From: an uncultured bacterium
GTDB taxonomy: Bacteria; Bacillota; Clostridia; Oscillospirales; Oscillospiraceae
NCBI GenBank assembly: GCA_947643715.1
Contig: CANRXB010000013.1
Location: forward strand, 1 to 63,790
Direction: 5' to 3'
Length of the DNA: 63,790 nt
The notes under the pieces: model-generated
What the model was told of the DNA's origin: nothing
Database searches by the model: none
The model's input: the letters and a program-made list of their open reading frames with translations, nothing else
In this document: positions 1 to 63,790 of the stretch, piece after piece
Layout: the number at the start of each line of letters is the position of its first letter
Numbering within the stretch: the stretch's first letter is position 1
Made by a program: the position numbers and the translations under genes

Positions 1-92
1 TCACCGGCGGCAGCGACTTCCACGGAGAGCTGGTCAAGCCCGACATCGCTCTGGCAGCCCTCCCCCTGGAACTGGACTGGCTGATGGGGTGA
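1..92 (+). CDS. PHP-domain phosphoesterase, C-terminal end (partial)
   Basis: The window opens inside a reading frame that gives 29 residues and stops with TGA at 90-92. The visible piece starts with TGGSDFHG, the late metal-ligand motif of PHP-domain phosphoesterases (YciV/TrpH type), followed by a short tail ending in LDWLMG. The family hydrolyses phosphate esters or short nucleic acids with metal ions held by His/Asp clusters. Only this motif is visible, so the substrate cannot be named. The gene runs in from the left edge and the tRNA promoter follows 73 bp later. Confidence 0.6.
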   Translation, partial: TGGSDFHGELVKPDIALAALPLELDWLMG

Positions 93-165
93 TGACGCCA
101 TGAGTAGAGCGAAGGGGGTCGGTATGGCCCCCTTCGCAAATAAATGAAGATCTGCAAAAAAGTTG

Positions 166-194
166 TTGACGATCTGCGCTTTCTGTGGTAATAT
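166..194 (+). promoter_or_regulatory. Promoter of tRNA-Leu
   Basis: A TTGACG -35 box at 166-171 and a TAATAT -10 box at 189-194 are separated by 17 bp and lie about 27 bp before the first base of the tRNA. An overlapping TATAAT at 192-197 has a poorer 20-bp spacing. This is a good sigma-A type promoter for the tRNA. Confidence 0.7.
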
Positions 195-220
195 AATGCA
201 CGTACCGAGCGAAGGTCGAT

Positions 221-307
221 GCGCGAGTGGTGGAATTGGTAGACTCGCTGGCTTCAGGTGCCAGTGCTCGCAAGGGCGTGCGGGTTCGACTCCCGCCTCG
301 CGCACCA
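221..307 (+). tRNA. tRNA-Leu (anticodon CAG)
   Basis: This is a complete type II tRNA with a long variable arm. The 7-bp acceptor GCGCGAG (221-227) pairs with CTCGCGC (297-303), and ACCA is encoded at 304-307. The anticodon stem CTGGC/GCCAG encloses the loop TTCAGGT, giving anticodon CAG, which reads CUG leucine codons. CTG is the dominant Leu codon in the surrounding genes. The T-loop GTTCGAC is canonical. Confidence 0.95.
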
Positions 308-312
308 TGAAA

Positions 313-373
313 AGTTGGCAAACTCTGTGGTCAGGATATGACCAGCTCAAGAGTTTGCCAGCTTTTCTTTTTT
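313..373 (+). terminator. Rho-independent terminator of tRNA-Leu
   Basis: A 14-bp stem is formed by 313-326 and 350-363 with one G-T type mismatch. The loop holds a second small hairpin (TGGTCA/TGACCA). A T-rich tract follows at 363-373. It closes the tRNA transcript. Confidence 0.8.
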
Positions 374-388
374 GTCGGTTCAGTAAAA

Positions 389-604
389 ATGACAAAGCAC
401 GTTTGGAAGGTCTGCCTTCCCGCCAGGGCCCTGCTCCGGGATGCGGGCTGTGAGGACATGGCCCTGACCGCCACGATCTTCGTGGATGCCAACGGCGGGG
501 CCATGGAGGGCGGCGGATACGAAGACCTTCCCGTCGTTTTTCTGGACGCCGTGGGCGTGGCTTTGAAGGAAATCGGAAAGGCGGAGATCGCGCTTGAAAG
601 ATAA
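389..604 (+). CDS. Hypothetical protein, 71 aa, upstream of CXXC/Fe-S operon
   Basis: The ATG at 389 opens a frame of 71 codons with coding-like GC3. The product (MTKHVWKVCLPARALL...) has no motif that I recognise. Its C-terminal half (IFVDANGGAMEGGGYEDL...) could be part of a small globular domain. The 3' end overlaps the next gene by 11 bp, which suggests translational coupling. There is no clear Shine-Dalgarno before 389, and an in-frame ATG at 458 is a possible alternative start. It lies directly after the tRNA terminator, so it may be the remnant of a longer gene whose 5' end was lost. Confidence 0.4.
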   Translation: MTKHVWKVCLPARALLRDAGCEDMALTATIFVDANGGAMEGGGYEDLPVVFLDAVGVALKEIGKAEIALER

Positions 605-740
605 GACTGTCCTATTCATGCGGTATGGGCTGTTGGGGCTGGCGATCGTCCTGATCGCGGTGGGCCTTTTGAAGCGGGAGCACTTGGAGGTCATGCAAAA
701 GGCGGTGAAGATTTGTCTGGAATGCATCGGGATCGGGTAA
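594..740 (+). CDS. CD1871A-like small CXXC membrane protein
   Basis: A TTG start at 594 gives a 48-aa protein with one hydrophobic segment (about residues 9-25) and a C-terminal tail AVKICLECIGIG. That tail is the signature of the small CD1871A family of CXXC-motif proteins, which commonly sits beside membrane 4Fe-4S proteins in Clostridia. It overlaps the gene before it by 11 bp and the Fe-S gene after it by 19 bp. The three are probably translated as one unit. The role is unproven; the two Cys could hold metal or act in thiol redox chemistry next to the Fe-S partner. Confidence 0.7.
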   Translation: MKDKTVLFMRYGLLGLAIVLIAVGLLKREHLEVMQKAVKICLECIGIG

Positions 741-1627
741 GAGCCCAAGGCGCGAAAAAGCGCCTCTCCTTTCAACGCGTGGTGCAGCTCCTCTCTGCCG
801 TCCTGACCAACGGTTATCTGATCGGCTTCCAGCGGGGCAAGATCTTTACCGGCGGCACGAAAGCGGTATGCGTCCCGGTCCTCAACTGTTACTCCTGCCC
901 CGGCGCGTTGGGGGCCTGTCCCATCGGTTCCCTCCAGGCGGCGGTGGGCGGCCTGAAGCACCATTTCCCGTTCTATGTCCTGGGCCTGCTGATGCTGTTC
1001 GGCATCGTCCTGGGCCGGGTGGTCTGCGGCCTGCTGTGCCCCTTTGGGCTGGTGCAGGATCTGCTCCATAAGATCCCGGTCCCCAAGTTGGAGGTCCCGA
1101 AGAAGATCGACCGGCCCGCCCGTTACCTCAAATACATCGTCCTGCTGGTGCTGGTGATCGGCCTGCCCGCCTTTGCCGTGACTGAGTTCGGGGTGACGCC
1201 GCCCTATTTCTGTAAGTATCTCTGCCCTGCCGGAACGCTGGGCGGCGGTATCCCGCTGCTGCTGGCCGATCCGTCCCTGAGGAAGCTGGCCGGTGCGCTG
1301 TTCAGTTGGAAAGCCCTGGTGCTGGCGGCGATCCTGGTGGCGTCCATGTCCATCCACCGTCCGTTCTGCCGGTATCTCTGCCCCTTGGGCGCGTCCTATT
1401 CCCTGTTCAACCGTTTCAGCTTTTTCCAGATGCGCTTGGACGAGGACAAGTGCATCGGCTGCAAGAAGTGCGAGCGGTCCTGCCCGATGGCGGTAGAGGT
1501 CACGAAGGACATCAACGGCCCGGAGTGCATCCGCTGTGGGGCGTGCAAGTCCGTCTGTCCTGTGGGGGCGATCGATTCCGGCTTCACCTGCAAATCGAAG
1601 CTTCCACGGCGGGAGGCAAAGCGGTGA
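722..1627 (+). CDS. Membrane 4Fe-4S binding protein (NapH/NosR-like)
   Basis: This is a 301-aa membrane protein. It has several hydrophobic segments, and cysteine motifs of the NapH/CcoG type sit at membrane edges: LNCYSCPGALGACPIG, CGLLCPFGL, CKYLCPAG and CRYLCPLG. Near the C-terminus are two classical 4Fe-4S ferredoxin motifs, CIGCKKCERSCP and CIRCGACKSVCP. Such proteins pass electrons between a membrane quinol or flavoprotein and soluble partners. The ATG at 722 is preferred to an upstream in-frame TTG at 713; both lie inside the preceding CXXC gene. The electron acceptor is not evident from the neighbours. Confidence 0.8.
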   Translation: MHRDRVRAQGAKKRLSFQRVVQLLSAVLTNGYLIGFQRGKIFTGGTKAVCVPVLNCYSCPGALGACPIGSLQAAVGGLKHHFPFYVLGLLMLFGIVLGRVVCGLLCPFGLVQDLLHKIPVPKLEVPKKIDRPARYLKYIVLLVLVIGLPAFAVTEFGVTPPYFCKYLCPAGTLGGGIPLLLADPSLRKLAGALFSWKALVLAAILVASMSIHRPFCRYLCPLGASYSLFNRFSFFQMRLDEDKCIGCKKCERSCPMAVEVTKDINGPECIRCGACKSVCPVGAIDSGFTCKSKLPRREAKR

Positions 1628-1667
1628 CGATACAGGCAAAGGCTGCGTGCGGAGAGAACTTTTGCAG

Positions 1668-1945
1668 GGAATGTCCAAGCTAAAGCTATTTATAACATTC
1701 ACAATAAAAATGACACTTTCACAGTGGAAGGGGTCAACGCTGACTTACGCCATCATATCCCTACGCTGGCACGGCGCAGCAGGTGTTTTCCTCGAAAGCT
1801 GGAAAACCTCCAAGCTGTCTTGGCTGTTTTCGTACGGGCCTATGATCGCTTCGGACTCCAAACGCACCTCTATCGTTCCAGACATCCCGGTACTTCTGTC
1901 CCCTTTTCTGTTTTGACTTCCTTTGACTGCGTGCTTGGACACTCC
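1668..1945 (+). mobile_element. IS1-family element remnant 1 (both ends, deleted interior)
   Basis: The left end (1668-1689, containing TGTCCAAGCTAAAGCTAT) and the right end (CTTGGACACTCC, ending at 1945) match the ends of the second element at 7340-8011. The left inverted repeat is joined directly to the last third of a transposase frame reading TVEGVNADLRHHIP and LARRSRCFPRKLE, the C-terminal region of IS1-type DDE transposases. The N-terminal and catalytic parts are missing, so this is a non-autonomous, MITE-like deletion derivative of 278 bp. No target duplication is visible. Confidence 0.75.
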
Positions 1946-1981
1946 TGCCGTATGCTCCCTCTGTACTTTCGGGACGCGATC

Positions 1982-1990
1982 TGGTATAAT
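1982..1990 (+). promoter_or_regulatory. Extended -10 promoter before pcrA
   Basis: TGG followed by TATAAT (1985-1990) forms an extended -10 element 31 bp before the pcrA start, with no convincing -35 box. An AAAGG Shine-Dalgarno-like sequence lies about 10 bp before the ATG at 2021. Confidence 0.6.
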
Positions 1991-2020
1991 GGACACACTT
2001 GACGAAAAGGATTGATCCTC

Positions 2021-4516
2021 ATGTTGACACAGCAGCAGGAACTGGAATTCTGCCGCCTCCGCCGGGAGGTCATCGCTCAAAACCACCGGGAGCTCAACCC
2101 GGAACAGCAAAAGGCCGTGCTGGCCACCGAGGGCCCGCTGCTGCTGCTGGCGGGCGCCGGCTCGGGCAAGACCACCGTGCTCATCCACCGGGTGGCCAAC
2201 CTCATCCGCTATGGCCGCGGGTCGGATTCCACCGAGGTGCCGGAGTGGGTGACGCAGGACGATTTGGATTTCCTGGCCCGGTATGCCCAGCAGCCCGATC
2301 CGGACGACCGCTCCCAGGCCGACCGCCTTTGCGCCCTGGAGCCCGCCGCCCCCTGGTCCATCATCGCCATCACCTTTACCAACAAGGCCGCCGGAGAGCT
2401 GAAAGCCCGGCTGGAACGGCTGCTGGGCCCCGCCGTCCGGGACGTATGGGCCTCCACCTTCCACTCCGCCTGCGTGCGCATCCTGCGCCGGGACATCGAG
2501 AAGCTGGGCTTCCCCTCCTCCTTCACCATCTACGACTCCGACGATTCCCAGCGGGTGATGAAGGAGTGTATCCGGGAGCTGGGCTTCGACGACAAGGCGT
2601 TCCCGCCCCGCTCCGTGCTCAGCGCCATCTCCCGAGCGAAGGACAAGCTGCAGTCGTCCGCCGACTTCGCGCAGGACTGCGAGCGGTCCGGGGACTTCCG
2701 CCTGCAAAAGATCGCCAAGCTGTACGCCGCTTACGAGCGGCGGCTGTGGGAGGCCGGGGCGCTGGATTTCGACGACATCATCCTCCACACCGTCCGGCTG
2801 CTGCAAAAGGACGAGCTGACCCTCGCCTATTACCAGCGCAAGTTCCGTTACGTCCTCATCGACGAGTATCAGGACACCAACAACCTCCAATACCTCCTGG
2901 CCTCCCTTCTGGCGGGGGGCTATGAGAACATCTGCGTGGTGGGGGACGACGACCAGTCCATCTACCGCTTCCGGGGAGCCACCATCGAGAACATCCTCTC
3001 CTTCGAGGACCAGTACAAGGGCTGCCGCACCATCCGCCTGGAGCAGAACTACCGCTCCACCAAGAACATCCTGGCCGCGGCCAACGCCGTGATCCGCCAC
3101 AACCAGGGCCGCAAGGGCAAGGAGCTGTGGACGGCGGGGGACACGGGGGAAAAGGTGTGCCTCTACACCGCCATGAACGAGAACGACGAGGCCCGGTTCG
3201 TGGCGAACAAGCTCATGGAGGACTACCGGGCCGGGGCGCACTGGAACGACCACGCCATCCTCTACCGGATGAACGCCCAGTCCAACTTGATGGAGGTGGC
3301 CTTGAAGCGCAACGGCATCCCTTACCGGATCGTCGGCGGCACCCGGTTCTTTGACCGCGCCGAGGTCAAGGACATGCTGGCCTATCTGTGCGCCATCCAG
3401 AACCACGCCGACGACCTGCGGCTGAGCCGTATCATCAACGTCCCTCCCCGGGGGATCGGTCAGGCCACGGTGGAGAAGGCCCGGACCATCGCCGGAGCGC
3501 GGGGGCTTTCCCTGTGGGACGTGATCTCCAGCGCCGGGATCTACCCCGAGCTGCAAAAACCCGCCGGGAAGCTGGTCCAGTTCACGGCCATGATCGACGA
3601 GCTCGCCGCCCTGTCCCAGACCATGGCCCTGCCCGACTTCTATGAGGAGGTCGTGGCCAGGACCGGCTACGCCGCCATGCTCCAGGCCAAGGACGACGCC
3701 GAGAGCCGCACCCGGCTGGAGAACGTGCGGGAGCTGCTCACCTCCATCCACGGCTACATAGAGAACAACGAAGGAGAGCCCTCTTTGGCCGGCTTCCTGG
3801 ACGAGATCGCGCTGTACACCGATCTGGACGACCACGATCCGAACGAGGACGCGGTGGTGATGATGACCATGCACTCCGCCAAGGGGCTGGAGTTCCCCAC
3901 GGTGTTCGTGGTGGGCATGGAGGAGGGCATCTTCCCCGGCATCCGGGCCATCGGCGAGGCGGAGGAGATGGAGGAGGAGCGGCGGCTGTGCTACGTGGCC
4001 CTCACCCGGGCCAAGGAGCGGCTGTACCTCACCTGCGCGGGGCAGCGGATGCTCTTCGGCCGCACCAGCAACAACCGGCCCTCCCGGTTCGCCGGAGAGA
4101 TCCCGGCGGAGCTGCTGGAGCAGTCGGGCCGGTCCTACCTGGACCCCGCGCCCCAGGAGGACTGGGACGATACGCGGTCGGCCGCGCCCCAGGTCTCCAC
4201 CTGGCGGGAGCCCTACCGGCAGGCCCAGCCACGCTCCGACTACGGCGGCGGGGAGCGGCGCAGCACCTATGTCCCCAGCCGCCCGCAGAAGCCGCCCGCC
4301 CGGCCCGCCCCCCGGCCCAGCTCCTTCACCAGCGCCCCCGGGCCTGTGTCTGAATATCAGAAGGGGGACAGGCTGGAGCACAAGGCTTTTGGCCGGGGCA
4401 TGGTGCGCTCCGTCCAGAAGGTGGGCGGGGACGTGCTGCTGGAGATCGCTTTCGAGAGCGCGGGCGTCAAACGCCTGATGTTGAGATACACCGAGCGGTT
4501 CATCAAAAAACTGTGA
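2021..4516 (+). CDS. pcrA: ATP-dependent DNA helicase PcrA/UvrD
   Basis: This is an 831-aa superfamily 1A helicase that unwinds DNA 3'-5' in repair, in replication restart and against RecA filaments or stalled polymerase. All core motifs are visible: Walker A AGAGSGKTT (about 44-52), DEYQDTN, VVGDDDQSIYRFRGA, LEQNYRST, MTMHSAKGLEFP and YVALTRAKERLYLT. The C-terminus holds a Pro-rich linker and then the Tudor-like RNA-polymerase-binding segment GDRLEHKAFGRG. The length is a little above that of B. subtilis PcrA. The 36-aa stretch after motif I (SDSTEVPEWVTQDDLDFLA...) is an insertion relative to typical PcrA. Cotranscription with the next gene is likely. Confidence 0.95.
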   Translation: MLTQQQELEFCRLRREVIAQNHRELNPEQQKAVLATEGPLLLLAGAGSGKTTVLIHRVANLIRYGRGSDSTEVPEWVTQDDLDFLARYAQQPDPDDRSQADRLCALEPAAPWSIIAITFTNKAAGELKARLERLLGPAVRDVWASTFHSACVRILRRDIEKLGFPSSFTIYDSDDSQRVMKECIRELGFDDKAFPPRSVLSAISRAKDKLQSSADFAQDCERSGDFRLQKIAKLYAAYERRLWEAGALDFDDIILHTVRLLQKDELTLAYYQRKFRYVLIDEYQDTNNLQYLLASLLAGGYENICVVGDDDQSIYRFRGATIENILSFEDQYKGCRTIRLEQNYRSTKNILAAANAVIRHNQGRKGKELWTAGDTGEKVCLYTAMNENDEARFVANKLMEDYRAGAHWNDHAILYRMNAQSNLMEVALKRNGIPYRIVGGTRFFDRAEVKDMLAYLCAIQNHADDLRLSRIINVPPRGIGQATVEKARTIAGARGLSLWDVISSAGIYPELQKPAGKLVQFTAMIDELAALSQTMALPDFYEEVVARTGYAAMLQAKDDAESRTRLENVRELLTSIHGYIENNEGEPSLAGFLDEIALYTDLDDHDPNEDAVVMMTMHSAKGLEFPTVFVVGMEEGIFPGIRAIGEAEEMEEERRLCYVALTRAKERLYLTCAGQRMLFGRTSNNRPSRFAGEIPAELLEQSGRSYLDPAPQEDWDDTRSAAPQVSTWREPYRQAQPRSDYGGGERRSTYVPSRPQKPPARPAPRPSSFTSAPGPVSEYQKGDRLEHKAFGRGMVRSVQKVGGDVLLEIAFESAGVKRLMLRYTERFIKKL

Positions 4517-4526
4517 GGAGGAGCCT

Positions 4527-4859
4527 ATGCGTATCACGATCGGCGTCCTAGCCGTCCTGTTCGGCCTGCTGCATCTCGTGGCGGCGGCCAGCCAGTACCG
4601 ATCCAGCGAGCCCGCCGCCCGAGGCAGCGCCGTCATCATGGCGTGCGGGGGCATCGCCGTCGTCTGCGCCGCGGCCGTCCACCTCATCGGGGGATCGGCG
4701 ATCCCCTACGTGGACGCGCTGTCTGCCGGGACGGGCTGCCTGCTCGCCTGCTTCGCGGCATACCTCAACGGGAAGCGGGCGGGGAAGCTCCATCCATCCC
4801 ATCATATCGTCCGGGGCGCGGTGTCCGTCCTACTGGTGGCCGGTCTCCTCCTCTGGTGA
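4527..4859 (+). CDS. Hypothetical membrane protein, 110 aa
   Basis: The start follows the pcrA stop by 10 bp behind a strong GAGGAGG ribosome site, so it is in the pcrA operon. The 110-aa product has four hydrophobic segments (about residues 3-20, 34-53, 60-80 and 93-110) and short basic loops. No family was recognised. It is a small integral membrane protein of unknown role. Confidence 0.75.
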   Translation: MRITIGVLAVLFGLLHLVAAASQYRSSEPAARGSAVIMACGGIAVVCAAAVHLIGGSAIPYVDALSAGTGCLLACFAAYLNGKRAGKLHPSHHIVRGAVSVLLVAGLLLW

Positions 4860-4891
4860 GCCTGGCGCGGCGCCCGGACCGGCCCAGGAAA

Positions 4892-4940
4892 AACGGCTGC
4901 GGCAAGAGGGTCCTCCCCTCCTGCCGCAGCCGTTCCTTTT
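4892..4940. terminator. Bidirectional terminator between converging genes
   Basis: A perfect 13-bp stem (4892-4904 with 4922-4934) has a T-rich run on the plus side (CCTTTTTG) and TTTTCC on the minus side. It sits between the pcrA operon and the converging kinase gene, so it probably stops both transcripts. Confidence 0.8.
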
Positions 4941-4953
4941 TGCTCCGTTATGG

Positions 4954-6033
4954 TCACGCACTTCCGTCCTGTCCCTCCAGACGGTAGTCGCACCGAGACG
5001 CCACATCGTAGGCCGAGAGATACCGCTCCTCCAGTGGGATCCATCTCTCCCGGAACGTCTGGGCGCTCTCCGCCCCCTCCCGGGCGGCGATGCGCCGCGC
5101 CTGGCACGCCCGATCCACACGGAGGAAGGCCCGCAGGTCATAGTGCTCCCACAGGGCGGGATGGCAGGCGTAGGAGCCTTCCACCAGCACCACCGGGGCT
5201 GGTGAGAGATCCACCGGCTCCAGCAGCCGCTGCGTATGGCAATCGAAGGGCCGGTATACCGGCCTCTCTCCCCGGCGCAGAGGGAGCAGCACTTCCTCCA
5301 GGAACCGCTCGTGGTCCACGTTGCCGCCGGGCTGGGCATACCGCTCTGGGGAACGCTGCTGGGGACGAAGGAAGAAGTGGTCCATATGGACGACGCTCCA
5401 GCCATACCGTTCCCCCAAACGTGCGGCCAGGGTCGTCTTGCCGGAGGCGCACCGGCCGTCCAGCGCCACGATGGCCCGGCCCCGGCGTTCGCTCAGCTCC
5501 CGTACCTCCTGTACCATCAGAGTGAGGCAGACCGAACGGAGCACCACCCGGTAGGCGGGCCGGTACGCCGCTCGATATCCCGCGCTGTGGGAGACCGGCG
5601 GACAGCCGGACGCCAGATAAGGGCCCAGGTACGTTTCCAGCTCCCCAGCCGAGAAGCCGAAGGCCCCTTCCTGGGCCAGTTGGCGCAGCACATCCAGTTT
5701 CTCCAGGAACGCGTCCATGCTGCCTCGGCGGAGCCGCGCCGAGCGGATGAGATCCCGGTCCAGCGCCTCCAACGGGTAGCTCTCCGGGTCCAGGCCCTGG
5801 AGCTGGATCCGCACCAGGCCGTTCCCGATGTCCTCCGCCAACGCAGCGGCAGGATCGCGGGGGACGCTCGCGAACTCCGCCCGGAGCCTGTCCAAGCTCT
5901 GGTCGGGATCGGCGATGAGATGTCCGCTGCCGAACTCGTTCTGGTAGATCAGCTTCACCCCATCGGCAGGGGCCATCGCGGGATATCGCCGGGCGTGCGC
6001 GGCCAGCACCTGCCGCAGTTCCTCATGGAGCAT
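4954..6033 (-). CDS. Uridine-kinase-like P-loop protein with N-terminal extra domain
   Basis: This 359-aa protein has two parts. Residues about 1-180 form an uncharacterised helical domain (MLHEELRQVLAAHARRYPAM...) found fused to kinases in Clostridia. Residues about 185-359 are a uridine/cytidine-kinase-like P-loop domain with Walker A DGRCASGKTT, the acceptor segment VVHMDHFFL and the base region VLVEGSYACH. The enzyme would phosphorylate a nucleoside or related alcohol using ATP or GTP, but the substrate is not certain. It stands alone, with a GGAGGCG ribosome site before the ATG and the bidirectional terminator after it. Confidence 0.75.
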   Translation of the reverse strand: MLHEELRQVLAAHARRYPAMAPADGVKLIYQNEFGSGHLIADPDQSLDRLRAEFASVPRDPAAALAEDIGNGLVRIQLQGLDPESYPLEALDRDLIRSARLRRGSMDAFLEKLDVLRQLAQEGAFGFSAGELETYLGPYLASGCPPVSHSAGYRAAYRPAYRVVLRSVCLTLMVQEVRELSERRGRAIVALDGRCASGKTTLAARLGERYGWSVVHMDHFFLRPQQRSPERYAQPGGNVDHERFLEEVLLPLRRGERPVYRPFDCHTQRLLEPVDLSPAPVVLVEGSYACHPALWEHYDLRAFLRVDRACQARRIAAREGAESAQTFRERWIPLEERYLSAYDVASRCDYRLEGQDGSA

Positions 6034-6129
6034 GACGACGCCTCCGATCGTTCTCTTTTGGGTCTTCGCGCGAAACTCCCAACTTATTTTTATGTTCCTG
6101 ATGCTTCATAATCATACCCTGCTGTATTT

Positions 6130-6423
6130 TTATTCAAACCGATATCCACCGCCATCTTTATCCGTATCTATAAATATCGTATTCTTGTTTTCCTTCTGTT
6201 TTATGCCATAAACTGCTACGATGTCCTCACCATCACGGTCAAATACAGTTGGCATCACATCTTTATAAGCCTTTGCTCCACCAAGAAATTGTAAAAGGCG
6301 CATCTTCGCTTCTAAAGAAGTTGCTTGTATTGATATTTTTTTGTTTGTTTTCTTATCCCTCAAATGTGCTGCTAGCCCGTTTTTAGATTCATATTCTTCT
6401 ATATAGCACTCCCACCTAATCAC
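6130..6423 (-). CDS. Hypothetical low-GC protein, 97 aa
   Basis: A GTG start at 6423 follows a GGGAGG ribosome site by about 11 bp. The product (MIRWECYIEEYESKNG...) is 97 aa, hydrophilic and Lys/Glu-rich, with predicted strands and no known motif. The base composition is clearly AT-richer than all neighbours, with codons such as ATA, AAA and TAT, so the gene was probably acquired recently. It lies in the segment bracketed by the two IS remnants. Function unknown. Confidence 0.6.
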   Translation of the reverse strand: MIRWECYIEEYESKNGLAAHLRDKKTNKKISIQATSLEAKMRLLQFLGGAKAYKDVMPTVFDRDGEDIVAVYGIKQKENKNTIFIDTDKDGGGYRFE

Positions 6424-6497
6424 TAACTATTACCTCCCGATTTGTGATATTGATTCAATTCAGTTTACTGGGAACACAAAGTCAAATTGGGACTCGC

Positions 6498-6538
6498 GAA
6501 AAACGGGGGCTGCTGCCACCCATCGGGGCGGATGCAGC
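6498..6538 (-). terminator. Probable terminator of ECF S-component gene
   Basis: On the minus strand an imperfect stem (6538-6525 with 6521-6509) is followed by GTTTTTC (6504-6498). It lies directly downstream of the ECF transporter gene. The stem contains mismatches, so this is moderate evidence. Confidence 0.45.
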
Positions 6539-6562
6539 GTTTCCCCGACCGGACTTGGGGGT

Positions 6563-7126
6563 TCAGACGGCCGCTTCCTTGTCCGGCCGCTTCCCAAGGC
6601 TGCGGGGCGGGATCAGACCGGCTCGGGTGAGCGCCGCCACCAATGCCGGCACCAGCAGCAGGTGCAGGACGATCCCCGGGACGGCCTCCACCAGATACGC
6701 TCCCGCCCACAGGGCCAAGGAGTAGGACTGCCCGCCGCCCAGCATGAACAGCGCACGGGCCACGCCTCCAGCCACCCGGCCCAGCAGCATGGCAGGCGCC
6801 AGGGCGCAATAGACATCCACATAGGGCCTCCCGGTGTGCACCAGCTCCATCAGCACGCCGCAGACCAGGCCGTATACGCACAGCTCTGGGATCATATGGA
6901 CCAGGGCCGCTGTGGGCGGCATCCCGGTGATCATGCTGGCCACGATGGGTCCGGCCACGCCGCAGAACGCACCGTAGGGCCAGCCGCACACCAGGCCGCA
7001 CAGCAGCACCGGGATGTGCATGGGGGAGAACACGCTGCCCAAGGCCAGCATGTGGAACGCCGGGGGCAGCACGCTGCAAAGAGCGGTACAGATCGCGCAG
7101 AACGTGATCTTTTTTATCGACGACAT
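6563..7126 (-). CDS. ECF transporter S component (vitamin substrate-binding subunit)
   Basis: This is a 187-aa integral membrane protein with about six hydrophobic segments. Residues about 36-46 read FSPMHIPVLLC, and a TGMPPTAALVHMIPEL stretch follows. This pattern is typical of energy-coupling-factor S components of the pantothenate/HMP-like group. S components bind a vitamin and dock on a shared EcfT-EcfA module, which is not in this window. The ligand cannot be told from sequence. It is monocistronic and preceded by a 160-nt leader with a terminator hairpin, which implies ligand-controlled expression. The ATG is at 7126 with an AGGAGG site upstream. Confidence 0.75.
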   Translation of the reverse strand: MSSIKKITFCAICTALCSVLPPAFHMLALGSVFSPMHIPVLLCGLVCGWPYGAFCGVAGPIVASMITGMPPTAALVHMIPELCVYGLVCGVLMELVHTGRPYVDVYCALAPAMLLGRVAGGVARALFMLGGGQSYSLALWAGAYLVEAVPGIVLHLLLVPALVAALTRAGLIPPRSLGKRPDKEAAV

Positions 7127-7290
7127 GGGGATACCTCCTCAAAGATGGGATCGGTGCAGGCAAAAAAAGCACGCCCTTTCTCTTGGAGAAAGCGCGCGCC
7201 TTCCTGGCACACAGATCGCAGATATGGAAAAACGCGAGGGGCACAGGCGCTCCGGCGCCCTGCGGCCAGCTTCATGCCGACCTTTTCCCA
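7127..7290 (-). promoter_or_regulatory. Structured 5' leader with attenuator, candidate riboswitch
   Basis: Between the promoter and the ECF S-component start lies a leader of about 160 nt. On the minus strand it contains a GC-rich region with a strong hairpin (CAGGGCGC-CGGA-GCGCCTG), then a hairpin whose arms are about 7205-7192 and 7187-7171, ending in a run of seven T (about 7170-7164). That last hairpin has the form of an intrinsic terminator placed just before the ribosome site. I compared it by eye with THF, TPP, cobalamin, FMN, ZTP, preQ1 and SAM consensus elements and found no convincing match. Confidence 0.5.
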
Positions 7291-7293
7291 CCT

Positions 7294-7322
7294 ATCATAG
7301 CGGAAAGTGGAGCCGGTGTCAA
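7294..7322 (-). promoter_or_regulatory. Promoter of ECF S-component transcript
   Basis: Read on the minus strand, TTGACA (7322-7317) and TATGAT (7299-7294) are separated by exactly 17 bp. It drives the structured leader and the ECF gene. Confidence 0.75.
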
Positions 7323-7339
7323 GGCTGCGTGCAAAAGTG

Positions 7340-8011
7340 GGAGTGTCCAAGCACGCAGTCAAAGGAAGTCAAAAACAGAAAAGGGGACAGAAGTACCTGG
7401 ATGTCTGGAACGATAGAGGTGCTTTTGGAGTCCGAAGCGATCATAGGCCCGTACGAAAACAGCTAAGACAGCTTGAGTGTCATTTTTATTGTGAATGTAT
7501 AAATATGCCTTCCTGGATCGACCACATCCAGATATCCAGAGTGCCCATCTGTGCAATGATGCTCTGCCTCAGGAGCAGCATCGACCATCCGCTGGATCGT
7601 CTTGGATGATCTGTTCCGGCTCACGACATGCTCTACGATCTGCCGGGGAGTTCGATGCACCATCGTCATGAGGTAGACATTTTCCCGGGTTTCCGTCCGT
7701 AGTTTGTACGCAAGAAACCAGTATGACTCATCCAGTTCCACAGTTTTTGCCCTGATCGTGGATATCGTTTCAGGTCCCTCGGTCCGAAGGGCCTTTTTTA
7801 TCTGATTCATGACATTGGAGCTGTTCATCCCAAGTATCTTTCCTACGCTGCGGCCGCTGACTCCCCCGTAGTACATTTTGATCGCCAGTTCTTTGGTTCC
7901 TTCAGGATACTCATGGCGTTTTGGCTCGATGGTGTGATATATGCCGCACTCCTCTATCGTTTGTTTTCTCGTGATCCCTTATTATCATAATAGCTTTAGC
8001 TTGGACACTCC
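7340..8011 (-). mobile_element. IS1-family element remnant 2
   Basis: This 672-bp element is bounded by the inverted ends GGAGTGTCCAAGC at 7340 and CTTGGACACTCC at 8011. Its terminal sequences match remnant 1 over more than 100 bp at the right end, and it lies in the opposite orientation. It keeps the middle of the transposase frame but has lost the N-terminal zinc-finger region and about 100 bp near the C-terminus that remnant 1 still has. No target duplication is visible at the flanks. Confidence 0.8.
7463..7978 (-). pseudogene. IS1-family transposase, truncated at both ends
   Basis: An open frame without a start codon follows a TAA at 7981-7979. It reads PKRHEYPEGTKELAIKMYY and SGRSVGKILGMNSSNV (helix-turn-helix) and then VELDESYWF, with the first catalytic Asp/Glu region of IS1-type DDE transposases, then CTDGHSGYLD. 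After DVVDPGRHI a deletion shifts the frame, and translation stops 12 codons later, without the TVEG...ADLR segment present in remnant 1. The N-terminal Cys motifs are absent. It cannot encode an active enzyme. Confidence 0.75.
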
Positions 8012-8024
8012 CCATACGGCTCGT

Positions 8025-8741
8025 TCAAAGCGGACGGCCGGGATCGGCCGGGGCCAGGATCTCATCGATGAGGTCCTGGATGTGGATCTGCATGGCGTCC
8101 AGGCACGGGACAGGGCAGGTCTCGCTGTTCAGCAAGAGCGGGAGCTCCGTACAGCCCAGGACGACTGCCTCGATGCCGTCCTCCGCGCGCATACGCGACA
8201 CGATCGTTTGGAAGCGGGCCAAGGTCTCTTCCTTTACGATGTCGTGCTCCAGCTCTGATGAGATCTTTTGATGGATATAGTCCATCTCCTCGCCGGAGGG
8301 CACGACGATATCGATCCCGGTGTCCAGGAAAGGCCGCTTGAAAAAGTCCTGCGTCATGGTGAAGATGGTGCCCAATAGGCCGATCTTCTTCAGGCCCGAC
8401 CGCATGGCCTCCTTGCGGACGGATCCTATCATGCTGATCAGTGGGATCGGCGACGATCCTTGCAGACGGTCGAATACGATATGAGGGGTGTTCGCAGTCA
8501 GGGCGGCGAACTGGGCGCCGCTGCGCGCCAGAACGTCGATGGCTTGGAGGAGGTAGTCCGTCAGACCGTCGTAGTCCCGTTCCCCGCAAAGACGCAAGAT
8601 CTGGAACACGTCCACGCTTTCGATGGTCAGGCCGGGGAAGGACTCTTTCCCGACCCGTTCTTGTACCCCGTATACGATGTCATGGTAATAGACCACGGTG
8701 GATCCAGGCCCCATCCCGCCGACCAACCCTAATTTCTTCAT
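8025..8741 (-). CDS. Aspartate/glutamate racemase family protein
   Basis: This is a 238-aa protein of the cofactor-independent Asp/Glu racemase family. The N-terminus KLGLVGGMGPGSTVVYY is the family start. The first catalytic Cys position is replaced: the usual ANTxH motif is present as TANTPHIVFD, and the second Cys motif is LGCTELPLLL. YgeA-like broad-specificity racemases look similar. The ATG at 8741 is chosen because an AGGAG site lies 8 nt upstream; the ATG at 8747 would be too close. It probably makes D-amino acids, but the substrate is unknown. Confidence 0.8.
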   Translation of the reverse strand: MKKLGLVGGMGPGSTVVYYHDIVYGVQERVGKESFPGLTIESVDVFQILRLCGERDYDGLTDYLLQAIDVLARSGAQFAALTANTPHIVFDRLQGSSPIPLISMIGSVRKEAMRSGLKKIGLLGTIFTMTQDFFKRPFLDTGIDIVVPSGEEMDYIHQKISSELEHDIVKEETLARFQTIVSRMRAEDGIEAVVLGCTELPLLLNSETCPVPCLDAMQIHIQDLIDEILAPADPGRPL

Positions 8742-8829
8742 TTCCATCACTCCTGTCGCTCTGATCTTATCACAGCCGGCCCCAAACGTCAACGTGCGGC
8801 CGGCGTCCGCCTGGATGACGCAGGGGACG

Positions 8830-8867
8830 AAAAGGGAGCGCCGGGGCCCTATGAGCTCCGGCGCTCC
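8830..8867 (-). terminator. Terminator after Pro-rich protein gene
   Basis: A 10-bp perfect stem (8867-8858 with 8844-8835) is followed on the minus strand by CCTTTTCG. It lies 52 bp beyond the stop of the minus-strand gene at 8919. Confidence 0.6.
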
Positions 8868-8918
8868 GCTTTGGAGGATCCGGCCCCGCCGCGCACGACG
8901 GCCCGGACCGGTCCGGTT

Positions 8919-9779
8919 TTAAGTATCGTCCCGCTCCAGCAGGCCCCGGAGCTGATGGCACCGGTGCTGGCAGCCTTCTATGAGTTCACCGTACAGAGAC
9001 AGCAGGTCCGGGTCCTCCCAGTCGTCCTGGGCGAGATGGAATGCGCCCTCCTGCCGCTGTTCCGCCTGATGCCGCGTGCGCAGCGCCCCCCAGTAAGAGG
9101 GGATGGCGGGCACGGCGAGCAGCTCGCTGGGCCAGTACCGCAGTCCGGTGAGCAAAAAGTATGCAGCCGACAGCTTGCGGGCATGGCGGTGGAGCTCCCC
9201 CGCCATGGCATTGAGCGCACGCTGGTCTGCGCCCCGGGTCCTCCGGGCCAGATGGCGATAGAACTGCCAGCCCTCCAGCGCTTCCATCACATGGCGGCGC
9301 AGGCGGGCGGTCCGGTCGTCGGCGGGCTGAGGCTCCTCCCACAAGCGGGGCATGTCGTTGTTGCGGTGGGGGCCCTCCGCTTCCGGCAGGCCCTGCGCAG
9401 GTCCGCTGCACGGGCAGGACGGCTCCGGGGCGGGGACCTCCGGGGCAGGAGCTTCCGGCGCGGGGGCTTCCGGGGCAGGGGGCTCCGGCGCGGGCTCCCG
9501 GGCAGGCGGCTCAGGCTGCACCGGCGCGGGCGCCGTCTCCTCCGGCCCTTCGGGCTGGACGGGCTGGGACTGCTCCTCCCAGCGCGCACACGCCGGGGAG
9601 ACGCCTTCTCCGCGCCGGTGCATCAGGTCCTCCAGGCATTGACAGGACAGATCGCCTTCCCAGCCGGAGGGACCGGATTGGATGGGGCAGTCCGCCTCCG
9701 GCCGGCCCGCCATCACCCGCTGCCATACCCGCTGGAACACCTCTTGGTCTTTCAGCGAGCATGGGATCATATCTTCCAT
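8919..9779 (-). CDS. Hypothetical protein with Pro/Glu-rich linker, 286 aa
   Basis: The ATG at 9779 follows an AAAGGAGG site by 7 nt. Residues about 1-75 are an acidic, Cys-containing N-terminus (QCLEDLMHRRGEG). Residues about 76-125 form a low-complexity linker with tandem PAPEAPAPE units. The C-terminal 150 residues are helical and rich in Arg, Ala, Trp and His (ALEGWQFYRHLARRT, LNAMAGELHRHARKLSAAYF), resembling a ferritin-like four-helix bundle, though the E-x-x-H metal ligands are not clear. No signal peptide. Function unknown. Confidence 0.65.
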   Translation of the reverse strand: MEDMIPCSLKDQEVFQRVWQRVMAGRPEADCPIQSGPSGWEGDLSCQCLEDLMHRRGEGVSPACARWEEQSQPVQPEGPEETAPAPVQPEPPAREPAPEPPAPEAPAPEAPAPEVPAPEPSCPCSGPAQGLPEAEGPHRNNDMPRLWEEPQPADDRTARLRRHVMEALEGWQFYRHLARRTRGADQRALNAMAGELHRHARKLSAAYFLLTGLRYWPSELLAVPAIPSYWGALRTRHQAEQRQEGAFHLAQDDWEDPDLLSLYGELIEGCQHRCHQLRGLLERDDT

Positions 9780-9836
9780 GTTCACACCTCCTTTGCCTCA
9801 TATCCTATGTGGCGAAGGCAGGTCTTGCCAATGGGC

Positions 9837-10469
9837 TCATTTCCGGACCAGCTCCTCCAAGGAGCGGACATACCGGCGGCACACCGCCCTCAGCTCGTCC
9901 TGGCGGTCGGCGTAATAGTCGTCGTACACCCCCACCACGTCCATGCCGGCCCTGGCGGCGGTGGCGCAGTTGTCCGGGCTGTCGTCGAACAGCACGCACT
10001 GCTCCAGGGGAGCGCCGATCAGCTCGCTCAGCCGCACGAAGCATCGCGGGTCGCGCTTCTCCAGGCCGATCTCCTCGGCGAACACGATGTGGGAGAACAG
10101 CTCCAGCAGCCCGGACCGCTCCAGCACCGCCCGGCACAGCGCGGGACGGCAGGCGGTGAATATGGCCATGGGACGGCCCTCCCCGGCGCACTGGCGCAGG
10201 AAAGGCTCCGCGCCGGGCTTCAGGGCGGCGGTTTCCCGATAGTGCTGTCCGGCCAGCGCCTCCCACTCCGCCATGATGTCCTCGGGGCTCTCGGGGAGTT
10301 GGTAATGGTCCTTGGTGAATTGTGCCGCCACGGGGAAGATGGAGTGCTCCACGGTGCGCTGGTATTCCGGTGTGTGGGCCAGGCCCCGCCGGGCCAGGAA
10401 CGCTTCGTCCACCTTCAGCCACAGGCCGTTGGTATCGGTGATGGTGCCGTCCAGATCGAATATGTACAA
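9837..10469 (-). CDS. HAD-family hydrolase
   Basis: This is a HAD phosphatase-like protein. The nucleophile motif YIFDLDGTITDTN is at the N-terminus, a motif II Thr is in AIFTACRP, and the late acidic motif VLFDDSPDNCATAARAG is near the end. The helical cap between motifs I and II fits phosphoglycolate-phosphatase-like subfamilies. I place the start at a TTG (10469), 8 nt after a GGGGG site, because the HAD motif then begins at residue 3. The open frame extends in-frame to an ATG at 10511, which has no ribosome site. Product length is 210 aa. Substrate unknown. Confidence 0.75.
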   Translation of the reverse strand: MYIFDLDGTITDTNGLWLKVDEAFLARRGLAHTPEYQRTVEHSIFPVAAQFTKDHYQLPESPEDIMAEWEALAGQHYRETAALKPGAEPFLRQCAGEGRPMAIFTACRPALCRAVLERSGLLELFSHIVFAEEIGLEKRDPRCFVRLSELIGAPLEQCVLFDDSPDNCATAARAGMDVVGVYDDYYADRQDELRAVCRRYVRSLEELVRK

Positions 10470-10592
10470 AGATGACGCCCCCTTTTTCCTCCAGCATACC
10501 AGGATCGGCATCCACGCGCAACCCCAAGGCGAGGCGGTCCGTATCCCGCCCTGCGCTCGTATCGGCGACCGCCCGGCAAACCGGGAGCCATA

Positions 10593-11120
10593 TCAATAGC
10601 GCAATTCCTCGATCCACCCGTTTTTCGGATGCTCTATCCCCAAGACATACTGCATGAGCGTTCCATGACACACGACGATGACTGCACGATGGTCTTTGTA
10701 TCTATCCAGGACAGCCATCACCCGTTCCTTCATCTGGTCTGCAGATTCCCAAAGGCAATGTGCTCCTTTTGGGTGATGGCCGTGATTTTCCGTCAAGCTC
10801 CTGTAGGAATCTTCCGCCATATCGTCAGGCAGATATCCATATGAGACGCTGTCCGCCAACCATTCATGCAGATCGGTCTCTACCCTCATCTCGATGTCCA
10901 ATTCTTTTGACAGGATGGCTGCGCTGTGCATCGCCCGGCCATATGGCGACGTGATCGCCAGCTCGGCATTTCGGAGCCGGCTGTCTTTTGCGGCCTCATG
11001 GATCTGTTCGATCCCTTTTTCGGACAATGTCATCATATTATAGGCGAAACCTTTATAAAACTTTTTGCCTGCCATGGACGTATCCATTTGACCATGGCGG
11101 ATGAAATAGAACGTAGCCAT
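10593..11120 (-). CDS. Histidine phosphatase (phosphoglycerate-mutase-like) family protein
   Basis: This 175-aa protein begins MATFYFIRHGQMD, the RHG motif that carries the phospho-accepting histidine of the superfamily. It includes ITSPYGRAMHSA and the second catalytic His in VIVVCHGTLMQYV. The ATG at 11120 has a GAGGAGG site 8 nt upstream, whereas the upstream extension to 11150 has none. Base composition is somewhat AT-richer than its neighbours. It probably hydrolyses a phosphomonoester; the substrate is unknown. Confidence 0.8.
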   Translation of the reverse strand: MATFYFIRHGQMDTSMAGKKFYKGFAYNMMTLSEKGIEQIHEAAKDSRLRNAELAITSPYGRAMHSAAILSKELDIEMRVETDLHEWLADSVSYGYLPDDMAEDSYRSLTENHGHHPKGAHCLWESADQMKERVMAVLDRYKDHRAVIVVCHGTLMQYVLGIEHPKNGWIEELRY

Positions 11121-11259
11121 ATATATGACCTCCTCTGACTGCCGACCCATGGAACGATCATATCATACCTGTCATCCGGTTTCAAGCCGGGGGCATCGAG
11201 GCCGCCGGTGCGTACGCTCATCGACGCGAAAAGCAGAAGGGGCCTGCCTGCGCTCAGGG

Positions 11260-11288
11260 TTGACACCCTTTGGGGGCTGTGATAATAT
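11260..11288 (+). promoter_or_regulatory. Promoter of cysE-cysS T-box transcript
   Basis: TTGACA at 11260-11265 and TAATAT at 11283-11288 have exactly 17 bp between them, just upstream of the T-box leader. Confidence 0.8.
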
Positions 11289-11294
11289 ATTGGG

Positions 11295-11537
11295 ACAGCG
11301 GAAAACCGAATATCGCGATGAACGCAGGGAGTAGTCCGTTTCGGAAGCGTCAGAGAGGGGCCGCCGCTGGCTGAGAGCGGCCCTCGTGGAAGATCTGGGC
11401 GAAATGCGAGCGGGAGCGAGGGGGACATCACGCGCCCTCCGTCCGGCCACGTCACGGCCGCGAGCGATAAACGAGAGTGGAACCGCGGATCTTGGATCCG
11501 CCTCTCATGCCCTGCCGGGCGTGGGAGGCTTTTTTTA
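11295..11537 (+). ncRNA. T-box leader, cysteine-specific
   Basis: The leader has the layout of a T-box riboswitch. A long Stem I carries an AGAGAGG bulge and a GGCTGAGAGC distal loop (about 11348-11385). The specifier region GAAATGCGAGC has TGC (Cys) at 11405-11407. The conserved T-box GTGGAACCGCGG lies at about 11478-11488. The terminator stem 11500-11512 / 11517-11529 is followed by seven T. Uncharged tRNA-Cys would bind and favour the antiterminator. The downstream cysE and cysS genes fit the Cys specifier. Confidence 0.9.
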
Positions 11538-11556
11538 TTGAAGGAGGGATCGATCT

Positions 11557-12249
11557 ATGACCCGGTTGGGCGAGACCCTGCGGGCCTATCAGGCCCGAGA
11601 CCCGGCGGCCCGGAGCAGGCTGGAGATCTTCCTGCTGTATCCCGGCGTGCACGCCACCCTTTACCATAGACTGGCCCACTTCCTGTACTGCCGTGGGCTG
11701 AAGTTCCTGGCCCGATCTGTGTCCCAGTGGAGCCGGTTCTGGACCGGCATCGAGATCCACCCGGGCGCGAAGCTGGGCAGGCGGCTGGTGATCGACCACG
11801 GCATGGGCATCGTCATCGGCGAGACCGCCGAGGTGGGGGACGACTGCCTCATCTATCACGGCGTCACCCTGGGGGGCACCGGCAAGGACCAGGGCAAGCG
11901 CCATCCCACCATCGGGAACAACGTGCTGATCTCTACGGGGGCCAAGGTGCTGGGGCCCTTCAAGGTGGGGGACAATTCCCGCATCGCGGCCAACGCCGTG
12001 GTGCTCAGCGAGGTGCCCGCCGACGCCACCGCCGTGGGCATCCCGGCCCAGATCGTACGCATCGCCGGGCGGTCCACCCGCTATGTCGACGAGGTGGACC
12101 AGACCAGCGTGAAGAGCCCGACCCTGGAACGGCTGGCGGCACTGTCCGACCGGGTGGAGACGCTGGAGAAGCTGCTGGATCAGTGCCACATCGAAGGGCG
12201 GCGGGGGAAGGGCTCCTGCGCCGTATGCACGAAAGAGGACGACACCTGA
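11557..12249 (+). CDS. cysE: Serine O-acetyltransferase
   Basis: This 230-aa enzyme transfers acetyl from acetyl-CoA to L-serine, the first step of cysteine synthesis. The left-handed beta-helix is seen in IHPGAKLGRRLVIDHG and GIVIGETAEVGDDCLIYHGV, with the catalytic His in DHG and TLGGTGKDQGKRHPTIG as the acetyl-CoA loop. Compared with E. coli CysE the N-terminal helical domain is short, as in EpsC-type Firmicutes enzymes. The C-terminus has an extra helix and two Cys (CAVC). The GAAGGAGG site is ideal. It is controlled by the Cys T-box. Confidence 0.93.
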   Translation: MTRLGETLRAYQARDPAARSRLEIFLLYPGVHATLYHRLAHFLYCRGLKFLARSVSQWSRFWTGIEIHPGAKLGRRLVIDHGMGIVIGETAEVGDDCLIYHGVTLGGTGKDQGKRHPTIGNNVLISTGAKVLGPFKVGDNSRIAANAVVLSEVPADATAVGIPAQIVRIAGRSTRYVDEVDQTSVKSPTLERLAALSDRVETLEKLLDQCHIEGRRGKGSCAVCTKEDDT

Positions 12250-12265
12250 AAGGGAGGACGATATC

Positions 12266-13717
12266 ATGTATCTTTACGATTCCGCCACGCACAAGAAAGA
12301 GGAGTTCCGCACGCACACGCCCGGCCGGGTGGAGATGTACACCTGCGGCCCCACCGTCTATCACTTCGCCCACATCGGCAACCTGCGCAGCTATATCATG
12401 GAGGACGTGCTGGAGAAGTTCCTGCGCTATGAGGGCTACGAGGTGGACCGGGTGATGAACATCACCGACGTGGGCCACCTGGCCTCCGACGCGGACACCG
12501 GCGAGGACAAGATGCTCAAGGGGGCAAAGCGAGAGAACAAGTCGGTGATGGACATCGCTAAGTTCTATACCGACGCCTTCTTCGACGACTGCGCCAAGCT
12601 GAACATCAAGACCCCCGACGTGGTGCAGCCCGCCACCGGACTGATCGACGAGTTCATCCGGGTGGTGTCCGTCCTGCTCGACAAAGGGTACGCCTATGTG
12701 GCCGGGGGCAACGTGTACTTCGACACCTCGAAGATGGAACGCTATTATGTGTTCAACGACCATGACGAGGAGGACTTGGCGGTGGGCGTGCGCGAGGGCG
12801 TGGAGGAGGACCGGAACAAGCGCAACAGGAACGACTTCGTCCTCTGGTTCACCAAGTCCAAGTTCGAGGACCAGGCCCTGAAATGGGACTCCCCTTGGGG
12901 GGTCGGCTACCCCGGCTGGCACATCGAGTGCTCCTGCATCTCCATGAAGTACAACGGGGAGTACCTGGACCTTCATTGCGGCGGCGTGGACAATGCCTTC
13001 CCCCACCACACCAACGAGATCGCCCAGTCCGAGGCGTACCTGGGCCACCCCTGGTGCGGGCACTGGTTCCACGTCCATCATCTCAACACCGATTCGGGGA
13101 AGATGTCCAAGTCCAAAGGGGAGTTCCTCACCGTCTCTTTGCTGGAGGAGAAGGGCTACGATCCCCTGGCCTACCGCTTCTTCTGCCTGCAGTCCCACTA
13201 CCGCAAGGGGCTGGTGTTCTCCTGGGAGAACCTGGACAACGCCGCGGGGGCCTATGATAAGCTGATCAAGCGGATCGCCGCCCTCACCGGCGAGGAGGGC
13301 GAGGTGGACGAGACCGCCGCCGCCCGGTTCAAGGAGAAGTTCCTCGCCCAAGTGGGCAACGATTTGAACACCTCCATGGGGATCACCTGCCTGTACGATG
13401 TGCTCAAGGCCCCGGTGGGCGACGCCACCAAGCGGGCCGTCCTGGCCAGCTTCGATCGGGTGCTGTCCCTGTCCCTGCTGGAGAAGGCTGCGGCGCTGCG
13501 GGAAAAGGAGGCGGCCCAGGCCAAGACGGCGTCCTCCTCCGGCGGTTTCACCGTCCAGGGCGAGGGCGACCCGGCCGTGGACGCGCTGGTGCTCCAGAGG
13601 GCCCAGGCCAAAAAGGCCAAGGATTTCGCCGAGGCGGACCGGATCCGGGACGAACTGAAGGCCCAGGGGATCGAGATCGCCGACGTGCCCGGCGGGGCGG
13701 TGTGGAAGAAGATATGA
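12266..13717 (+). CDS. cysS: Cysteinyl-tRNA synthetase
   Basis: This 483-aa class I synthetase charges tRNA-Cys. The HIGH motif appears as FAHIGNLR, after the Zn-ligand CGPTVY. The KMSKS motif is KMSKSKGEFLT. The Zn site also includes WHIECSC and HHTNEIAQSE. The C-terminal DALR-like and anticodon region ends in DVPGGAVWKKI. It starts 17 bp after cysE, so the two share the T-box. In B. subtilis mrnC lies next to cysS; here mrnC is at 41.3 kb. Confidence 0.95.
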   Translation: MYLYDSATHKKEEFRTHTPGRVEMYTCGPTVYHFAHIGNLRSYIMEDVLEKFLRYEGYEVDRVMNITDVGHLASDADTGEDKMLKGAKRENKSVMDIAKFYTDAFFDDCAKLNIKTPDVVQPATGLIDEFIRVVSVLLDKGYAYVAGGNVYFDTSKMERYYVFNDHDEEDLAVGVREGVEEDRNKRNRNDFVLWFTKSKFEDQALKWDSPWGVGYPGWHIECSCISMKYNGEYLDLHCGGVDNAFPHHTNEIAQSEAYLGHPWCGHWFHVHHLNTDSGKMSKSKGEFLTVSLLEEKGYDPLAYRFFCLQSHYRKGLVFSWENLDNAAGAYDKLIKRIAALTGEEGEVDETAAARFKEKFLAQVGNDLNTSMGITCLYDVLKAPVGDATKRAVLASFDRVLSLSLLEKAAALREKEAAQAKTASSSGGFTVQGEGDPAVDALVLQRAQAKKAKDFAEADRIRDELKAQGIEIADVPGGAVWKKI

Positions 13718-13719
13718 GG

Positions 13720-13756
13720 GCTCGGGGCCTCTCCGCAGGGGAGGCCCCGAGCTTTT
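13720..13756 (+). terminator. Terminator after cysS
   Basis: The 12-bp stem GCTCGGGGCCTC / GAGGCCCCGAGC (13720-13731 with 13741-13752) is followed by TTTT. Confidence 0.85.
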
Positions 13757-13808
13757 GCGGCCCGGACGGGAGGGATCCGGATTTATGCTGGAATTTTCCG
13801 TCGAGGTG

Positions 13809-13820
13809 TGCTAATATAAT
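13809..13820 (+). promoter_or_regulatory. Extended -10 promoter before uppP
   Basis: TGC-TAATAT (13809-13817) overlaps TATAAT at 13815-13820, about 100 bp before uppP. No good -35 box is visible. The region from 13757 to 13919 otherwise holds no gene. Confidence 0.5.
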
Positions 13821-13919
13821 ATATCAGTTTTGTTTATTGATAGCGCCGCTCCCTCCGCGCCGCGGGGGAAGCAGGCGGCCCGCCGCTCCAGACGGCGGAG
13901 TTTGATCGAGGTGAGCGCA

Positions 13920-14762
13920 TTGACTTTTTGGATGGCGATCGTGTTAGGCGTCGTGCAGGGCGTGGCGGAGTTCCTGCCCATCTCCAGCTCGGGGCATCTG
14001 TCCCTGCTGCAATATTTCTTCGGCATGGAAGAGCCGGACGCTTTGTACAACATCCTGCTCCATTTCGCCACGCTGATCGCGGTGTGCGTGGTGTACCGGC
14101 AGGACATCGCGGAGATGGTGGTGGAGTTCTTCCGGGGGCTGGCCGCGCTGTCCTCCCGGCGCAGGGAGCGGGGCGGTCCGCCCGAGGCCCGGCGGCTGGT
14201 GCTGCTGCTGGTGCTGGGCACCCTCCCGCTGTTCCTGGTGCTGCCTATGGAGGGCTTCGTGGAGGGGCTGGGCGCCAACCCGGTGTTCGTGTCCGTCATG
14301 CTCATGGTCACGGGCTGCGTCCTGTTCCTGTCCGACCGGTACGGCGGCGGGCGCAAGACCGCCCGCACCGCCACGGTGAAGGACGTACTGCTGGTGGGGC
14401 TGGCCCAGGGGATGGCCACCATCCCGGGCCTGTCCCGGTCCGGCACGACGATCTCGGCCGGGATGGCCCTGGGCTTCGACCGGAACTTCGCCGTGCGCTT
14501 CTCCTTCCTGCTGTCCCTGCCCGCCGTGCTGGGAGCCACCCTGCTCAAAGTGGTGAAGGTAGCGGGCGCGGGCGGCGTCGATACCGAACTGCTGCCCATG
14601 TACCTGACCGGCATGTTCATCGCCGGGGTGGTGGGCTATTTCTCCATCTCGCTGGTGAAGCTGCTGGCGGACAAGGGCAAGTTCGGCAGCTTCGCGTATT
14701 ATTGCTGGATCGTGGGCGCGGTCGCGCTGATCGGCAGCTTCTTCTACAGCCCTGCGGTATAA
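13920..14762 (+). CDS. uppP: Undecaprenyl-diphosphatase (BacA/UppP)
   Basis: This 280-aa integral membrane enzyme dephosphorylates undecaprenyl pyrophosphate to recycle the lipid carrier of peptidoglycan and other wall polymers. The family motifs are clear: GVVQGVAEFLPISSSGHL near the N-terminus and GLAQGMATIPGLSRSGTT in the second half, which carry the catalytic Glu, Ser and Arg. A TTG start at 13920 is chosen because GAGGTG lies 5 nt upstream and the first membrane helix begins right there; the longer frame to 13830 adds an Arg-rich tail. It precedes ftsK by 21 bp. Confidence 0.92.
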   Translation: MTFWMAIVLGVVQGVAEFLPISSSGHLSLLQYFFGMEEPDALYNILLHFATLIAVCVVYRQDIAEMVVEFFRGLAALSSRRRERGGPPEARRLVLLLVLGTLPLFLVLPMEGFVEGLGANPVFVSVMLMVTGCVLFLSDRYGGGRKTARTATVKDVLLVGLAQGMATIPGLSRSGTTISAGMALGFDRNFAVRFSFLLSLPAVLGATLLKVVKVAGAGGVDTELLPMYLTGMFIAGVVGYFSISLVKLLADKGKFGSFAYYCWIVGAVALIGSFFYSPAV

Positions 14763-14783
14763 AGAGACGGGAGGTTCCCCCAA

Positions 14784-17579
14784 ATGGCTTCCACACAAAA
14801 GAAAACTCCGAGCAGTGCAGGCGGCTCCGGCAGCCGCGCGTCGTCCACGTCCAGGAACGGCGGCAGACGCAGCTCGTCTCAGTCCAAGTCCAGGTCCCAG
14901 GGCAGGGGCAAAGCCTCGGCCCGGAAGGCCGCGCCCCAGAAAAAGCCCTACCGCCGGGAGGTGGGCGGGGCGGTATGCCTGCTCTTGGCCCTGTTCGGGG
15001 CCATCGGCTACTTCAAGACGGACGAGGGGGCGATCATCGCCCTGTTCTGCGATCTGCTCAAAGGGCTGTGCGGCTACGGCTTCTACGTGGCCCCGCCCCT
15101 GCTGCTCGCGACGGCGTACATCCTCATCTTCCACCGCGGCCGTCCCGTCCGCCTGCGGGTGGCCGGGACGCTGAGCCTGCCGGTACTGGTGGGCGCGGTG
15201 TTCCACCTCCTGCTGTGCCAGACCTCGTATGAGTGGGGGCTGGACTTTTTCGTCCGGCTCTGGAAGGACGGCAGGGCCGCCGCTTCCGGCGGCGTGGTGG
15301 GGGGTATGCTCGCCATGGCCTTCCGCTTCGCCTTCACCACGGTAGGGGCGGCGATCGTCCTGCTGCTGCTCCTGGCGGCGGCGGCGCTGTGCGCCCTGCG
15401 CCTCACTCCGTCGGACGTCCTGGACTACATCCGGGAGCGGAAGGAGAGCCGGGTGGAGTACGACCCGGAGGACTATCCGGAAAAGCCCGCCAGGAAGGGG
15501 CGGGAGCCCGTGCCGGCCCCTGTCCCCGTCAAGCACAAGGGAGCCATCGACATCCCGGTGGACGACGGGCCCCTGCTGACGAAGAAGCCCACCAAGCCTG
15601 TGGCCACCGTGCGCAAGAAGTCCTTTTTCGATAAGGTCGCTGGGGTGGCCGCACCGGGCCAGGAGGAGGCGCCCGAGGAGGAGGCCCCTGAGTATGAGGA
15701 CGTGCCCGAGCTGCGCCCCATGAAGGAGCCCCCGCGGACCCCCAGGCCGGAGCCGGTGGCCGCGCCGCCCATGACGGTGGACGATCTGGTGCCGCCCCCC
15801 GCGCCCACGCCCATCCGGGAGGAGCACGGCGCTGTCCCCGCCGCGCCGGAGCAGCCCCTGCCGCCTCCGGCGGTCCATGAGCCGGAAGAGCCCTTGCCGC
15901 CCCCGGTGATCCGGGAGCCGGAGGTCCCCAGAGCGGTCCGCCCGGGGAACGCGGCGGCGGAAGCGCAGAAGGAGGTGCAGGACATCTCCCGCACGATCCA
16001 GGCGGGGCTGGAGCAGGAGCCGCCCGCTTACCGCTATCCGCCCGTGTCCCTGCTCAACGAAGGGCGGGGCGGGAACGCCTCCGCTGCGGAGGGGGAGCTC
16101 CACGCCAACCAGCAGCGCCTCCAGGACGCCTTGCAGTCCTTCGGGGTGAGCGCCCGCATCGTCAACGTCATCCGCGGCCCCGCCGTCACCCGGTATGAGC
16201 TGGAGCTGGACCAGGGGGTGAAACTGAACAAGATCACCAACCTGTCCGGCGATATCGCGCTGGCCCTGGGGGCGTCCGCCGTGCGGGTGGCCCCCATCCC
16301 GGACAAGATCTCCACCGTGGGCATCGAGGTGCCCAACCGGCAGGTGAGCCCGGTGTGCATCCGGGACGTGATCGGCTCGAAAACGTTCACCGACAGCCCG
16401 TCCAAGGTGTCGTTCGCCGTGGGAAAGGACATCGGGGGCGCTCCCATCGTGGGCAACATCGCCCGCCTGCCCCATATGCTCATCGCGGGCACCACCGGCT
16501 CGGGCAAATCGGTGTGTACCAACTCCCTCATCATCTCCCTGCTGTATAAGGCCACCCCGGAGGAGGTCCGCCTCATCATGGTGGACCCCAAGATGGTGGA
16601 GCTGAGCGTGTACAACGGCATCCCCCACCTGCTCATCCCGGTGGTCACCGACCCGAAGAAGGCCGCCGGGGCCCTGCAATGGGCGGTGAGCGAGATGATG
16701 AAGCGGTATCAACGGTTCTCCGACGTGGGGGCCAAGGACCTGGCCTCCTTCAACAACCACGCCCGGAAACGGGACGACCTGGAGCCCATGCCCCAGATCG
16801 TAGTGGTCATCGACGAGCTGGCTGACCTGATGCTGGTGGCGGCAAAAGAAGTGGAGGAATCCATCTGCCGGGTGGCCCAGATGGGCCGCGCCTCGGGGAT
16901 ACATCTGGTCATCGCCACCCAGAGCCCCAGGGCGGACGTGATCACCGGCCTGATGAAAGCCAACATCCCCAGCCGCATCGCGTTCGCGGTGGCCTCCAGC
17001 CTGGAGTCCCGCATCATCCTGGATACAGTGGGCGCGGAGAAGCTGGTGGGCAAGGGCGACATGCTGTACGCCCCCTTGGGAGAGGACAAGCTGCGGGTGC
17101 AGGGCTGCTTCATCTCGGAGGAGGAGGTGGCCAACGTGGTGGAGTTCATCAAGGACGGCGCCGCGGCCCGGTACGACGAGTCGGTGATGCACGAGATCGA
17201 GAAGAACGCCGAGGACAAGGACAAAGCCGCCAAGGGCGTGGGCGGGTCCGAGCCGGGTGGCGGGGACGACTACGACGAGCTGCTGCCCGCCGCGATCGAC
17301 GTGGTGCTGGAGGTGGGGCAGGCGTCCGTGTCCATGCTCCAGCGCCGGCTGAAGCTGGGGTACGGCCGGGCCGCCCGTCTGGTGGATCAGATGGAGGAGA
17401 AGGGGGTCGTAGGGCCCTTCGAGGGCTCCAAGCCCCGTCAATTGCTCATCACGAAGGAGCAGTGGGCGGAGATGCAGTACCGCCAGGGCATGGTGCCCGC
17501 CGTCCCCGACGAGCTGCCCTTCGAGGGGGACGCGCTCCCGCAGGAGCGGGAGGCCCCGCCCTTCGATATGGACGGATGA
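14784..17579 (+). CDS. ftsK: DNA translocase FtsK/SpoIIIE
   Basis: This 931-aa DNA pump acts at the division or sporulation septum. Residues about 1-55 are a basic Ser/Lys/Arg-rich tail. Membrane helices lie at about 56-210. A Pro/Glu-rich linker runs to about 400. The RecA-like motor has Walker A GTTGSGKSV and Walker B VVVIDELADLMLVA. The winged-helix gamma domain (ASVSMLQRRLKLGYGRAARL) binds orienting DNA sites. The order matches the SpoIIIE/FtsK family. It shares an operon with uppP. Confidence 0.95.
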   Translation: MASTQKKTPSSAGGSGSRASSTSRNGGRRSSSQSKSRSQGRGKASARKAAPQKKPYRREVGGAVCLLLALFGAIGYFKTDEGAIIALFCDLLKGLCGYGFYVAPPLLLATAYILIFHRGRPVRLRVAGTLSLPVLVGAVFHLLLCQTSYEWGLDFFVRLWKDGRAAASGGVVGGMLAMAFRFAFTTVGAAIVLLLLLAAAALCALRLTPSDVLDYIRERKESRVEYDPEDYPEKPARKGREPVPAPVPVKHKGAIDIPVDDGPLLTKKPTKPVATVRKKSFFDKVAGVAAPGQEEAPEEEAPEYEDVPELRPMKEPPRTPRPEPVAAPPMTVDDLVPPPAPTPIREEHGAVPAAPEQPLPPPAVHEPEEPLPPPVIREPEVPRAVRPGNAAAEAQKEVQDISRTIQAGLEQEPPAYRYPPVSLLNEGRGGNASAAEGELHANQQRLQDALQSFGVSARIVNVIRGPAVTRYELELDQGVKLNKITNLSGDIALALGASAVRVAPIPDKISTVGIEVPNRQVSPVCIRDVIGSKTFTDSPSKVSFAVGKDIGGAPIVGNIARLPHMLIAGTTGSGKSVCTNSLIISLLYKATPEEVRLIMVDPKMVELSVYNGIPHLLIPVVTDPKKAAGALQWAVSEMMKRYQRFSDVGAKDLASFNNHARKRDDLEPMPQIVVVIDELADLMLVAAKEVEESICRVAQMGRASGIHLVIATQSPRADVITGLMKANIPSRIAFAVASSLESRIILDTVGAEKLVGKGDMLYAPLGEDKLRVQGCFISEEEVANVVEFIKDGAAARYDESVMHEIEKNAEDKDKAAKGVGGSEPGGGDDYDELLPAAIDVVLEVGQASVSMLQRRLKLGYGRAARLVDQMEEKGVVGPFEGSKPRQLLITKEQWAEMQYRQGMVPAVPDELPFEGDALPQEREAPPFDMDG

Positions 17580-17584
17580 TGACA

Positions 17585-17615
17585 GCGCCGCCGGGTCTTT
17601 CCCGGCGGCGCCGTT
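17585..17615 (+). terminator. Terminator after ftsK
   Basis: An 11-bp GC stem, GCGCCGCCGGG / CCCGGCGGCGC (17585-17595 with 17601-17611), is followed by CGTTTT. Confidence 0.75.
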
Positions 17616-17657
17616 TTCAGGAGCGCGGCCCGTGGGAGGGCGCGCACGTATCCAGGA

Positions 17658-18617
17658 TCAGCGGAACCAGCCGCCGGTGTCGCGGTTGTCCAGCACGTCC
17701 AGCATGGCCGACAGCATCTGCGCGGCCTCGGCGCGGGTGAGGGACTTGTGCAGGTCCGTGCTGCTGTTCAGTACGGACACCGCCTCCATGTTCACCACCG
17801 ACTGGTAGGCCCAGGCGGGAGCGGTCTCCGCAGAGAAGGTGGAGGTGGCGCCGGACACGTCCCCGGTGGCCAGCAGCCGGTCGATGATGACCGCCGCTTC
17901 CGCCTGGGTCACCGCGCTGCCGGGGGCGAACACGGTCTGGCCCGCGTCGTTGCGGCTGCCCTGCACCGTGCCCACCACCAGAGCGGCGGACACGTAGCCC
18001 TTGGCCCAGGCGGAGATGTCCCCGTCGTCATAGAACCCGGTGAGGGTCACGTCGGCCAGGGGGGACTTTCCGGCGGCGGTCATGGCCATGGCCAGGAACT
18101 CCTCCCGGGTGAAGCTGTCCTGGGGATCGAAGCAGTACAGATCCCCTACCTTCCGGCCGGTGTATACCCCGGCCTCCGCCAGACGAAGTGCGGCGTAGTG
18201 GGCGGGATCCCCCGTCATGTCGGAATAGTTCACCGAGGTGGACTGCTTCTGGATGGAGACCTTCACCGTGGCGGGCTTGGAGGTGTTGCCCTTGGCGTCG
18301 ATGGCCACATAGGTGAAGGAGTCCTTGCCCTTCTTCCCTTCATAGGGAGTATAGGTGAACGCGGCGGGATCGTTCTCGTCCATGGCCACCTGGCCCCGGG
18401 CGGGACTGTCCACTACCTGGAAGGTGACCAGGTCCCCTTCCGGGTCCACGGCGGCGAAGCGGCTGGAGATGGCCACCCCTTTATAGGTGGTGAGGGTGAG
18501 GTCCTCCGCGATGGGGGCGGCGTTCTCCACCTCGGCAGTGGCGGTGGTCAGGGCCAGCGCCGGTACGAACAGCGCCCCGGTCAGGCAGAGGGATAAGATC
18601 GTGATGCGGGTCTTCAA
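17658..18617 (-). CDS. SLH-domain secreted protein with Ig/cadherin-like domain
   Basis: This 319-aa exported protein has a signal peptide (ITILSLCLTGALFVPALAL). Residues about 35-130 form an Ig/cadherin-like domain (AVDPEGDLVTFQVVDSPARG, DSFTYVAIDAKGN). Three S-layer homology repeats follow, including YFC-like FDPQDSFTREEFLAM, FAPGSAVTQAEAAVI and SLTRAEAAQML. SLH repeats bind pyruvylated or similar secondary wall polymers, so it is probably anchored to the cell wall. A TTG start at 18617 has an AGGAGG site 8 nt upstream. Its operon partner is not evident; it faces rodA from the same strand. Confidence 0.85.
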   Translation of the reverse strand: MKTRITILSLCLTGALFVPALALTTATAEVENAAPIAEDLTLTTYKGVAISSRFAAVDPEGDLVTFQVVDSPARGQVAMDENDPAAFTYTPYEGKKGKDSFTYVAIDAKGNTSKPATVKVSIQKQSTSVNYSDMTGDPAHYAALRLAEAGVYTGRKVGDLYCFDPQDSFTREEFLAMAMTAAGKSPLADVTLTGFYDDGDISAWAKGYVSAALVVGTVQGSRNDAGQTVFAPGSAVTQAEAAVIIDRLLATGDVSGATSTFSAETAPAWAYQSVVNMEAVSVLNSSTDLHKSLTRAEAAQMLSAMLDVLDNRDTGGWFR

Positions 18618-18660
18618 AGGGAAAGCCTCCTTTGTATGAAGTATGGGACTAGCTTACGCC

Positions 18661-18711
18661 GAAAAGGAAAAAAATATGCGCACGCTCCTTTTCCTAGGAA
18701 CGTGCGCATAT
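18661..18711 (-). terminator. Terminator after rodA
   Basis: A perfect 11-bp stem, ATATGCGCACG / CGTGCGCATAT (18674-18684 with 18701-18711), is followed on the minus strand by TTTTTTTCC. It ends the rodA transcript just ahead of the SLH gene. Confidence 0.85.
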
Positions 18712-18723
18712 CTGTCCGGAAGG

Positions 18724-19914
18724 CTAGAGCAGGCTGCGGTCTTTCAGCCAGCTCGGCAAGGGCCGCATCTTGATGCCGGACACGATCCCCATGGCGATGA
18801 ACAGCGTGAGGGTGGACGAGCCGCCGTAGCTGAAGAACGGGAGCGTCAGACCGATGACAGGCCCGACGTACAGGCACATGGCCACATTGATGATGGTCTG
18901 GGCCATGAGCATCCCGGCGATGCCCATGGAGATATAGGCGGACATATGGCTCTTGGCCCGGCGGGACACCCATACGCACCGCAATATGATGGCCAGCAGC
19001 ATCAGCAGCACCGCGCAGCAGCCCACCAGGCCGAACTCCTCCCCGCATACGGCGAAGATGAAGTCGGTGTGGCGGGCGGGCAGGCTGTTGGAGTAAGGGG
19101 AGTGGGTCTGCTTGCCTTGCAGGTAGCCCATGCCGGTGAGCTGGCCGGAGCCGATGGCCAGGAGCGAACGGCTCTGCTGCCAGCCGGTGCCCCGAGGGTC
19201 CAGGTAGTTGCCCTTCAGGTGCTCCACCACCACCCGGAAACGCATGATGCGGTAGTCCGTCCAGTAACGCTCGATGCGGGGGAGGATGAAGTGCCACAAA
19301 AAGACCACCCCGCCCACCAAAGGCGCGCCTACGCCGATGAACCACCACTTGCTCACCCCGGCTACCCAGGCCATGATGACGAAGATGAACAGGTAGACCA
19401 GCACCATGCCGAAGTCCCCGGACAGCACCGCCAGCAGGCCGGCGAAAACGCAGGTGAGCATCCCATATTTCACGATGGAAGAGAAACGCCCCAGCCCGCG
19501 GGGCCGTTCTTTGTTGATCAGCCAGGCCAGCACCACGATGAAGGACAACTTGGCGATCTCCCCGGGCTGGAAGCCGAAGGGCACGCCGGGGAGGTAGACC
19601 CAGCTCTTGTTGCCCGTGCCGTCGTCCACGCCGAAGCGGACGATGAGCAGGATCACGCCAAGCCCCAGCACCAGGAACACCCACCACCATTTTTCCATCA
19701 GGAACTCGAAATCGATGAAGGTGACCCAGATATAGGCCACGATGCCCAGGCAGATGAACATGGCCTGCTTCATGGGGTAATCGGCGAGGCCCTCCCGGTA
19801 ACGGGTGGCGCTGTAGATGAGCACCAGTCCCATGAGGCTGGCCAGGATGCACAGGAGCAGCAGGACCACGTCGCCCTTTTGGAAGAACTCCTTCAATGTG
19901 CGTGTCGGCTGCAA
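18724..19914 (-). CDS. rodA: Rod-shape peptidoglycan polymerase RodA (SEDS family)
   Basis: This is a 396-aa SEDS glycosyltransferase that polymerises lipid II during elongation. About ten membrane helices are visible. Family motifs include the post-helix LIYSATRY near the N-terminus, PGEIAKLSF, DFGMVLVYLFIF, the GSGQLTGMGYLQGKQTHS loop and DFIFAVCGEEFGLVG, then FFSYGGSSTLTL near the C-terminus. The catalytic Asp/Glu region around TDFIFAV fits RodA/FtsW. A TTG start at 19914 (MQPTRTLKEFF) is preferred because GGGGGG lies upstream; the longer frame to 19962 runs into the promoter. Confidence 0.93.
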   Translation of the reverse strand: MQPTRTLKEFFQKGDVVLLLLCILASLMGLVLIYSATRYREGLADYPMKQAMFICLGIVAYIWVTFIDFEFLMEKWWWVFLVLGLGVILLIVRFGVDDGTGNKSWVYLPGVPFGFQPGEIAKLSFIVVLAWLINKERPRGLGRFSSIVKYGMLTCVFAGLLAVLSGDFGMVLVYLFIFVIMAWVAGVSKWWFIGVGAPLVGGVVFLWHFILPRIERYWTDYRIMRFRVVVEHLKGNYLDPRGTGWQQSRSLLAIGSGQLTGMGYLQGKQTHSPYSNSLPARHTDFIFAVCGEEFGLVGCCAVLLMLLAIILRCVWVSRRAKSHMSAYISMGIAGMLMAQTIINVAMCLYVGPVIGLTLPFFSYGGSSTLTLFIAMGIVSGIKMRPLPSWLKDRSLL

Positions 19915-19950
19915 GGCGGCGCCCCCCTTTCCCGATGGAAACTGCAAGTT

Positions 19951-19983
19951 AGTATAGCACATTCCCGCGAGATATGCTATACT
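19951..19983. promoter_or_regulatory. Divergent extended -10 promoters for rodA and tsaE
   Basis: A perfect inverted repeat AGTATAGCA (19951-19959) / TGCTATACT (19975-19983) supplies TGC-TATACT extended -10 elements on both strands, facing rodA to the left and tsaE to the right, with 15 bp between. No strong -35 boxes are seen. The symmetry could also be an operator. Confidence 0.65.
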
Positions 19984-20033
19984 ATTCGGAAAGAGTTTTC
20001 AGGATCTTGATCTTTCACGGGAGGAGAAGGGAC

Positions 20034-20462
20034 ATGGAATTCGTCACCCACAGCAGGGAGGAGACCGAGGCGCTGGGCGGACGGCTGGCCGGGGCTTTGA
20101 CCGGGGGCCGGGTGGTGGCCTTCACCGGGGACCTGGGCGCGGGCAAGACCGCTTTCGTGGCCGGCATGGCCAAGGCCCTCGGGGTGGAGGAGCGGGTGAC
20201 CAGCCCCACCTTCACCATCGTCAACGAATACGAGGGGGGGCGCCTGCCCCTGTTCCACTTCGACATGTACCGGCTGGGCAGCGCCGACGAGCTGTTCCAC
20301 ATCGGCTGGGAGGATTACCTGGCCCGGGGAGGCGTGTGCGCCGTGGAATGGAGCGAGAACGTGGCGGAGGCCATAGAGGACGGCGCGGTGCGGGTGTCCA
20401 TCGTCCGGGGGGACGGGGACGACGACCGCATCGTCAGGATCGAGGGGGTGCAGGGGCTGTGA
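20034..20462 (+). CDS. tsaE: tRNA t6A biosynthesis ATPase TsaE
   Basis: This 143-aa ATPase is needed, with TsaB, TsaC and TsaD, to make threonylcarbamoyl-adenosine at position 37 of ANN-decoding tRNAs. Walker A is [10 protein letters not shown] (about 33-42). The conserved [21 protein letters not shown] and CAVEWSENV motifs are present. It has a GGGAGGAG ribosome site. The stop codon overlaps the GTG start of tsaB by 4 bp. Confidence 0.93.
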
Positions 20463-21169
20463 AGATCATCGCGTTGGAGAGCTCGGCCGTCACCGCCTGC
20501 GTGGCGGTCACGGAGGACGAAAAGCTGCTGGCCCAGTCCTTCCAGAACAGCGGGCTGACCCACTCGGCCACCCTCATGCCCATGGCGGCGGACCTGCTGA
20601 AGAACGCCGGACTGTCCCTGGACGAGATGGACGTGGTGGCGGTGGCGGCAGGGCCCGGGTCGTTCACCGGGGTGCGCATCGGCGTGGCCGCAGCCAAGGG
20701 GCTGGCCTGGCCGGGGGAGAAGCCCTGCGCGCCCTGCTCCACGCTGGAGTCCATGGCCTGGCAGTGTGCCCACCTGGAGGGGGAGATCTGCGCCGCTATG
20801 GACGCCCGGCGCGATCAGATCTACTGCGCCCGGTTCCAGGCGCAGGACGGAGGGTTGTCCCGGCTCACCGAGGACCGGGCCATGGGGCTGGAGGAGTTGG
20901 CCCGGGAGGTGCGCGGGTCCGGTCGGACGCAGATCCTGGTGGGGGACGGCGGAGCGCTGGTCCAGCGGTGGCTGGAGTCCCAGGGTCTGCCCTGCCGCCT
21001 CATGCCGCCTCACCTGGTCCACCAGACCGCGTGGGGGGTGGCCCGTGCGGCGCTCAGGCTGGCCCGGGAGGGCGGACTGGTGTCCGCCGCCGCCCTGACG
21101 CCCAGTTACCACCGCCTCAGCCAAGCGGAACGGGAGCGGCTGGAGAGGATGGGGCCGGACGGGCGTTGA
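20459..21169 (+). CDS. tsaB: tRNA t6A biosynthesis protein TsaB
   Basis: This 236-aa Kae1-like ASKHA-fold partner activates TsaD in t6A synthesis. It begins [17 protein letters not shown], with THSATLMP and the hallmark AVAAGPGSFTGVRIGVAAAKGLA. The GTG start overlaps the tsaE stop. In many Firmicutes rimI and tsaD follow, but here the next gene is on the other strand. Confidence 0.92.
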   Translation: MKIIALESSAVTACVAVTEDEKLLAQSFQNSGLTHSATLMPMAADLLKNAGLSLDEMDVVAVAAGPGSFTGVRIGVAAAKGLAWPGEKPCAPCSTLESMAWQCAHLEGEICAAMDARRDQIYCARFQAQDGGLSRLTEDRAMGLEELAREVRGSGRTQILVGDGGALVQRWLESQGLPCRLMPPHLVHQTAWGVARAALRLAREGGLVSAAALTPSYHRLSQAERERLERMGPDGR

Positions 21170-21219
21170 GGAAGAGCGGAGATATCCCAGACGAGACGAT
21201 ACGGGCCTGCGCCGGATGT

Positions 21220-22131
21220 TCATGTCCTCGGCGCGTAGCTCGACCCGGCAGGATAGAAGAAGTTCACCTTCTTGTCCGACAGCTTGATGTCCAGCTCCTT
21301 GGCCCGCAAAGGTTCGCCGTCCACCACGGCCACCAGCTCCTTCTGAGCGCGGATGGAGACGGAATGCCCTTGACGGTACAAGATGAGGTCGGGGTAGTCG
21401 CGGTATCCCCCGCTGGCGTACTGCCTGATCAGCCGGAAGAAGGTGAGACGGCTCACCTTAGGCACCACCAGCGTCTCCAGCAGGCCGTCGTCGGGCAGGT
21501 TGTCCCCTACGGGCATGAAGCCGCCGCCGTAGTACCTGCCGCTGCATACGCAGACGATGGTGGTCTCGCCGTCGAAATGCAGGTCGCCGCAGTCCACGGC
21601 CATGGGCTGCGCGATGCCCTTGCAGATCACGTTGACCAGCAGGGAGAGGATGTACGCCCCGATTCCGCTCACCAGAGGCAGGGCGTTGTATCGGTCCTTG
21701 TCCACGGCGATGCGGGAGTCCAGCCCGCAGCATACGATGTCGAGGCCCAGCAGGCCGTTGCAGTCGATGAGGTCCATCGCGGCCTGGGGCCCCCGGGACA
21801 GGGCGGCGAGGTCGGAGAACCTCGCCCGGCTCTCCGGCCCGAAGATCTTCAGGAAGTCGTTGCCCGTGCCGATGGGCACGTTGGTGACGGCGGCGTTGGC
21901 GAAGCCGGCCGCGCCGTTCACTACTTCGTTGAGGGTGCCGTCCCCGCCGCAGGCGTACAGCCGCACGTCCCTGCCGCTGCGCGCCGCTTCGCTGGCGATG
22001 CGGCGGGCGTCCCCCTGCCGCTGGGTGTAGACGATCTGACAGGGGAGGTCCAGCTCACGGATGCGAGCCTCCAGCAGCTTCGTGCTTTTTTTCTTTCCCG
22101 CCGAGGGATTGATGATGAATATGTGCTCCAT
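21220..22131 (-). CDS. Diacylglycerol/lipid kinase family protein (YegS/DagK-like)
   Basis: This 303-aa cytoplasmic lipid kinase has the nucleotide-binding features of the DagK/YegS family: FIINPSAGKKKS at the N-terminus, YACGGDGTLNEVVNGA (the GGDGT motif) and VPIGTGNDFLKIF. The C-terminal beta-sandwich ends NFFYPAGS. The family returns diacylglycerol from lipoteichoic acid or lipid turnover to phosphatidate. The ATG at 22131 has a GGGAGGAG site upstream. Its first 77 bp overlap the end of the RNA methyltransferase frame. Confidence 0.88.
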   Translation of the reverse strand: MEHIFIINPSAGKKKSTKLLEARIRELDLPCQIVYTQRQGDARRIASEAARSGRDVRLYACGGDGTLNEVVNGAAGFANAAVTNVPIGTGNDFLKIFGPESRARFSDLAALSRGPQAAMDLIDCNGLLGLDIVCCGLDSRIAVDKDRYNALPLVSGIGAYILSLLVNVICKGIAQPMAVDCGDLHFDGETTIVCVCSGRYYGGGFMPVGDNLPDDGLLETLVVPKVSRLTFFRLIRQYASGGYRDYPDLILYRQGHSVSIRAQKELVAVVDGEPLRAKELDIKLSDKKVNFFYPAGSSYAPRT

Positions 22132-23302
22132 CGTCCGCTCCTCCCGTCCTCTTTCTCTGTGCTGCATCAGCGGGCCGATGCGTTTGGCCGTACATGAAGA
22201 AGTCGCACTTGATCATGCCGTTGTATAGCTTCCGCTTTTTGTCCGCAGGCCGGCCGAACGTGCGCTCGAACTCGGTGTGGGAGGACAGCACGTCCACCTG
22301 CCAGCCCGCCGGGAGCTTGGCTGCGGCCCGCCCGAAGCTCCGGTACAGCTCCTCCGCCTCCTTCTTTTCCAGCAGGCGCTCGCCGTAGGGCGGGTTGGTC
22401 ACCACCCGGCCCGACGGCTCGGCCCGATGGAACTTCGCCGCGTCCATCACCTCGAAGTGTACCGTGTCCGCCACCCCGGCCAGCTCCGCGTTGTGCCGGG
22501 AGAGCTCCACCGCGGCGGGATCGATGTCGCCGCCCCAGATCTCGAAGCGCTCATGGGATTCCCGGTCCATGGCCTCTTGCGCCGCGTCCATCCACAGCCG
22601 GGAGGGCAGCCACCGCCAGCGCTGGGCCGCGAAGGTGCGCTCCAGCCCGGGGGCCCGGTCCTTTGCGAGGAGCGCCGCCTCGATGGGGATGGTGCCCGAG
22701 CCGCAGAAGGGATCGCAGAAGGGGCCGCGCCCCTTGTACCTGGACAGGGATACCAGCGCCGCGGCCAAGGTCTCCCGCAGGGGCGCGCCCATGTTCTGGG
22801 CCCGGTAGCCCCGCTTGTACAGGCTGTCGCCGGAGGTGTCCAGCATCAAGGAGACCCGATCTTTGAGGATGGAGAACTGCACCTGGTATAAGTCCCCGGT
22901 CTCAGGGAGCTGGACCAGACCATACACCTGCCCTAACCTTTCGCACAGCGCTTTTTTCAGGATGGACTGGCAGGCCGGCACCGAGTGGAGCTGGGAGCTG
23001 ATGGAATATCCCTTCACCGGGAAGCGCCCGTCCCGGGGGATGAACTCCTCCCAGGGCAGGGCGGCACAGCCCTGGAACAGCTCCTCGAAGGAGCGAGCCT
23101 GGAACGTGCCCAGGCACAGCAACACCCGGGCCCCGCAGCGCAGGTTCAGGTCCATCCGGGGGATGTCGGCAGGGGAGCCCTGACACAGCACCCGGCCGTT
23201 CTCGGCCTGCACGCCGGACAGGCCGAGCTTCTTCAGCTCCCAGGCCACGGTGCTCTCCACCCCCATGAGGGTGGGTATGACGAACTGCAATGTCTTGTCC
23301 AT
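22055..23302 (-). CDS. THUMP-domain class I SAM-dependent RNA methyltransferase (YpsC/RlmL-like)
   Basis: This 415-aa rRNA (guanine-N2)-methyltransferase-like protein has an N-terminal ferredoxin-like/THUMP region to about residue 160. The Rossmann methyltransferase follows, with DPFCGSGTIPIEAALLA, WGGDIDPAAVELSRHNAELAG and the catalytic VTNPPYGERL. Family members usually end near KLYNGMIKCDFF. Here the frame runs about 40 residues further (TGGADDGAHIHHQSLGGKE), reading into the next gene in another frame, which suggests loss of the original stop. Confidence 0.85.
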   Translation of the reverse strand: MDKTLQFVIPTLMGVESTVAWELKKLGLSGVQAENGRVLCQGSPADIPRMDLNLRCGARVLLCLGTFQARSFEELFQGCAALPWEEFIPRDGRFPVKGYSISSQLHSVPACQSILKKALCERLGQVYGLVQLPETGDLYQVQFSILKDRVSLMLDTSGDSLYKRGYRAQNMGAPLRETLAAALVSLSRYKGRGPFCDPFCGSGTIPIEAALLAKDRAPGLERTFAAQRWRWLPSRLWMDAAQEAMDRESHERFEIWGGDIDPAAVELSRHNAELAGVADTVHFEVMDAAKFHRAEPSGRVVTNPPYGERLLEKKEAEELYRSFGRAAAKLPAGWQVDVLSSHTEFERTFGRPADKKRKLYNGMIKCDFFMYGQTHRPADAAQRKRTGGADDGAHIHHQSLGGKEKKHEAAGGSHP

Positions 23303-23480
23303 AGTACGCTCCGTCGAAAAAATTTAAGATGTCCCTTGACTTTACATCAGGTGGAGGGTGTAGTATCATGTCACAGGGAGGGAAGTGCTTCACAGATCTT
23401 AGTATAATGTAAAATGGAAGCGCTGGCAACAATAATATGTGGGCGGGCGTGAAAAACTTCTTTCCCTCGGCGCATATCCG

Positions 23481-23489
23481 TGATACAAT
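23481..23489 (+). promoter_or_regulatory. Extended -10 promoter before nfeD-SPFH pair
   Basis: TGA-TACAAT (23481-23489) lies 30 bp before the nfeD start. A similar block is found upstream: TATAAT at 23403-23408 is followed by the same AAAATGGAAGCG string that follows the TACAAT, so a promoter segment seems to be duplicated. The 216-bp gap 23303-23518 holds no gene that I can support. Confidence 0.5.
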
Positions 23490-23518
23490 AAAATGGAAGC
23501 GAGAAAGGAGTGTTGGAT

Positions 23519-24001
23519 ATGCCGTTCGACGCGGGATCCATACAAAAGATCGTGTGGCTGGTGCTGCTGCTGCTCTTCGCAGGGGGCGAGGCCGTCAGCG
23601 TGGGGCTGACCTCTATCTGGTTCGCCGCGGGCGCGCTGGCAGCGCTCATCGCCGCTCTGTTGGGCGGCGCGCTGTGGATCCAGATCACCCTGTTCCTGGC
23701 AGTGAGCCTGCTGTGCCTGGCCGCCGTGCGGCCCCTGGCCAAACGTTACCTGAACGATAAGGTGGAGGCCACCAACGCCGACCGGGTGATCGGGGCGGAG
23801 GCCAAGGTCACCGAGGACATCGACAACATACACGGCAAGGGAGCCGTCATCATCCGGGGCATGACCTGGTCCGCCCGCAGCCAGGACGACGGCCCCATCC
23901 CCACCGGCACCCTGGTGCGGGTGCTGCGCATCGAGGGGGTCAAGGTGTTCGTGGAGCCTCTGGCCGCCCCGATCTCCGCAGCAGAGCCCAAAGATTGGTG
24001 A
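23519..24001 (+). CDS. NfeD-family membrane protein
   Basis: This 160-aa protein has three or four membrane helices at residues about 10-80 and a soluble C-terminal OB-fold (VIGAEAKVTEDIDNIHGKGAV, LVRVLRIEGVKVFVEP), which is the NfeD layout without the protease domain. NfeD proteins pair with SPFH/stomatin proteins in membrane microdomains, and the next gene is such a protein. The ATG at 23519 is 8 nt after AAAGGAG. Confidence 0.85.
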   Translation: MPFDAGSIQKIVWLVLLLLFAGGEAVSVGLTSIWFAAGALAALIAALLGGALWIQITLFLAVSLLCLAAVRPLAKRYLNDKVEATNADRVIGAEAKVTEDIDNIHGKGAVIIRGMTWSARSQDDGPIPTGTLVRVLRIEGVKVFVEPLAAPISAAEPKDW

Positions 24002-24039
24002 GCAAAGACCTTTGTCATGACATATAAGGAGGTAGTCAA

Positions 24040-25035
24040 ATGAAAACACTCGCGCTGTCCGCCGGAGTAGACCTGGGCTCCGTCCTGGGGTTCGTGATCC
24101 CCATCGCCATCATCGTCATCGTCCTGGGCATCCTGGCCGCTAACGTGAAGGTGGTCCAGCAGTCGAAGGCCGTGGTCATCGAGCGTCTGGGCGCGTTCCG
24201 CACCGTATGGGGGGTGGGCCTGCACCTGAAGGTCCCCTTCATCGAGCGGGTGGCCAAGACCGTGTCCCTGAAGGAGCAGGTGGTGGACTTCGCGCCCCAG
24301 CCTGTGATCACCAAGGACAACGTCACCATGCAGATCGACACCGTGCTCTATTTCCAGATCACCGACCCCAAACTGTATACTTACGGCGTCGAGCACCCCA
24401 TGAGCGCCATCGAGAACCTCACCGCCACCACCCTGCGCAACATCATCGGCGATCTGGAGCTGGACCAGTCCCTCACCAGCCGTGACCACATCAACACCCA
24501 GATGCGCTCCATCCTGGACGAAGCCACCGACCCCTGGGGCATCAAGGTGAACCGTGTGGAGTTGAAGAACATCATGCCGCCGCGCGACATCCAGGAGTCT
24601 ATGGAGAAGCAGATGCGGGCCGAGCGCGAGCGCCGCGAGGCCATCCTCCAGGCCGAGGGCCAGAAGCAGTCCCAGATCCTGGTGGCCGAGGGCGAGAAGC
24701 AGTCCGCCATCCTCCGGGCCGACGCCGCCAAGCAGGCCAAGATCATGGAGGCCGAGGCGGAAAAGACCGCCAAGATCCTGGCCGCCGAAGCCGAGTCCGA
24801 GGCTATCCTGAAGGTGCAGCAGGCCACCGCCGACGCCATCAAGCTCATCAACGAGGCCGCCCCCGGCGAGGGCGTGCTGAAGATCAAGGCGCTGGAGGCG
24901 TTCCAGAAGGCCGCCGACGGCCGGGCCACCAAGATCATCATCCCCAGCGAGCTCCAGGGCCTGGCCGGGCTGTGCGCCAGCGCCAAGAGCGTGTTCGATA
25001 CCGTGGAGCCCAACCCGCCCAAGTCCGGAAAGTGA
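24040..25035 (+). CDS. SPFH/Band 7 membrane protein (stomatin/QmcA-like)
   Basis: This 331-aa protein has one N-terminal membrane helix (about 14-34). The SPFH domain follows (VVQQSKAVVIERLGAF, PQPVITKDNVTMQID), then a long Ala/Glu/Lys coiled coil (ILVAEGEKQSAILRADAAKQ) and the conserved C-terminal patch IIIPSELQGLAG. Such proteins oligomerise into membrane rings that scaffold microdomains and work with NfeD proteins. It lies 38 bp behind nfeD with a strong AAGGAGG site. Confidence 0.9.
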   Translation: MKTLALSAGVDLGSVLGFVIPIAIIVIVLGILAANVKVVQQSKAVVIERLGAFRTVWGVGLHLKVPFIERVAKTVSLKEQVVDFAPQPVITKDNVTMQIDTVLYFQITDPKLYTYGVEHPMSAIENLTATTLRNIIGDLELDQSLTSRDHINTQMRSILDEATDPWGIKVNRVELKNIMPPRDIQESMEKQMRAERERREAILQAEGQKQSQILVAEGEKQSAILRADAAKQAKIMEAEAEKTAKILAAEAESEAILKVQQATADAIKLINEAAPGEGVLKIKALEAFQKAADGRATKIIIPSELQGLAGLCASAKSVFDTVEPNPPKSGK

Positions 25036-25060
25036 GGCTCGCCAGAGCCATCGATGGAAA

Positions 25061-25098
25061 GACGCCCGTCCAGGCCGATCGCCTGGGCGGGCGTCCCG
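25061..25098 (+). terminator. Hairpin after SPFH gene
   Basis: A perfect 15-bp stem (25061-25075 with 25081-25095) with a 5-nt loop lies 25 bp after the stop. There is no proper T-tract (CCGTCTGTCT), so it may be a weak or factor-assisted terminator. The stretch from 25100 to 25272 contains only a TGG-TATAAT extended -10 (25252-25260) for the next gene. Confidence 0.55.
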
Positions 25099-25272
25099 TC
25101 TGTCTCAGGGGGCTGTAGGCCCTGGCAGACGTGGGGCATCTAGGGACCGACTGGCAGTGATATGCAGGGTGTCCTATGTCCTGTATGATATCATATCACC
25201 ACAGAAACAGTATTATATCGATACTGATTTCGCCCTGGATGGATGCCTCATTGGTATAATGCCTGTGAGGTG

Positions 25273-25452
25273 ATGATGGTGGAGGTAAAGTTCACGATGG
25301 TCATGGACAAGGACTTGGCCAACAAGCTGAGTTATATCGGGAAATATTATGGCCGTTCCAGGATCAAAGAGATCGAATGGGCCTGCAAGCTCTGGGTGAA
25401 GGAATTCGAGGAGAAGGTGGACGAGATCTCATTGGAGGACGCCGGCATCTGA
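25273..25452 (+). CDS. Ribbon-helix-helix (Arc-like) DNA-binding protein
   Basis: This is a 59-aa protein. The short N-terminal strand VKFTMVMDKDLANKL, helix SYIGKYYGRSR and second helix IKEIEWACKLWVKEF match the ribbon-helix-helix fold. Such dimers repress small operons, often their own. A TGG-TATAAT promoter is only about 15-20 bp upstream, so the leader is very short. The start could be 25273, 25276 or 25297; GAGGTG lies close to the first two. It is followed at once by a terminator. The target is unknown. Confidence 0.65.
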   Translation: MMVEVKFTMVMDKDLANKLSYIGKYYGRSRIKEIEWACKLWVKEFEEKVDEISLEDAGI

Positions 25453-25484
25453 GCGTCCCCCCACGCCGCGAAAGGTATAAAGGA

Positions 25485-25516
25485 GAGGACGCCTGAACGA
25501 TCAGGCGTCCTCTTTT
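25485..25516. terminator. Strong terminator after RHH gene
   Basis: The 12-bp perfect stem GAGGACGCCTGA / TCAGGCGTCCTC (25485-25496 with 25501-25512) is followed by five T. It lies between converging genes and may serve the amidase gene as well. Confidence 0.85.
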
Positions 25517-25558
25517 TCGACTCTCGTATGCCGCCGTGCCGCACCTGCTCATGGCGGC

Positions 25559-26362
25559 TCAGCCCTTCCGATCCAAGACCCCCATCCGGTCCAGCACCGT
25601 CAGCGTCCGGCACAGGTCCTCGGAGACGTTGAGCACGCCTTCGCGCTCGCCCTTCAGCGCGCCCTGTTCCACCGCTTTGTCCACCGCTGTGCGGTAATAC
25701 TCGGGCACGTCGGCCAGGGTCTGATAATACACCATATCGTCGTCCTCCTCTTCATCCTCGTCGCTCATGGCCCGGACCACGTCCGCCCGGAAGTCGTTCA
25801 TGTCCATGCCGAACCGGGGGAACCAGTTGTACACGTCCCCGTGGTTGGACGCCACCCCCCGGCGGTAGCCGTCCTGGTGGCAGATCACCACCCCGTCCGC
25901 CATGGGGTCCAGCCCGTAGCGGGCGCACAGCATGGCGGTGAGTTCCACCGCGGTCCGGTACGCCCGGCCGAAATAGTCTGGGTCGGTCAGGTCGTCCTCG
26001 CACATCTCGAAAGAGATGTGGGTGTCGTTGGCGCTCCTGCCGCTGGTGCCGGTGCCCGCGTGCCAGCCCCGGTGATCCCATGGCAGCGTCTGTACCGCCG
26101 CCACCGTGCCGTCGGCCAGCCTGCCCACGAAGCCGTGGACGCACACGTCCAGGCCCGGACGGTTCCAGTGGTTGCCGTTCCGGTTCACGCCCAGAGCGGT
26201 CAGCAGCTCCTCCTGCCCCGGTGTGGTGTCCAGGGGCTGGACATACCGCCGGAGCGTGGGGTTGTTCGCCCCGGTGGAGTGGACCATCACTCCCTTGGGG
26301 CGTATGGTCCGTTTGGTCTTGTAGCAGTCGTTCGCCGTGAGCAAGCATCCCAGCAGCTTCAT
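25559..26362 (-). CDS. N-acetylmuramoyl-L-alanine amidase (phage-type endolysin)
   Basis: This 267-aa peptidoglycan amidase has no signal peptide. The Amidase_2 fold is seen in GVMVHSTGANNPTL (Zn His), HGFVGRLADG, LPWDHRGWHAG, HISFEMCEDDL and VICHQDGYRRGVASNHGDV (Zn His and catalytic Lys/His region). The C-terminal 60 residues (LADVPEYYRTAVDKAVEQGA, EDLCRTLTVLDRMGV) match the short repeat domain of clostridial phage endolysins. It overlaps the holin gene by 4 bp. Because no secretion signal is present, it needs the holin for release. Confidence 0.88.
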   Translation of the reverse strand: MKLLGCLLTANDCYKTKRTIRPKGVMVHSTGANNPTLRRYVQPLDTTPGQEELLTALGVNRNGNHWNRPGLDVCVHGFVGRLADGTVAAVQTLPWDHRGWHAGTGTSGRSANDTHISFEMCEDDLTDPDYFGRAYRTAVELTAMLCARYGLDPMADGVVICHQDGYRRGVASNHGDVYNWFPRFGMDMNDFRADVVRAMSDEDEEEDDDMVYYQTLADVPEYYRTAVDKAVEQGALKGEREGVLNVSEDLCRTLTVLDRMGVLDRKG

Positions 26363-26562
26363 CCCGCGCCGCCTCCTTTTTGTGCCGTCCGCTCCAGCTG
26401 AGTGCCGAAGTAGAAGGCGATGATGACGGTATACACCGTCATGAAGTCCTGGCCGATCTCTCCCGTGAGCGCCATGATGGAGAACACCACCGTCAGGATC
26501 AGCGTCACCATCGATTTGACGCAAAGCAGCCGGGCCAGCCGTTCCATCAACGTTTTTTTCAT
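26359..26562 (-). CDS. Small phage-type holin
   Basis: This 67-aa protein has two hydrophobic segments (about 14-33 and 40-55), a charged N-terminus MKKTLMERLARLL and a short polar C-terminus. The size, topology and 4-bp overlap with a downstream endolysin fit a phage holin. No other phage genes are nearby. A GAGGAGGAG site precedes the ATG. It would make lesions in the membrane and release the amidase. Confidence 0.72.
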   Translation of the reverse strand: MKKTLMERLARLLCVKSMVTLILTVVFSIMALTGEIGQDFMTVYTVIIAFYFGTQLERTAQKGGGAG

Positions 26563-26709
26563 CCGCTCCTCCTCTCTTTTTCCGCAGACACGGGCCCTGG
26601 GCGCAGGGCCCTCGACCAAAGCTATGCGCCCGGCAGGGCCCGGGTGCCTGTACCGGTCCGGGAGGAAAGGGATCCCCCTTTCCAAATGTGAAAAGATACA
26701 AAAAAAGAA

Positions 26710-26739
26710 TTGCCCATTCCCGTGCGATCGTGCTATAAT
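26710..26739 (+). promoter_or_regulatory. Promoter of hpf
   Basis: TTGCCC (26710-26715) and TATAAT (26734-26739, preceded by TGC) have 18 bp between them, 48 bp before the hpf start. The region 26563-26709 contains GC-rich inverted repeats (GGGCCCTG.../...CAGGGCCC) upstream of the holin but no gene. Confidence 0.65.
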
Positions 26740-26786
26740 ACGAATATGAGGGCGGCCCTCGCCCCCAACCGAAAGGAGCTGAGCAC

Positions 26787-27326
26787 ATGAAGTTCACGTT
26801 CACAGACAAAAAGGTCGATCTGCCCAAGTCGCTCCACAACTACGCCGAAAAGAAGGTAGGCAAGTTGGACCGATATTTCAAGAACGAGGCGGAGGCCAAT
26901 CTGGTCTTTTCTGTAGAGAAGGACCGGAACAAGGTGGAGCTCACCATCCGTTCCGGCCCAACGATCCTCCGGGTGGCGGAGAGCACGTCGGACATGTTCG
27001 CCTCGGTGGACGCGGCGGTCACCTCCATGGAGCGCCAGCTGCGCAAGCACAAGACCCGCCTGGAGAAGCGTCTGCGCCAGGGGGCGTTCGTCCAGCCGGA
27101 AGCGGCGGAGGAGACCTCCTTCGTGCCCGACGTGGAGGAGGGCGAGTTCCAGGTGATGCGCACCAAGAAGTTCCCTCTCAAGCCCATGACCGTGGACGAG
27201 GCGATCCTCCAGATGGACCTGCTGGGCCACAACTTCTTCGCCTTCAAGGACGAGGACGGCGGCGCGTTCGCGGTGGTGTACCGCCGCAACGGCGGCGGCT
27301 ATGGTCTGATCGAGGATGAGGGCTGA
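26787..27326 (+). CDS. hpf: Ribosome hibernation-promoting factor, long form
   Basis: This 179-aa long HPF has two parts. The N-terminal domain (residues 1-100, MKFTFTDKKVDLPKSL, YAEKKVGKLDRYF) blocks the mRNA/tRNA channel. The C-terminal domain (about 120-179, VMRTKKFPLKPMTVDEAILQ and HNFFAFKDEDGG) dimerises 70S ribosomes into 100S particles. Length and both domains are typical of Firmicutes. A GAAAGGAG site lies upstream. The next gene starts 46 bp later. Confidence 0.93.
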   Translation: MKFTFTDKKVDLPKSLHNYAEKKVGKLDRYFKNEAEANLVFSVEKDRNKVELTIRSGPTILRVAESTSDMFASVDAAVTSMERQLRKHKTRLEKRLRQGAFVQPEAAEETSFVPDVEEGEFQVMRTKKFPLKPMTVDEAILQMDLLGHNFFAFKDEDGGAFAVVYRRNGGGYGLIEDEG

Positions 27327-27372
27327 TGATATCGACCCGGTCCCGCCGCGCCGCGGCCGAGGGGAGCAGGGT

Positions 27373-28203
27373 ATGAAAGAGAAGGTGCACGCCACGCCCT
27401 GCGGGGACATCCACTACTGGATGAACGAAGGACACAGGGACGGCGGATATACGCTGGTGTTCCTGCCGGGGCTGACCGCCGACCACAGGCTGTTCGACAA
27501 GCAGGTGGAGTATTTTTCGGACAGGTATACGGTCCTGGTCTGGGACGCGCCGGGGCACGGCGCCTCCTGGCCGTTCGAGTTGGGGTTCTCCCTGATGGAC
27601 AAGGCCGGGTGGCTCGGCGAGATCCTGGAGGAAGAGGGCGTGCGCGAGCCGGTGGCGATCGGACAGTCCATGGGAGGCTATGTGGGACAAGCGTTCATAG
27701 AACGCTTCCCGGGCAGGCTGAAGGGGTTCGTGTCCATCGATTCCGCGCCGCTCCAGCGGCGGTATGTCACGGCGGCGGAGATCTGGCTGCTCAAGCGCAT
27801 GGAGCCCGTATACCGCTGGTATCCGTGGCGTGCGCTCTTGAAGTCCGGGACCAACGGCTGCGCGGTCTCAGGCTACGGCAGGGAACTGATGCACGATATC
27901 ATGATGGTGTACGACGGGGACAAGGAGCGTTATGCCAGGCTTTCCGGCCACGGCTTCCGGATGCTGGCCGACGCCATGGAAGCGGACCTGCCGTATCAGA
28001 TCGACTGTCCCGCGCTCTTGATATGCGGCGAACGCGACCAGGCCGGTTCCACGAAGCGATACAACAAAGCTTGGCACGAGACGTCAGGCATCGATATCCG
28101 GTGGATAAAGGATGCGGGGCATAACTCCAATACCGACCAGCCCGAGCTGGTGGATCGGATCATCGAGGACTTCCTCGGGTCGATCCGGCAAGGGCAGGCA
28201 TAG
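27373..28203 (+). CDS. Alpha/beta hydrolase
   Basis: This 276-aa alpha/beta-hydrolase-fold enzyme has the oxyanion region FLPGLTADHRLF, nucleophile elbow AIGQSMGGYVGQ (Ser), acid ICGERDQAGS (Asp) and catalytic His DAGHNSNTD. WDAPGHGAS is a typical strand-4 motif. It is likely a small-molecule esterase or lipase-like enzyme. The ATG at 27373 has GGAGCAGGG upstream. It may be cotranscribed with hpf. Substrate unknown. Confidence 0.82.
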   Translation: MKEKVHATPCGDIHYWMNEGHRDGGYTLVFLPGLTADHRLFDKQVEYFSDRYTVLVWDAPGHGASWPFELGFSLMDKAGWLGEILEEEGVREPVAIGQSMGGYVGQAFIERFPGRLKGFVSIDSAPLQRRYVTAAEIWLLKRMEPVYRWYPWRALLKSGTNGCAVSGYGRELMHDIMMVYDGDKERYARLSGHGFRMLADAMEADLPYQIDCPALLICGERDQAGSTKRYNKAWHETSGIDIRWIKDAGHNSNTDQPELVDRIIEDFLGSIRQGQA

Positions 28204-28213
28204 GCGCTATGAC

Positions 28214-28260
28214 GATGAGGACGGGGCGGCTCCCCCAGAAGGGGGCCGTCCCGTCCTCAT
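28214..28260 (+). terminator. Long GC hairpin after alpha/beta hydrolase gene
   Basis: ATGAGGACGGG...CCCCC with GGGGG...CCCGTCCTCAT forms a stem of about 20 bp with an AGAA loop, 11 bp after the stop. It has no T-tract, so it could be a terminator or an RNA-stabilising end. Confidence 0.5.
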
Positions 28261-28386
28261 GCTGTGCCGATCGCAGATGGGCGGAGCCTGGGCGTCTGGC
28301 CGTTGCCTCGTCTGTTTCCCGGCGGAGGAGAGGGCCGCTGTGGCACAGGGACGCAGATCTATGCACTGTGAGAGTAAGATTAGGTC

Positions 28387-28415
28387 TTGCATTTTTATCC
28401 TCCTGATGATATTAT
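28387..28415 (+). promoter_or_regulatory. Probable promoter of glucuronide operon
   Basis: TTGCAT (28387-28392) and TATTAT (28410-28415) are separated by 17 bp. The leader to the GH2 start would be about 235 nt and contains a direct repeat (GGCATCCCCAT near 28492, GGCATCCACAT near 28542) that could bind a regulator. The 454-bp gap 28204-28657 holds no gene that I can support. Confidence 0.55.
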
Positions 28416-28657
28416 GTGTAATAGTCACAACAAAAGCGCCGTTTCGTCGATCATAATTTGAGAGTATGCCCACATGGAACATCGGTCCTTGAGGCATCCC
28501 CATTGACGGCCCCTCGAGCCGCCCTTGCGGGTGGGACAGGGGCATCCACATGCGAAGGCGCGGGGCCATACCGTTCGTTTCGTGATACGCAGCGAGCACC
28601 ATATCCAAGGATCCTACCGGCACAAAAAAATAAGCGGCAAAGGGGATTGAGGCACCG

Positions 28658-30577
28658 ATGAGAAAAGAGCTCGTAATGAACGCAGACTGGCTGTTCACCG
28701 ATCCAAAGGGGCAGGAGATCGCCGTATCTCTCCCCCACACCTGGAACGACAAGGACGGCCAGGATGGAGGGAACGACTATTGGCGGGGGACATGCGTGTA
28801 TCGAAAGAAGTTCCAAAAGCCGGATTTCGGGGCGGACCAGCGGGCATACCTGGAGTTCCGGGGGGTGAACGCCTCGGCCAAGGTGGAGCTGAACGGCAAA
28901 GAGGTGGGGACCCATGACGGCGGTTACTCCACCTTCCGCTGGGACGTGACGGACCTGCTCCAAGCGGAAAACGCCCTCACCGTCCACGTGGACAACAGCC
29001 GCAACGACCGGGTGTATCCCCAGAAGGCGGACTTCACGTTCTATGGCGGCATCTACCGGGACGTGCTGCTGGTCATCGTCAACAAGGACCATTTCGACAT
29101 GGACTATTTCGGCGGCCCCGGCCTCAAGATCACCCCCAGCGTGGAGGGCAAGGACGGCAAGGTCCGGGTGGAGACCTTCCATAAAGCGCCGGATGCTCAG
29201 GTGAAGATCCGGGTGCTGGACGGGGACGGGAAGGCCGTGGTCCAGGGCGAGGGCACCGACGCCGTCCTCACCATCCCCGGCGTCCACCTCTGGGACGGGG
29301 TGAAGGACCCGTATCTCTACACCTGCCAGGCCGACCTGCTGGTGGGCGGGGCCGTGGTGGACCAGGTGTCCTCCCGGTTCGGGGTGCGCACCTTCCATGT
29401 GGATCCGGAGAAGGGCTTTTTCCTCAACGGCCGTTCGTATCCCCTGCACGGCGTCTCCCGCCACCAGGATTGGAAGGGCATCGGCAACGCCATCACGAAG
29501 GAGCACCACGACACGGACATGGCCCTTATCCGGGAGATCGGGGCCAACACCATCCGGCTGGCACATTACCAGCACGATCAGTACTTCTACGACCTGTGCG
29601 ACCAGTACGGCATGGTGGTGTGGGCGGAGATCCCCTATATCTCCGAGCACATGCCAAACGGCCGGGACAACACCATCTCCCAAGCCAAAGAGCTGGTGAT
29701 CCAGAACTATAACCATCCCTGCATCGTGGTCTGGGGCGTGTCCAACGAGATCACGATCTCCACCAAGGACAAAGCGGACATGCTGGACAACCACCGGGTG
29801 CTCAACGACCTGTATCACCAGATGGATCCTACCCGCTTGACCACCCTGGCCTGCTACGCCATGTGCGGGCCGTTCAACAGGTCGGCGCACATCACCGATA
29901 TCGTGTCCTGGAACCTCTACCTGGGCTGGTATGTCCCGGGGCTGTTCCTGAACGACCTGTGGATGGGCTTCTTCCACCTGCGCTATCCCAAACGGGCGCT
30001 GGGCTACTCCGAGTACGGCTGCGAGGCCATGCCCAACCTCCACTCCTCTAAGCCCCGCCGGGGGGACCACACCGAGGAGTATCAGTGCGTATATAACGAA
30101 TACATGCTCAAATGCTTCGCTAAGCATCCGTATCTGTGGGCCACCCATGTCTGGAACATGTTCGATTTCGCCGCTGACGCCCGGGACCAGGGCGGCGAGC
30201 CGGGGATGAACCACAAGGGATTGGTGACCTTCGACCGAAAGACGAAGAAGGACAGCTTCTACATCTACAAAGCCTGGTGGAGTGACGAGCCCTTCGTCCA
30301 TATCTGCGGCAGCCGTTACGTGGACCGGCCCGAGGTGGTGACCACGGTGAAGGTGTACTCCAATCAGCCGAAGGTGGCGCTGTACGCCAACGGCAAGCTG
30401 GTGGAGGAGAAGGCCGGCGACAAGGTGTTCGTGTTCCAGGTCCCGCTGGAGGGCAGCGTGGAGCTGAAGGCCGTGTCCGGCAAGCGCACCGATCGGTGTA
30501 CCATCCGCCGGGTGGACGCGCCGAACCCGGCCTACAAGCTCCAGGGCAAGAGTTCTAACAGCGCGAATTGGGTGTAG
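28658..30577 (+). CDS. Glycoside hydrolase family 2, probable beta-glucuronidase
   Basis: This 639-aa cytoplasmic GH2 enzyme lacks a signal peptide. The sugar-binding jelly roll covers about 1-140, the Ig-like domain about 150-245 and the TIM barrel about 246-560. The acid/base pair is N363-E364 in WGVSNEI, and the nucleophile is E452 in GYSEYGCEA. N518-H519-K520 followed by GL matches the N-x-K motif that recognises the carboxylate in beta-glucuronidases, although some GH2 beta-galactosidases carry NDKG at this place. It heads an operon with a transporter, uxuA and an SDR, which supports glucuronide cleavage. Confidence 0.8.
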   Translation: MRKELVMNADWLFTDPKGQEIAVSLPHTWNDKDGQDGGNDYWRGTCVYRKKFQKPDFGADQRAYLEFRGVNASAKVELNGKEVGTHDGGYSTFRWDVTDLLQAENALTVHVDNSRNDRVYPQKADFTFYGGIYRDVLLVIVNKDHFDMDYFGGPGLKITPSVEGKDGKVRVETFHKAPDAQVKIRVLDGDGKAVVQGEGTDAVLTIPGVHLWDGVKDPYLYTCQADLLVGGAVVDQVSSRFGVRTFHVDPEKGFFLNGRSYPLHGVSRHQDWKGIGNAITKEHHDTDMALIREIGANTIRLAHYQHDQYFYDLCDQYGMVVWAEIPYISEHMPNGRDNTISQAKELVIQNYNHPCIVVWGVSNEITISTKDKADMLDNHRVLNDLYHQMDPTRLTTLACYAMCGPFNRSAHITDIVSWNLYLGWYVPGLFLNDLWMGFFHLRYPKRALGYSEYGCEAMPNLHSSKPRRGDHTEEYQCVYNEYMLKCFAKHPYLWATHVWNMFDFAADARDQGGEPGMNHKGLVTFDRKTKKDSFYIYKAWWSDEPFVHICGSRYVDRPEVVTTVKVYSNQPKVALYANGKLVEEKAGDKVFVFQVPLEGSVELKAVSGKRTDRCTIRRVDAPNPAYKLQGKSSNSANWV

Positions 30578-30705
30578 AAGCGCGAGCGTAGGCGCATAGG
30601 GGAGCTTGGAGCGGAGCGAGGCCGAGCGATGGGGCCACAGGCCCCGGAGACCAGGCCGAGTCGAAGCGAAAGCGACCCGGCCATGCGCCCAACGTGAGCG
30701 TGACA
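30576..30705. repeat. 130-bp tandem repeat, copy 1
   Basis: This copy begins at the GH2 stop codon and is followed directly by a second copy at a 130-bp period. The first 110 bp differ from copy 2 at about 6 positions. It contains short internal motifs such as GGAGCGGAGCGAGGCCGAGCG and ends with GTGAGCGTGACA. Confidence 0.85.
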
Positions 30706-30827
30706 AGAAGCGCGAGCGTAGGCGCATAGGGGAGCTTGGAGCGGAGCGAGGCCGAGCGGTGGGGCCGCAGGCCCTAGAGACCAGGCCGAGTCGAAGCGAA
30801 AGCTCCCCGGCCATGCGTAGCGTGACA
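30706..30827. repeat. Tandem repeat, copy 2
   Basis: This is the second copy of the unit, shortened by a few bases at the 3' end (ATGCGTAGCGTGACA). A further partial echo (AGAAACGTGACAAC) follows before the transporter's ribosome site. It could be RNA-level structure that tunes expression between the enzyme and the transporter. Confidence 0.85.
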
Positions 30828-30860
30828 AGAAACGTGACAACATTTCGAGGAGGAGAGTCC

Positions 30861-32411
30861 ATGAGCCAAGAGCCAAGTACCGCCCTGAACCGCGCGAAGC
30901 CGTATCAACTGGTGCTGTTCCCGTTGAACAACGGCGCCACCAACGTGTATTACGTCCTGATCCTGACCTATATCGCCACCTTCGGCAACACGGTGCTGGG
31001 CATCGCCACGGTGTTCGCGTCCTTCATGGTGACGGGGATGCGGGTGTTCGACGCCATCACCGACCCCATCATCGGTGCGCTGATGGACAAGACCAACGGC
31101 AAGTTCGGCAAGTTCCGGCCGTTCATGGTCATCGGCAGCATCATCATGGCGGCATCCGTGATCTGTCTGTATGTGTTCACACCCTTCGTGCCCGCCGACA
31201 TGATGTGGCTGCGGTACGTGCTGTTCGTGGGGCTGTACGCAGTGTGGGTCATCGGTTACACCTTCCAGACCTCGGTGACCCGGGCGGCCCAGGCGGTGCT
31301 CACCAACGACCCCAAGCAGCGGCCGCTGTTCACGATTTTCAACACCGTGGGCTCCCTGGCCGGCATGGGCGCCATGCAGTTCATCGGCCCCATCCTGGCC
31401 CGCGACAATATCTTCGGCGACTACAACCAGAGCTGGTTCGCCGCTATGACGCCCATCGGCATCGTGGTGTCCGTGGTGCTCACCATCCTGGCCATCATCG
31501 GCATCTGGGAGAAGGATCAGCCCAAATACTTCGGCATCGGCGGCGGCAAGCAGGAAAAGACCAAGGTGTCCGAGTATATCGCCATCATCAAGGCCAACAA
31601 GCCCCTCCAGCGGTTGATGATCGCGGGCGGCGGCTGCAAGCTGGCCCTGTCCATCGCCACCAATGTGACGGTGCTCATCATGCTGTATTCCTGCATGATG
31701 GGGGACTACGACGGACTGTATATGCCCATGATGGTGCTGGGGTACGTGTTCGCGGTGCCGTTCTTCGCCCTCACGGTGCGCACGTCCCAGAAAAAGGGAC
31801 AGAAAGCGTCTCTCAGCCGCTATGTGGCCGTGGCTTTCGTATGCTACATCGGGGTGCTGGTCCTGCTGCTGCTGTGGGATCCCGACAGCGCCATGCACAT
31901 GTCCATCATGTCCGACGGCAAGCTGTCCATCAACCTGTACACGATCCTGTTCGTCCTGTTCTTCGGGGTAGGCTACGGGGCATACTATGCCACGGCGGAC
32001 ATGCCGATCCCCATGGTGGCGGACTGCGCCGACTATGAGACGTACCGTTCCGGCAAGTTCATCCCGGGCATCATGGGCACCCTGTTCTCCCTGGTAGACA
32101 AGCTGGTGTCCAGCCTGTCCGCCACGGTGGTGGGCATCGCGGTGACGATCATCGGGCTGGATGCGCTGCCCACCAAGAACACGCCGTATACTGCGGGGAT
32201 GAACGTGGTGGTGATCGTCCTGTTCTGCGTGATCCCCATGTGCGCATGGGCGCTGACGCTGTGGGCCATGAAGGGCTATGAGCTGGACGGGGAGCGGGTC
32301 AAGACCATCCAGGCGGTGAACGGCGCCCGCAAGGAGGCAGTGGCCCGGGGCATGAGCCAGGAGGAGGCCATGCGTACCATCACCGACGAGACGGTACGCG
32401 CGTCCAAATGA
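30861..32411 (+). CDS. GPH-family (glycoside-pentoside-hexuronide) cation symporter
   Basis: This 516-aa MFS-type transporter has twelve predicted helices. The family signs are FDAITDPIIGALMDKTNGKFGKFRPFM, split here as DAITDPIIGALMDKT and GKFRPFMVIG, and the late motif MPIPMVADCADYETYRSGK. GPH carriers (MelB, UidB, XylP) import glycosides with Na+ or H+. Placed between the GH2 enzyme and uxuA it is most likely a glucuronide importer. The ATG at 30861 follows GAGGAGGAG; the longer open frame upstream only translates the tandem repeats. Confidence 0.85.
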   Translation: MSQEPSTALNRAKPYQLVLFPLNNGATNVYYVLILTYIATFGNTVLGIATVFASFMVTGMRVFDAITDPIIGALMDKTNGKFGKFRPFMVIGSIIMAASVICLYVFTPFVPADMMWLRYVLFVGLYAVWVIGYTFQTSVTRAAQAVLTNDPKQRPLFTIFNTVGSLAGMGAMQFIGPILARDNIFGDYNQSWFAAMTPIGIVVSVVLTILAIIGIWEKDQPKYFGIGGGKQEKTKVSEYIAIIKANKPLQRLMIAGGGCKLALSIATNVTVLIMLYSCMMGDYDGLYMPMMVLGYVFAVPFFALTVRTSQKKGQKASLSRYVAVAFVCYIGVLVLLLLWDPDSAMHMSIMSDGKLSINLYTILFVLFFGVGYGAYYATADMPIPMVADCADYETYRSGKFIPGIMGTLFSLVDKLVSSLSATVVGIAVTIIGLDALPTKNTPYTAGMNVVVIVLFCVIPMCAWALTLWAMKGYELDGERVKTIQAVNGARKEAVARGMSQEEAMRTITDETVRASK

Positions 32412-32502
32412 GCATGGGTCCCGCCCCGGTGGGACATCGGTAGTACCGCGCCCCGGCCCGCGAGGCAAGGGAGCGCGATCGAATACAAGGAGGATAGAGC
32501 GC

Positions 32503-33582
32503 ATGAAAATGACATTCCGCTGGTACGGCGAGGGGAACGACCAGATCAAGCTGTCCGACATCAAGCAGATCCCGGGCGTGGAGGGGATCGTGTGGGCGCT
32601 GCACGACAAGATGCCCGGCGAGGTGTGGCAGCCCGAGGAGATCGCGGCGGTGAAAAAGCAGCTCGACGAGTACGGCTTCAACATGGACGTGGTGGAGAGC
32701 GTGAACGTCCACGACGACATCAAGATCGGCCTGCCGATGCGCGACCAGTATATCGAGAACTACAAGCAGACCATCCGGAACCTGGCCCCCTTTGGGGTGA
32801 AGGTCATCTGCTACAACTTCATGCCGGTGTTCGATTGGACCCGGACGGATCTCTTCCACCCGGTGGGGGACGGCTCCACCGCGCTGTACTATGAGGCGTC
32901 CAAGATCCACGAGGACCCCAAGGAGATGGCGGACTACGTCATGTCCTTCACGGAAAAGTACGACATGACCTTCCCCGGCTGGGAGCCGGAGCGCATGGCC
33001 AAGCTGGACGAGCTGTTCGAGAAGTACAGGCCCGTCACCAAGGAACAGCTCTGGGACAACCTGAAGTATTTCCTGGAGGCGATCATGCCCACCTGCCGGG
33101 AGTGCGATATCAAGATGGCCATCCACATGGACGATCCCCCCTGGGACATCTTCGGCCTGCCCCGGCTCATGGTCAACGGCGAGGCCATCGACCGCTTCCT
33201 CAGCATGGTGGACGATCCCTACAACTGCCTGACCTTGTGCTCCGGGAGCCTGAACGCCGACCCGGACAATAACGTGGCGGACATCGTGCGCAAGCACTGC
33301 GACAGGATCGCCTTCGCCCACATCCGCAACGTGAAGCATTTCCCCAACGGGGACTTCTCGGAGGCGTCCCACCGGGACTGCGACGGCGACACCAGGATCC
33401 TGGATGTCCTGAAGGCTTATCACGACTGTGGGTTCGACGGTTATATCCGCCCCGACCACGGGCGGCACCTGTGGACCGAAGGCCCCGGCAACGTGCGGCC
33501 TGGATACGGATTGTACGACCGGGCCCTGGGCATCATGTATATGCTGGGTGTGTGGGACATGCTGGACAAGCTGGAAGCGTGA
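32503..33582 (+). CDS. uxuA: Mannonate dehydratase
   Basis: This 359-aa enzyme dehydrates D-mannonate to 2-keto-3-deoxygluconate in hexuronate catabolism. Recognisable segments are MTFRWYGEGND at the start, VKVICYNFMPVFDWTRTDL, MAIHMDDPPW and RPDHGRHLW, with metal-binding His/Cys/Asp (LTLCSGSL, FAHIRNVK). Length and motifs match UxuA. It starts 91 bp after the transporter with an AAGGAGG site. uxaC and kdgK/kdgA are not in the window. Confidence 0.93.
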   Translation: MKMTFRWYGEGNDQIKLSDIKQIPGVEGIVWALHDKMPGEVWQPEEIAAVKKQLDEYGFNMDVVESVNVHDDIKIGLPMRDQYIENYKQTIRNLAPFGVKVICYNFMPVFDWTRTDLFHPVGDGSTALYYEASKIHEDPKEMADYVMSFTEKYDMTFPGWEPERMAKLDELFEKYRPVTKEQLWDNLKYFLEAIMPTCRECDIKMAIHMDDPPWDIFGLPRLMVNGEAIDRFLSMVDDPYNCLTLCSGSLNADPDNNVADIVRKHCDRIAFAHIRNVKHFPNGDFSEASHRDCDGDTRILDVLKAYHDCGFDGYIRPDHGRHLWTEGPGNVRPGYGLYDRALGIMYMLGVWDMLDKLEA

Positions 33583-33723
33583 GCGTAGGCTGGCGGTGTG
33601 GACGGACCGGAGCAGGGGGCGGCGGACGCCCGCCGTACGACCGTGCTGAAAAACGGGCCAGTCCGACGTGAGCGTGACGATGAGGATGGAAAACAACGAA
33701 GAAATCGAAAGGAAGTATGTCTT

Positions 33724-34569
33724 ATGATGGATCTGCCTTTGAATGTGGACTTTACCGGGAAAGTCGTGGTCGTGACGGGAGCGGGCGGCGTGCTGTGCGG
33801 TACGATGGCCAAGGCGTTCGCCCAGGCGGGGGCCAAGGTGGCCGCGCTGGACCTCAATGAAGAGGCCGTGAAGGCCCTGGCCGACGAGTGCAAGGCGGAG
33901 GGCCTGGTGTGCGAGGGCTACAAGGCCAACGTGCTGGAGCCGGAGGCGCTGGAAGCGGTGCACCAGCAGGTGCTCAAGGATCTGGGGCCCTGCGACATCC
34001 TGGTGAACGGCGCGGGCGGCAACAATCCCAGGGCCACCACCGACAATGAGTATCAGCACGAGCTCCAGGAGGGCCAGAAGGGCTTCTTCGATCTGGATGC
34101 GGGCGGCGTGGACTTCGTGTTCAAGCTGAACTTCCAGGGCACGCTGCTGCCCACCCAGGCGTTCGCCAAGGACATGGTGGAGCGTGAGCACGGCTGCATC
34201 CTGAACATCTCGTCCATGAACGCGTATATCCCGCTGACCAAGATCCCTGCATATTCCGGCGCGAAGGCCGCCATCTCCAACTTCACCCAGTGGCTGGCCA
34301 CCCACTTCGCGGGCACGGGCATCCGCTGCAACGCCATCGCCCCCGGCTTCCTGGTGTCCAACCAGAACCGGAAGCTGCTGTTCAATGAGGACGGCACCCC
34401 CACCGCCCGCTCCGCCAAGATCCTGAACGGCACCCCCATGGGCCGCTATGTGGAGAGCGAAGAGCTGCTGGGCGGCGTGTTCTTCCTGTGCGACGACAAG
34501 GCGGCTTCCGCCATCACCGGCGTGGTGCTGCCCATCGACGCGGGCTTCGCCGCTTACTCCGGAGTGTGA
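33724..34569 (+). CDS. SDR oxidoreductase, probable D-mannonate/fructuronate oxidoreductase
   Basis: This 281-aa classical short-chain dehydrogenase has the cofactor loop VVVVTGAGGVLCGTMAKAFA, LVNGAGGNNP, a catalytic Ser in ILNISSMNAY and YSGAK (Tyr/Lys). The insertion after GGNNP with EYQHELQEGQ is typical of the SDR group that replaces UxuB and reduces fructuronate to mannonate. Position after uxuA supports that role. The ATG at 33724 is followed by a second ATG. The 33583-33723 spacer contains GC hairpins and a GACGTGAGCGTGACG motif like that in the tandem repeats. Confidence 0.82.
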   Translation: MMDLPLNVDFTGKVVVVTGAGGVLCGTMAKAFAQAGAKVAALDLNEEAVKALADECKAEGLVCEGYKANVLEPEALEAVHQQVLKDLGPCDILVNGAGGNNPRATTDNEYQHELQEGQKGFFDLDAGGVDFVFKLNFQGTLLPTQAFAKDMVEREHGCILNISSMNAYIPLTKIPAYSGAKAAISNFTQWLATHFAGTGIRCNAIAPGFLVSNQNRKLLFNEDGTPTARSAKILNGTPMGRYVESEELLGGVFFLCDDKAASAITGVVLPIDAGFAAYSGV

Positions 34570-34640
34570 CCGCCGGGGCCGGACGATGACCGGCCTCGAT
34601 CCCCATCCTCGATGTCCTATGGCGCCGAGCTGCGTAGGCA

Positions 34641-34710
34641 GCGGTCGTCTGCATACGACCGCCTGCTCCGTCCAGGGCGGCCAGCCTGATGGTTGGCCGC
34701 CCTGGACGTT
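34641..34710 (+). terminator. Double hairpin terminator after glucuronide operon
   Basis: An 8-bp hairpin (34641-34648 with 34655-34662) is followed by a perfect 14-bp stem (34670-34683 with 34694-34707). Only GTTCC follows, so the T-tract is weak. It separates the operon from the regulator gene. Confidence 0.65.
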
Positions 34711-34790
34711 CCTCACGCAGAGGGCGGCAGGACGGTGGGACCCTTCGGAGGGTCCGCGCAGCCGATAATGAAACTTGAAGGACGAGACAT

Positions 34791-35498
34791 ATGATTCTGA
34801 TAGCGATCGTAGACGACGACCGGCAGGAGAGGCAGGCGCTGGAGAACTGCATCGAGCGGTATCTGGATGAAACGGACACGGCCCATCTCATCCATCGGTT
34901 CGACGGCGGAGTGGAGTTCATCCGCAGCCGCACCGTATATGATATCGTGTTCATGGACATCCAGTTGGGCGATATGGATGGCCTCGATGCCGCGCGCTTC
35001 CTGCGGATCGTCAACAAAGACGCGAAGCTGATCTTCGTCACACACATGGCCCAGCTCGCCATCCGGGGCTATGAGGTGAGCGCCATGGATTTCATCCTTA
35101 AGCCGGTGGACCGGCTCACCATCGACCGCGTGATGGACAGGGCGCTGAGCAGTGTCGAAAAGGACAAAGGGAGCTTCTTCGCGCTGAAAACGCCACAAGG
35201 CGTATTCAGCCTGTCCAGCCGCAGCATCTACTATGTGGAGGTCTATGACCACGATCTGGTCTACCATACGGAGCAGGGCGACTATAAGGTGCGGGGCCGG
35301 CTGGGAGAGGTCAAGGATATGCTGGAGGACCGCTTCTTCATCCAGTGTAGCCGTTCCTATCTGGTCAATGTGCGCCATGTGCAGAGCCTGCACAGTGACC
35401 ACCTGATGGTCAACGGGATCAAGATACAGATCGCGAAATCCCACCATAAAGAGCTTGAGGAGATGTTCATCGATTATCAGAAGGAGCGGTGGAGATGA
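34791..35498 (+). CDS. LytTR-family response regulator
   Basis: This 235-aa regulator has a receiver domain (residues 1-120) with the acidic pocket D8-D10, a phospho-acceptor Asp near 56 in VFMDIQLGDMDG and a conserved Lys in FILKPVD. The LytTR DNA-binding domain spans about 135-235 (IYYVEVYDHDLVYH, FIQCSRSYLVNVRHV). AgrA/VirR-like proteins of this type bind direct repeats upstream of exported functions. No histidine kinase is beside it; the few codons after it are not a kinase. It lies between the glucuronide operon and the GH3 gene and may control either. Confidence 0.85.
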   Translation: MILIAIVDDDRQERQALENCIERYLDETDTAHLIHRFDGGVEFIRSRTVYDIVFMDIQLGDMDGLDAARFLRIVNKDAKLIFVTHMAQLAIRGYEVSAMDFILKPVDRLTIDRVMDRALSSVEKDKGSFFALKTPQGVFSLSSRSIYYVEVYDHDLVYHTEQGDYKVRGRLGEVKDMLEDRFFIQCSRSYLVNVRHVQSLHSDHLMVNGIKIQIAKSHHKELEEMFIDYQKERWR

Positions 35499-35686
35499 GG
35501 CGATATGCGGCGTGAAAGCTCCGCCGGAGCTGTGCATATCGTTCGCGAGACTCGAATCATGTCGCTTTACGGAAGAAAATGAATATTTCGCGAAAGAGAT
35601 CATAGAAATAGGAGGAGAGAGTGCATCCTGCGGCGCAGTGGATGCGCTGCGGACAGAGTGGAAGGGCTTCGCGGAATCGAGACGGC

Positions 35687-35715
35687 TTCCGTTATCTCCA
35701 AACCTATGCTATAAT
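35687..35715 (+). promoter_or_regulatory. Promoter of GH3 lipoprotein gene
   Basis: TTCCGT (35687-35692), a 17-bp spacer and TATAAT (35710-35715, preceded by TGC) lie 135 bp before the GH3 start. The leader has a direct repeat, TTTCAAGG / TTTCAAAC, at about 35757-35780. The whole gap 35499-35849 has no supported gene. Confidence 0.65.
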
Positions 35716-35849
35716 TTTTATGCAAGTTCAACGATCTTTGATGGTTGCCGGGAATATTTCAAGGCAACTTTTTCAAACCTCGTTTGGACGCGAGACCCAG
35801 GGAACAATGGCAGGCTGCCTTGTTCGAAATATCATGAGGAGGACAGAAC

Positions 35850-38800
35850 ATGGAGAAAAAGAAGAGATCCAGACTCGTAGCGGCAGCGTTGAGCTTGACG
35901 ATGCTCGTTACGGCGCTGAGCGGGTGCGCACCCGCTGAAACGAACGAGAGCGCCTCGCCCAGTCCCAGCCCCAGCCCCAGCGCGTCCGAGCCCTCTCAGC
36001 CCGAGTACATCGCGGCTCCCTACACTGTGAACAGTGAAGATGAGCTGACTGCAAAGTTCCTCGATCCTGTGTTCTATGAGAACGAGGGCGGCCCCACCGT
36101 CGGCGTGACGCTGGTGGGCGTGATCCAGCAGGACGGGTTGTATTTCCGCGACCTGAACAACAACAAAGAGTTGGACGACTTCGAGGATTGGCGGCTGGAT
36201 GCCCAGACCCGTGCTGAGGCTATGGCCAAAGCCCTCACCGACACCCAACTGACCCACCAGGTCGTGAACGTCATGGCCTACAGCCCCAAGAGCACCAAGA
36301 CCGCTGATGTGGTGGACGACAGCGGCGCCCCTGTCTGGACCAAGGTCTATCCCGCCCAGGGCGGCTTTGGCGCCGGCGGCGAGGACGACGCCACCAATAT
36401 CGACTGGCTGAACACCTCCGGCATCCGCACCTACGTGCTGCGCAGCAATCCGGAGACCGAAGTGGCCGTATGGTTCAACAACGGCCTGGAGCAGTACAGC
36501 GAGTATACCGCCGTCAAGAACGGCGAGGTGGCGGTCCCCTTCTTCACCTTCACCAACCCCATCGCTCACGGTATGCCCGGCAGTGAGGGCGTCACCGCCG
36601 CCGCTCTGGGCGACGGCAATGCCGACCTGGTGCTGACCGACGCCGAGTATGACCGCATCGTCATGTGGGCCAAGGGCATCGACGGCCTCTACGGTCCTCA
36701 GGTGGACCTGGTGACCGATCCCCGTTGGAGCCGTAACTCCGGCACCTACGGCGAGCGTGAGGATATGGCCTCCGAGATCGCCCGCAACCTGACCATCGGC
36801 TATCAGAACGGTGATAAGGGCATGGTGCCCGGCAGCGTGCTGCTGACCATCAAGCACTTCCCCGGCGACGGCGCGGCCTACAACGGCTTCGAGAGCCACG
36901 GTCAGACCGGCCGCTACCGCGTCTACACCACGGAGAACTCCCTGGCCGACTACCAGCTCAAGCCCTTTATCGCTGCCTTTGAGGCCGGCGCCGCTGGTGT
37001 CATGCCCGGCTACTCCCAGCCCATCATCGACGCGCGTATCGCGCCCCAGTCCATCACTTACAACGGAAAGACCTACGACATCCGTTACGAGGGCCGCGGC
37101 AACGCCTTCAACGAGGACATCCTCCTGGGCCTGCTGCGCGACGTGCTGGGCTTCAAGGGCCTCATCAACTCCGACTCCCTGTCGATGGATTCTCAGCAGG
37201 GCGTGGAAGACCTCGACTTCTATGAGCGTACCGTCCAGTTCATCAAGGCCGGCTGCGACTGCGGCGTGCTGATGTTCGGGTCTGTCAGCTTCGGCGGCGC
37301 TGGTGGGAACCCCGACGTCACCGAGGGTTCCACCGATCCCTCCGAGCTGCTGGATCAGGCTCTTGCCGCTGGTGACGTCACCCGCGCCGAGCTGGAGCGG
37401 GCCGCGACCAACCGTCTGCTGCCCCACATCCAGAGCGGCAACCTGGATAACCCCTACCGCGACATGGATGAGAGCGTCAAGGCCGTCAACGACGTGACCC
37501 CCAAGGTCCAGGCTCTGGCGGAAGAGGCCCATCTGAAGTCTGTGGTTCTGATGAAGAACAACAGCGGCACCCTGCCCCTGGCAGACACCAGCAAGAAGGT
37601 CTATATCGAGGCGTTCAATCAGAAGAGCGACGCCAACATCGACGGCATCACCGCCGCGTTGGAGGCTCAGGGCTTCACCGTAGTGGACGACTACGCCAGC
37701 GCCGATGTGGCTTACCTGCGTGTGTCTCCCACCATCGTGGGCACTGGCCGGAGCGAACTGGCCATCCTGGATCTGGCGGAGGATGTGGAGACCCCGGTCT
37801 ACGACAACAACGCCAAGCGCACCAGTGAGACCGAGTCCGTCACCACCGTGCAGAACATGAAGAAGTTCCAGAAGATCGCCGACGCCGTCCACGCCAACGG
37901 CGGTAAGGTCATCGGCGAGATCGTTGCCACCAACGCCTGGATCCTGTCGAACATGGAGCCCTACTGTGACGCTCTGGTGGGCACCTTCGCTACCACTGAC
38001 GCGGCCATCGCTCAGGTCGTGGCCGGTACTTATGCCCCCACCGGCAAGCTGCCCATCACCATGGTCGCCGATGCTTCTGTCATCGCCCTGGTGGAGACCG
38101 ACCTGGACGGCGAGATCTGGGACGTCTGCGTCTCCCCCAACGACGTGCCCGGCTATGCCAAGGATCAGCATATGGACGCGGCAGTCCTGGCCCAGTCCCC
38201 CTCCGGCTCCTACGCCTATAAGGATGCTGACGGCAATATGTACGTCTCCGGTTTCGGCCTGACCTTTGAGGCCGTCGCTCCCGGCAACAACAAGCCCGCC
38301 GGCGGCAACGAGGAGAAGCCCGATGGCAACGATGGGACCCAGACTCCCTCCAACGAGAACAACAACGCTCCCGCCAGTGCCGACGCTGTGGTCATCAACT
38401 ACGATGCCACGCCCGACGCTTTCGAGGGCAAGTGGGTCCTGACCGGCGCTTACACGGCTGCTGACGGTATGCTCACCGTGAAGCCCAACGCCTGCTTCCT
38501 GGAGATCGAGAAGAGCATCGACGCCAACAAGCTGGTGGACGAGGCTGCTTACATCCACGCGGATGCGGTGAACCTGTCCGGCACCATGACCTTCGACGCC
38601 GGTATCAGCGGCAACTCCTACAAGTGCTCCTCCAACTGGGAGAAGTGGACCACCGTGAACGTGATCGGCGAGGGCAACTGCGAGTTCTTCGGCGCCAACC
38701 AGTTCAAGATCCGTGACGACGACGAGGGCGTGTTCTTCAACGAGATCGCCGGCGTCGAGGCGGAAGAGCTGCTGGACGTGATCGCGGTGAACGCGGACGG

Positions 38801-38888
38801 CCAGCTCCTGGTCGGCTATTCCGAGGGCCACATCGTGAACGACGAAAACGCTACTTGGGAGTACGTGTACATCTTCTCCAAGGGCTGA
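35850..38888 (+). CDS. GH3-family glycoside hydrolase, lipoprotein
   Basis: This 1012-aa surface lipoprotein has a lipobox TALSGC (Cys26), then a Ser/Pro linker. A dockerin/EF-like calcium loop DLNNNKELDDFEDW lies at about 101-114. The GH3 catalytic domain shows DPRWSRNSGTYGE (about 290-302), KHFPGDGA (Lys335-His336) and the nucleophile Asp442 in INSDSLSMD. A second GH3 domain follows to about residue 800 and an Asn/Gly linker. The C-terminal module of about 140 residues is unassigned. The usual nucleophile context SDW is SDS here. It likely trims beta-linked sugars at the cell surface. Codons are less GC3-biased (more GCT, CGT) than in neighbours. Confidence 0.85.
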   Translation: MEKKKRSRLVAAALSLTMLVTALSGCAPAETNESASPSPSPSPSASEPSQPEYIAAPYTVNSEDELTAKFLDPVFYENEGGPTVGVTLVGVIQQDGLYFRDLNNNKELDDFEDWRLDAQTRAEAMAKALTDTQLTHQVVNVMAYSPKSTKTADVVDDSGAPVWTKVYPAQGGFGAGGEDDATNIDWLNTSGIRTYVLRSNPETEVAVWFNNGLEQYSEYTAVKNGEVAVPFFTFTNPIAHGMPGSEGVTAAALGDGNADLVLTDAEYDRIVMWAKGIDGLYGPQVDLVTDPRWSRNSGTYGEREDMASEIARNLTIGYQNGDKGMVPGSVLLTIKHFPGDGAAYNGFESHGQTGRYRVYTTENSLADYQLKPFIAAFEAGAAGVMPGYSQPIIDARIAPQSITYNGKTYDIRYEGRGNAFNEDILLGLLRDVLGFKGLINSDSLSMDSQQGVEDLDFYERTVQFIKAGCDCGVLMFGSVSFGGAGGNPDVTEGSTDPSELLDQALAAGDVTRAELERAATNRLLPHIQSGNLDNPYRDMDESVKAVNDVTPKVQALAEEAHLKSVVLMKNNSGTLPLADTSKKVYIEAFNQKSDANIDGITAALEAQGFTVVDDYASADVAYLRVSPTIVGTGRSELAILDLAEDVETPVYDNNAKRTSETESVTTVQNMKKFQKIADAVHANGGKVIGEIVATNAWILSNMEPYCDALVGTFATTDAAIAQVVAGTYAPTGKLPITMVADASVIALVETDLDGEIWDVCVSPNDVPGYAKDQHMDAAVLAQSPSGSYAYKDADGNMYVSGFGLTFEAVAPGNNKPAGGNEEKPDGNDGTQTPSNENNNAPASADAVVINYDATPDAFEGKWVLTGAYTAADGMLTVKPNACFLEIEKSIDANKLVDEAAYIHADAVNLSGTMTFDAGISGNSYKCSSNWEKWTTVNVIGEGNCEFFGANQFKIRDDDEGVFFNEIAGVEAEELLDVIAVNADGQLLVGYSEGHIVNDENATWEYVYIFSKG

Positions 38889-38926
38889 TCGAAGCCGTAG
38901 CAGCTTTCGGGACAAAAAAGTAGAAA

Positions 38927-38959
38927 AGAGCGGTCCGGGGAACCGGGCCGCTCTTTTTG
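38927..38959 (+). terminator. Terminator after GH3 gene
   Basis: AGAGCGGTCCGG / CCGGGCCGCTCT (38927-38938 with 38943-38954) is followed by TTTT. Confidence 0.85.
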
Positions 38960-38987
38960 CTTTGCTCACGATCTGGGGAAAACGTTG

Positions 38988-39022
38988 GGCGGCCTGTCTG
39001 GTCCTTTGCCAGACAGGCCGCC
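38988..39022 (-). terminator. Hairpin terminator after thioesterase gene
   Basis: A perfect stem of about 14 bp (39022-39009 with 39001-38988) lies 24 bp past the stop of the minus-strand thioesterase. The T-tract is poor. Confidence 0.55.
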
Positions 39023-39045
39023 TTTGGCTGACTGGGCGCTGCCGG

Positions 39046-39510
39046 TCAGCATGGTCTTTTCACGCTGTATATGCCTGTAGCGGTAGCCAGAACATCCTGC
39101 GGGCATCGCGCCAGGAAGATCTCCGCCCAGAGCTGGCCCGAGGTAGCGCCCATGCGGACGGTGTGGACGCGGACCTGGATCTCGGCCTCCAGCGGGACGG
39201 GACGGGCATAGTTCACCGTCATAGAGATGGTGGGGGTGGGTGCGCCGCACTGGGCGGAGCATACGATCCCCATGCAGGTGTCCGCCAAGGCGGCGGTGAT
39301 GCCTCCGTGGACCATCCCCATCGGATTGGACATGGAGGGGTCGGTGCGGCAGGAGAAGATGAGGCACCCGGCGGGGGCGTCCCCGTCCGCGAGAGCGAGA
39401 TCCCGGCCCGGGTCGGGCCAGACGGTGGATCGGGCCCCGGCAGTGATATAACGGTCCATATGGTCCGAGACCAAACGCCGCAAGTCACTGTGAGAAAGAA
39501 GTTGTGTCAT
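39046..39510 (-). CDS. PaaI-like hotdog thioesterase
   Basis: This 154-aa hotdog-fold acyl-CoA thioesterase-like protein shows the family motif NPMGMVHGGITAALADTCMG, with the HGG turn and catalytic Asp, and VNYARPVPLEAEIQVR. It is likely to hydrolyse acyl- or aryl-CoA esters; the substrate is unknown. It follows rqcH by 19 bp on the minus strand and is probably cotranscribed. Confidence 0.82.
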   Translation of the reverse strand: MTQLLSHSDLRRLVSDHMDRYITAGARSTVWPDPGRDLALADGDAPAGCLIFSCRTDPSMSNPMGMVHGGITAALADTCMGIVCSAQCGAPTPTISMTVNYARPVPLEAEIQVRVHTVRMGATSGQLWAEIFLARCPQDVLATATGIYSVKRPC

Positions 39511-39529
39511 GGAAACGATCCCCTCGATC

Positions 39530-41272
39530 CTATTTCCCGCTCCGCAGCGTCCGCACCAGCTCCTCGCTGGGGGTGACGTACAGGGTGCGGTAGGTGTGAT
39601 AGATCACGAAGCCAGGTTTGGCTCCGGCGGGCTTCTTGACGACCTTCACGGGGGTATAGTCCACAGGGACTTGCCCCGACTCCCGGCCCTGGGAGAACCA
39701 GGCCGCGAGCATGGCGGCTTCGGCAAGGGAGCGCTCGTCCGGTCCGACTCCGCCGGTCTTTAGGATCACATGTGAACCGTGGAGCTTCTGGGCATGGAGC
39801 CATAGGTCCCGCTTGTCCGCATCCTTGAGGGTGAGGCGGTCGTTCTGGCTGTTGTTCTTGCCCACTAGGATGGTCAGTCCTGCGGAGGAGCGGAACTCCA
39901 TCGGTTTGGCGTGGACGATCTTCTGCTTCCCCTTGGCGGTCATCTTTTTCTTGTGCTGCTTGAGATAGCCGTTGTCCATCAGCTCCTGGCGGATCTCCTG
40001 GAGGTCCTTGTCGCCTTCGGACAGAGCGATCATCTGGAGCACACTGTCCAGATAGTCCAGCTCGATCCGATTCTTCTCGAGCTGGATGGACAACATCTCT
40101 TCCGCCTTCTGGGCCTTCTTGTAATCTCTGTAATACTTGGCGGCGTTCTGCTGCGGGGAGAGCAAGGGGTCCAGGGGGATGTCCACCTCAGTACAGGTGG
40201 GGTCGTAATAGTTCTGGGCCCGGAGGACGCCTTGGCCCTTGGACAACAGATGGAGATTGGTGGTGATGATGTCACCGAACTGGCGCAGCCGTTCCCGGTC
40301 CGCGGTCTTGGCCAGATCCCCTTCCTGGTTGACGATCTTTTTCGCCGTGCGGTTGCGGGCCTGGGTGACAGAGCGGATGAAATCCTGGCCTCGTTGCTTC
40401 ACCCGCTCCTGGGCCTCCTTCTGCTCATAAAAATCGTCCAACAGAGCAGAGAAGGTGGGGTAGCGTTTCAGCTCTACCTTCGGGCCGTATTGCAGCACTG
40501 GCTGGAAGGTGAAATCCATGGGCTTCCCGTCTTTGATGAGGACGGTGGGCACGAAGTCCCTGCTGCGCAGCCGGTCCATCAACTGCTCCAGCCGTTGGGC
40601 CAACCCCTCGCGGCTGCCCTCTCCCTGGAAGAGCAGCTCCCGGGCGATGAGGGGGGACAGGCCGTTGAAGCTGTCCAGCAGCCATTCGTCCTGGCCGTCC
40701 CCCTCGGGCGCGTTGGCGAGGACGAAAGCGCGCAGCTCAGCCGCTCCCATAGTGGAAGGGTCCAGCCGCCCGGTGGGCTGCGGAGGCTGATAATACAGGC
40801 CGGGCATCACGGGGCGCTTGACGGACAGGTCCCCATCGGCCCGGCGCATACAATCGGTGACCCGGCCTGCCCCATCCAGCATGATGAGGTTGGACTTGCG
40901 CCCGATGCACTCCAGCACCAGCCGCCGTTCCACCCGGTCGCCTAGTTCGTCCAAGGTCTCGAAGCGGAAGTCCAGCAGCCGCTCCATGGAGGGCTGAGTG
41001 ACTTCCAGCAGCCGTGCGCCGGTGAAATGCTTCCGCAGAAGCATACAGAACATGGGGGGCGTCTCCGGGTTCTCCCGGGGGACGTGGGTGAGCTGGGCCC
41101 TGGGGTGGGCGGGGCTGGCGGAGAGGAGCAGGCGCACGTTGTCCCGCCCGGCGCGCATGTGGAGCACCGCCTCGTCCCGGGCGGGCTGGTAGAGCTTGTC
41201 CACCTTGCCGCCGGTGAGCTTGTCCCGCAGTTCGCCGGCCAGGGCAGTCATGAAGATCGCATCAAAGGGCAT
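39530..41272 (-). CDS. rqcH: Ribosome quality control protein RqcH (NFACT family)
   Basis: This 580-aa NFACT protein binds obstructed 50S subunits and directs addition of C-terminal Ala tails to stalled peptides. The NFACT-N domain begins MPFDAIFMTALAGELRDKL. A helix-hairpin-helix and coiled coil (KKAQKAEEMLSIQLEKNRIE) follow. The NFACT-R domain has AGLTILVGKNNSQNDRLTLK and LWLHAQKLHGSHVILKT. It is often annotated as a fibronectin-binding protein. Its start overlaps mrnC by 11 bp. Confidence 0.92.
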   Translation of the reverse strand: MPFDAIFMTALAGELRDKLTGGKVDKLYQPARDEAVLHMRAGRDNVRLLLSASPAHPRAQLTHVPRENPETPPMFCMLLRKHFTGARLLEVTQPSMERLLDFRFETLDELGDRVERRLVLECIGRKSNLIMLDGAGRVTDCMRRADGDLSVKRPVMPGLYYQPPQPTGRLDPSTMGAAELRAFVLANAPEGDGQDEWLLDSFNGLSPLIARELLFQGEGSREGLAQRLEQLMDRLRSRDFVPTVLIKDGKPMDFTFQPVLQYGPKVELKRYPTFSALLDDFYEQKEAQERVKQRGQDFIRSVTQARNRTAKKIVNQEGDLAKTADRERLRQFGDIITTNLHLLSKGQGVLRAQNYYDPTCTEVDIPLDPLLSPQQNAAKYYRDYKKAQKAEEMLSIQLEKNRIELDYLDSVLQMIALSEGDKDLQEIRQELMDNGYLKQHKKKMTAKGKQKIVHAKPMEFRSSAGLTILVGKNNSQNDRLTLKDADKRDLWLHAQKLHGSHVILKTGGVGPDERSLAEAAMLAAWFSQGRESGQVPVDYTPVKVVKKPAGAKPGFVIYHTYRTLYVTPSEELVRTLRSGK

Positions 41273-41675
41273 GGTCAGCCTCCTCCATCATCGCAGAGAA
41301 CAGCTCGTTGAGCCGGTCGGTCTTGCCTTGCAGGTACAGCCAGCCGAACAGGGACTCCAGCGCAGTGGCGGCATGATACTCCCCCACGCTGGCGTTGTGA
41401 GGGACGGCGGCGGTACGGCTGTTGCGGCCCCGGCGGTAGACGTCCTGCTCCTCCTCCGTGAGCAGCGGCAGGATGGCATGGACCAGCTTGGCTTGGGCGG
41501 GGGCGGCCACGTACTTGACCGCCGCTTTGTGCAGGCCCGCGTTGGTAGCCTTGCCGTGGAGGCACAGATGAGAGCGCACCATGAGTTCATACACGCCGTC
41601 GCCCAGGTGGGCCAGGCCCAGGGCGCTGAGGCGTTCCATCGTGTCCTGCCCGGCGGACAGGTGAAAATAATCCAT
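41262..41675 (-). CDS. mrnC: Mini-ribonuclease III
   Basis: This is a 137-aa RNase III catalytic domain without a dsRNA-binding domain. It trims both ends of 23S rRNA precursor stems. The first acidic patch is ALGLAHLGDGVYELMVR and the second is YHAATALESLFGWLYLQG. It is translationally coupled to rqcH by an 11-bp overlap. Confidence 0.9.
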   Translation of the reverse strand: MDYFHLSAGQDTMERLSALGLAHLGDGVYELMVRSHLCLHGKATNAGLHKAAVKYVAAPAQAKLVHAILPLLTEEEQDVYRRGRNSRTAAVPHNASVGEYHAATALESLFGWLYLQGKTDRLNELFSAMMEEADHAL

Positions 41676-41774
41676 GGGGATCCTCCGATCTTAGCAGATA
41701 TCTTGGAATCGTGTCACGGGGCCCGAGGACCGCGGGGCGCGGATGGGAGGAGCCGCACGAGACCAGCGGGGAAT

Positions 41775-41813
41775 GGGAAAGAGCGCCCGGTCCGATGATG
41801 GCCCAGGCGCTCT
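41775..41813 (-). terminator. Terminator after rplT
   Basis: Read on the minus strand, AGAGCGCCT...GGGCGCTCT (41813-41805 with 41788-41780) is followed by TTCCC. It lies 12 bp past the rplT stop. The rest of 41676-41824 holds no gene. Confidence 0.7.
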
Positions 41814-41824
41814 CGAGGTTCGGC

Positions 41825-42181
41825 TCAGGCCAACTTCGCCTTGGCCAGCTCGGTGAGCTGGGTGAAAGCGGCCTTATCGTTGACGGCCAGCTCGGCCAAC
41901 ATCTTGCGGTTGATCTCCACGTTGGCCAGCTTCAGCCCGTGCATGAAGGTGGAATAGTTCATGCCGTTCATCTTGCATCCGGCGCTGATACGGGCGATCC
42001 AGAGCTGACGGAAATCACGCTTCTTCAGGCGGCGGCCAACATAAGCGTATTGCAGGGACTTCATCACCTGCTCGTTGGCCATCTTGAAGTGCTTGCTCTT
42101 GGCGCCCCAGTAGCCCTTGGCCATCTTGAGGATCTTATTCCTTCTCTTGCGCGTCATCATCGCGCCTTTGACTCTTGCCAT
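41825..42181 (-). CDS. rplT: 50S ribosomal protein L20
   Basis: This 118-aa L20 has the start [20 protein letters not shown] and the end [18 protein letters not shown]. It is an early 50S assembly protein that also represses its own operon by binding the infC leader in Bacillus. It lies 38 bp after rpmI in the classical infC-rpmI-rplT operon. Confidence 0.97.
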
Positions 42182-42219
42182 TGTCGTTCAGCCTCCTGTA
42201 TTGAGTAAAGTGAGATCGA

Positions 42220-42423
42220 TCATTTATAGGGGATCATACGCTTGACGGTCGCCTGGTTGGTGACGTCGGCGTAAGCGCCCTTTCGGAGGCCCCTCTTGAG
42301 CTTACGGGTCTTACCATGGCCGTTGAGCAGGTGGCTCTTGTTGGCATGGGCACGCTTGACGAGGCCGTTCTTGGTCAGCTTGAAGCGCTTCTTGGCGCCG
42401 CTGTGGGTCTTGACTTTAGGCAT
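42220..42423 (-). CDS. rpmI: 50S ribosomal protein L35
   Basis: This 67-aa basic protein reads [20 protein letters not shown] with the [16 protein letters not shown] motif. It is the middle gene of the infC-rpmI-rplT operon. The ATG at 42423 is preferred to the longer frame reaching 42459; a GGAGAA ribosome site precedes it. Confidence 0.96.
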
Positions 42424-42511
42424 GGCGGTTTTCTCCTTTTCGTAGTTGATGGATATCACACTGGACGTGGGCGCGTGACAAGAGAGCGCGCCTGTCCCCG
42501 CGCGTGGGGGA

Positions 42512-43045
42512 TCATTTGTTGGTCTTGGCGCTCTTGGCAGACAGGAAGATGCTCATGTGCCGGCCCTCCAGCTTGGGTTCCTTGTCCAGCACGGCCAACT
42601 CGCCGCACTGCTGGGCGAAATCCAGCAGCAGCTTGCGGCCGATGTCGGTGTGGGCCATCTCCCGGCCCCGGAAACGGACGGTGACTTTCACCCGGTTGCC
42701 CTCGGCCAAGAACTTCTGGGCGTTGCGCAGCTTGGTGTTGAAATCGCCGATGTCGATGCCGGGGGACATCCGCACCTCCTTGATCTCCACCACATGCTGG
42801 TTCTTTTTGGCCTCCTTCTCCCGTTTGGCCTGCTCGAACCGGAACTTTCCGTAGTCCATGAGCTTGCAGACAGGGGGGGTGGCGGTGGGGGAGATCTTCA
42901 CCAAGTCCAGGCCGGCCTCGTCGGCGCGGGCCTGAGCCTGGGCCGCGGACATGACGCCCAGCTGGCCTCCGTCGGCGCCGATGAGACGCACCTCCCGGTC
43001 GCGGATCTCTTCGTTGATCTGATGAGCCGTATTAGCTATGGTCAC
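42512..43045 (-). CDS. infC: Translation initiation factor IF-3
   Basis: This IF-3 of about 177 aa keeps subunits apart and checks the start codon. The N-domain is [19 protein letters not shown]. The linker and C-domain show [37 protein letters not shown] and [14 protein letters not shown]. There is no ATG near the natural N-terminus. A GTG at 43045 is only 3 nt after GGAGG, while an ATA two codons later (43039) has an ideal 9-nt spacing. A rare start codon is usual for infC, so either is possible. The longer frame to 43225 covers the leader and is rejected. Confidence 0.93.
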
Positions 43046-43054
43046 GCACCTCCA

Positions 43055-43196
43055 AAATAAAAAACATGGATGCAGAAAAGCACCCACGTCCACAACGAAA
43101 CGCGCACATACCTGTGCGGGTCCCACCATGTTGACCCCTTCGCCTTCGGCGGGAGGTGAGGACGGCGGCGCCATTCCTGCTTTCTTTTGCGTTGAT
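43055..43196 (-). promoter_or_regulatory. infC operon leader with attenuator hairpin (candidate L20 leader)
   Basis: The transcript leader is about 145 nt. Its last hairpin (arms 43087-43080 and 43073-43066, with G-U pairs) is followed by GTTTTTTA just before the GGAGG ribosome site, which is the shape of an intrinsic terminator. In B. subtilis L20 binds such a leader and causes premature termination. Here the L20-binding mimic itself was not verified. Confidence 0.55.
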
Positions 43197-43225
43197 AGTG
43201 TATCAGATCCGGAAAGGTTTGTCAA
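43197..43225 (-). promoter_or_regulatory. Promoter of infC-rpmI-rplT
   Basis: Minus-strand TTGACA (43225-43220), a 17-bp spacer and TACACT (43202-43197). Confidence 0.8.
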
Positions 43226-43419
43226 CTGTTTTTTCCGGTCCCGCCCTCGACCAGTGCGATCCGGACGGTGGCGAAGGCCAGCGCCGCCATACCGGCCATC
43301 ATCGAGATGCCGTTCAGACGCAGCGCCCAGTCCGGCAGCGGGAGGACCGCTGCATCACAGAGCCAGATCAGGACGGTGATGTATACGACGAACAGGGCGG
43401 CCATCCGAAGTTTTTTCAT
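43222..43419 (-). CDS. Hypothetical small membrane protein, 65 aa
   Basis: This 65-aa protein has two hydrophobic helices (about 5-25 and 36-56). It begins MKKLRMAALFVVYITVL. The ATG overlaps the stop of the pseudouridine synthase by 3 bp, and its own end overlaps the infC -35 box. No family was recognised. Confidence 0.6.
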   Translation of the reverse strand: MKKLRMAALFVVYITVLIWLCDAAVLPLPDWALRLNGISMMAGMAALAFATVRIALVEGGTGKNS

Positions 43420-44324
43420 GAGACATCCTCCTTTGAGATCAGTTCCGACATGTCGCCAGGCAGGGGAGCGTCGAAGCGCAGCCGTTCCCCCGTGACAGGG
43501 TGGGCCAGTTCCAGCTTGGCCGAGTGCAGGGCGGGGCGGGAGATGAGGCTCGCGTCCTCCTTGCCGTACAGGAAGTCCCCGGTGAGGGGGCAGCCCAGGT
43601 GGGCCATGTGGACACGGATCTGGTGTGTCCGCCCGGTCTCCAGCTCCAGTTCCAGCAGAGAACGGGGGCCGCAGCTCCGGAGCACCCTGTAGTGGGTGCG
43701 GGCGGGCTTGCCGTCGGGGCGTACCCGCCGGGCCATGAGGGAGCCGTCCACCGGACCGATCGGAGCGTCCACCGTGCCGGAGGGGGCGGGGGGCGCACCG
43801 TCACACACCGCAAGGTATGTCCGGCGGAAGCCTCCGGTGTGGAGCTGGCCTTTCAGCTTCTCCTGGGCGAATGGGTGCTTGGCCACGGCCAACAGGCCGG
43901 AGGTGCCCTTGTCCAACCGGTGGACGGGATGGAAATCAGACTCGTCCCCGGTCATTTTGTAATGATACATCAAAAAATTACCTAACGTATCATGAAAGTG
44001 GCCGTGCCCGGGGTGGACCAGCACCCCGGGGGCCTTGTTCAAAACGATGAGGTCCGGGTCCTCGAACACGATGTCCAGCGGGCCGTCTGCCGGGACCACG
44101 CCGGATGTGGGCGTTGGGCCGGTCAGCCGCACGGCAAGCGTCTGCCCCTCCCGGACCCTGGCCCGGACGTTCACCCGCGCACCGTCCAGGGTGATGCCGT
44201 CCTCCAGCCATTTCACCCGGCGCAGCACCGTGCCGGACAGCCCCAGAGTGCGGCGCAGGAGGGTGTTCACCTCCCACCCCGCCAGCTCCGGGGCGATCTT
44301 GAGGGCCAGATAGCGGGCGCTCAC
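43416..44324 (-). CDS. RluA-family RNA pseudouridine synthase
   Basis: This 302-aa RluA/RluD-type enzyme isomerises uridine to pseudouridine in rRNA or tRNA. It has an S4-like N-terminus (TLLRRTLGLSGTVLRRVKWL). The catalytic motif is PVHRLDKGTSGLLAVAK, with Asp in HRLD. RTHQIRVHMAHLGCPLTGD is the C-terminal motif. The GTG start at 44324 overlaps the TGA of the membrane protein gene by 4 bp. The long frame upstream to 44681 is out of context and not used. The exact target position is unknown. Confidence 0.9.
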   Translation of the reverse strand: MSARYLALKIAPELAGWEVNTLLRRTLGLSGTVLRRVKWLEDGITLDGARVNVRARVREGQTLAVRLTGPTPTSGVVPADGPLDIVFEDPDLIVLNKAPGVLVHPGHGHFHDTLGNFLMYHYKMTGDESDFHPVHRLDKGTSGLLAVAKHPFAQEKLKGQLHTGGFRRTYLAVCDGAPPAPSGTVDAPIGPVDGSLMARRVRPDGKPARTHYRVLRSCGPRSLLELELETGRTHQIRVHMAHLGCPLTGDFLYGKEDASLISRPALHSAKLELAHPVTGERLRFDAPLPGDMSELISKEDVS

Positions 44325-44782
44325 AGCTTTTTGCACAGGTACAGGTTGGCGATCAGCCAGGTGACGGCGTATACCGTAATGATGGCTATCACCGTTATGG
44401 CGGCCGCCATGTTCACCGCCACCAGTACGAACAGGGACGCCGCAGCGGCGAAAAAGGTGAAGATCCCGGCGAACTGGAAGGACTGGTGGACGATCGCTTT
44501 TTCTCGCTCGTCCTGTTCCTGGATCTTGGCCTTCTTCCGGGCGTCCGGATCGGACAGCAGGTAAGTCACCCGCACCAGCAGGAGCACCGCCCCGATGCAG
44601 ATCCCGCTGGATCCGCCCAAGTAGAAGCCACGGGCGAAATCGGGCAGGACGTCGCTGCCTTCGATCAGGAAGAAGTAGCAAAGCACGCCGGTGAGCCCCA
44701 CTGCCAGCAGGCCGAACGCCAGCAGACGGCGGCGGCGAAGAGAACGGTCGTAATCGGACGTGTCACAGATACGCATCAGCAT
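44321..44782 (-). CDS. Hypothetical membrane protein, 153 aa
   Basis: This 153-aa protein has four membrane helices in two pairs, about residues 20-40, 52-72, 103-122 and 127-145. The middle loop is charged (SDPDARKKAKIQEQDEREKA). Proteins of this pattern commonly follow small XRE regulators in Clostridia. It overlaps the rluA-like gene by 4 bp and lies 12 bp after the 80-aa membrane gene. Function unknown. Confidence 0.75.
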   Translation of the reverse strand: MLMRICDTSDYDRSLRRRRLLAFGLLAVGLTGVLCYFFLIEGSDVLPDFARGFYLGGSSGICIGAVLLLVRVTYLLSDPDARKKAKIQEQDEREKAIVHQSFQFAGIFTFFAAAASLFVLVAVNMAAAITVIAIITVYAVTWLIANLYLCKKL

Positions 44783-44794
44783 GACGATCCCTCC

Positions 44795-45037
44795 TCAATC
44801 ATGGCCCAGCAGCCGGAGCTTGAGGGCATGGAACTTGTCGAACAGGGGCCGGGTCTTGGGAGAGCCGTACAGCAGACCTATAAAAACAAGGCCCGCGCCC
44901 GCGCCGCCCAAAAAATGGGCCGCGGCGCCCATGCTGCCCCCCAGTTCCAGCACGTTTCGGGTAAAAATAGAGACAGACAGCAGGGTGATACCAATGAAAA
45001 AGGCGGGGTTCATCTGGAAATCACAATTGCGCTTCAT
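44795..45037 (-). CDS. Hypothetical small membrane protein, 80 aa
   Basis: This 80-aa protein begins MKRNCDFQMNPAFFIG and has two hydrophobic segments (about 11-27 and 34-57). It overlaps the XRE regulator gene by 17 bp and shares its operon. A GGAGGAAG site sits within the preceding gene. Function unknown. Confidence 0.7.
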   Translation of the reverse strand: MKRNCDFQMNPAFFIGITLLSVSIFTRNVLELGGSMGAAAHFLGGAGAGLVFIGLLYGSPKTRPLFDKFHALKLRLLGHD

Positions 45038-45236
45038 GATCTTCCTCCTCGAATAGAAAAATGTCCTCGATGGTGGCGCCGAAGTATTTGGCGATCTTGT
45101 GGGCCAGCAGGAGCGAGGCGTTGTACCGCCCGCTCTCCAGCGAGATGATGGTCTGCCGGGTGACGGCCACCGCCTCGGCCAGCTCCGCCTGGGAGATACG
45201 CCGCTCTTTGCGCAGAGCGGCGATGCGGTTGTCCAT
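45021..45236 (-). CDS. XRE-family transcriptional regulator, 71 aa
   Basis: This 71-aa helix-turn-helix protein reads MDNRIAALRKERRISQAEL, VTRQTIISLESGRYNASLLL and AKYFGATIEDIF. This is the small Cro/CI-like type found with membrane proteins downstream. It probably represses its own operon through the palindrome at 45298-45313. Confidence 0.88.
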   Translation of the reverse strand: MDNRIAALRKERRISQAELAEAVAVTRQTIISLESGRYNASLLLAHKIAKYFGATIEDIFLFEEEDHEAQL

Positions 45237-45297
45237 GTCATCTCCCTCCTTACGGTCAGGTGTTTCGGTCCATGCGGTCCTTCTGTGCCAGAATGAT

Positions 45298-45348
45298 GTA
45301 AAGTTTGCTTTACGGTTTTAGTATAGCACGCTTTACATATCGTGTCAA
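45298..45348 (-). promoter_or_regulatory. Promoter and palindromic operator of XRE operon
   Basis: Minus-strand TTGACA (45348-45343), 17 bp and TATACT (45325-45320). Downstream of the -10 is a palindrome GTAAAGCAAACTTTAC (45313-45298 on the minus strand), and further TGTAAAG copies lie in the spacer and upstream, a likely repressor binding array. Confidence 0.75.
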
Positions 45349-45379
45349 GCGCCTTTTACATTTCGCCGGAGAAGATTTT

Positions 45380-45412
45380 GGCAGCAGAAAACGCCCGGGC
45401 CATGCCCGGGCG
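45380..45412 (-). terminator. Terminator after fakA
   Basis: The stem ACGCCCGGGC / GCCCGGGCGT (45412-45403 with 45400-45391) is followed on the minus strand by TTTTC, 18 bp past the fakA stop. Confidence 0.8.
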
Positions 45413-45429
45413 TTCACGCCGATCCGCCT

Positions 45430-47115
45430 TTATTCAGCGGAGATCATATAGTAGTACACAGGCTGGCCGCCGGACAGCAGGGTGATCTCTGCGTTGGGGC
45501 ACTCCTTCTGGAAGATGGCCAGTGCCTCCTGCGCTTGTTCCTCCGTCACGTCCTCGCCGTAGAAGATGCTGATGAACTCGGCCTGCTGCTGGCTGTCCGC
45601 CTGCGCCAGACGCTCCAACAGGGCGGCGATGGCCCGGTCCGTACCGAACAACTGGCCCTCCGCCAGAGCCATGTAGTCCCCTTCGTGGATCTGGAAACCG
45701 TCGAAATCGGAGTCCCGGGCAGCATAGGTGATCTCGGAGGTGTGCACGTTCTTCCGGGCCTCCTCCATGGCGGCGGCGTTGGACTGCGTGTCCGACTCCG
45801 GGTCCAGCACCAGCATGGCCGAGATGCCCTGGGGCACTGTACGGGTGGGGACGACCACGATCTCCTTGCCTTCGATCAGGCCCACGCACTGCTGTGCCGC
45901 CATGATGATGTTCTTGTTGTTGGGCAGCACGAACACCACCTCGGCGGGGGTGCGGGCGATCTCCCGCATGATGTCCTCGGTGGAGGGGTTCATGGTCTGG
46001 CCGCCGGAGATCACGCCGTCCACCCCCAGGTCCTTGAACACGCCGGCCATGCCGGCCCCGGCGCTCACCGCCACCACGCCGAACTTCTTCTCGGGCGCGG
46101 CGATGGCGTCCTGCTCGGCCTCCTGGGCCTCCAGCGCGGCCTCTACCATATCCAGGTCGTCGGTGCTCTGGGGCTTCTTGCCTGCGGCCATGTCCTCGTA
46201 CTGGGTGCGCATGTTCTCGATCTTGGCCAGCTCCAGCGCGCCGTATTTCTGCGCCTCGGTGAGCGCCGCGCCGGGGATGTCGGTGTGGACGTGGACCTTG
46301 AACGCCTCGTCGTCCTCGCCGATGACCAGGCTGTCGCCGATGCTGTTCAGGTAGGTGCGGAAGGGCTCGATGGACTTGCCCGCCGTCTTGCGCACGATGA
46401 ACACCGTGTCGAACGTGAAGGTGATCTCTTCGTCGGTGAGAGAGGCGAAATCGGCGGCCTCCTTCACGGGCAGGGCGCCGTCCTCCTCTTCGGGCATGGG
46501 CAGGCCGCGAAGCTCGTCCAGCATCCCCTGGAGTATGACGAGGAAGCCTTTGCCGCCCGCGTCCACGACCCCGGCCTTTTTCAGCACCGGGTTCTGGTCC
46601 ACGGTCCGCGCCAGGGCGATCTGGCCCTCGTCGATGGCGGCTTCCAGCGCCGCCTCCACGCTGTTGTGCTGGGCGGCGGTCTCGGCGGCTTTGACGGAGG
46701 CGAGCCGGGACACGGTGAGGATCGTGCCCTCGGCGGGCTTCATCACCGCTTTGTAAGCGGCGGACACGCCTTCGTTCAAGGCCGCGGCGAAGGTGACGCC
46801 GTCGGCCGTGTCGTGCTCCTTCAGGGCCTTGGAGATGCCCCGGAACAGCAGGGACAGGATGACGCCGGAGTTGCCCCGGGCGCCCCGGAGCAAGGCGGAG
46901 GCGTTGATGGACGCGGCCTTGCCCACACTTTCAGCGGGCTTCTTCTTCGCTTCGGCGGCGGCGGTGCCGATGGTGAGGGACATATTGGTGCCGGTGTCCC
47001 CATCGGGCACGGGGAACACGTTCAGCTCGTTGATGGCCTGCTTCTGGGCGTTGATGGAGGCGGAGCCGTGGATCACCATGCGCTGGAACAGCGCACCGTC
47101 AATGACATCTATCAT
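45430..47115 (-). CDS. fakA: Fatty acid kinase catalytic subunit FakA-like (DAK2/YloV)
   Basis: This 561-aa protein has an N-terminal DAK2 domain with the nucleotide/Mg motif NVFPVPDGDTGTNMSLT and LLRGARGNSGVILS. A middle domain and a C-terminal DegV-like region follow (GGQTMNPSTEDIMREI, VFVLPNNKNIIMAAQQ). FakA phosphorylates fatty acids presented by a FakB protein, so that exogenous fatty acids enter phospholipids. No FakB is in the window. It lies 35 bp after the Asp23/YloU gene, the usual pairing. Confidence 0.88.
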   Translation of the reverse strand: MIDVIDGALFQRMVIHGSASINAQKQAINELNVFPVPDGDTGTNMSLTIGTAAAEAKKKPAESVGKAASINASALLRGARGNSGVILSLLFRGISKALKEHDTADGVTFAAALNEGVSAAYKAVMKPAEGTILTVSRLASVKAAETAAQHNSVEAALEAAIDEGQIALARTVDQNPVLKKAGVVDAGGKGFLVILQGMLDELRGLPMPEEEDGALPVKEAADFASLTDEEITFTFDTVFIVRKTAGKSIEPFRTYLNSIGDSLVIGEDDEAFKVHVHTDIPGAALTEAQKYGALELAKIENMRTQYEDMAAGKKPQSTDDLDMVEAALEAQEAEQDAIAAPEKKFGVVAVSAGAGMAGVFKDLGVDGVISGGQTMNPSTEDIMREIARTPAEVVFVLPNNKNIIMAAQQCVGLIEGKEIVVVPTRTVPQGISAMLVLDPESDTQSNAAAMEEARKNVHTSEITYAARDSDFDGFQIHEGDYMALAEGQLFGTDRAIAALLERLAQADSQQQAEFISIFYGEDVTEEQAQEALAIFQKECPNAEITLLSGGQPVYYYMISAE

Positions 47116-47150
47116 ATTCGGAAAATCCTTTCTGTCTGGGCTGTGCGGCG

Positions 47151-47501
47151 TCAGCCGATCACCATGGAATCGACGCAGACGTTGACGCTGCGCACCTCCA
47201 CCCCGGTGAGGCGATGGACGTTGTATTTCACTTCGTTCTGGATGGACTGGCCCACCGCCACCAGGTTCACGCCGTTGTCCACGATGATGTGCAAGTCGAT
47301 GGAGATGGACTGATCGTCGTTATAGACGATCTTCACGCCCTTGGACATGGATTCCCGGCGCAGGAGGTGGACCAGGCCGTCGGTCTTGGAGCGGAACGCC
47401 ATGCCCTTCACCCCGTAGCAGCTGGTGGCCACCGCGCCGGTGAGGTTGGAGTATACGTCGCTGGTGAGCCGAACGATACCCTTTTCGGTTTGTATCTTCA
47501 T
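47151..47501 (-). CDS. Asp23/Gls24 family protein (YloU)
   Basis: This 116-aa protein starts MKIQTEKGIVRLTSDVYSNL, with GAVATSCYGVKGMAF and DLHIIVDNGVNLVAVG, the Asp23/Gls24 family core. Such proteins lie at the membrane and are linked to envelope stress. In Firmicutes yloU precedes yloV/fakA, as here. The ATG is at 47501. Confidence 0.9.
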   Translation of the reverse strand: MKIQTEKGIVRLTSDVYSNLTGAVATSCYGVKGMAFRSKTDGLVHLLRRESMSKGVKIVYNDDQSISIDLHIIVDNGVNLVAVGQSIQNEVKYNVHRLTGVEVRSVNVCVDSMVIG

Positions 47502-47562
47502 GGGGACCCTTCCTTTCTTCAACACGCAAGAGGGCTGCCTTTCCAGTTCATTCGCTCTCCTT

Positions 47563-47591
47563 ATTGTATTCTATTTCATAGAAAAATACAA
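47563..47591 (-). promoter_or_regulatory. Promoter of yloU-fakA
   Basis: Minus-strand TTGTAT (47591-47586), a 17-bp spacer and TACAAT (47568-47563), about 62 bp before the start codon. Confidence 0.7.
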
Positions 47592-47693
47592 GCCCGTTTT
47601 GCCGCCAAAAAATTCGGGGGAGGGTGTGGGCTTTTGGTCTTTATGACCGCGGATCGGGTCGAATGCAGCGGTGTGGTACATGCCGCAACTAAA

Positions 47694-48026
47694 CTATGGC
47701 TTATAGTCTTTCAGCCATAACAGGTAGCTTTTGGCCAGCGCAAGGTGCGCTTCGTCCATGTCGCGCATGAGGTCGGCGATCGCGCGCCAGCTCTCGGGAT
47801 CCTCTTGATGGCGGACGGCGCCGACCAGGAACTCGTCCGGCGTGGTGTCCAGGGCGATGGCCAGGCGCATGACCACCTCCGTGGAGGGGATGGAGACGGC
47901 GCGCTCGATGTTGGACATGTACTGCGGGGAGATATCGGCACGCTCAGCAACGACTTCCTGTGTCAGTTTGAGGCGTTTCCGGCGCTTTTTGATGCGAGTC
48001 CCGATCAAATCATAGTCTAATATCAT
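47694..48026 (-). CDS. XRE-family transcriptional regulator, 110 aa
   Basis: This 110-aa regulator has a helix-turn-helix at residues about 8-65 (IGTRIKKRRKRLKLTQEVVA, ISPQYMSNIERAVSIPSTEV) and a helical C-terminal tail. It diverges from a 63-aa ORF, with a common control region between. It may be autoregulatory. Confidence 0.88.
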   Translation of the reverse strand: MILDYDLIGTRIKKRRKRLKLTQEVVAERADISPQYMSNIERAVSIPSTEVVMRLAIALDTTPDEFLVGAVRHQEDPESWRAIADLMRDMDEAHLALAKSYLLWLKDYKP

Positions 48027-48075
48027 GATGGATGGCCCCCTTTGACATCATCATACCCAAGGGCACTCCTCTTAT

Positions 48076-48142
48076 AATCGATAAATAGTTTGAATAAAAC
48101 TTGACATACGATGAAAATAAATTTATAGTTCTAGTATCGATT
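48076..48142 (+). promoter_or_regulatory. Promoter with flanking inverted operator half-sites
   Basis: TTGACA (48101-48106), a 17-bp spacer and TATAGT (48124-48129) drive the 63-aa ORF. AATCGATA (48076-48083) and its exact inverse TATCGATT (48135-48142) flank the promoter about 51 bp apart, suggesting looping or paired binding by the divergent XRE protein. Confidence 0.6.
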
Positions 48143-48160
48143 TGAGATAGGAGGTCGCTC

Positions 48161-48352
48161 ATGTATAAACAGATGTATGTGACGTTGTTCAAGGCGGTCA
48201 CGGCGGCATTGTATATGATCGAGGACAATGAGATCATGAAGGCGCGGGCGTTGATGATGTGGGCCCAGCAGGAAACGGAGGAGCTGTACATCGGATGGGG
48301 GGAGGAAAGCTGCGGGGCGCAGGCGCAGGGGGTGGACCGCAGGGACGGGTAG
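48161..48352 (+). CDS. Hypothetical protein, 63 aa, divergent from XRE regulator
   Basis: A strong ATAGGAGG site precedes ATG 48161. The 63-aa product has an amphipathic helical N-terminal part (MYKQMYVTLFKAVTAALYMI, EIMKARALMMWAQQETEELY) and a Gly/Arg tail. It has its own consensus promoter and likely operator. No family was recognised; a small regulatory or signalling protein is possible. Confidence 0.65.
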   Translation: MYKQMYVTLFKAVTAALYMIEDNEIMKARALMMWAQQETEELYIGWGEESCGAQAQGVDRRDG

Positions 48353-48467
48353 GATCGGGATGCGGGAGCGGCTGAGCGGGAATAGGGGGACACGGGTCCG
48401 AAGGCCATGCGCGCCGGAAGGTCTGGAAGGGCCTGGCGTATAGAGCTCTCCCGTAAAAGGGGGGATC

Positions 48468-48577
48468 CTCAAGGGGGGGAGATCGTGTGACCGCGGCCCG
48501 TCCTTTGGGCCGCAGGGAACCGGATCTCTCCCCCTTGAGCGTGCTTTTGGTCACTTTTCCCACGGGGGAAAAGTGAC
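48468..48577. other. Nested inverted-repeat array at end of glycan locus
   Basis: An outer inverted repeat of about 16 bp (48468-48484 with 48523-48539, CTCAAGGGGG / CCCCCTTGAG) encloses a hairpin GCGGCCC-GTCCTTT-GGGCCGC (48493-48513). A second hairpin follows, GGTCACTTTTCCC / GGGGAAAAGTGAC (48549-48561 with 48565-48577). No T-tract is present. It lies downstream of the minus-strand glycan operon and of the 63-aa ORF, and could be a bidirectional transcription barrier or a repeat-family element. The rest of 48353-48666 has no supported gene. Confidence 0.6.
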
Positions 48578-48666
48578 TCCCCGAAGGGCGTGGGAGCGTC
48601 CTCATCTGGGAGATCGGGCAAAAAAGTGCCCCCCGCCGGCTGGCAGGGGGCGATGACCATGTGTCA

Positions 48667-49434
48667 TCACACATAGTACAAAAACTTTGTGTTATACTTT
48701 TTGTACATCCAGCATCCGATGCCAAGGGCGATGAGCGTGTCCGCCAGCATCAGCAGATGGAACCAGACGGTGGGGACCGTGGCTTCGATCACGATCTTCC
48801 GGAAGTATCGGATGAAGAGATAGACCGGGTTGAGCAGGAACAGACACTGCACCGAATAGTCGTACTGCTCGATGGTGTAGAAGATGGCGGACATATACAT
48901 CAGCAGCATGGTGAACACGTCATAGAGATACTGCGTGTCCCGAAAGAACACGAAGAGGGCGGAGAGGATCATGCCTACCCCGACGTTGAACAGGATCAGG
49001 CACACGACCGGGAAGAGGAGGCAGAGGAACTTCCACGTGAACGGTAGCCCGTCCAGGGCCACGAAGGTGAAGAACACGATGAGGATCAGCCCGAAATTGA
49101 TCAGCGACTGCATGTTCCGGGACAGCAGGAACAGATACTTGGGCACGTTCACCTTGGTGAAGATCCCGGCATTGCCCATGATGGTGCCCATGCCGCCTTT
49201 GGTCGCGTCGCTGAAGAAGGAGAACACCAGGTTCCCGCAGAAGATGTAGATCATGAAGTGGGGCGTGGTCCGCCCAAAGAACCGGGTGAACACCAATGTC
49301 AGCACCAGGAGCTGGAGCAGCGGCGACAGGACGCTCCACGCCATGCCGAGGATGGTCCGTTTGTATTTCTTCTTGAAATCCCGCTTCACCAGCTCTTCAA
49401 AGAGGAAACGGTGCTTGCGCAGCTTCTCGATCAT
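48667..49434 (-). CDS. ABC-2 type polysaccharide/polyol phosphate export permease (Wzm/TagG-like)
   Basis: This 255-aa membrane protein has six helices. It begins with the amphipathic segment KLRKHRFLFEELVKRDFKKKYK and then RTILGMAWSVLSPLLQLLVL, the family signature of Wzm/TagG permeases that export lipid-linked glycans. It is the last gene of the glycan operon. Its ATPase partner (Wzt/TagH) is not found in the window. The start overlaps the oxidoreductase gene by 4 bp. Confidence 0.88.
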   Translation of the reverse strand: MIEKLRKHRFLFEELVKRDFKKKYKRTILGMAWSVLSPLLQLLVLTLVFTRFFGRTTPHFMIYIFCGNLVFSFFSDATKGGMGTIMGNAGIFTKVNVPKYLFLLSRNMQSLINFGLILIVFFTFVALDGLPFTWKFLCLLFPVVCLILFNVGVGMILSALFVFFRDTQYLYDVFTMLLMYMSAIFYTIEQYDYSVQCLFLLNPVYLFIRYFRKIVIEATVPTVWFHLLMLADTLIALGIGCWMYKKYNTKFLYYV

Positions 49435-50456
49435 AGCGCGGGCCCGCGGCCGGTGTTCCCATAGATCCGTTCCACCAGCTCCATCACGCGCACCGCGTCC
49501 TGCGCCGTGCCGTTGCGGATGGGCGTGCCGGACACCACTGCCTCATAGAACTCCTGGTGCTCGTGCTCCCAGGACTGGTCCTGGTCGAAGCACATGGTGT
49601 GCTCCAACGGCTTGCCCAACGCTCCGCTCCTGGCGTTGAGGTCCTTCTTGTAATAGGTCATCTTTTCCTCCCCATAGCTGTTGGTGGAGGTGATCAGGCC
49701 GTTGAGAGCGATATATCCCTGGGTGCAGATGATGTCCAGATCGAACTTGTGCCGCCATTGCAGCGCGTTGGAGTGCAGGGACGCCAGCTTCCCGTCCTGC
49801 GTTTTCAGGATGGCGAAAGCCGAGTCCTCCGTGGGGAGCTGCTTCCATACCAGCGTGTCCACGCTGCGCCCCATGATCCGATCGAACTCCCCTAAGAAAT
49901 ACCGCAGCAGGTCCAGCATGTGGATCCCCTGGTCGAGAAGGATCCCGCCGCCGGACAGGCGGATATCGTTGCGCCATTCCTCGGCGAAGGTGGGGCTCCC
50001 GGCCTTCCCGTAGACGCCCCGAGCGCATACCACGTCGCCGATCAGCCCGGACTGGATCAGCGCCTTGGCCTCGATCACGCAGTTATGGTAGCGGTGGTTG
50101 AAGCCGAACTTCAGCACGCACTCCGGATGGCGTTCCCCTTCCCGGCGCATGGCTTCCGCGTCGGCCAGGTCCCGCCCCGGCGGCTTTTCAGAGAACACGT
50201 GCTTGCCCAGGGACAGCGCGCGGCACACCACAGCCGGGATGGCTGCGTTCACGGTACATACGAACACGACCTCCGGGTCGCACCGGGCCAAGCACTCCTC
50301 CCAATCCACGTATCCCGGTTCCGGATAGCCCTGGAGGTTCTCAGGCTTCTCGTCGCACACGCCTGTGATCTGGAACCCTCCATGCCGTTTCAATTTCTCA
50401 TACCGCATCTTGCCCATGCGGCCCATCCCGATCACCACGGTAGTCAAACGTTTCAT
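49431..50456 (-). CDS. Gfo/Idh/MocA-family oxidoreductase
   Basis: This 341-aa NAD(P)-dependent sugar oxidoreductase has the Rossmann motif TVVIGMGRMGKMRYEKLK, VNAAIPAVVCRALSLGKHVF and the conserved EKPPGRDLADAEAM. FGFNHRYHN and GGGILLDQGIHMLDLLRYF are typical of the C-terminal substrate domain, which carries the catalytic Lys/His. It probably oxidises a sugar or nucleotide sugar used in the glycan. 4-bp overlaps occur on both sides. Confidence 0.85.
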   Translation of the reverse strand: MKRLTTVVIGMGRMGKMRYEKLKRHGGFQITGVCDEKPENLQGYPEPGYVDWEECLARCDPEVVFVCTVNAAIPAVVCRALSLGKHVFSEKPPGRDLADAEAMRREGERHPECVLKFGFNHRYHNCVIEAKALIQSGLIGDVVCARGVYGKAGSPTFAEEWRNDIRLSGGGILLDQGIHMLDLLRYFLGEFDRIMGRSVDTLVWKQLPTEDSAFAILKTQDGKLASLHSNALQWRHKFDLDIICTQGYIALNGLITSTNSYGEEKMTYYKKDLNARSGALGKPLEHTMCFDQDQSWEHEHQEFYEAVVSGTPIRNGTAQDAVRVMELVERIYGNTGRGPAL

Positions 50457-51406
50457 TTGTCGGCCACCTTCTTTGCCACGATATGCGCGTAAGAGCTCAT
50501 GCCGCTCTTCTGCAAGAAACGCTGGAACTCTCCCAACACGATGGGATCGCTGTTGAAGATCAGGTTCCGCACGAACAGGTCCTGCGCCGGGATCAGCGCC
50601 CGCCTGCTGTGGACATATCCCACGTCCATATGGCCGGGCGTCGTAAGGTCCAGTATCTCGAAGCCCGTCCGCGCCAAGACCGCCTCCAGCCCCCGCTGGG
50701 ACAGCAGGGACACGTATCCGTAGGGATAGATCGGGGCGTGTTCCCGAAGCACCAGGACGTCGAAGCCCGTGCCTAGCCGGGCGCTGAGGAACAACAGCCC
50801 GCCCGGGGCCAGACAGCGGCCGATCTCCATCAGCTCCCGCTCGGGACAGTTGGACTGCTGGATCAGGTCCAGGCTCACCGCGATGTCCGCCGTTCCGTCC
50901 GGCTCCTGCTCCCATATCGGGCGGTAGGACCGGCACAGCGGGCTGGCGCGCATCAGCTCGGTGAAGCCGGTGTAGCGGTCGCCGCCGGTGACTGCCGTCA
51001 GGTCCTCGTGCCGGCCCAGGTGGCGGAAGCACCGGAAACGGATCCAATCCAACGTCTCTTGCCAGGACTGCATCCGCTTCTGCGTCGCCTCGCCCTGATA
51101 TTCTGGAGAGGAGCGGAAGCGGGTCAGAGCCTCGTCCTGCCGGTATGCCTCCAGCGCGGCGTCCCCCACCTCGGTGAACACGCTGGCGCAGTCGTCGCAC
51201 ATGAGATACGCCGCGCCCCATTTCACGAAGAACGGGACGATGTGCGAGCTCCCGCAGCCGGGGCACCGGGCAGGGCCGTCGGTGTCGAGCTGTAATACCC
51301 GATCCACCGCTGTTTTCGCCAGCCACAGCTCCTCATTGAAGCGCTTCGCGTCCTGTATCTCACTGCGCCCCTTGGTATACTCTGTGTAATCATAAGCCCT
51401 GAGCAT
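50453..51406 (-). CDS. Zn-ribbon class I SAM methyltransferase
   Basis: This 317-aa protein has a zinc ribbon at about residues 48-75 (CPGCGSSHIVPFF and MCDDCASVF). A methyltransferase-like domain follows, in which DIAVSLDLIQQSNCPERELM and LAPGGLLFLSARLGTGFDVL are the late motifs. The first SAM-binding Gly-rich loop is weak. Related proteins act on sugars in surface polysaccharide loci. It overlaps the oxidoreductase gene by 4 bp and the IMPase gene by 17 bp. Confidence 0.75.
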   Translation of the reverse strand: MLRAYDYTEYTKGRSEIQDAKRFNEELWLAKTAVDRVLQLDTDGPARCPGCGSSHIVPFFVKWGAAYLMCDDCASVFTEVGDAALEAYRQDEALTRFRSSPEYQGEATQKRMQSWQETLDWIRFRCFRHLGRHEDLTAVTGGDRYTGFTELMRASPLCRSYRPIWEQEPDGTADIAVSLDLIQQSNCPERELMEIGRCLAPGGLLFLSARLGTGFDVLVLREHAPIYPYGYVSLLSQRGLEAVLARTGFEILDLTTPGHMDVGYVHSRRALIPAQDLFVRNLIFNSDPIVLGEFQRFLQKSGMSSYAHIVAKKVADK

Positions 51407-52151
51407 CGAGATCCTCCATCAGCGCCCGGTTCGCAAAGATCTTGCAGACACAGGCGTCCTCCCCCAGTTCCTGTACCGATACGGCCGCGCCGGCCGCAGT
51501 GGCGATGGCCGCAGCTGCGGCCACGTCCCACAGCATGATATGGTCCTCCATGTAAGCGTCCACGCGGCCCGCCGCCACGAACGTGCCCATGATAGCCGCC
51601 GCGCCCAGCATCCGCACCTTTTTGAAGCATTGGATCTGGCGGATGAAGCTGCTCAGGCTCTGCGCGCTGTAGTCCCTGCGCACTGGGAACCCGGTGGCTA
51701 AGACCGCGCGGCCGGCCTGCGTCACCGGGGAGGGCGCGATGGCCTGTCCGTTGCACCAGGCCCCTTCCCCCACGACCCCGCAGTACAGCTCATGAGCGGC
51801 GTAGCGGTATACCACGCCCAGCACCGGGCGGTCGCCCTTCCACAGCGCGACGGACACGCAGGTGAGCTCGGTGAGTCCCTTCAAATGGTTCGCCGTTCCG
51901 TCCAGGGGATCGACGATCCAGCGCAGGTCCTGCTCGCCGCGTCCCTCCAGCAGACCGCATTCTTCCGACAGGATTGGAGCGTCGCTCCCGGCCCGCAGGA
52001 CGCCGACGATCGCCTGTTCGCTCTCCTTGTCTGCGGACAGCTTGATGTCCTTGCCCTGCTCGCTGTCGATCCTGACGGGGCCTTGGGCGCTCAGGACGCG
52101 CGCGCCTTCTTTGGCCGCCGTTACGGCCAGTTCAAGCTCTTTCTCATACAC
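51390..52151 (-). CDS. Inositol monophosphatase-family phosphatase
   Basis: This 253-aa Mg-dependent phosphatase has motif 1 ILSEECG, motif 2 WIVDPLDGTANH and motif 3 LWDVAAAAAIA. Family members dephosphorylate inositol phosphate, fructose bisphosphate, PAP or sugar phosphates. In this locus a sugar-phosphate intermediate is the likely substrate. A GTG start at 52151 overlaps the dehydrogenase gene by 8 bp. Confidence 0.85.
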   Translation of the reverse strand: MYEKELELAVTAAKEGARVLSAQGPVRIDSEQGKDIKLSADKESEQAIVGVLRAGSDAPILSEECGLLEGRGEQDLRWIVDPLDGTANHLKGLTELTCVSVALWKGDRPVLGVVYRYAAHELYCGVVGEGAWCNGQAIAPSPVTQAGRAVLATGFPVRRDYSAQSLSSFIRQIQCFKKVRMLGAAAIMGTFVAAGRVDAYMEDHIMLWDVAAAAAIATAAGAAVSVQELGEDACVCKIFANRALMEDLDAQGL

Positions 52152-53031
52152 AGCCGAGATCCTCCAACAGATTTTGTACCGCCGCCGTCTCCATGTCCTC
52201 CCGGCAGCGGGTGGTGTAAGTGGAAAGGTGGGGGGTCAGGATCGCGTTGGGGCATCCGCACAGCGGCCCGTGGTAGGGCTCCTGCCACAGCGCGTCCCCC
52301 CAGTACCAGGAGACCCTGCCGTCCTTTAGCCGCTCGTACAGGGCTTGCTCGTCCACCAGCCCGCCCCGGGCGCTGTTGAGCACCATCACGCCGGGCCGGC
52401 ACAGGTCCAGCTCCCGGCCCGACAGGATCGTGTCCTTCCCAGCGGCGTGCAGGGAGATCGCGTTCGCCCAGGAAAGCCCTTCCTCCAGGGTGCAGTCCGC
52501 CGGCTGATATTTGTCATAGGCCCGGACCTGCGCCCCCAGATCCCGGAGGAGCTGCGCCGTGCGCCGGCCGATGCGACCGTAGCCGATCACCAGCACCTTC
52601 ATGCCCCGCACGGAGGATCCCATCCGCTTTTTCCACACGCCCTGATGGACGTCGGCGTTGGCCGGGACGAGCTGATGGGCGATGCACAGCAGCGCCGCGG
52701 CGGTCATCTCCGCCACCGCCTGCGTCGGCCCGTCCGGCGTGTTGGAGACCTTGATATCATGCCGCCGAGCCGCCTCCAGGTCCACGTTGTCCATCCCGAT
52801 GCCGATCCGCGCCACCGCCCGCAGCCCGGGACAGGCGGAGAACACCTGCTCGTCCAGCGGTTCCAGGCCGGCCAGCAGGCCGTCCGCCCCCTGCAAGTGC
52901 GCGATGGTCTCCTCCTTCGTCAGCTTTCTCCCAAAGGGGTTCTTCGCCACCTCGATGCCGCGCTGCTCCAGCAGGGCGATGGCCTTGCCGCTGTCCGCCG
53001 CGAAGGAGGACGCGCCCACTGCTACCTTCAT
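52144..53031 (-). CDS. D-2-hydroxyacid (phosphoglycerate-type) dehydrogenase
   Basis: This 295-aa NAD-dependent dehydrogenase has the nucleotide loop VLVIGYGRIGRRTAQLLRDL, ARIGIGMDNVDLEAA with VSNTPDGPTQAVAEMT, the catalytic Arg in LNSARGGLVDE and a C-terminal LTPHLSTYT with His. SerA-like enzymes in glycan loci can oxidise phosphoglycerate or a sugar acid to make a precursor. It overlaps the gmhA-like gene by 1 bp. Confidence 0.85.
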   Translation of the reverse strand: MKVAVGASSFAADSGKAIALLEQRGIEVAKNPFGRKLTKEETIAHLQGADGLLAGLEPLDEQVFSACPGLRAVARIGIGMDNVDLEAARRHDIKVSNTPDGPTQAVAEMTAAALLCIAHQLVPANADVHQGVWKKRMGSSVRGMKVLVIGYGRIGRRTAQLLRDLGAQVRAYDKYQPADCTLEEGLSWANAISLHAAGKDTILSGRELDLCRPGVMVLNSARGGLVDEQALYERLKDGRVSWYWGDALWQEPYHGPLCGCPNAILTPHLSTYTTRCREDMETAAVQNLLEDLGCV

Positions 53032-53606
53032 CAGTGCCGCCCTCCCATATACTCCTCCAGGAAGGAGTCCAGCACGTCGTGGAGCAGCACCGCGTGGGCG
53101 CTCTCCACCAGGCCGTAAGTATCCAGAGGGACGTAGAAGTTCAGGTCCCCCAGCTTCCGGGAGCGGTTGCCCGCGCTCTTCCCGGAGAGCGTGACCACGA
53201 ACGCGCCCTTTCGGTGGGCCGCTTCGATGGCGCGCACCACGTTGGGCGAATCCCCGGAAGAGGAGATCGTGACCAGGATGTCCTTCTCGCCCAGCACCCG
53301 CTCGATGCGGTAGGCGAACACGTCCTCATACGAGACGTCGTTGCTGATGGCCGTGATATGCGCGGTCTCCGAGCAGGTGTAGGTGTTCACCTTCCCGTTC
53401 TGGAACCAGTCGTGGGACATATGCTCCGCCATGGTGGCGCTGGCCCCGTTGCCGCAGAAGAACATCGTCCCGCCCTGCCGCTGCAGCTCCCGGGCGCGGC
53501 AGGTCCACTGGGACACACCTTCCTCCAATGTGACGGCCTGGGTCCCGCAGGTCACCTGCGTGTGGGACAGCCCGTCCGCGATCTCTGTGAAATATGGGAT
53601 GCTCAT
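53031..53606 (-). CDS. SIS-domain phosphoheptose isomerase-like protein (GmhA family)
   Basis: This 191-aa SIS protein resembles GmhA: FFCGNGASATMAEHMSHDW, AISNDVSYEDVFAYRIERVL, LVTISSSGDSPNVVRAIEAA and ESAHAVLLHDVLDSF. GmhA converts sedoheptulose-7-phosphate to heptose-7-phosphate, the first step to GDP- or ADP-heptose. Whether this homologue makes heptose is not certain. Its ATG overlaps the stop of the full-length acyltransferase frame by 4 bp. Confidence 0.82.
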   Translation of the reverse strand: MSIPYFTEIADGLSHTQVTCGTQAVTLEEGVSQWTCRARELQRQGGTMFFCGNGASATMAEHMSHDWFQNGKVNTYTCSETAHITAISNDVSYEDVFAYRIERVLGEKDILVTISSSGDSPNVVRAIEAAHRKGAFVVTLSGKSAGNRSRKLGDLNFYVPLDTYGLVESAHAVLLHDVLDSFLEEYMGGRH

Positions 53607-54690
53607 GATGACTCCTCCTTTGTGTTTGGACCAAAAAATAGATGGGCCGCGCGCTTTCTCCACACCGAGAGCGCTTTGGGCAGCAGCCGGTCCAACAGGG
53701 CCGCGCCGGCCAGCGTCACCGCGATCACGCCAAGGCACCCCGCCAGGGGGCTGTCTGCGATCTGGCGCGCTTTGAACAGCTTCCATATGGATTCATGCAG
53801 CAGATAGATGGGGTACGCCAGTCCACCCAGCCAGCAGATGGATCTGTGCAATGTGATGAATCGGGGGGGGGGGGGGGTACACATTTTGTTGTATATCTTG
53901 ACGTGTCCGATGAGAACAGACAGCCGACGGAACACGCCGCGAGGAAGATGTACCAGAGATCTGCGAAGCTGTGATACGTCTTGATGGACGTGAACAGGAC
54001 GACCGCCAGCCCCAGGTTGCCCAGCACAGTGAGGACCGTGCGGCCCGCGGCGCTGAGACTGTGCCGTCCGCCGTTCACGGCTGTGGCCACTATGACGCCC
54101 AAGGAGAGCGCGGCGAAGGCCCGCCAGAGGCCGTCGTGGCCCACGGCAAAGACCGACCGGGAGGTGGTGAGGTGTATCCTGCCCGCCACTTCCGCGAACC
54201 GTCCATAGATCAGCACCACGCAGACCGGCAGTATCTCGCGTCGGATCGTCTGCTTCTCGTCCCAAGTGAGGAGGGCCCACAGCAGCGCGCCAGCGATCAG
54301 CATGGCCGCTATGAACCAGGTCACGCCGTTGATGGACGTGCCGATCCGCAGCATGAACATCTCCGGGAAGGAGCGATAGATGCGCTCCAGGACCTTTTGC
54401 CACGGCGCCGCGTCGGTGATGCCCCGCAGGACCGCGGTGAACAGGTACGCGCACAGGTACATCGGCCAGAGCCGTGCGAACCGTCCCCGCAGATAGCCGC
54501 CGGCAGACAGCCCGCCCTGCCGCGTGCACTTCTCATGGGAGGCCGCCAGGAGATAGCCCGAAATGATGAAAAACACATCGACGCCGATATATCCCCCGGT
54601 CTTGACGCCGTATACATGCCCCAGCGTGTGGTATACCACCATGTAGATCGCGAATATCCACCGCCAGAGTTCGATCCAGACGTTTTTCAA
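53603..54690 (-). CDS. Acyltransferase-3 membrane protein A, interrupted at a C15 tract (phase-variable candidate)
   Basis: The ATG at 54690 opens an acyltransferase-3 (OafA/WecH-like) protein: MKNVWIELWRWIFAIYMVVY, then H, GGYIGVDVFFIISGYLLA, about eight membrane helices. At 53877-53863 the coding strand has 15 C. In the given frame the protein ends in unrelated residues at 53725 (321 aa). A shift of one base restores RFITLHRSICWLGGLAYPIY and LLHESIWKLF, the normal last helices, and the stop at 53603-53605 overlaps the gmhA start by 4 bp like other genes here. A tract of 13 or 16 C would give a 361-362 aa protein. It probably acylates a glycan lipid-linked precursor. Confidence 0.8.
53863..53877. 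repeat. Homopolymer tract, 15 G (plus strand), inside acyltransferase A
   Basis: Fifteen consecutive G on the plus strand (C on the coding strand) at 53863-53877. It encodes poly-Pro before the last helices. In-frame translation of the intact C-terminus needs n = 3k+1; n is 15 here, so the gene is off by one base. Such tracts mutate by slipped-strand mispairing. Confidence 0.9.
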
Positions 54691-54739
54691 TGTCCTCTTC
54701 CTTCCTTTCCGGCCTTCCCGCTCCCGCAGTGCCGCCTCT

Positions 54740-55805
54740 TCACCCGCGCTTCTTAGTGAGCCGGAGACATACCGCGTGGATCGCAGCCGATGTGATGATG
54801 GAGTAAAGGGTCAGGAGCACCAGATATACCGGGATGATGCCCGGATGGTAGACCGGCCTGGCCCAGACCAGGACTTTGATCACAAGGTAGTGGTTCAGGT
54901 AGACTGCAAGCAGTATCCCCCCCCCCCCCGAGCGGGGAGGCCGGATCCGTTCCGGCTTTTCCATCGGCCTTCGCCAGCGCGCTTTCCCCGCCGGTGAGCA
55001 GCACGGTGGAGAGGGCGAAACAGGCGATGTAGAAGAAGCAGGCGGCGCGATACCACCGATAGCTGGCGGCGGCCGCCAGTAACATGACGGCGGCTCCGGC
55101 GAGGATCGATAGCCACGCAGTGCGCTCCGGCGACCGGCGAGCTTCCACCCAGGCGCGGTATCCCTGGTGGGCGCGATAGCACACTGCGCCCAGCAGCATC
55201 CCCGCCACGGCGCGCAGGGCCGCGTAGTTCAGCACGCCGAACACGTGGGTGCGCCAGTTGTTGGTCGTCCCCAGGGTGTAGGCCATGTAGGCATATATCC
55301 AGAAGGAGGCCACCGGCGCGGCCGTCAGCAGCGCGTGCTCATGCCGGTCCAGCAGCGCCCACAAGACGTAGCCCACGATGAGCAGGATGGAGATGTACCA
55401 GGTGCTGCTGTTCAGGATGACCGTCTTTTCGTCGCTGAGTATCGTGCCGTACAGCATAGATATCTCCGTGGCGGACTGCGTGAGCTTTCGTCCCAGCTCG
55501 GCCAGGCCGTAGTGGTTCTGGAAGGAATACCGCCAGAGGAACAGCATCAAAAAGCTGAAGATGTAGTGGGGGTAGAACTTCTTGGCCCTGGACCATGTAT
55601 ACTGGAGCGGCGTGCGGGAACGGGGGCTCCGGTCGTGCTGCTCCATCAGGAAGAAGCCGGAGACCAGGAAGAAGAACTCAACGGCGATGAACCCGCCCAG
55701 GCCGCGCTGCTCGTAGTGGGCCCAGAGGTGGAACACGGCGATCATCATGGTGAACAGCGCTTTGGCCAGGTCGATCGTGACATATCTGCGCACCGTTTTC
55801 TCCAT
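54740..55805 (-). CDS. Acyltransferase-3 membrane protein B, interrupted at a G13 tract (phase-variable candidate)
   Basis: The ATG at 55805 opens a second acyltransferase-3 protein: YVTIDLAKALFTMMIAVFHL, then GGFIAVEFFFLVSGFFLMEQ, and later helices. At 54929-54917 the coding strand has 13 G. As written the product ends in a non-membrane tail (GGGGDTACSLPEPLP...), stopping at 54753 (350 aa). In the frame one base away the tract is followed by ILLAVYLNHYLVIKVL and IIPVYLVLLTLYSIITSAA, proper terminal helices, ending at 54740. A tract of 12 or 15 G gives about 354-355 aa. It lies 10 bp after the cytidylyltransferase gene. Confidence 0.8.
54917..54929. repeat. Homopolymer tract, 13 C (plus strand), inside acyltransferase B
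   Basis: Thirteen consecutive C on the plus strand (G on the coding strand) at 54917-54929. The intact C-terminus requires n = 3k; n is 13 here, so it is one base too long or two too short. It encodes poly-Gly in the periplasmic-side loop region. Confidence 0.9.
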
Positions 55806-55815
55806 GGCGTCCTCC

Positions 55816-56547
55816 TCAGTAGGGGAGATGGTCTTCGGTGAAGCCCTCTTGCCGGAGCCAGTGTTCCACCTGGGGGATCTGCCACGCGGCGTCCACGTCC
55901 AGACCGCCCCAATTGGAGACGGCGTAGCTCTTACGCCCCATCCACGGGTAAGGGAGCATCCCGTCCTCGATCTGCTCCAGGCACCGTGGGCGCACGATGA
56001 ACGTGCCGTCGGTGAAATAGATCTTCCCCTGGGAGTCCCGTTCGCTGGTGGCCCCCCGGAGCTGTTCTTGAGACAGGAAATTGCGGATCGTCCCGTCCGG
56101 GCCCACCAGACGTGCCCGGGCCGGGGTGAACGCGCTGTATTCGGATACCGTCGCCGCGGAATCGTACTCCGGCCGCTCTCGAAGGACCCGGATCGCCTCG
56201 CTCAGATGGCGGGGCAAAACGAAGGGGGCGTTGCATTGCAGCAGCACGACCAGCTCCACGTCCCGGCCCAGGGCGCGGACGTGCTGGTATCCGTGCACCA
56301 TGGCGTCCTGATGCTTGGCCTGCTCGGTACAGAGGTAGTCCGGGCGGTCGATGATCTGCGCGCCGTTGCGGCGGCCGATCTCCTTGATCTTCGCGTCGTC
56401 CGTGGACACGAAGATGTCGTCTATCTCCGGGGTGTGCTTGGCTGCCAGCAGCGCGTACTCCATCAGCGGCCGCCCCAGCACGGGACAGGTGTTCTTCCCC
56501 GGGAAGCCGACGCTCCCGCCCCGGCCCAATATCAATGCTGCTATCAT
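55816..56547 (-). CDS. Acylneuraminate/CMP-sugar cytidylyltransferase-like protein
   Basis: This 243-aa NeuA/KdsB-type nucleotidyltransferase begins MIAALILGRGGSVGFPGKN with the CTP-binding loop, then IFVSTDDAKIKEIGRRNGA and LLQCNAPFVLPRHLSEAI. It would activate a sugar acid or related sugar to its CMP derivative for the glycan. The exact sugar is unknown; no NeuB-like synthase is present. The ATG at 56547 has AGGAG upstream; an alternative ATG at 56577 extends it by 10 residues. Confidence 0.83.
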   Translation of the reverse strand: MIAALILGRGGSVGFPGKNTCPVLGRPLMEYALLAAKHTPEIDDIFVSTDDAKIKEIGRRNGAQIIDRPDYLCTEQAKHQDAMVHGYQHVRALGRDVELVVLLQCNAPFVLPRHLSEAIRVLRERPEYDSAATVSEYSAFTPARARLVGPDGTIRNFLSQEQLRGATSERDSQGKIYFTDGTFIVRPRCLEQIEDGMLPYPWMGRKSYAVSNWGGLDVDAAWQIPQVEHWLRQEGFTEDHLPY

Positions 56548-56573
56548 GGATGGATCTCCTCCTCTTTTTTTGT

Positions 56574-59567
56574 TCATACCGGCTGCGCAGGTATGGCCAG
56601 ATGCTGGACGATCTGTAGCACGATCTGCTCCAGCAAGCTGTCCTCTTCCTCCGGGGTATACACATAGTCATACTGATCCGTCTGCCCGAACATAGCGGAC
56701 ATCGAGTAGTATTCGTGGTTCGTGCCGACAAGGCTCCGCTTATAATCGTTCTTGGGATGGAGCGAGATCTTCAGGCATTTCGCGCTGCTGACCACGTCTA
56801 AAAAGCCGCTGCGCAGCCCGATCACCGCGCCGGCCATCTCCACGAAAGGCGCGGCGCATGAGATCGGGGGACATACCGCTTTCGTATGGTCCAAGGGCGG
56901 TTCGAACTCCCCGTTGGAATTGGTGCAGACACAAAGCCCGTTCCGGGTCAAACCTTTCACCAGCTTCCTCCAAAAGGTGGAGGAGAGCGGTCTCACCGTT
57001 TTCGCATATGGAGAGATCAAAACGGTCCTGCCCGGGACGAGGCCGTTTCCTTGGAAGATCTCGTTCAGCAGATCCGTGTTACGCTCAAAGGTCGGCTTGG
57101 TGAGGGGCGTCGATGCTTCGAGCCCCAATTGGGCCAGTGTGGCGGAAAGGAAGTTGAAATGATGGATGCCCTCCAGATACCGCAGGATCAAGGGGTGGAC
57201 GAAAGCGGTGTTGTAATGCATCCGCTCCACATGGACCTGCCGCTGCTGGTCGAACAGCAGCAGCACGTATATCTGCTGGTTGATCTCCTCGAACGAAAAG
57301 GGCACGGCTTCGATCCCGAACAGCTTGGCCACCTTCACGCCGACGGACTGGAAAACGCCCAGGACCGGCGTATATCCAGGATGGGCCTTTTGGGAATAGG
57401 CGTCAAAGAGCGATCCAAATATGTAGGCGTCGCCGATCCCGGAGGGAGAAAGATACATCCAGGCGTTTTCTCCATATTCCTGCACGAACTTTTGATATAG
57501 CCTATATCCAGGGAGCACGTGCTCGGAGAATCGTTTCCATATCCGGAACGAGCCAGATTGTTCGATGCGCCGTTTCATGTCTGCCAGCGGCCTCCTGGCT
57601 CCCTCGCCTATGCGCGCGATCGTGTACTTCAAGCCGTGCTCACGCAGGCAGCGGATGCCTCCGCGGACCTTGGATCCCAGCTTTCGGAGCCTGTAGGCCA
57701 GACGGCTGTTCTTGAGTTTTTTGTTCTCGGAATCCAGCTTCTGGTTCTCGGCTTTCAACCTTCTGATCCTCCTGTTCAACGGATCGGTATTGTATTTTTT
57801 GTTGTAGCGAGCGTATAGGGACAAACACTGGTAGGATAGCTGTGGGTCCTCCTGCTCGATGCTGTCTGCTATAGACGGGAGGAACCGTTGTGCGGATCTC
57901 CTCCAATCGTAGGATACTTGGGTCTCTTCCTGCCGTTCGTGGAGGCCGACGTATAGCCTAGCGAATCCCAACGGAGGGATGTTGCGTCCGTCATAGATAT
58001 GGAACAGAAAATTATACGCGATATTAGAGTATCTGGGTTCCTCTTGGGGATATTTGGTGTACGACCGTGAGCTTGCCTCTTCGAAGAACGAGAGGAAGTT
58101 CGCGATGGCCATGTCCGGCTCCCTTCGCTGCCGGTATATCAGACCCAGATAGTAATGATATGGACCTTTGCAGAGGATGTCCTCTTCCGGGATATCGAGG
58201 ATCTCGTCATAACGCTCCAGCTCATACAGCGCTTCCAGCACGAAGGACTGGTCGATCGGATCGTCGCTGAGCAGCTCTGCATGGTCGGCGACGATCTGCA
58301 TCTGTAGAGTGCGGAAACGCGCAGTATAGTCCTGGTATGCGGGGCCTGTCAGCGCGAGATCTCGATACGTATCGTCCAGCTCGTTATAATATCGGGAGAA
58401 ATCCACCTGACGAGTCAACTTATAAGAAAACTGGGCCACCCTGCGCTGGATGATGTCCCGCACCCGTTCCTGTTTCAGCGATGTCAGCGTGATCGCGGGA
58501 TCTGAGACCATCCGCTCCTTGTACGTCGCATCGTCATACTCGATTGCGGCAGGATACATACCATATTGCAGGAAGTGGTCCCAAACGTGTTCCATCACGT
58601 CTGCGATGCGTTTGGAGGCGCCTGTCCCGTGCGGATATAAGTTCTGTATGAACTCCTCGCTGGCGTGCAGTCCATATGGAAGATAGTTCACCACATCACG
58701 GTGATCCACGACGCATCCGCCCTCGGAGTAGAACTCCCGCTGGCCGTCGATATCTATCTCGTTACGGATGTCCCACTTGTCCTCGTTGTCCCAGCCAGAG
58801 AGGACGAGGATCCCCTTTCCTTGGGCAATCACATGCGCCGCGACAGTGGAATAGAGCGTGATGACCGAGATGCTGCTGTCGATCAGCTCCTGCATAGGCC
58901 GGTGTTCGTTGAGCATCAAGAGGTTATCCGGGATCTCGCCGCCGCACCGCTGCTCGATGATGGTATACAGATGCTCCGTGTTCTTGTGGGAATAGTGGGC
59001 CCCACTGTCCCGGAGCCATCGGGGCTTGATGCACAGCTCGTAGTCCGGGAACGCTTTGCAGATCTCCAAAAGGGTGTCCGCGATCTGGATCTTTCCCTTC
59101 GTTCCGAACGGCATGTGCCCGCTGTCGATGAAGAGGATGCGTTTGGGATCGTCCGCCGGAGCGGTGTGGACGCCGTCGTGCTTGGGATCGCCCACCGTCA
59201 TGGAGGCACACCGAAAGCTGCACCGGGGCATCAGACCACGGCGGCAGGTGAACAGGAAATCCGCCCCGTCCGTCATGAAGTATTCGTTGATGTATGGGGC
59301 GTAGACGAAACAGTACACATCGAAAAATTTGACGCGCTCCATCGCCATGACGCTGCAAAAACCGACGTCGAACTTGTGCGCTTCCTTCTCGGTCAGTTCC
59401 TTCGACGGCTTGATGGCCGCTTTCAATCCCGCGAACATCCTGAGGGAACTGCTGTCCTGGAACGGGGCGTAGATGGTGAGCTCATGTCCCCGGGCTTCCA
59501 GCTCGTACAATACGTTCTCTATAGCCAGATTGTCTCCGTCGTTGAAGGAGACCACGAATATTTTCAT
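56574..59567 (-). CDS. Large two-domain glycosyltransferase-like protein, 997 aa
   Basis: This 997-aa protein has at least three parts. The N-terminal 380 residues look like a GT-B fold (MKIFVVSFNDGDNLAIENVL, RILFIDSGHMPFGTKGKIQI, LIDSSISVITLYSTVAAHVI), close to CDP-glycerol or 2-epimerase-type transferases. The middle (about 390-640) is helical and TPR-like with a coiled coil LKAENQKLDSENKKLKNS. The C-terminal 300 residues are a GT9-like domain (SPSGIGDAYIFGSLFDAYS, PGRTVLISPYAKTVRPL, AGAVIGLRSGFLDVVSSAK) paralogous to the adjacent gene at 59569. It probably adds sugars or polyol phosphate in the cytoplasm. The linkage is unknown. Confidence 0.72.
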   Translation of the reverse strand: MKIFVVSFNDGDNLAIENVLYELEARGHELTIYAPFQDSSSLRMFAGLKAAIKPSKELTEKEAHKFDVGFCSVMAMERVKFFDVYCFVYAPYINEYFMTDGADFLFTCRRGLMPRCSFRCASMTVGDPKHDGVHTAPADDPKRILFIDSGHMPFGTKGKIQIADTLLEICKAFPDYELCIKPRWLRDSGAHYSHKNTEHLYTIIEQRCGGEIPDNLLMLNEHRPMQELIDSSISVITLYSTVAAHVIAQGKGILVLSGWDNEDKWDIRNEIDIDGQREFYSEGGCVVDHRDVVNYLPYGLHASEEFIQNLYPHGTGASKRIADVMEHVWDHFLQYGMYPAAIEYDDATYKERMVSDPAITLTSLKQERVRDIIQRRVAQFSYKLTRQVDFSRYYNELDDTYRDLALTGPAYQDYTARFRTLQMQIVADHAELLSDDPIDQSFVLEALYELERYDEILDIPEEDILCKGPYHYYLGLIYRQRREPDMAIANFLSFFEEASSRSYTKYPQEEPRYSNIAYNFLFHIYDGRNIPPLGFARLYVGLHERQEETQVSYDWRRSAQRFLPSIADSIEQEDPQLSYQCLSLYARYNKKYNTDPLNRRIRRLKAENQKLDSENKKLKNSRLAYRLRKLGSKVRGGIRCLREHGLKYTIARIGEGARRPLADMKRRIEQSGSFRIWKRFSEHVLPGYRLYQKFVQEYGENAWMYLSPSGIGDAYIFGSLFDAYSQKAHPGYTPVLGVFQSVGVKVAKLFGIEAVPFSFEEINQQIYVLLLFDQQRQVHVERMHYNTAFVHPLILRYLEGIHHFNFLSATLAQLGLEASTPLTKPTFERNTDLLNEIFQGNGLVPGRTVLISPYAKTVRPLSSTFWRKLVKGLTRNGLCVCTNSNGEFEPPLDHTKAVCPPISCAAPFVEMAGAVIGLRSGFLDVVSSAKCLKISLHPKNDYKRSLVGTNHEYYSMSAMFGQTDQYDYVYTPEEEDSLLEQIVLQIVQHLAIPAQPV

Positions 59568-59568
59568 C

Positions 59569-60597
59569 TCAGACCTTCTCTCCCTTGATCCACCGGACGA
59601 TCCCGGATATCTCCATATCCGGCCGGCCGGTGGCCGCGTCATAGCCCAGCTCCAGCGCGTCCCGGCACAGCCCCATGTTCTCCAGCGAAAAGAACGCCTG
59701 GTGGGACGCGCATAGGGCCGGGATCGTCATGTCCCCAGACAGGACGACCTTTTTACAGCCCTGCGCGGCTGAAACGATGTCGCACAACCCGCTGCGCAGG
59801 CCGATGAAGCAACCCGCCTGCTCGCAGAACCTCCGGGCCAGCCGGTGGGGCACGAGGATCGGGACGGTCCCCGGCACAGGCGGCTCCAGGGAGGAGGAGC
59901 AGGTGTTGGTGCACACCGTGAGCCCCTCGGCCTGGAGCTGCCGGGCGAGCTGCTGATAGAAGTCTATAGAGATCCCCCACAGGCTGTGCTTCCCCGCGTA
60001 GGGGGCCAGCAGGACGGTCCTGCCGGGGATCAGGGCGTGGCGGCGGAACAGCTCGTCCAGCTCCGTCCCATCGCAGGGGAACTGCGGCTGCTCCCACGGC
60101 CCCTCCTCATAGGCCAGGCCGCAGTTCGCTTCCAGCCCTATCTTGAGCAGAGACATGAAATCCAGCCCCCGATGCCCGCCCATATACCGGAACACGCCGG
60201 AATACTCCAGGAAGTCGGACTCATACAGCAGCGGCAGGAGTTCCAGCCGTCTCCCATAGAACCGTTCCATCATCCGGACGGTCAGGGCCGATCTCGGCCG
60301 GATCTCCATGTACCGGCCGAAGCCGAACAGCCGGGCGATCTTCAGCGAGAGCCCGCCCGCGGCGGCGAAGGCGTCCCGCGCTCCGATCCGTCCCCTGTGC
60401 CGAAGGTACGCGCAGGAGAGGTAAGTGTCTCCCGAGCCGGCATAATCCATGAAGTAGACGCGCCACCCCTGCTCCGGCGGGCACTGCCGCAGGATGCTCC
60501 GGTATGCGCGCAGGCCCGGCAGTACCCGGCCGAAGAACACCCCCAGGATGGCCAGCAGCGGCATGTGCTTGACGGCCCGTTTCAGCGTGCGCAGCAT
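59569..60597 (-). CDS. GT9-like glycosyltransferase paralogue, 342 aa
   Basis: This 342-aa protein is homologous to the C-terminal third of the neighbour at 56574. It shares PGRTVLLAPYAG, then LTVCTNTCSSSLEPPVPG and AGCFIGLRSGLCDIVSAAQG, and the N-terminal FMDYAGSGDTYLSCAYLR. The GSGDTYL and PGRTVLL segments resemble heptosyltransferase-type GT-B folds. One N-terminal hydrophobic segment is seen (HMPLLAILGVFFGRVLPGL). It is separated from the next gene by 1 bp. Confidence 0.72.
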   Translation of the reverse strand: MLRTLKRAVKHMPLLAILGVFFGRVLPGLRAYRSILRQCPPEQGWRVYFMDYAGSGDTYLSCAYLRHRGRIGARDAFAAAGGLSLKIARLFGFGRYMEIRPRSALTVRMMERFYGRRLELLPLLYESDFLEYSGVFRYMGGHRGLDFMSLLKIGLEANCGLAYEEGPWEQPQFPCDGTELDELFRRHALIPGRTVLLAPYAGKHSLWGISIDFYQQLARQLQAEGLTVCTNTCSSSLEPPVPGTVPILVPHRLARRFCEQAGCFIGLRSGLCDIVSAAQGCKKVVLSGDMTIPALCASHQAFFSLENMGLCRDALELGYDAATGRPDMEISGIVRWIKGEKV

Positions 60598-60611
60598 CCC
60601 CCCACCGTCCC

Positions 60612-60989
60612 TCACAGCGCCGGGTCGATCTGGAAGCGCACGTCCATGAACCGGTCCCGCTCCGGGTTCACCGCGATCGCCGTGGCCAGGCCGGAGGGCT
60701 TCCGGTCGTTGACCAAGATTCGCTCCCCATAAGGGGCCCCGTAGACGATCGCGTGATAGCGCAAGGCGTGCGCGGTTAGGAAAGCCTCCGTCCGGGCGGC
60801 GAGCTCCTGCGGCCTGGAGGTCACGAAGACCACCAGGTCCTGCCCGGGCAGCCCGTCCAAGAACTCCTTCGCGCCCGGCAGCAGGGTGTCGTGCCCGTCC
60901 AGCTTGTAGCCGTTGTGCTTGACGATGGTCCCGTCCAGATCCAAGAGCCAGGTCTTGCCCAGCGCCGATACGTGCAACGTTTCAGACAT
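60612..60989 (-). CDS. HAD-family phosphatase, short form
   Basis: This 125-aa minimal HAD protein has motif I WLLDLDGTIVKHNGYKLDG and motif II VVFVTSRP. Late acidic residues follow in GERILVNDRKPSGLA. Similar short proteins (capsule KdsC/GmhB-like) occur in glycan loci and may dephosphorylate a sugar bisphosphate or phospho-sugar acid. It overlaps the SIS gene by 8 bp. Confidence 0.8.
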   Translation of the reverse strand: MSETLHVSALGKTWLLDLDGTIVKHNGYKLDGHDTLLPGAKEFLDGLPGQDLVVFVTSRPQELAARTEAFLTAHALRYHAIVYGAPYGERILVNDRKPSGLATAIAVNPERDRFMDVRFQIDPAL

Positions 60990-61566
60990 CGTTCAGCCGG
61001 CTCCCGATTGCTCCGCCCGGATGGTTCTCCTTGAACGCGGCCAGCGTGACCCCCATGCGTTCCGCCAGCGAGATCGCCAGCCCTTGCAGGACGATGAGGT
61101 CCACCGTGGTGGAGTTGTTGGGTACGATGTCCCATGCGTCCCCTTCGTGGTCCAGGTCCAGGATCAGGTGCTTGGGCAGCTCCCGCGCCAGAGTGCTGTC
61201 CTTCTGGAACGACAGTAGCCACGGTTCCACACCGCGTTTTTTCAGGAGGGAGGTCAGGTACACCGATTCCACGGTCTCCCCGCTTTTGGTGAGCACGATG
61301 ACCAGGTCCCCCGGCTTGACCACCCCAAGGTCGCCGTGGACGGCGCTGTTGGTGTTCATGAAGCAGGCGTCCAGCCCCAGGGAGTTCATCGTGCCGACGA
61401 ATTTGTCGCATACGGGGACGTTCTTCCCCAGTCCGCTGACGACGATCTTGCAGCCGTTGCCCATCGTCTCGATGCAATCGTCCAGCAGCCGCTCGAAAGC
61501 GGCCTCGTCCATGGACTCCACGGACCGCCGGATCGTGTCCAGGATATCTTTGAAATATGTCCTCAT
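60982..61566 (-). CDS. KpsF/GutQ-like SIS sugar-phosphate isomerase (no CBS domains)
   Basis: This 194-aa SIS protein resembles the N-domain of D-arabinose-5-phosphate isomerases: KIVVSGLGKNVPVCDKFVGT, AVHGDLGVVKPGDLVIVLTK, SGET, and the C-terminal KENHPGGAIGSRL close to the FHPGGALG of KdsD. CBS domains are absent. It may isomerise a ketose phosphate to an aldose phosphate for sugar activation. Overlaps of 4-8 bp link it to both neighbours. Confidence 0.82.
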   Translation of the reverse strand: MRTYFKDILDTIRRSVESMDEAAFERLLDDCIETMGNGCKIVVSGLGKNVPVCDKFVGTMNSLGLDACFMNTNSAVHGDLGVVKPGDLVIVLTKSGETVESVYLTSLLKKRGVEPWLLSFQKDSTLARELPKHLILDLDHEGDAWDIVPNNSTTVDLIVLQGLAISLAERMGVTLAAFKENHPGGAIGSRLNDV

Positions 61567-63068
61567 CGGAGAGCCTCCTCTAAATGATAAAGTCCGTTGT
61601 AGAACGCGCCGCAGATGGAATCGTAGTCCTCCCAGGCATACGTGGTCAGCGACAGCCAGATGATGGCGTGGAGCAGGTGGATCTGATCGGGAGATACCTC
61701 GTTTTCCAGCAGGCGGAAGAACGTTTGCTCCAGGGACCGCCAGCCGTTGGATCCGATTTGGAGCGTCACATGGTCCTCGTGGATCTCCAGAGAGAACCGC
61801 TTGCGGTTGAACTGGTCGTAATCGCCCACGATGGAGTAATACAGCTTGGCCCAGTCATAGGCCGGATCGCCGTACAGCTCCGTGGCGCCGAAATAGCCTC
61901 GGGGATCGATCAGCACGGGGGTCTTGTCCTCCCGCAGCATGATGTTGGAGAAGGTGCAGTCACCGTGGATGAGCTCGAACTGTTTTGGCAGATACTGCCT
62001 CAAACGCCGCTCGAGCTCCTCCCGGCAGGAAAAGACGTTCCGGCAGCGCCGCCCGTTCACGTCCACGAACTCGTCCTTGGCGAAAGGAACCAGCTCGCGC
62101 ACCTTGGCCAGACGCTGGAAGGTCTTGCCGATGTACGCCTCGTTGAAGCTGGCTTCGTCCGCCGGGATCTGCTTGAGTTTGTGGACCGCTTTCAGACAGG
62201 AGACGGTCTGCCGGAGCAGCGCCTCCTTCTCCTCCTGGGAGAGCTCTGTGTACTCATAGACGGCTTTTCCTTGGATGAGCTCCATCTTCAGCGGCTCATA
62301 GCAGACGATACGGGGGATGTTGGAAAAGCCTTTCCCCTTCATTTCGCGGTACCACGCCGCCTCCCGACGGGCCAGCGACTCACCTTGGGCGTCTATGGGT
62401 TCCTTGACGAACAGCCCGTCCTCTATGTAGGTGCGGTTGAAGGGACGGCAGCGGGCGCTCTCCAGCTTTTGGTATTCCGACAAAAGGCCGTACTCCTTGA
62501 GGCGGCACAGAGGAAAGACCTCGAAGCGGATCTGCTGTCCTGCGAGCCACCGAACGAACTCCCCGTCCTCCGGAACATCGTCCAGCAGCTCCTTGTCATG
62601 GAGCAGGAACACACCGGCCACGCCCGAGGTGTCGGAGGTCTGCTCCGTGAATCGCCCATCCTCATACTTCCACCGGCAGGGGAGCCCCCTGGCTATGCCC
62701 AGATAGTTGCCGGGCCATTCCGGCAGCGTGGTCTCGTCCGGCAGGATCAGGTCCGACCAGATGAGCAGGAACGGCGTGCCCGGCGGCAGCTTGGCCAACG
62801 CGTCCCGCAGGCCGGCGCAGGTCCCGGTGTGCCCCGTGGCGCGGACCAGCTCATATCGCACCTGCGCGAACGCGGACAGGTATCGCTCCAAAACGTCGAA
62901 ATGATAGTCGCCGATGATGATATACCGGCTGTCCGGGTATTTTCGGAACAGATGGAACAGCATAGGCAGGTTCCCGATGGGGACCAGCGCTTTCGGCCGG
63001 TTCCACGTCAGGTGGCCCAGGCGCGTCCCCTTTCCCCCCGCCTGCACGATGATGTACTCTGGATTCAT
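61563..63068 (-). CDS. Nucleotidyltransferase-phosphotransferase fusion (sugar activation)
   Basis: This 501-aa bifunctional protein has an N-terminal sugar nucleotidyltransferase (about 1-220) with QAGGKGTRLGHLTWNRPKAL and WSDLILPDETTLPE. The C-terminal APH/choline-kinase-like kinase (about 230-501) has the catalytic HGDCTFSNIML and metal-binding VLIDPRGYFG. It would phosphorylate a sugar or alcohol and then activate it with a nucleotide, like LicA-LicC or HddA-HddC in one chain. The substrate is unknown. It overlaps both neighbours by 4 bp. Confidence 0.82.
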   Translation of the reverse strand: MNPEYIIVQAGGKGTRLGHLTWNRPKALVPIGNLPMLFHLFRKYPDSRYIIIGDYHFDVLERYLSAFAQVRYELVRATGHTGTCAGLRDALAKLPPGTPFLLIWSDLILPDETTLPEWPGNYLGIARGLPCRWKYEDGRFTEQTSDTSGVAGVFLLHDKELLDDVPEDGEFVRWLAGQQIRFEVFPLCRLKEYGLLSEYQKLESARCRPFNRTYIEDGLFVKEPIDAQGESLARREAAWYREMKGKGFSNIPRIVCYEPLKMELIQGKAVYEYTELSQEEKEALLRQTVSCLKAVHKLKQIPADEASFNEAYIGKTFQRLAKVRELVPFAKDEFVDVNGRRCRNVFSCREELERRLRQYLPKQFELIHGDCTFSNIMLREDKTPVLIDPRGYFGATELYGDPAYDWAKLYYSIVGDYDQFNRKRFSLEIHEDHVTLQIGSNGWRSLEQTFFRLLENEVSPDQIHLLHAIIWLSLTTYAWEDYDSICGAFYNGLYHLEEALR

Positions 63069-63607
63069 TGGGGCCTTCCCTCCAAAAATGTCATGATCTC
63101 TGCGTCGTCTCCGCGATAGACCGGCGCCTGCGGGCGCTGGAACGGATAGATTCGATAGACGCCGATCGCGAAGATCTCCTCCTGGGTCGTCCCCCGCTTG
63201 CCCAGCAGGGAGGAGCCGTTGCGTCCGTTGGGCTCGTCCAGCGAGGCCACGATGAAGCGTTTGTCAAACTCGTACAGACAATAGAACTGCATCAGGTCCT
63301 CCGCTTTCTTCCGTTTGAACACGATCACCCGGAGCACGTTCTTCGAGAACAGCTCCGCGCATTTTCGCACTGCCGGATCGTGGGTGAGCAGGACCGCGTT
63401 GGTGAATTTCCGGCTCTTGAGCATCTCGTCCAGGTAGAGCAGCGCCAAATGGTTGATCTCCCGGTCGCAGGAGGGCAGCAGGACGACTGCCGTGCTCCCG
63501 GTCACGCCCTTGATTTTGACCACCTTGTGCCATTGCCACCAGCCCCGGTATGCGCCGGCCAGGTTTCGGTAGAGTTGGCGTTTCACTTGTTTCAGATGGT
63601 TCGACAT
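63065..63607 (-). CDS. Hypothetical protein of glycan locus, 180 aa
   Basis: This 180-aa protein begins MSNHLKQVKRQLYRNLAGAY. It contains STAVVLLPSCDREINHLALL and KFTNAVLLTHDPAVRKCAEL, which suggests an alpha/beta fold with several parallel strands. No family was recognised. It is translationally coupled to the fusion gene (4-bp overlap) and to the upstream gene (16-bp overlap). Confidence 0.7.
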   Translation of the reverse strand: MSNHLKQVKRQLYRNLAGAYRGWWQWHKVVKIKGVTGSTAVVLLPSCDREINHLALLYLDEMLKSRKFTNAVLLTHDPAVRKCAELFSKNVLRVIVFKRKKAEDLMQFYCLYEFDKRFIVASLDEPNGRNGSSLLGKRGTTQEEIFAIGVYRIYPFQRPQAPVYRGDDAEIMTFLEGRPQ

Positions 63608-63790
63608 ACGCTCTCTCCTTCTGTGTTGCGATAATGGCCCTCGACGATCGAGACAGCGTCGAGGACATGGAACCCGGCGCGGCGTACCGCGGCGGCGGCT
63701 TCGGTGCGCGCGGGCGCGGGGGGGCGGCAGGCCAGCAGGGCCTCGGCCCAGCCCTGGGGACCGCGGGCCAGCGGGACGGTGCGGAAGGTC
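63592..63790 (-). CDS. C-terminal end of glycan-locus gene (partial)
   Basis: The first minus-strand frame at the right edge reads TVPLARGPQGWAEALLAC and AAAAVRRAGFHVLDAVSIVE, then stops at 63594-63592. The end overlaps the next gene by 16 bp, so it belongs to the same operon. The pattern (sugar-enzyme-like C-terminal helix) is not diagnostic. The rest lies outside the window. Confidence 0.55.
   Translation of the reverse strand, partial: TFRTVPLARGPQGWAEALLACRPPAPARTEAAAAVRRAGFHVLDAVSIVEGHYRNTEGESVCRTI

Follow-up and report, generated by a model that had tools for sequence, protein, structure and literature searches.

Acyltransferase A, a gene of the acyltransferase-3 (AT3) family, is broken three quarters along its frame by a run of 15 C. 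This raises the question of whether the break marks a switch operated by changes in run length, a gene on its way out or an error of the assembly. The gene lies in a stretch of 63,790 nucleotides (hereafter the window, meaning the whole stretch of DNA analysed), which is contig 13 of a 93-contig genome of 2.63 Mb. All run lengths given for this source genome come from one assembly of one genome, in which homopolymer lengths may be wrong.

Acyltransferase A starts with a TTG at 54690, and 813 bases (271 codons) precede the run. The frame that enters the run continues for 50 codons, of which the first five are the run itself, up to a stop at 53725, which yields 321 amino acids in total. Base count and frame arithmetic agree here with the first-pass annotation, which had reported the same run and the same frame end. 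The upstream piece matches positions 1-252 of the PF01757 profile (E 5e-18, 65.6 bits against a cut-off of 31) and columns 26-296 of a family HMM built from 10 homologues, from which homologue L175 was left out. One base off, the downstream frame reads RFITLHRSICWLGGLAYPIYLLHES..., given also as WLGGLAYPIYLLHES, and ends on the TGA at 53605-53603; four bases are shared between this end and the start of the SIS gene (ATG at 53606). Against PF01757, this downstream piece aligns to positions 274-324 with an E-value of 0.012 and 15.1 bits, under the cut-off of 31. In the 10-homologue HMM, only the family frame matches (E 1.4e-6, columns 308-371), and its codon bias amounts to +19.3 bits versus -39.0 and -45.5. 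The first-pass annotation had placed the C-terminal sequence of the family one base away, with its stop at 53603 and a four-base overlap with the next ATG, and both the HMM and the codon bias bear this out. Its addition that the same coupling is used elsewhere in the operon is loose, as the junction gaps are +10, +49, -4, -1, -8 and -17. Because the run sits so late in the frame, being 'OFF' means for acyltransferase A a product of 321 residues that ends in the wrong tail and not the absence of protein.

The first-pass annotation had passed over a run of 13 G in the sister gene acyltransferase B, 1 kb upstream of the C run. The upstream piece of this gene matches PF01757 as well (profile 3-259, 54.3 bits against the cut-off of 31), such that the upstream pieces of both genes exceed the curated cut-off of the family. 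The downstream piece of B has no match in Pfam, whereas on the 10-homologue HMM the two pieces of B occupy columns 25-298 and 316-363 (E 7e-4 for the 3' piece). The remaining frames of the 3' pieces of A and B score below 0 bits or are not reported by this HMM. Codon bias again singles out the family frame in B (+18.0 bits versus -19.3 and -46.1). In both genes, a one-base change of frame thus separates two halves that both match the family, and the split sites (columns 296-308 in A and 298-316 in B) fall in the same loop. On the coding strand, the run consists of C in A and of G in B, and the two proteins are 29% identical; it is therefore unlikely, as judged from the sequences, that both runs descend from a single inherited one. 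Decay of the 3' half, which had been put forward as the mark of a plain pseudogene, is seen in neither gene: 86 (A) and 58 (B) codons past the break are free of stops, and the 3' parts retain a family match in one frame and their coding bias.

Table 1. Features of the acyltransferase operon in the window, and isolated G/C runs of at least 9 elsewhere in the source genome (named by contig).
Feature	Position	Strand	Basis or gene context	Frame
Run of 15 C, acyltransferase A	53863..53877	minus	C on coding strand; base count and Markov expectation	
Acyltransferase A before the run, 271 codons	53878..54690	minus	PF01757 profile 1-252	
Acyltransferase A C-terminal part, 86 codons and stop	53603..53863	minus	Weak Pfam match, family HMM, codon bias	Neighbouring frame
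Run of 13 G, acyltransferase B	54917..54929	minus	G on coding strand; run count and Markov expectation	
Acyltransferase B before the run, 292 codons	54930..55805	minus	PF01757 profile 3-259	
Acyltransferase B C-terminal part, 58 codons and stop	54740..54916	minus	Family HMM, codon bias	Neighbouring frame
ABC-2 membrane permease, probable polysaccharide export	48667..49434	minus	PF01061; NCBIfam galactan/KpsM permease models below cut-off	
Methyltransferase-like protein	50453..51406	minus	PF13489, 28.7 bits (cut-off 27)	
Inositol-monophosphatase-family protein	51390..52151	minus	PF00459	
D-2-hydroxyacid dehydrogenase-family protein	52144..53031	minus	PF02826	
SIS-domain protein, phosphoheptose-isomerase-like	53031..53606	minus	PF13580 over cut-off; NCBIfam below cut-off; start overlaps end of A	
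Cytidylyltransferase, gene preceding B	55816..56577	minus	PF02348 over cut-off	
Contig C38, run of 15			AT3 with extra N-terminal part	Open
Contig C56, run of 10	L050:1502-1511		AT3, after the domain	Open
Contig C23, run of 11 (G11)			MBOAT	Out of frame near C-terminus
Contig C47, run of 11			CDP-glycerol glycerophosphotransferase, directly past one domain match	Open
Contig C7, run of 9			RgpF	Open
Contig C19, run of 9			Hpt-like, by eye	
Contig C8, run of 14			Beside ComM-like fragment, by eye	

The gene content of the operon (Table 1), including the cytidylyltransferase, the SIS protein and the ABC-2 permease, suggests that the acceptor of the acylation is probably an exported glycan. Finer NCBIfam names for the operon proteins all come from matches under the respective cut-offs. 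Based on family and operon together, A and B would transfer O-acyl groups to a surface glycan.

Both runs are far longer than chance would produce. The G/C runs of the window fall into two length classes, with 29 of length 6 and four of length 7 on one side, a single 13 and a single 15 on the other, and none of 8 to 12 in between. Under a first-order Markov model, 0.029 runs of at least 13 are expected in the window, while two are seen, both in AT3 genes. A weaker test is given by C9 words, which number 12 in the window compared to a mean of 4.17 in 100 dinucleotide shuffles, 12 being reached in 2 out of 100. A chance origin of the C15 and G13 runs was rejected on the Markov expectation.

For the complete source genome, a pattern search retrieved 44 G/C runs of at least 9. 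About 117 are expected under the first-order Markov model, so there is no excess at this length. The excess is confined to runs of at least 13, with 1.2 expected genome-wide and four present (in A, B and on contigs C8 and C38). After dropping 27 runs at most 150 bp from a contig end, many of them in low-complexity junk, and eight of the remaining 17 that lie in low-complexity clusters (contigs C1, C2 and C11), nine isolated runs are left, i.e., those in A and B and the seven further ones in Table 1. Seven out of nine are located in surface-glycan genes and five out of nine in AT3 or MBOAT genes (p 2.3e-8 when a generous 1.1% of the genome is allotted to these). The frame states are mixed: A, B and the C23 MBOAT gene are out of frame, while the genes on C38, C47, C7 and C56 are open. 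As runs of 9 show no genome-wide excess, those on C7 and C19 may have arisen by chance. The genes around the runs on C8 and C19, like most of those around runs in relatives, were named by eye and not by a family search.

Some of these runs have a particular setting. The 10-base G run on C56 lies between the end of the AT3 domain and an RBS-like sequence with the ATG of an ABC permease, where its length would alter the end of the AT3 frame relative to the permease gene. The 14-base run on C8 (near 51460, locus L070) joins a ComM-like fragment without its N-terminal part to unrelated sequence, and this junction is perhaps the end of an island or a misjoin. A run of eight G on contig C9 (47231-47238; L164:732-739) is situated inside the match to an MBOAT paralogue with the frame open, and is perhaps a nascent or a chance tract. 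Many contig ends (for example C11, C22, C31, C39 and C42; also in genomes G013, G022, G028, G039 and G040) display clustered long runs of G, C and A with a junk-like appearance.

Besides single-base runs, the genome carries tetra- and pentanucleotide arrays, which were counted in 940143 bases including both ends of 91 of the 93 contigs. Arrays of at least four copies occur at eight contig ends and at one short internal site (C49). PF01757 has 11 matches in the source genome, 10 of them over the cut-off, and four are halves at contig ends: (CAGGA)n borders the ends of C73 (profile 2-197) and C50 (218-324, under the cut-off), and (AACC)n or its complement those of C69 (2-201) and C36 (215-324). 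An MBOAT gene is found at the (CTGG)n end of C71 (PF03062) with the complement at C28, the latter side being identified from its ending and not by Pfam. Finally, the AT3 gene lying at one end of C56 starts within (AGTC)n, and C67, whose end has this unit too, contributes an ATG and eight codons ahead of the repeat. This places a four-base array just past the start codon, which is the arrangement of the Haemophilus lic genes. The eight ends thus pair by repeat unit into four loci, all in or at the start of AT3 or MBOAT genes. Since the ends of a pair share the repeat unit and carry halves that complement each other, we infer that each pair is a single gene. At six of the eight ends the array is 55 bases long to the base, as if a limit of the assembler had been reached, and the true arrays are probably longer. 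With these four out of four array loci added to the seven isolated runs mentioned above, the repeats of this genome are spread over several loci that mostly serve the surface glycan.

The long runs also share flanking bases. Written as G runs, TC precedes five of the nine isolated runs compared to 13 of 387 runs of 6 to 8 (binomial 5e-6), and TA follows six of nine compared to seven of 387 (binomial 3e-9), the TC-Gn-TA motif having been picked after the flanks had been inspected. TC before and TA after long G runs tend to appear whatever the coding strand (source loci L035-L050, genus loci L080-L108). A search for TC-Gn-TA across the genus gave five matches in three of 42 genomes, three of them in the source genome, and none for the reversed control. 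In relatives, TA follows six of the 12 internal runs of at least 11 that were read (13 were eligible at more than 150 bp from contig ends; G040:C135 was left out). A useful stop codon past the run does not explain the motif, because in A the G run lies on the strand opposite to the coding one. We know of no description of a tract-forming process or a portable tract of this kind. It is conceivable, though we rate it as rather doubtful, that a commensal-type lineage here holds a Haemophilus-style arsenal of three repeat classes on membrane O-acyltransferases in combination with a TC-Gn-TA context that seeds or keeps G runs on either strand. If real, the shared flank makes the origin of such runs testable.

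Homologues in relatives mostly lack such runs. MBOAT homologues (E up to 1e-30) are present in all 42 genomes of the genus, and the 19 loci taken from other genomes are continuous, end with the C-terminus of the family and contain no G/C run of at least 8. Acyltransferase A is less widespread, with matches in two of 42 genus genomes and in nine of 400 family genomes (at 1e-10), the source genome included in both counts. The eight other family loci that match A have no G/C run of at least 8 either, which brings the homologues without such a run to 27 loci (19 MBOAT, eight AT3). Among the 42 genus genomes, no orthologue of A crosses the run position apart from one with 27% identity in genome G029. 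A protein search with A against named genome contigs confirmed no relative (the source genome possibly lies outside that collection), and a DNA pattern scan of named genomes for ten G ahead of the C-terminal AT3 motif returned 0 matches. Out-of-frame AT3 genes at a repeat are found in two other species of the family. In G029, an AT3 gene with a run of nine G matches PF01757 at 2-181 and 228-324 (under the cut-off) in different frames. In G214, which belongs to another genus, (CCAG)8 follows straight after the ATG of an AT3 gene (PF01757, E 1.1e-32), and the frame of this ATG is not that of the enzyme.

Six-copy arrays of two tetranucleotide patterns are uncommon, occurring in three and seven of 400 family genomes with the source genome included. 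Most long G runs in relatives are, by eye, not located in acyltransferase genes; some are in phage-like DNA and others are intergenic. For instance, a run of 13 G in G014 (L108:1502-1514) abuts a TATAAT upstream of an HNH-like frame (by eye), as if it set the promoter spacing, and in G010 (L106:1502-1512) a run of 11 G, followed by TAG, sits close to the 3' end of what by eye is the frame of a phage-like DNA methylase. Four family genomes (L342 in G213, L343 in G406, L344 in G226 and L345 in G077) have an (ACTG)n-type array just inside a short frame behind a similar leader, GGGGTTGAC..ATGGC, which is not an acyltransferase. A (GCTG)24 array in G398 (L319:1500-1595) is apparently outside acyltransferase genes.

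We consider it very probable that A and B are simple-sequence-repeat contingency genes for phase variation of surface O-acylation. The contingency gene proposed by the first-pass annotation gains support from the split sister gene B, the other repeat loci in the genome, the MBOAT homologues without a run and the out-of-frame AT3 genes of two other species. Replication slippage would alter the run length and thereby bring the C-terminal membrane part of A or B in or out of frame, such that cells would randomly gain or lose the production of a functional membrane O-acyltransferase. From this enzyme, the surface polysaccharide on which the operon acts would receive acyl groups, probably acetyl ones. 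A set of mono-, tetra- and pentanucleotide repeat loci in AT3 and MBOAT genes and glycan transferases could then generate many combinations of decorations within one clone. As assembled, neither A nor B would keep its conserved end, and the stop of A no longer overlaps the start of the SIS gene. Slippage in vivo, its reversibility and rate, the loss of activity out of frame, the substrate and a benefit such as escape from phages or immunity are what we infer on the basis of sequence. Several points weigh against this reading: the dependence on one assembly with possibly wrong homopolymer lengths and run-rich junk at many contig ends, the missing genome-wide excess of G/C runs of at least 9, the 0 matches of the pattern scan of named genomes, the long G runs of relatives outside surface genes, and the single 27% orthologue of A in the genus.

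The strongest competitor, still an improbable one, holds that the C-terminal sequence itself is switched: a membrane protein would be made in either frame (321 or about 361 residues), and the change of tail would alter its activity or its partners. The late position of the run in A (codon 272), the 50 codons for which the out-of-frame reading stays open and the run on C56 behind the AT3 domain all fit this idea, and the parts of PMC2823697 cited here describe late runs in Helicobacter canadensis in such terms. Yet what is lost in A, B and the C23 MBOAT gene is conserved family sequence and not a free tail, and the alternative tails are without any family match. In the same frame data, one might see plain pseudogenes, with accidental frameshifts in two genes that are disappearing, since both A and B are out of frame in the sole assembly. 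This is very improbable given that the 3' parts keep their frame, coding bias and family match, that other repeat genes are open and that repeats of three types turn up again and again in a single functional class.

Slightly less probable still is an artefact of assembly or sequencing, in which the true run length differs or a poly-G artefact was inserted and the genes are in fact intact. Short reads struggle with run lengths above approximately 10, and contig ends hold junk runs of G, C and A. However, the flanks are unique and connect the halves of a single gene in their proper order, the runs occur both as C and as G and are accompanied by contig-breaking tetra- and pentanucleotide arrays of about 55 bases, and an error in length would leave the long run itself in place. 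Long homopolymers can also promote transcriptional slippage, and this or programmed frameshifting might yield some full-length protein from out-of-frame DNA. As a substitute for switching we find this hardly credible, as it leaves the tetra- and pentanucleotide arrays and the mix of open and broken loci unexplained; it could, on the other hand, accompany switching. Phase variation by repeat length remains our preferred reading of A and B. If true, clonal populations would comprise cells with different combinations of decorations, with a bearing on phage resistance, immune recognition and the comparison of strains. In practice, these are the very genes that short-read assemblies interrupt or put in the wrong frame, as at eight contig ends here, so that annotation would take them for pseudogenes or overlook them.

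Repeat-driven phase variation is best known from mucosal pathogens, while the switches usually cited for gut commensals are DNA inversions. Among Gram-positive bacteria, pneumococcal wciZ of serotype 15B/15C is a repeat-switched gene, and the repeat type of NeuO of E. coli K1 differs from that of A and B. None of the literature matches listed concerns, by title or abstract, repeat-driven phase variation in Clostridia or Oscillospiraceae, from which we do not claim its absence from print. In the parts cited, a 2025 review (PMC11868660) brings up Clostridioides difficile in no other connection than invertible promoters and the signalling related to them, and the consulted portions of PMC13317340 and PMC12355684 hold nothing closer to the A/B switch. 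NeuO, a phase-variable enzyme of capsule O-acetylation (PMC3046976, in part), is soluble, prophage-encoded and of another family, unlike A and B. In Firmicutes, pneumococcal wcyO is a capsule O-acetyltransferase in which one-base indels in homopolymeric regions are described as pseudogene mutations (excerpts of PMC6218050), and pil1 of Streptococcus gallolyticus is a surface-gene repeat switch that acts via the leader peptide (excerpts of PMC3894217). As far as these excerpts go, A and B resemble them in that repeat-length or homopolymer frameshifts affect Firmicute surface genes; they differ in being part of a set in which many loci carry long runs.

Among the known systems closest to A and B is oafA of Haemophilus influenzae, a phase-variable AT3 O-acetyltransferase of LOS with tetranucleotide repeats and a frameshifted copy in Rd (PMC9558356, passages on this gene). 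Both systems involve an AT3 acyltransferase gene with a repeat, but A and B carry single-base runs late in the gene, the source genome has AT3 and MBOAT genes at several loci with repeats of three classes, and the host is of a different kind. Intragenic and intergenic G/C tracts are both reported for Campylobacter (PMC8355987, in part). For H. canadensis, the consulted sections of PMC2823697 report coding G/C homopolymers, some of them late, together with tract lengths that vary among reads and 'C-terminal phase variation'. There, the late runs are linked to a change of tail, whereas those of A and B remove conserved helices. The kind of switch is thus a known one, and the novelty lies in the host, in how densely such loci populate a single enzyme class, and in the flank.
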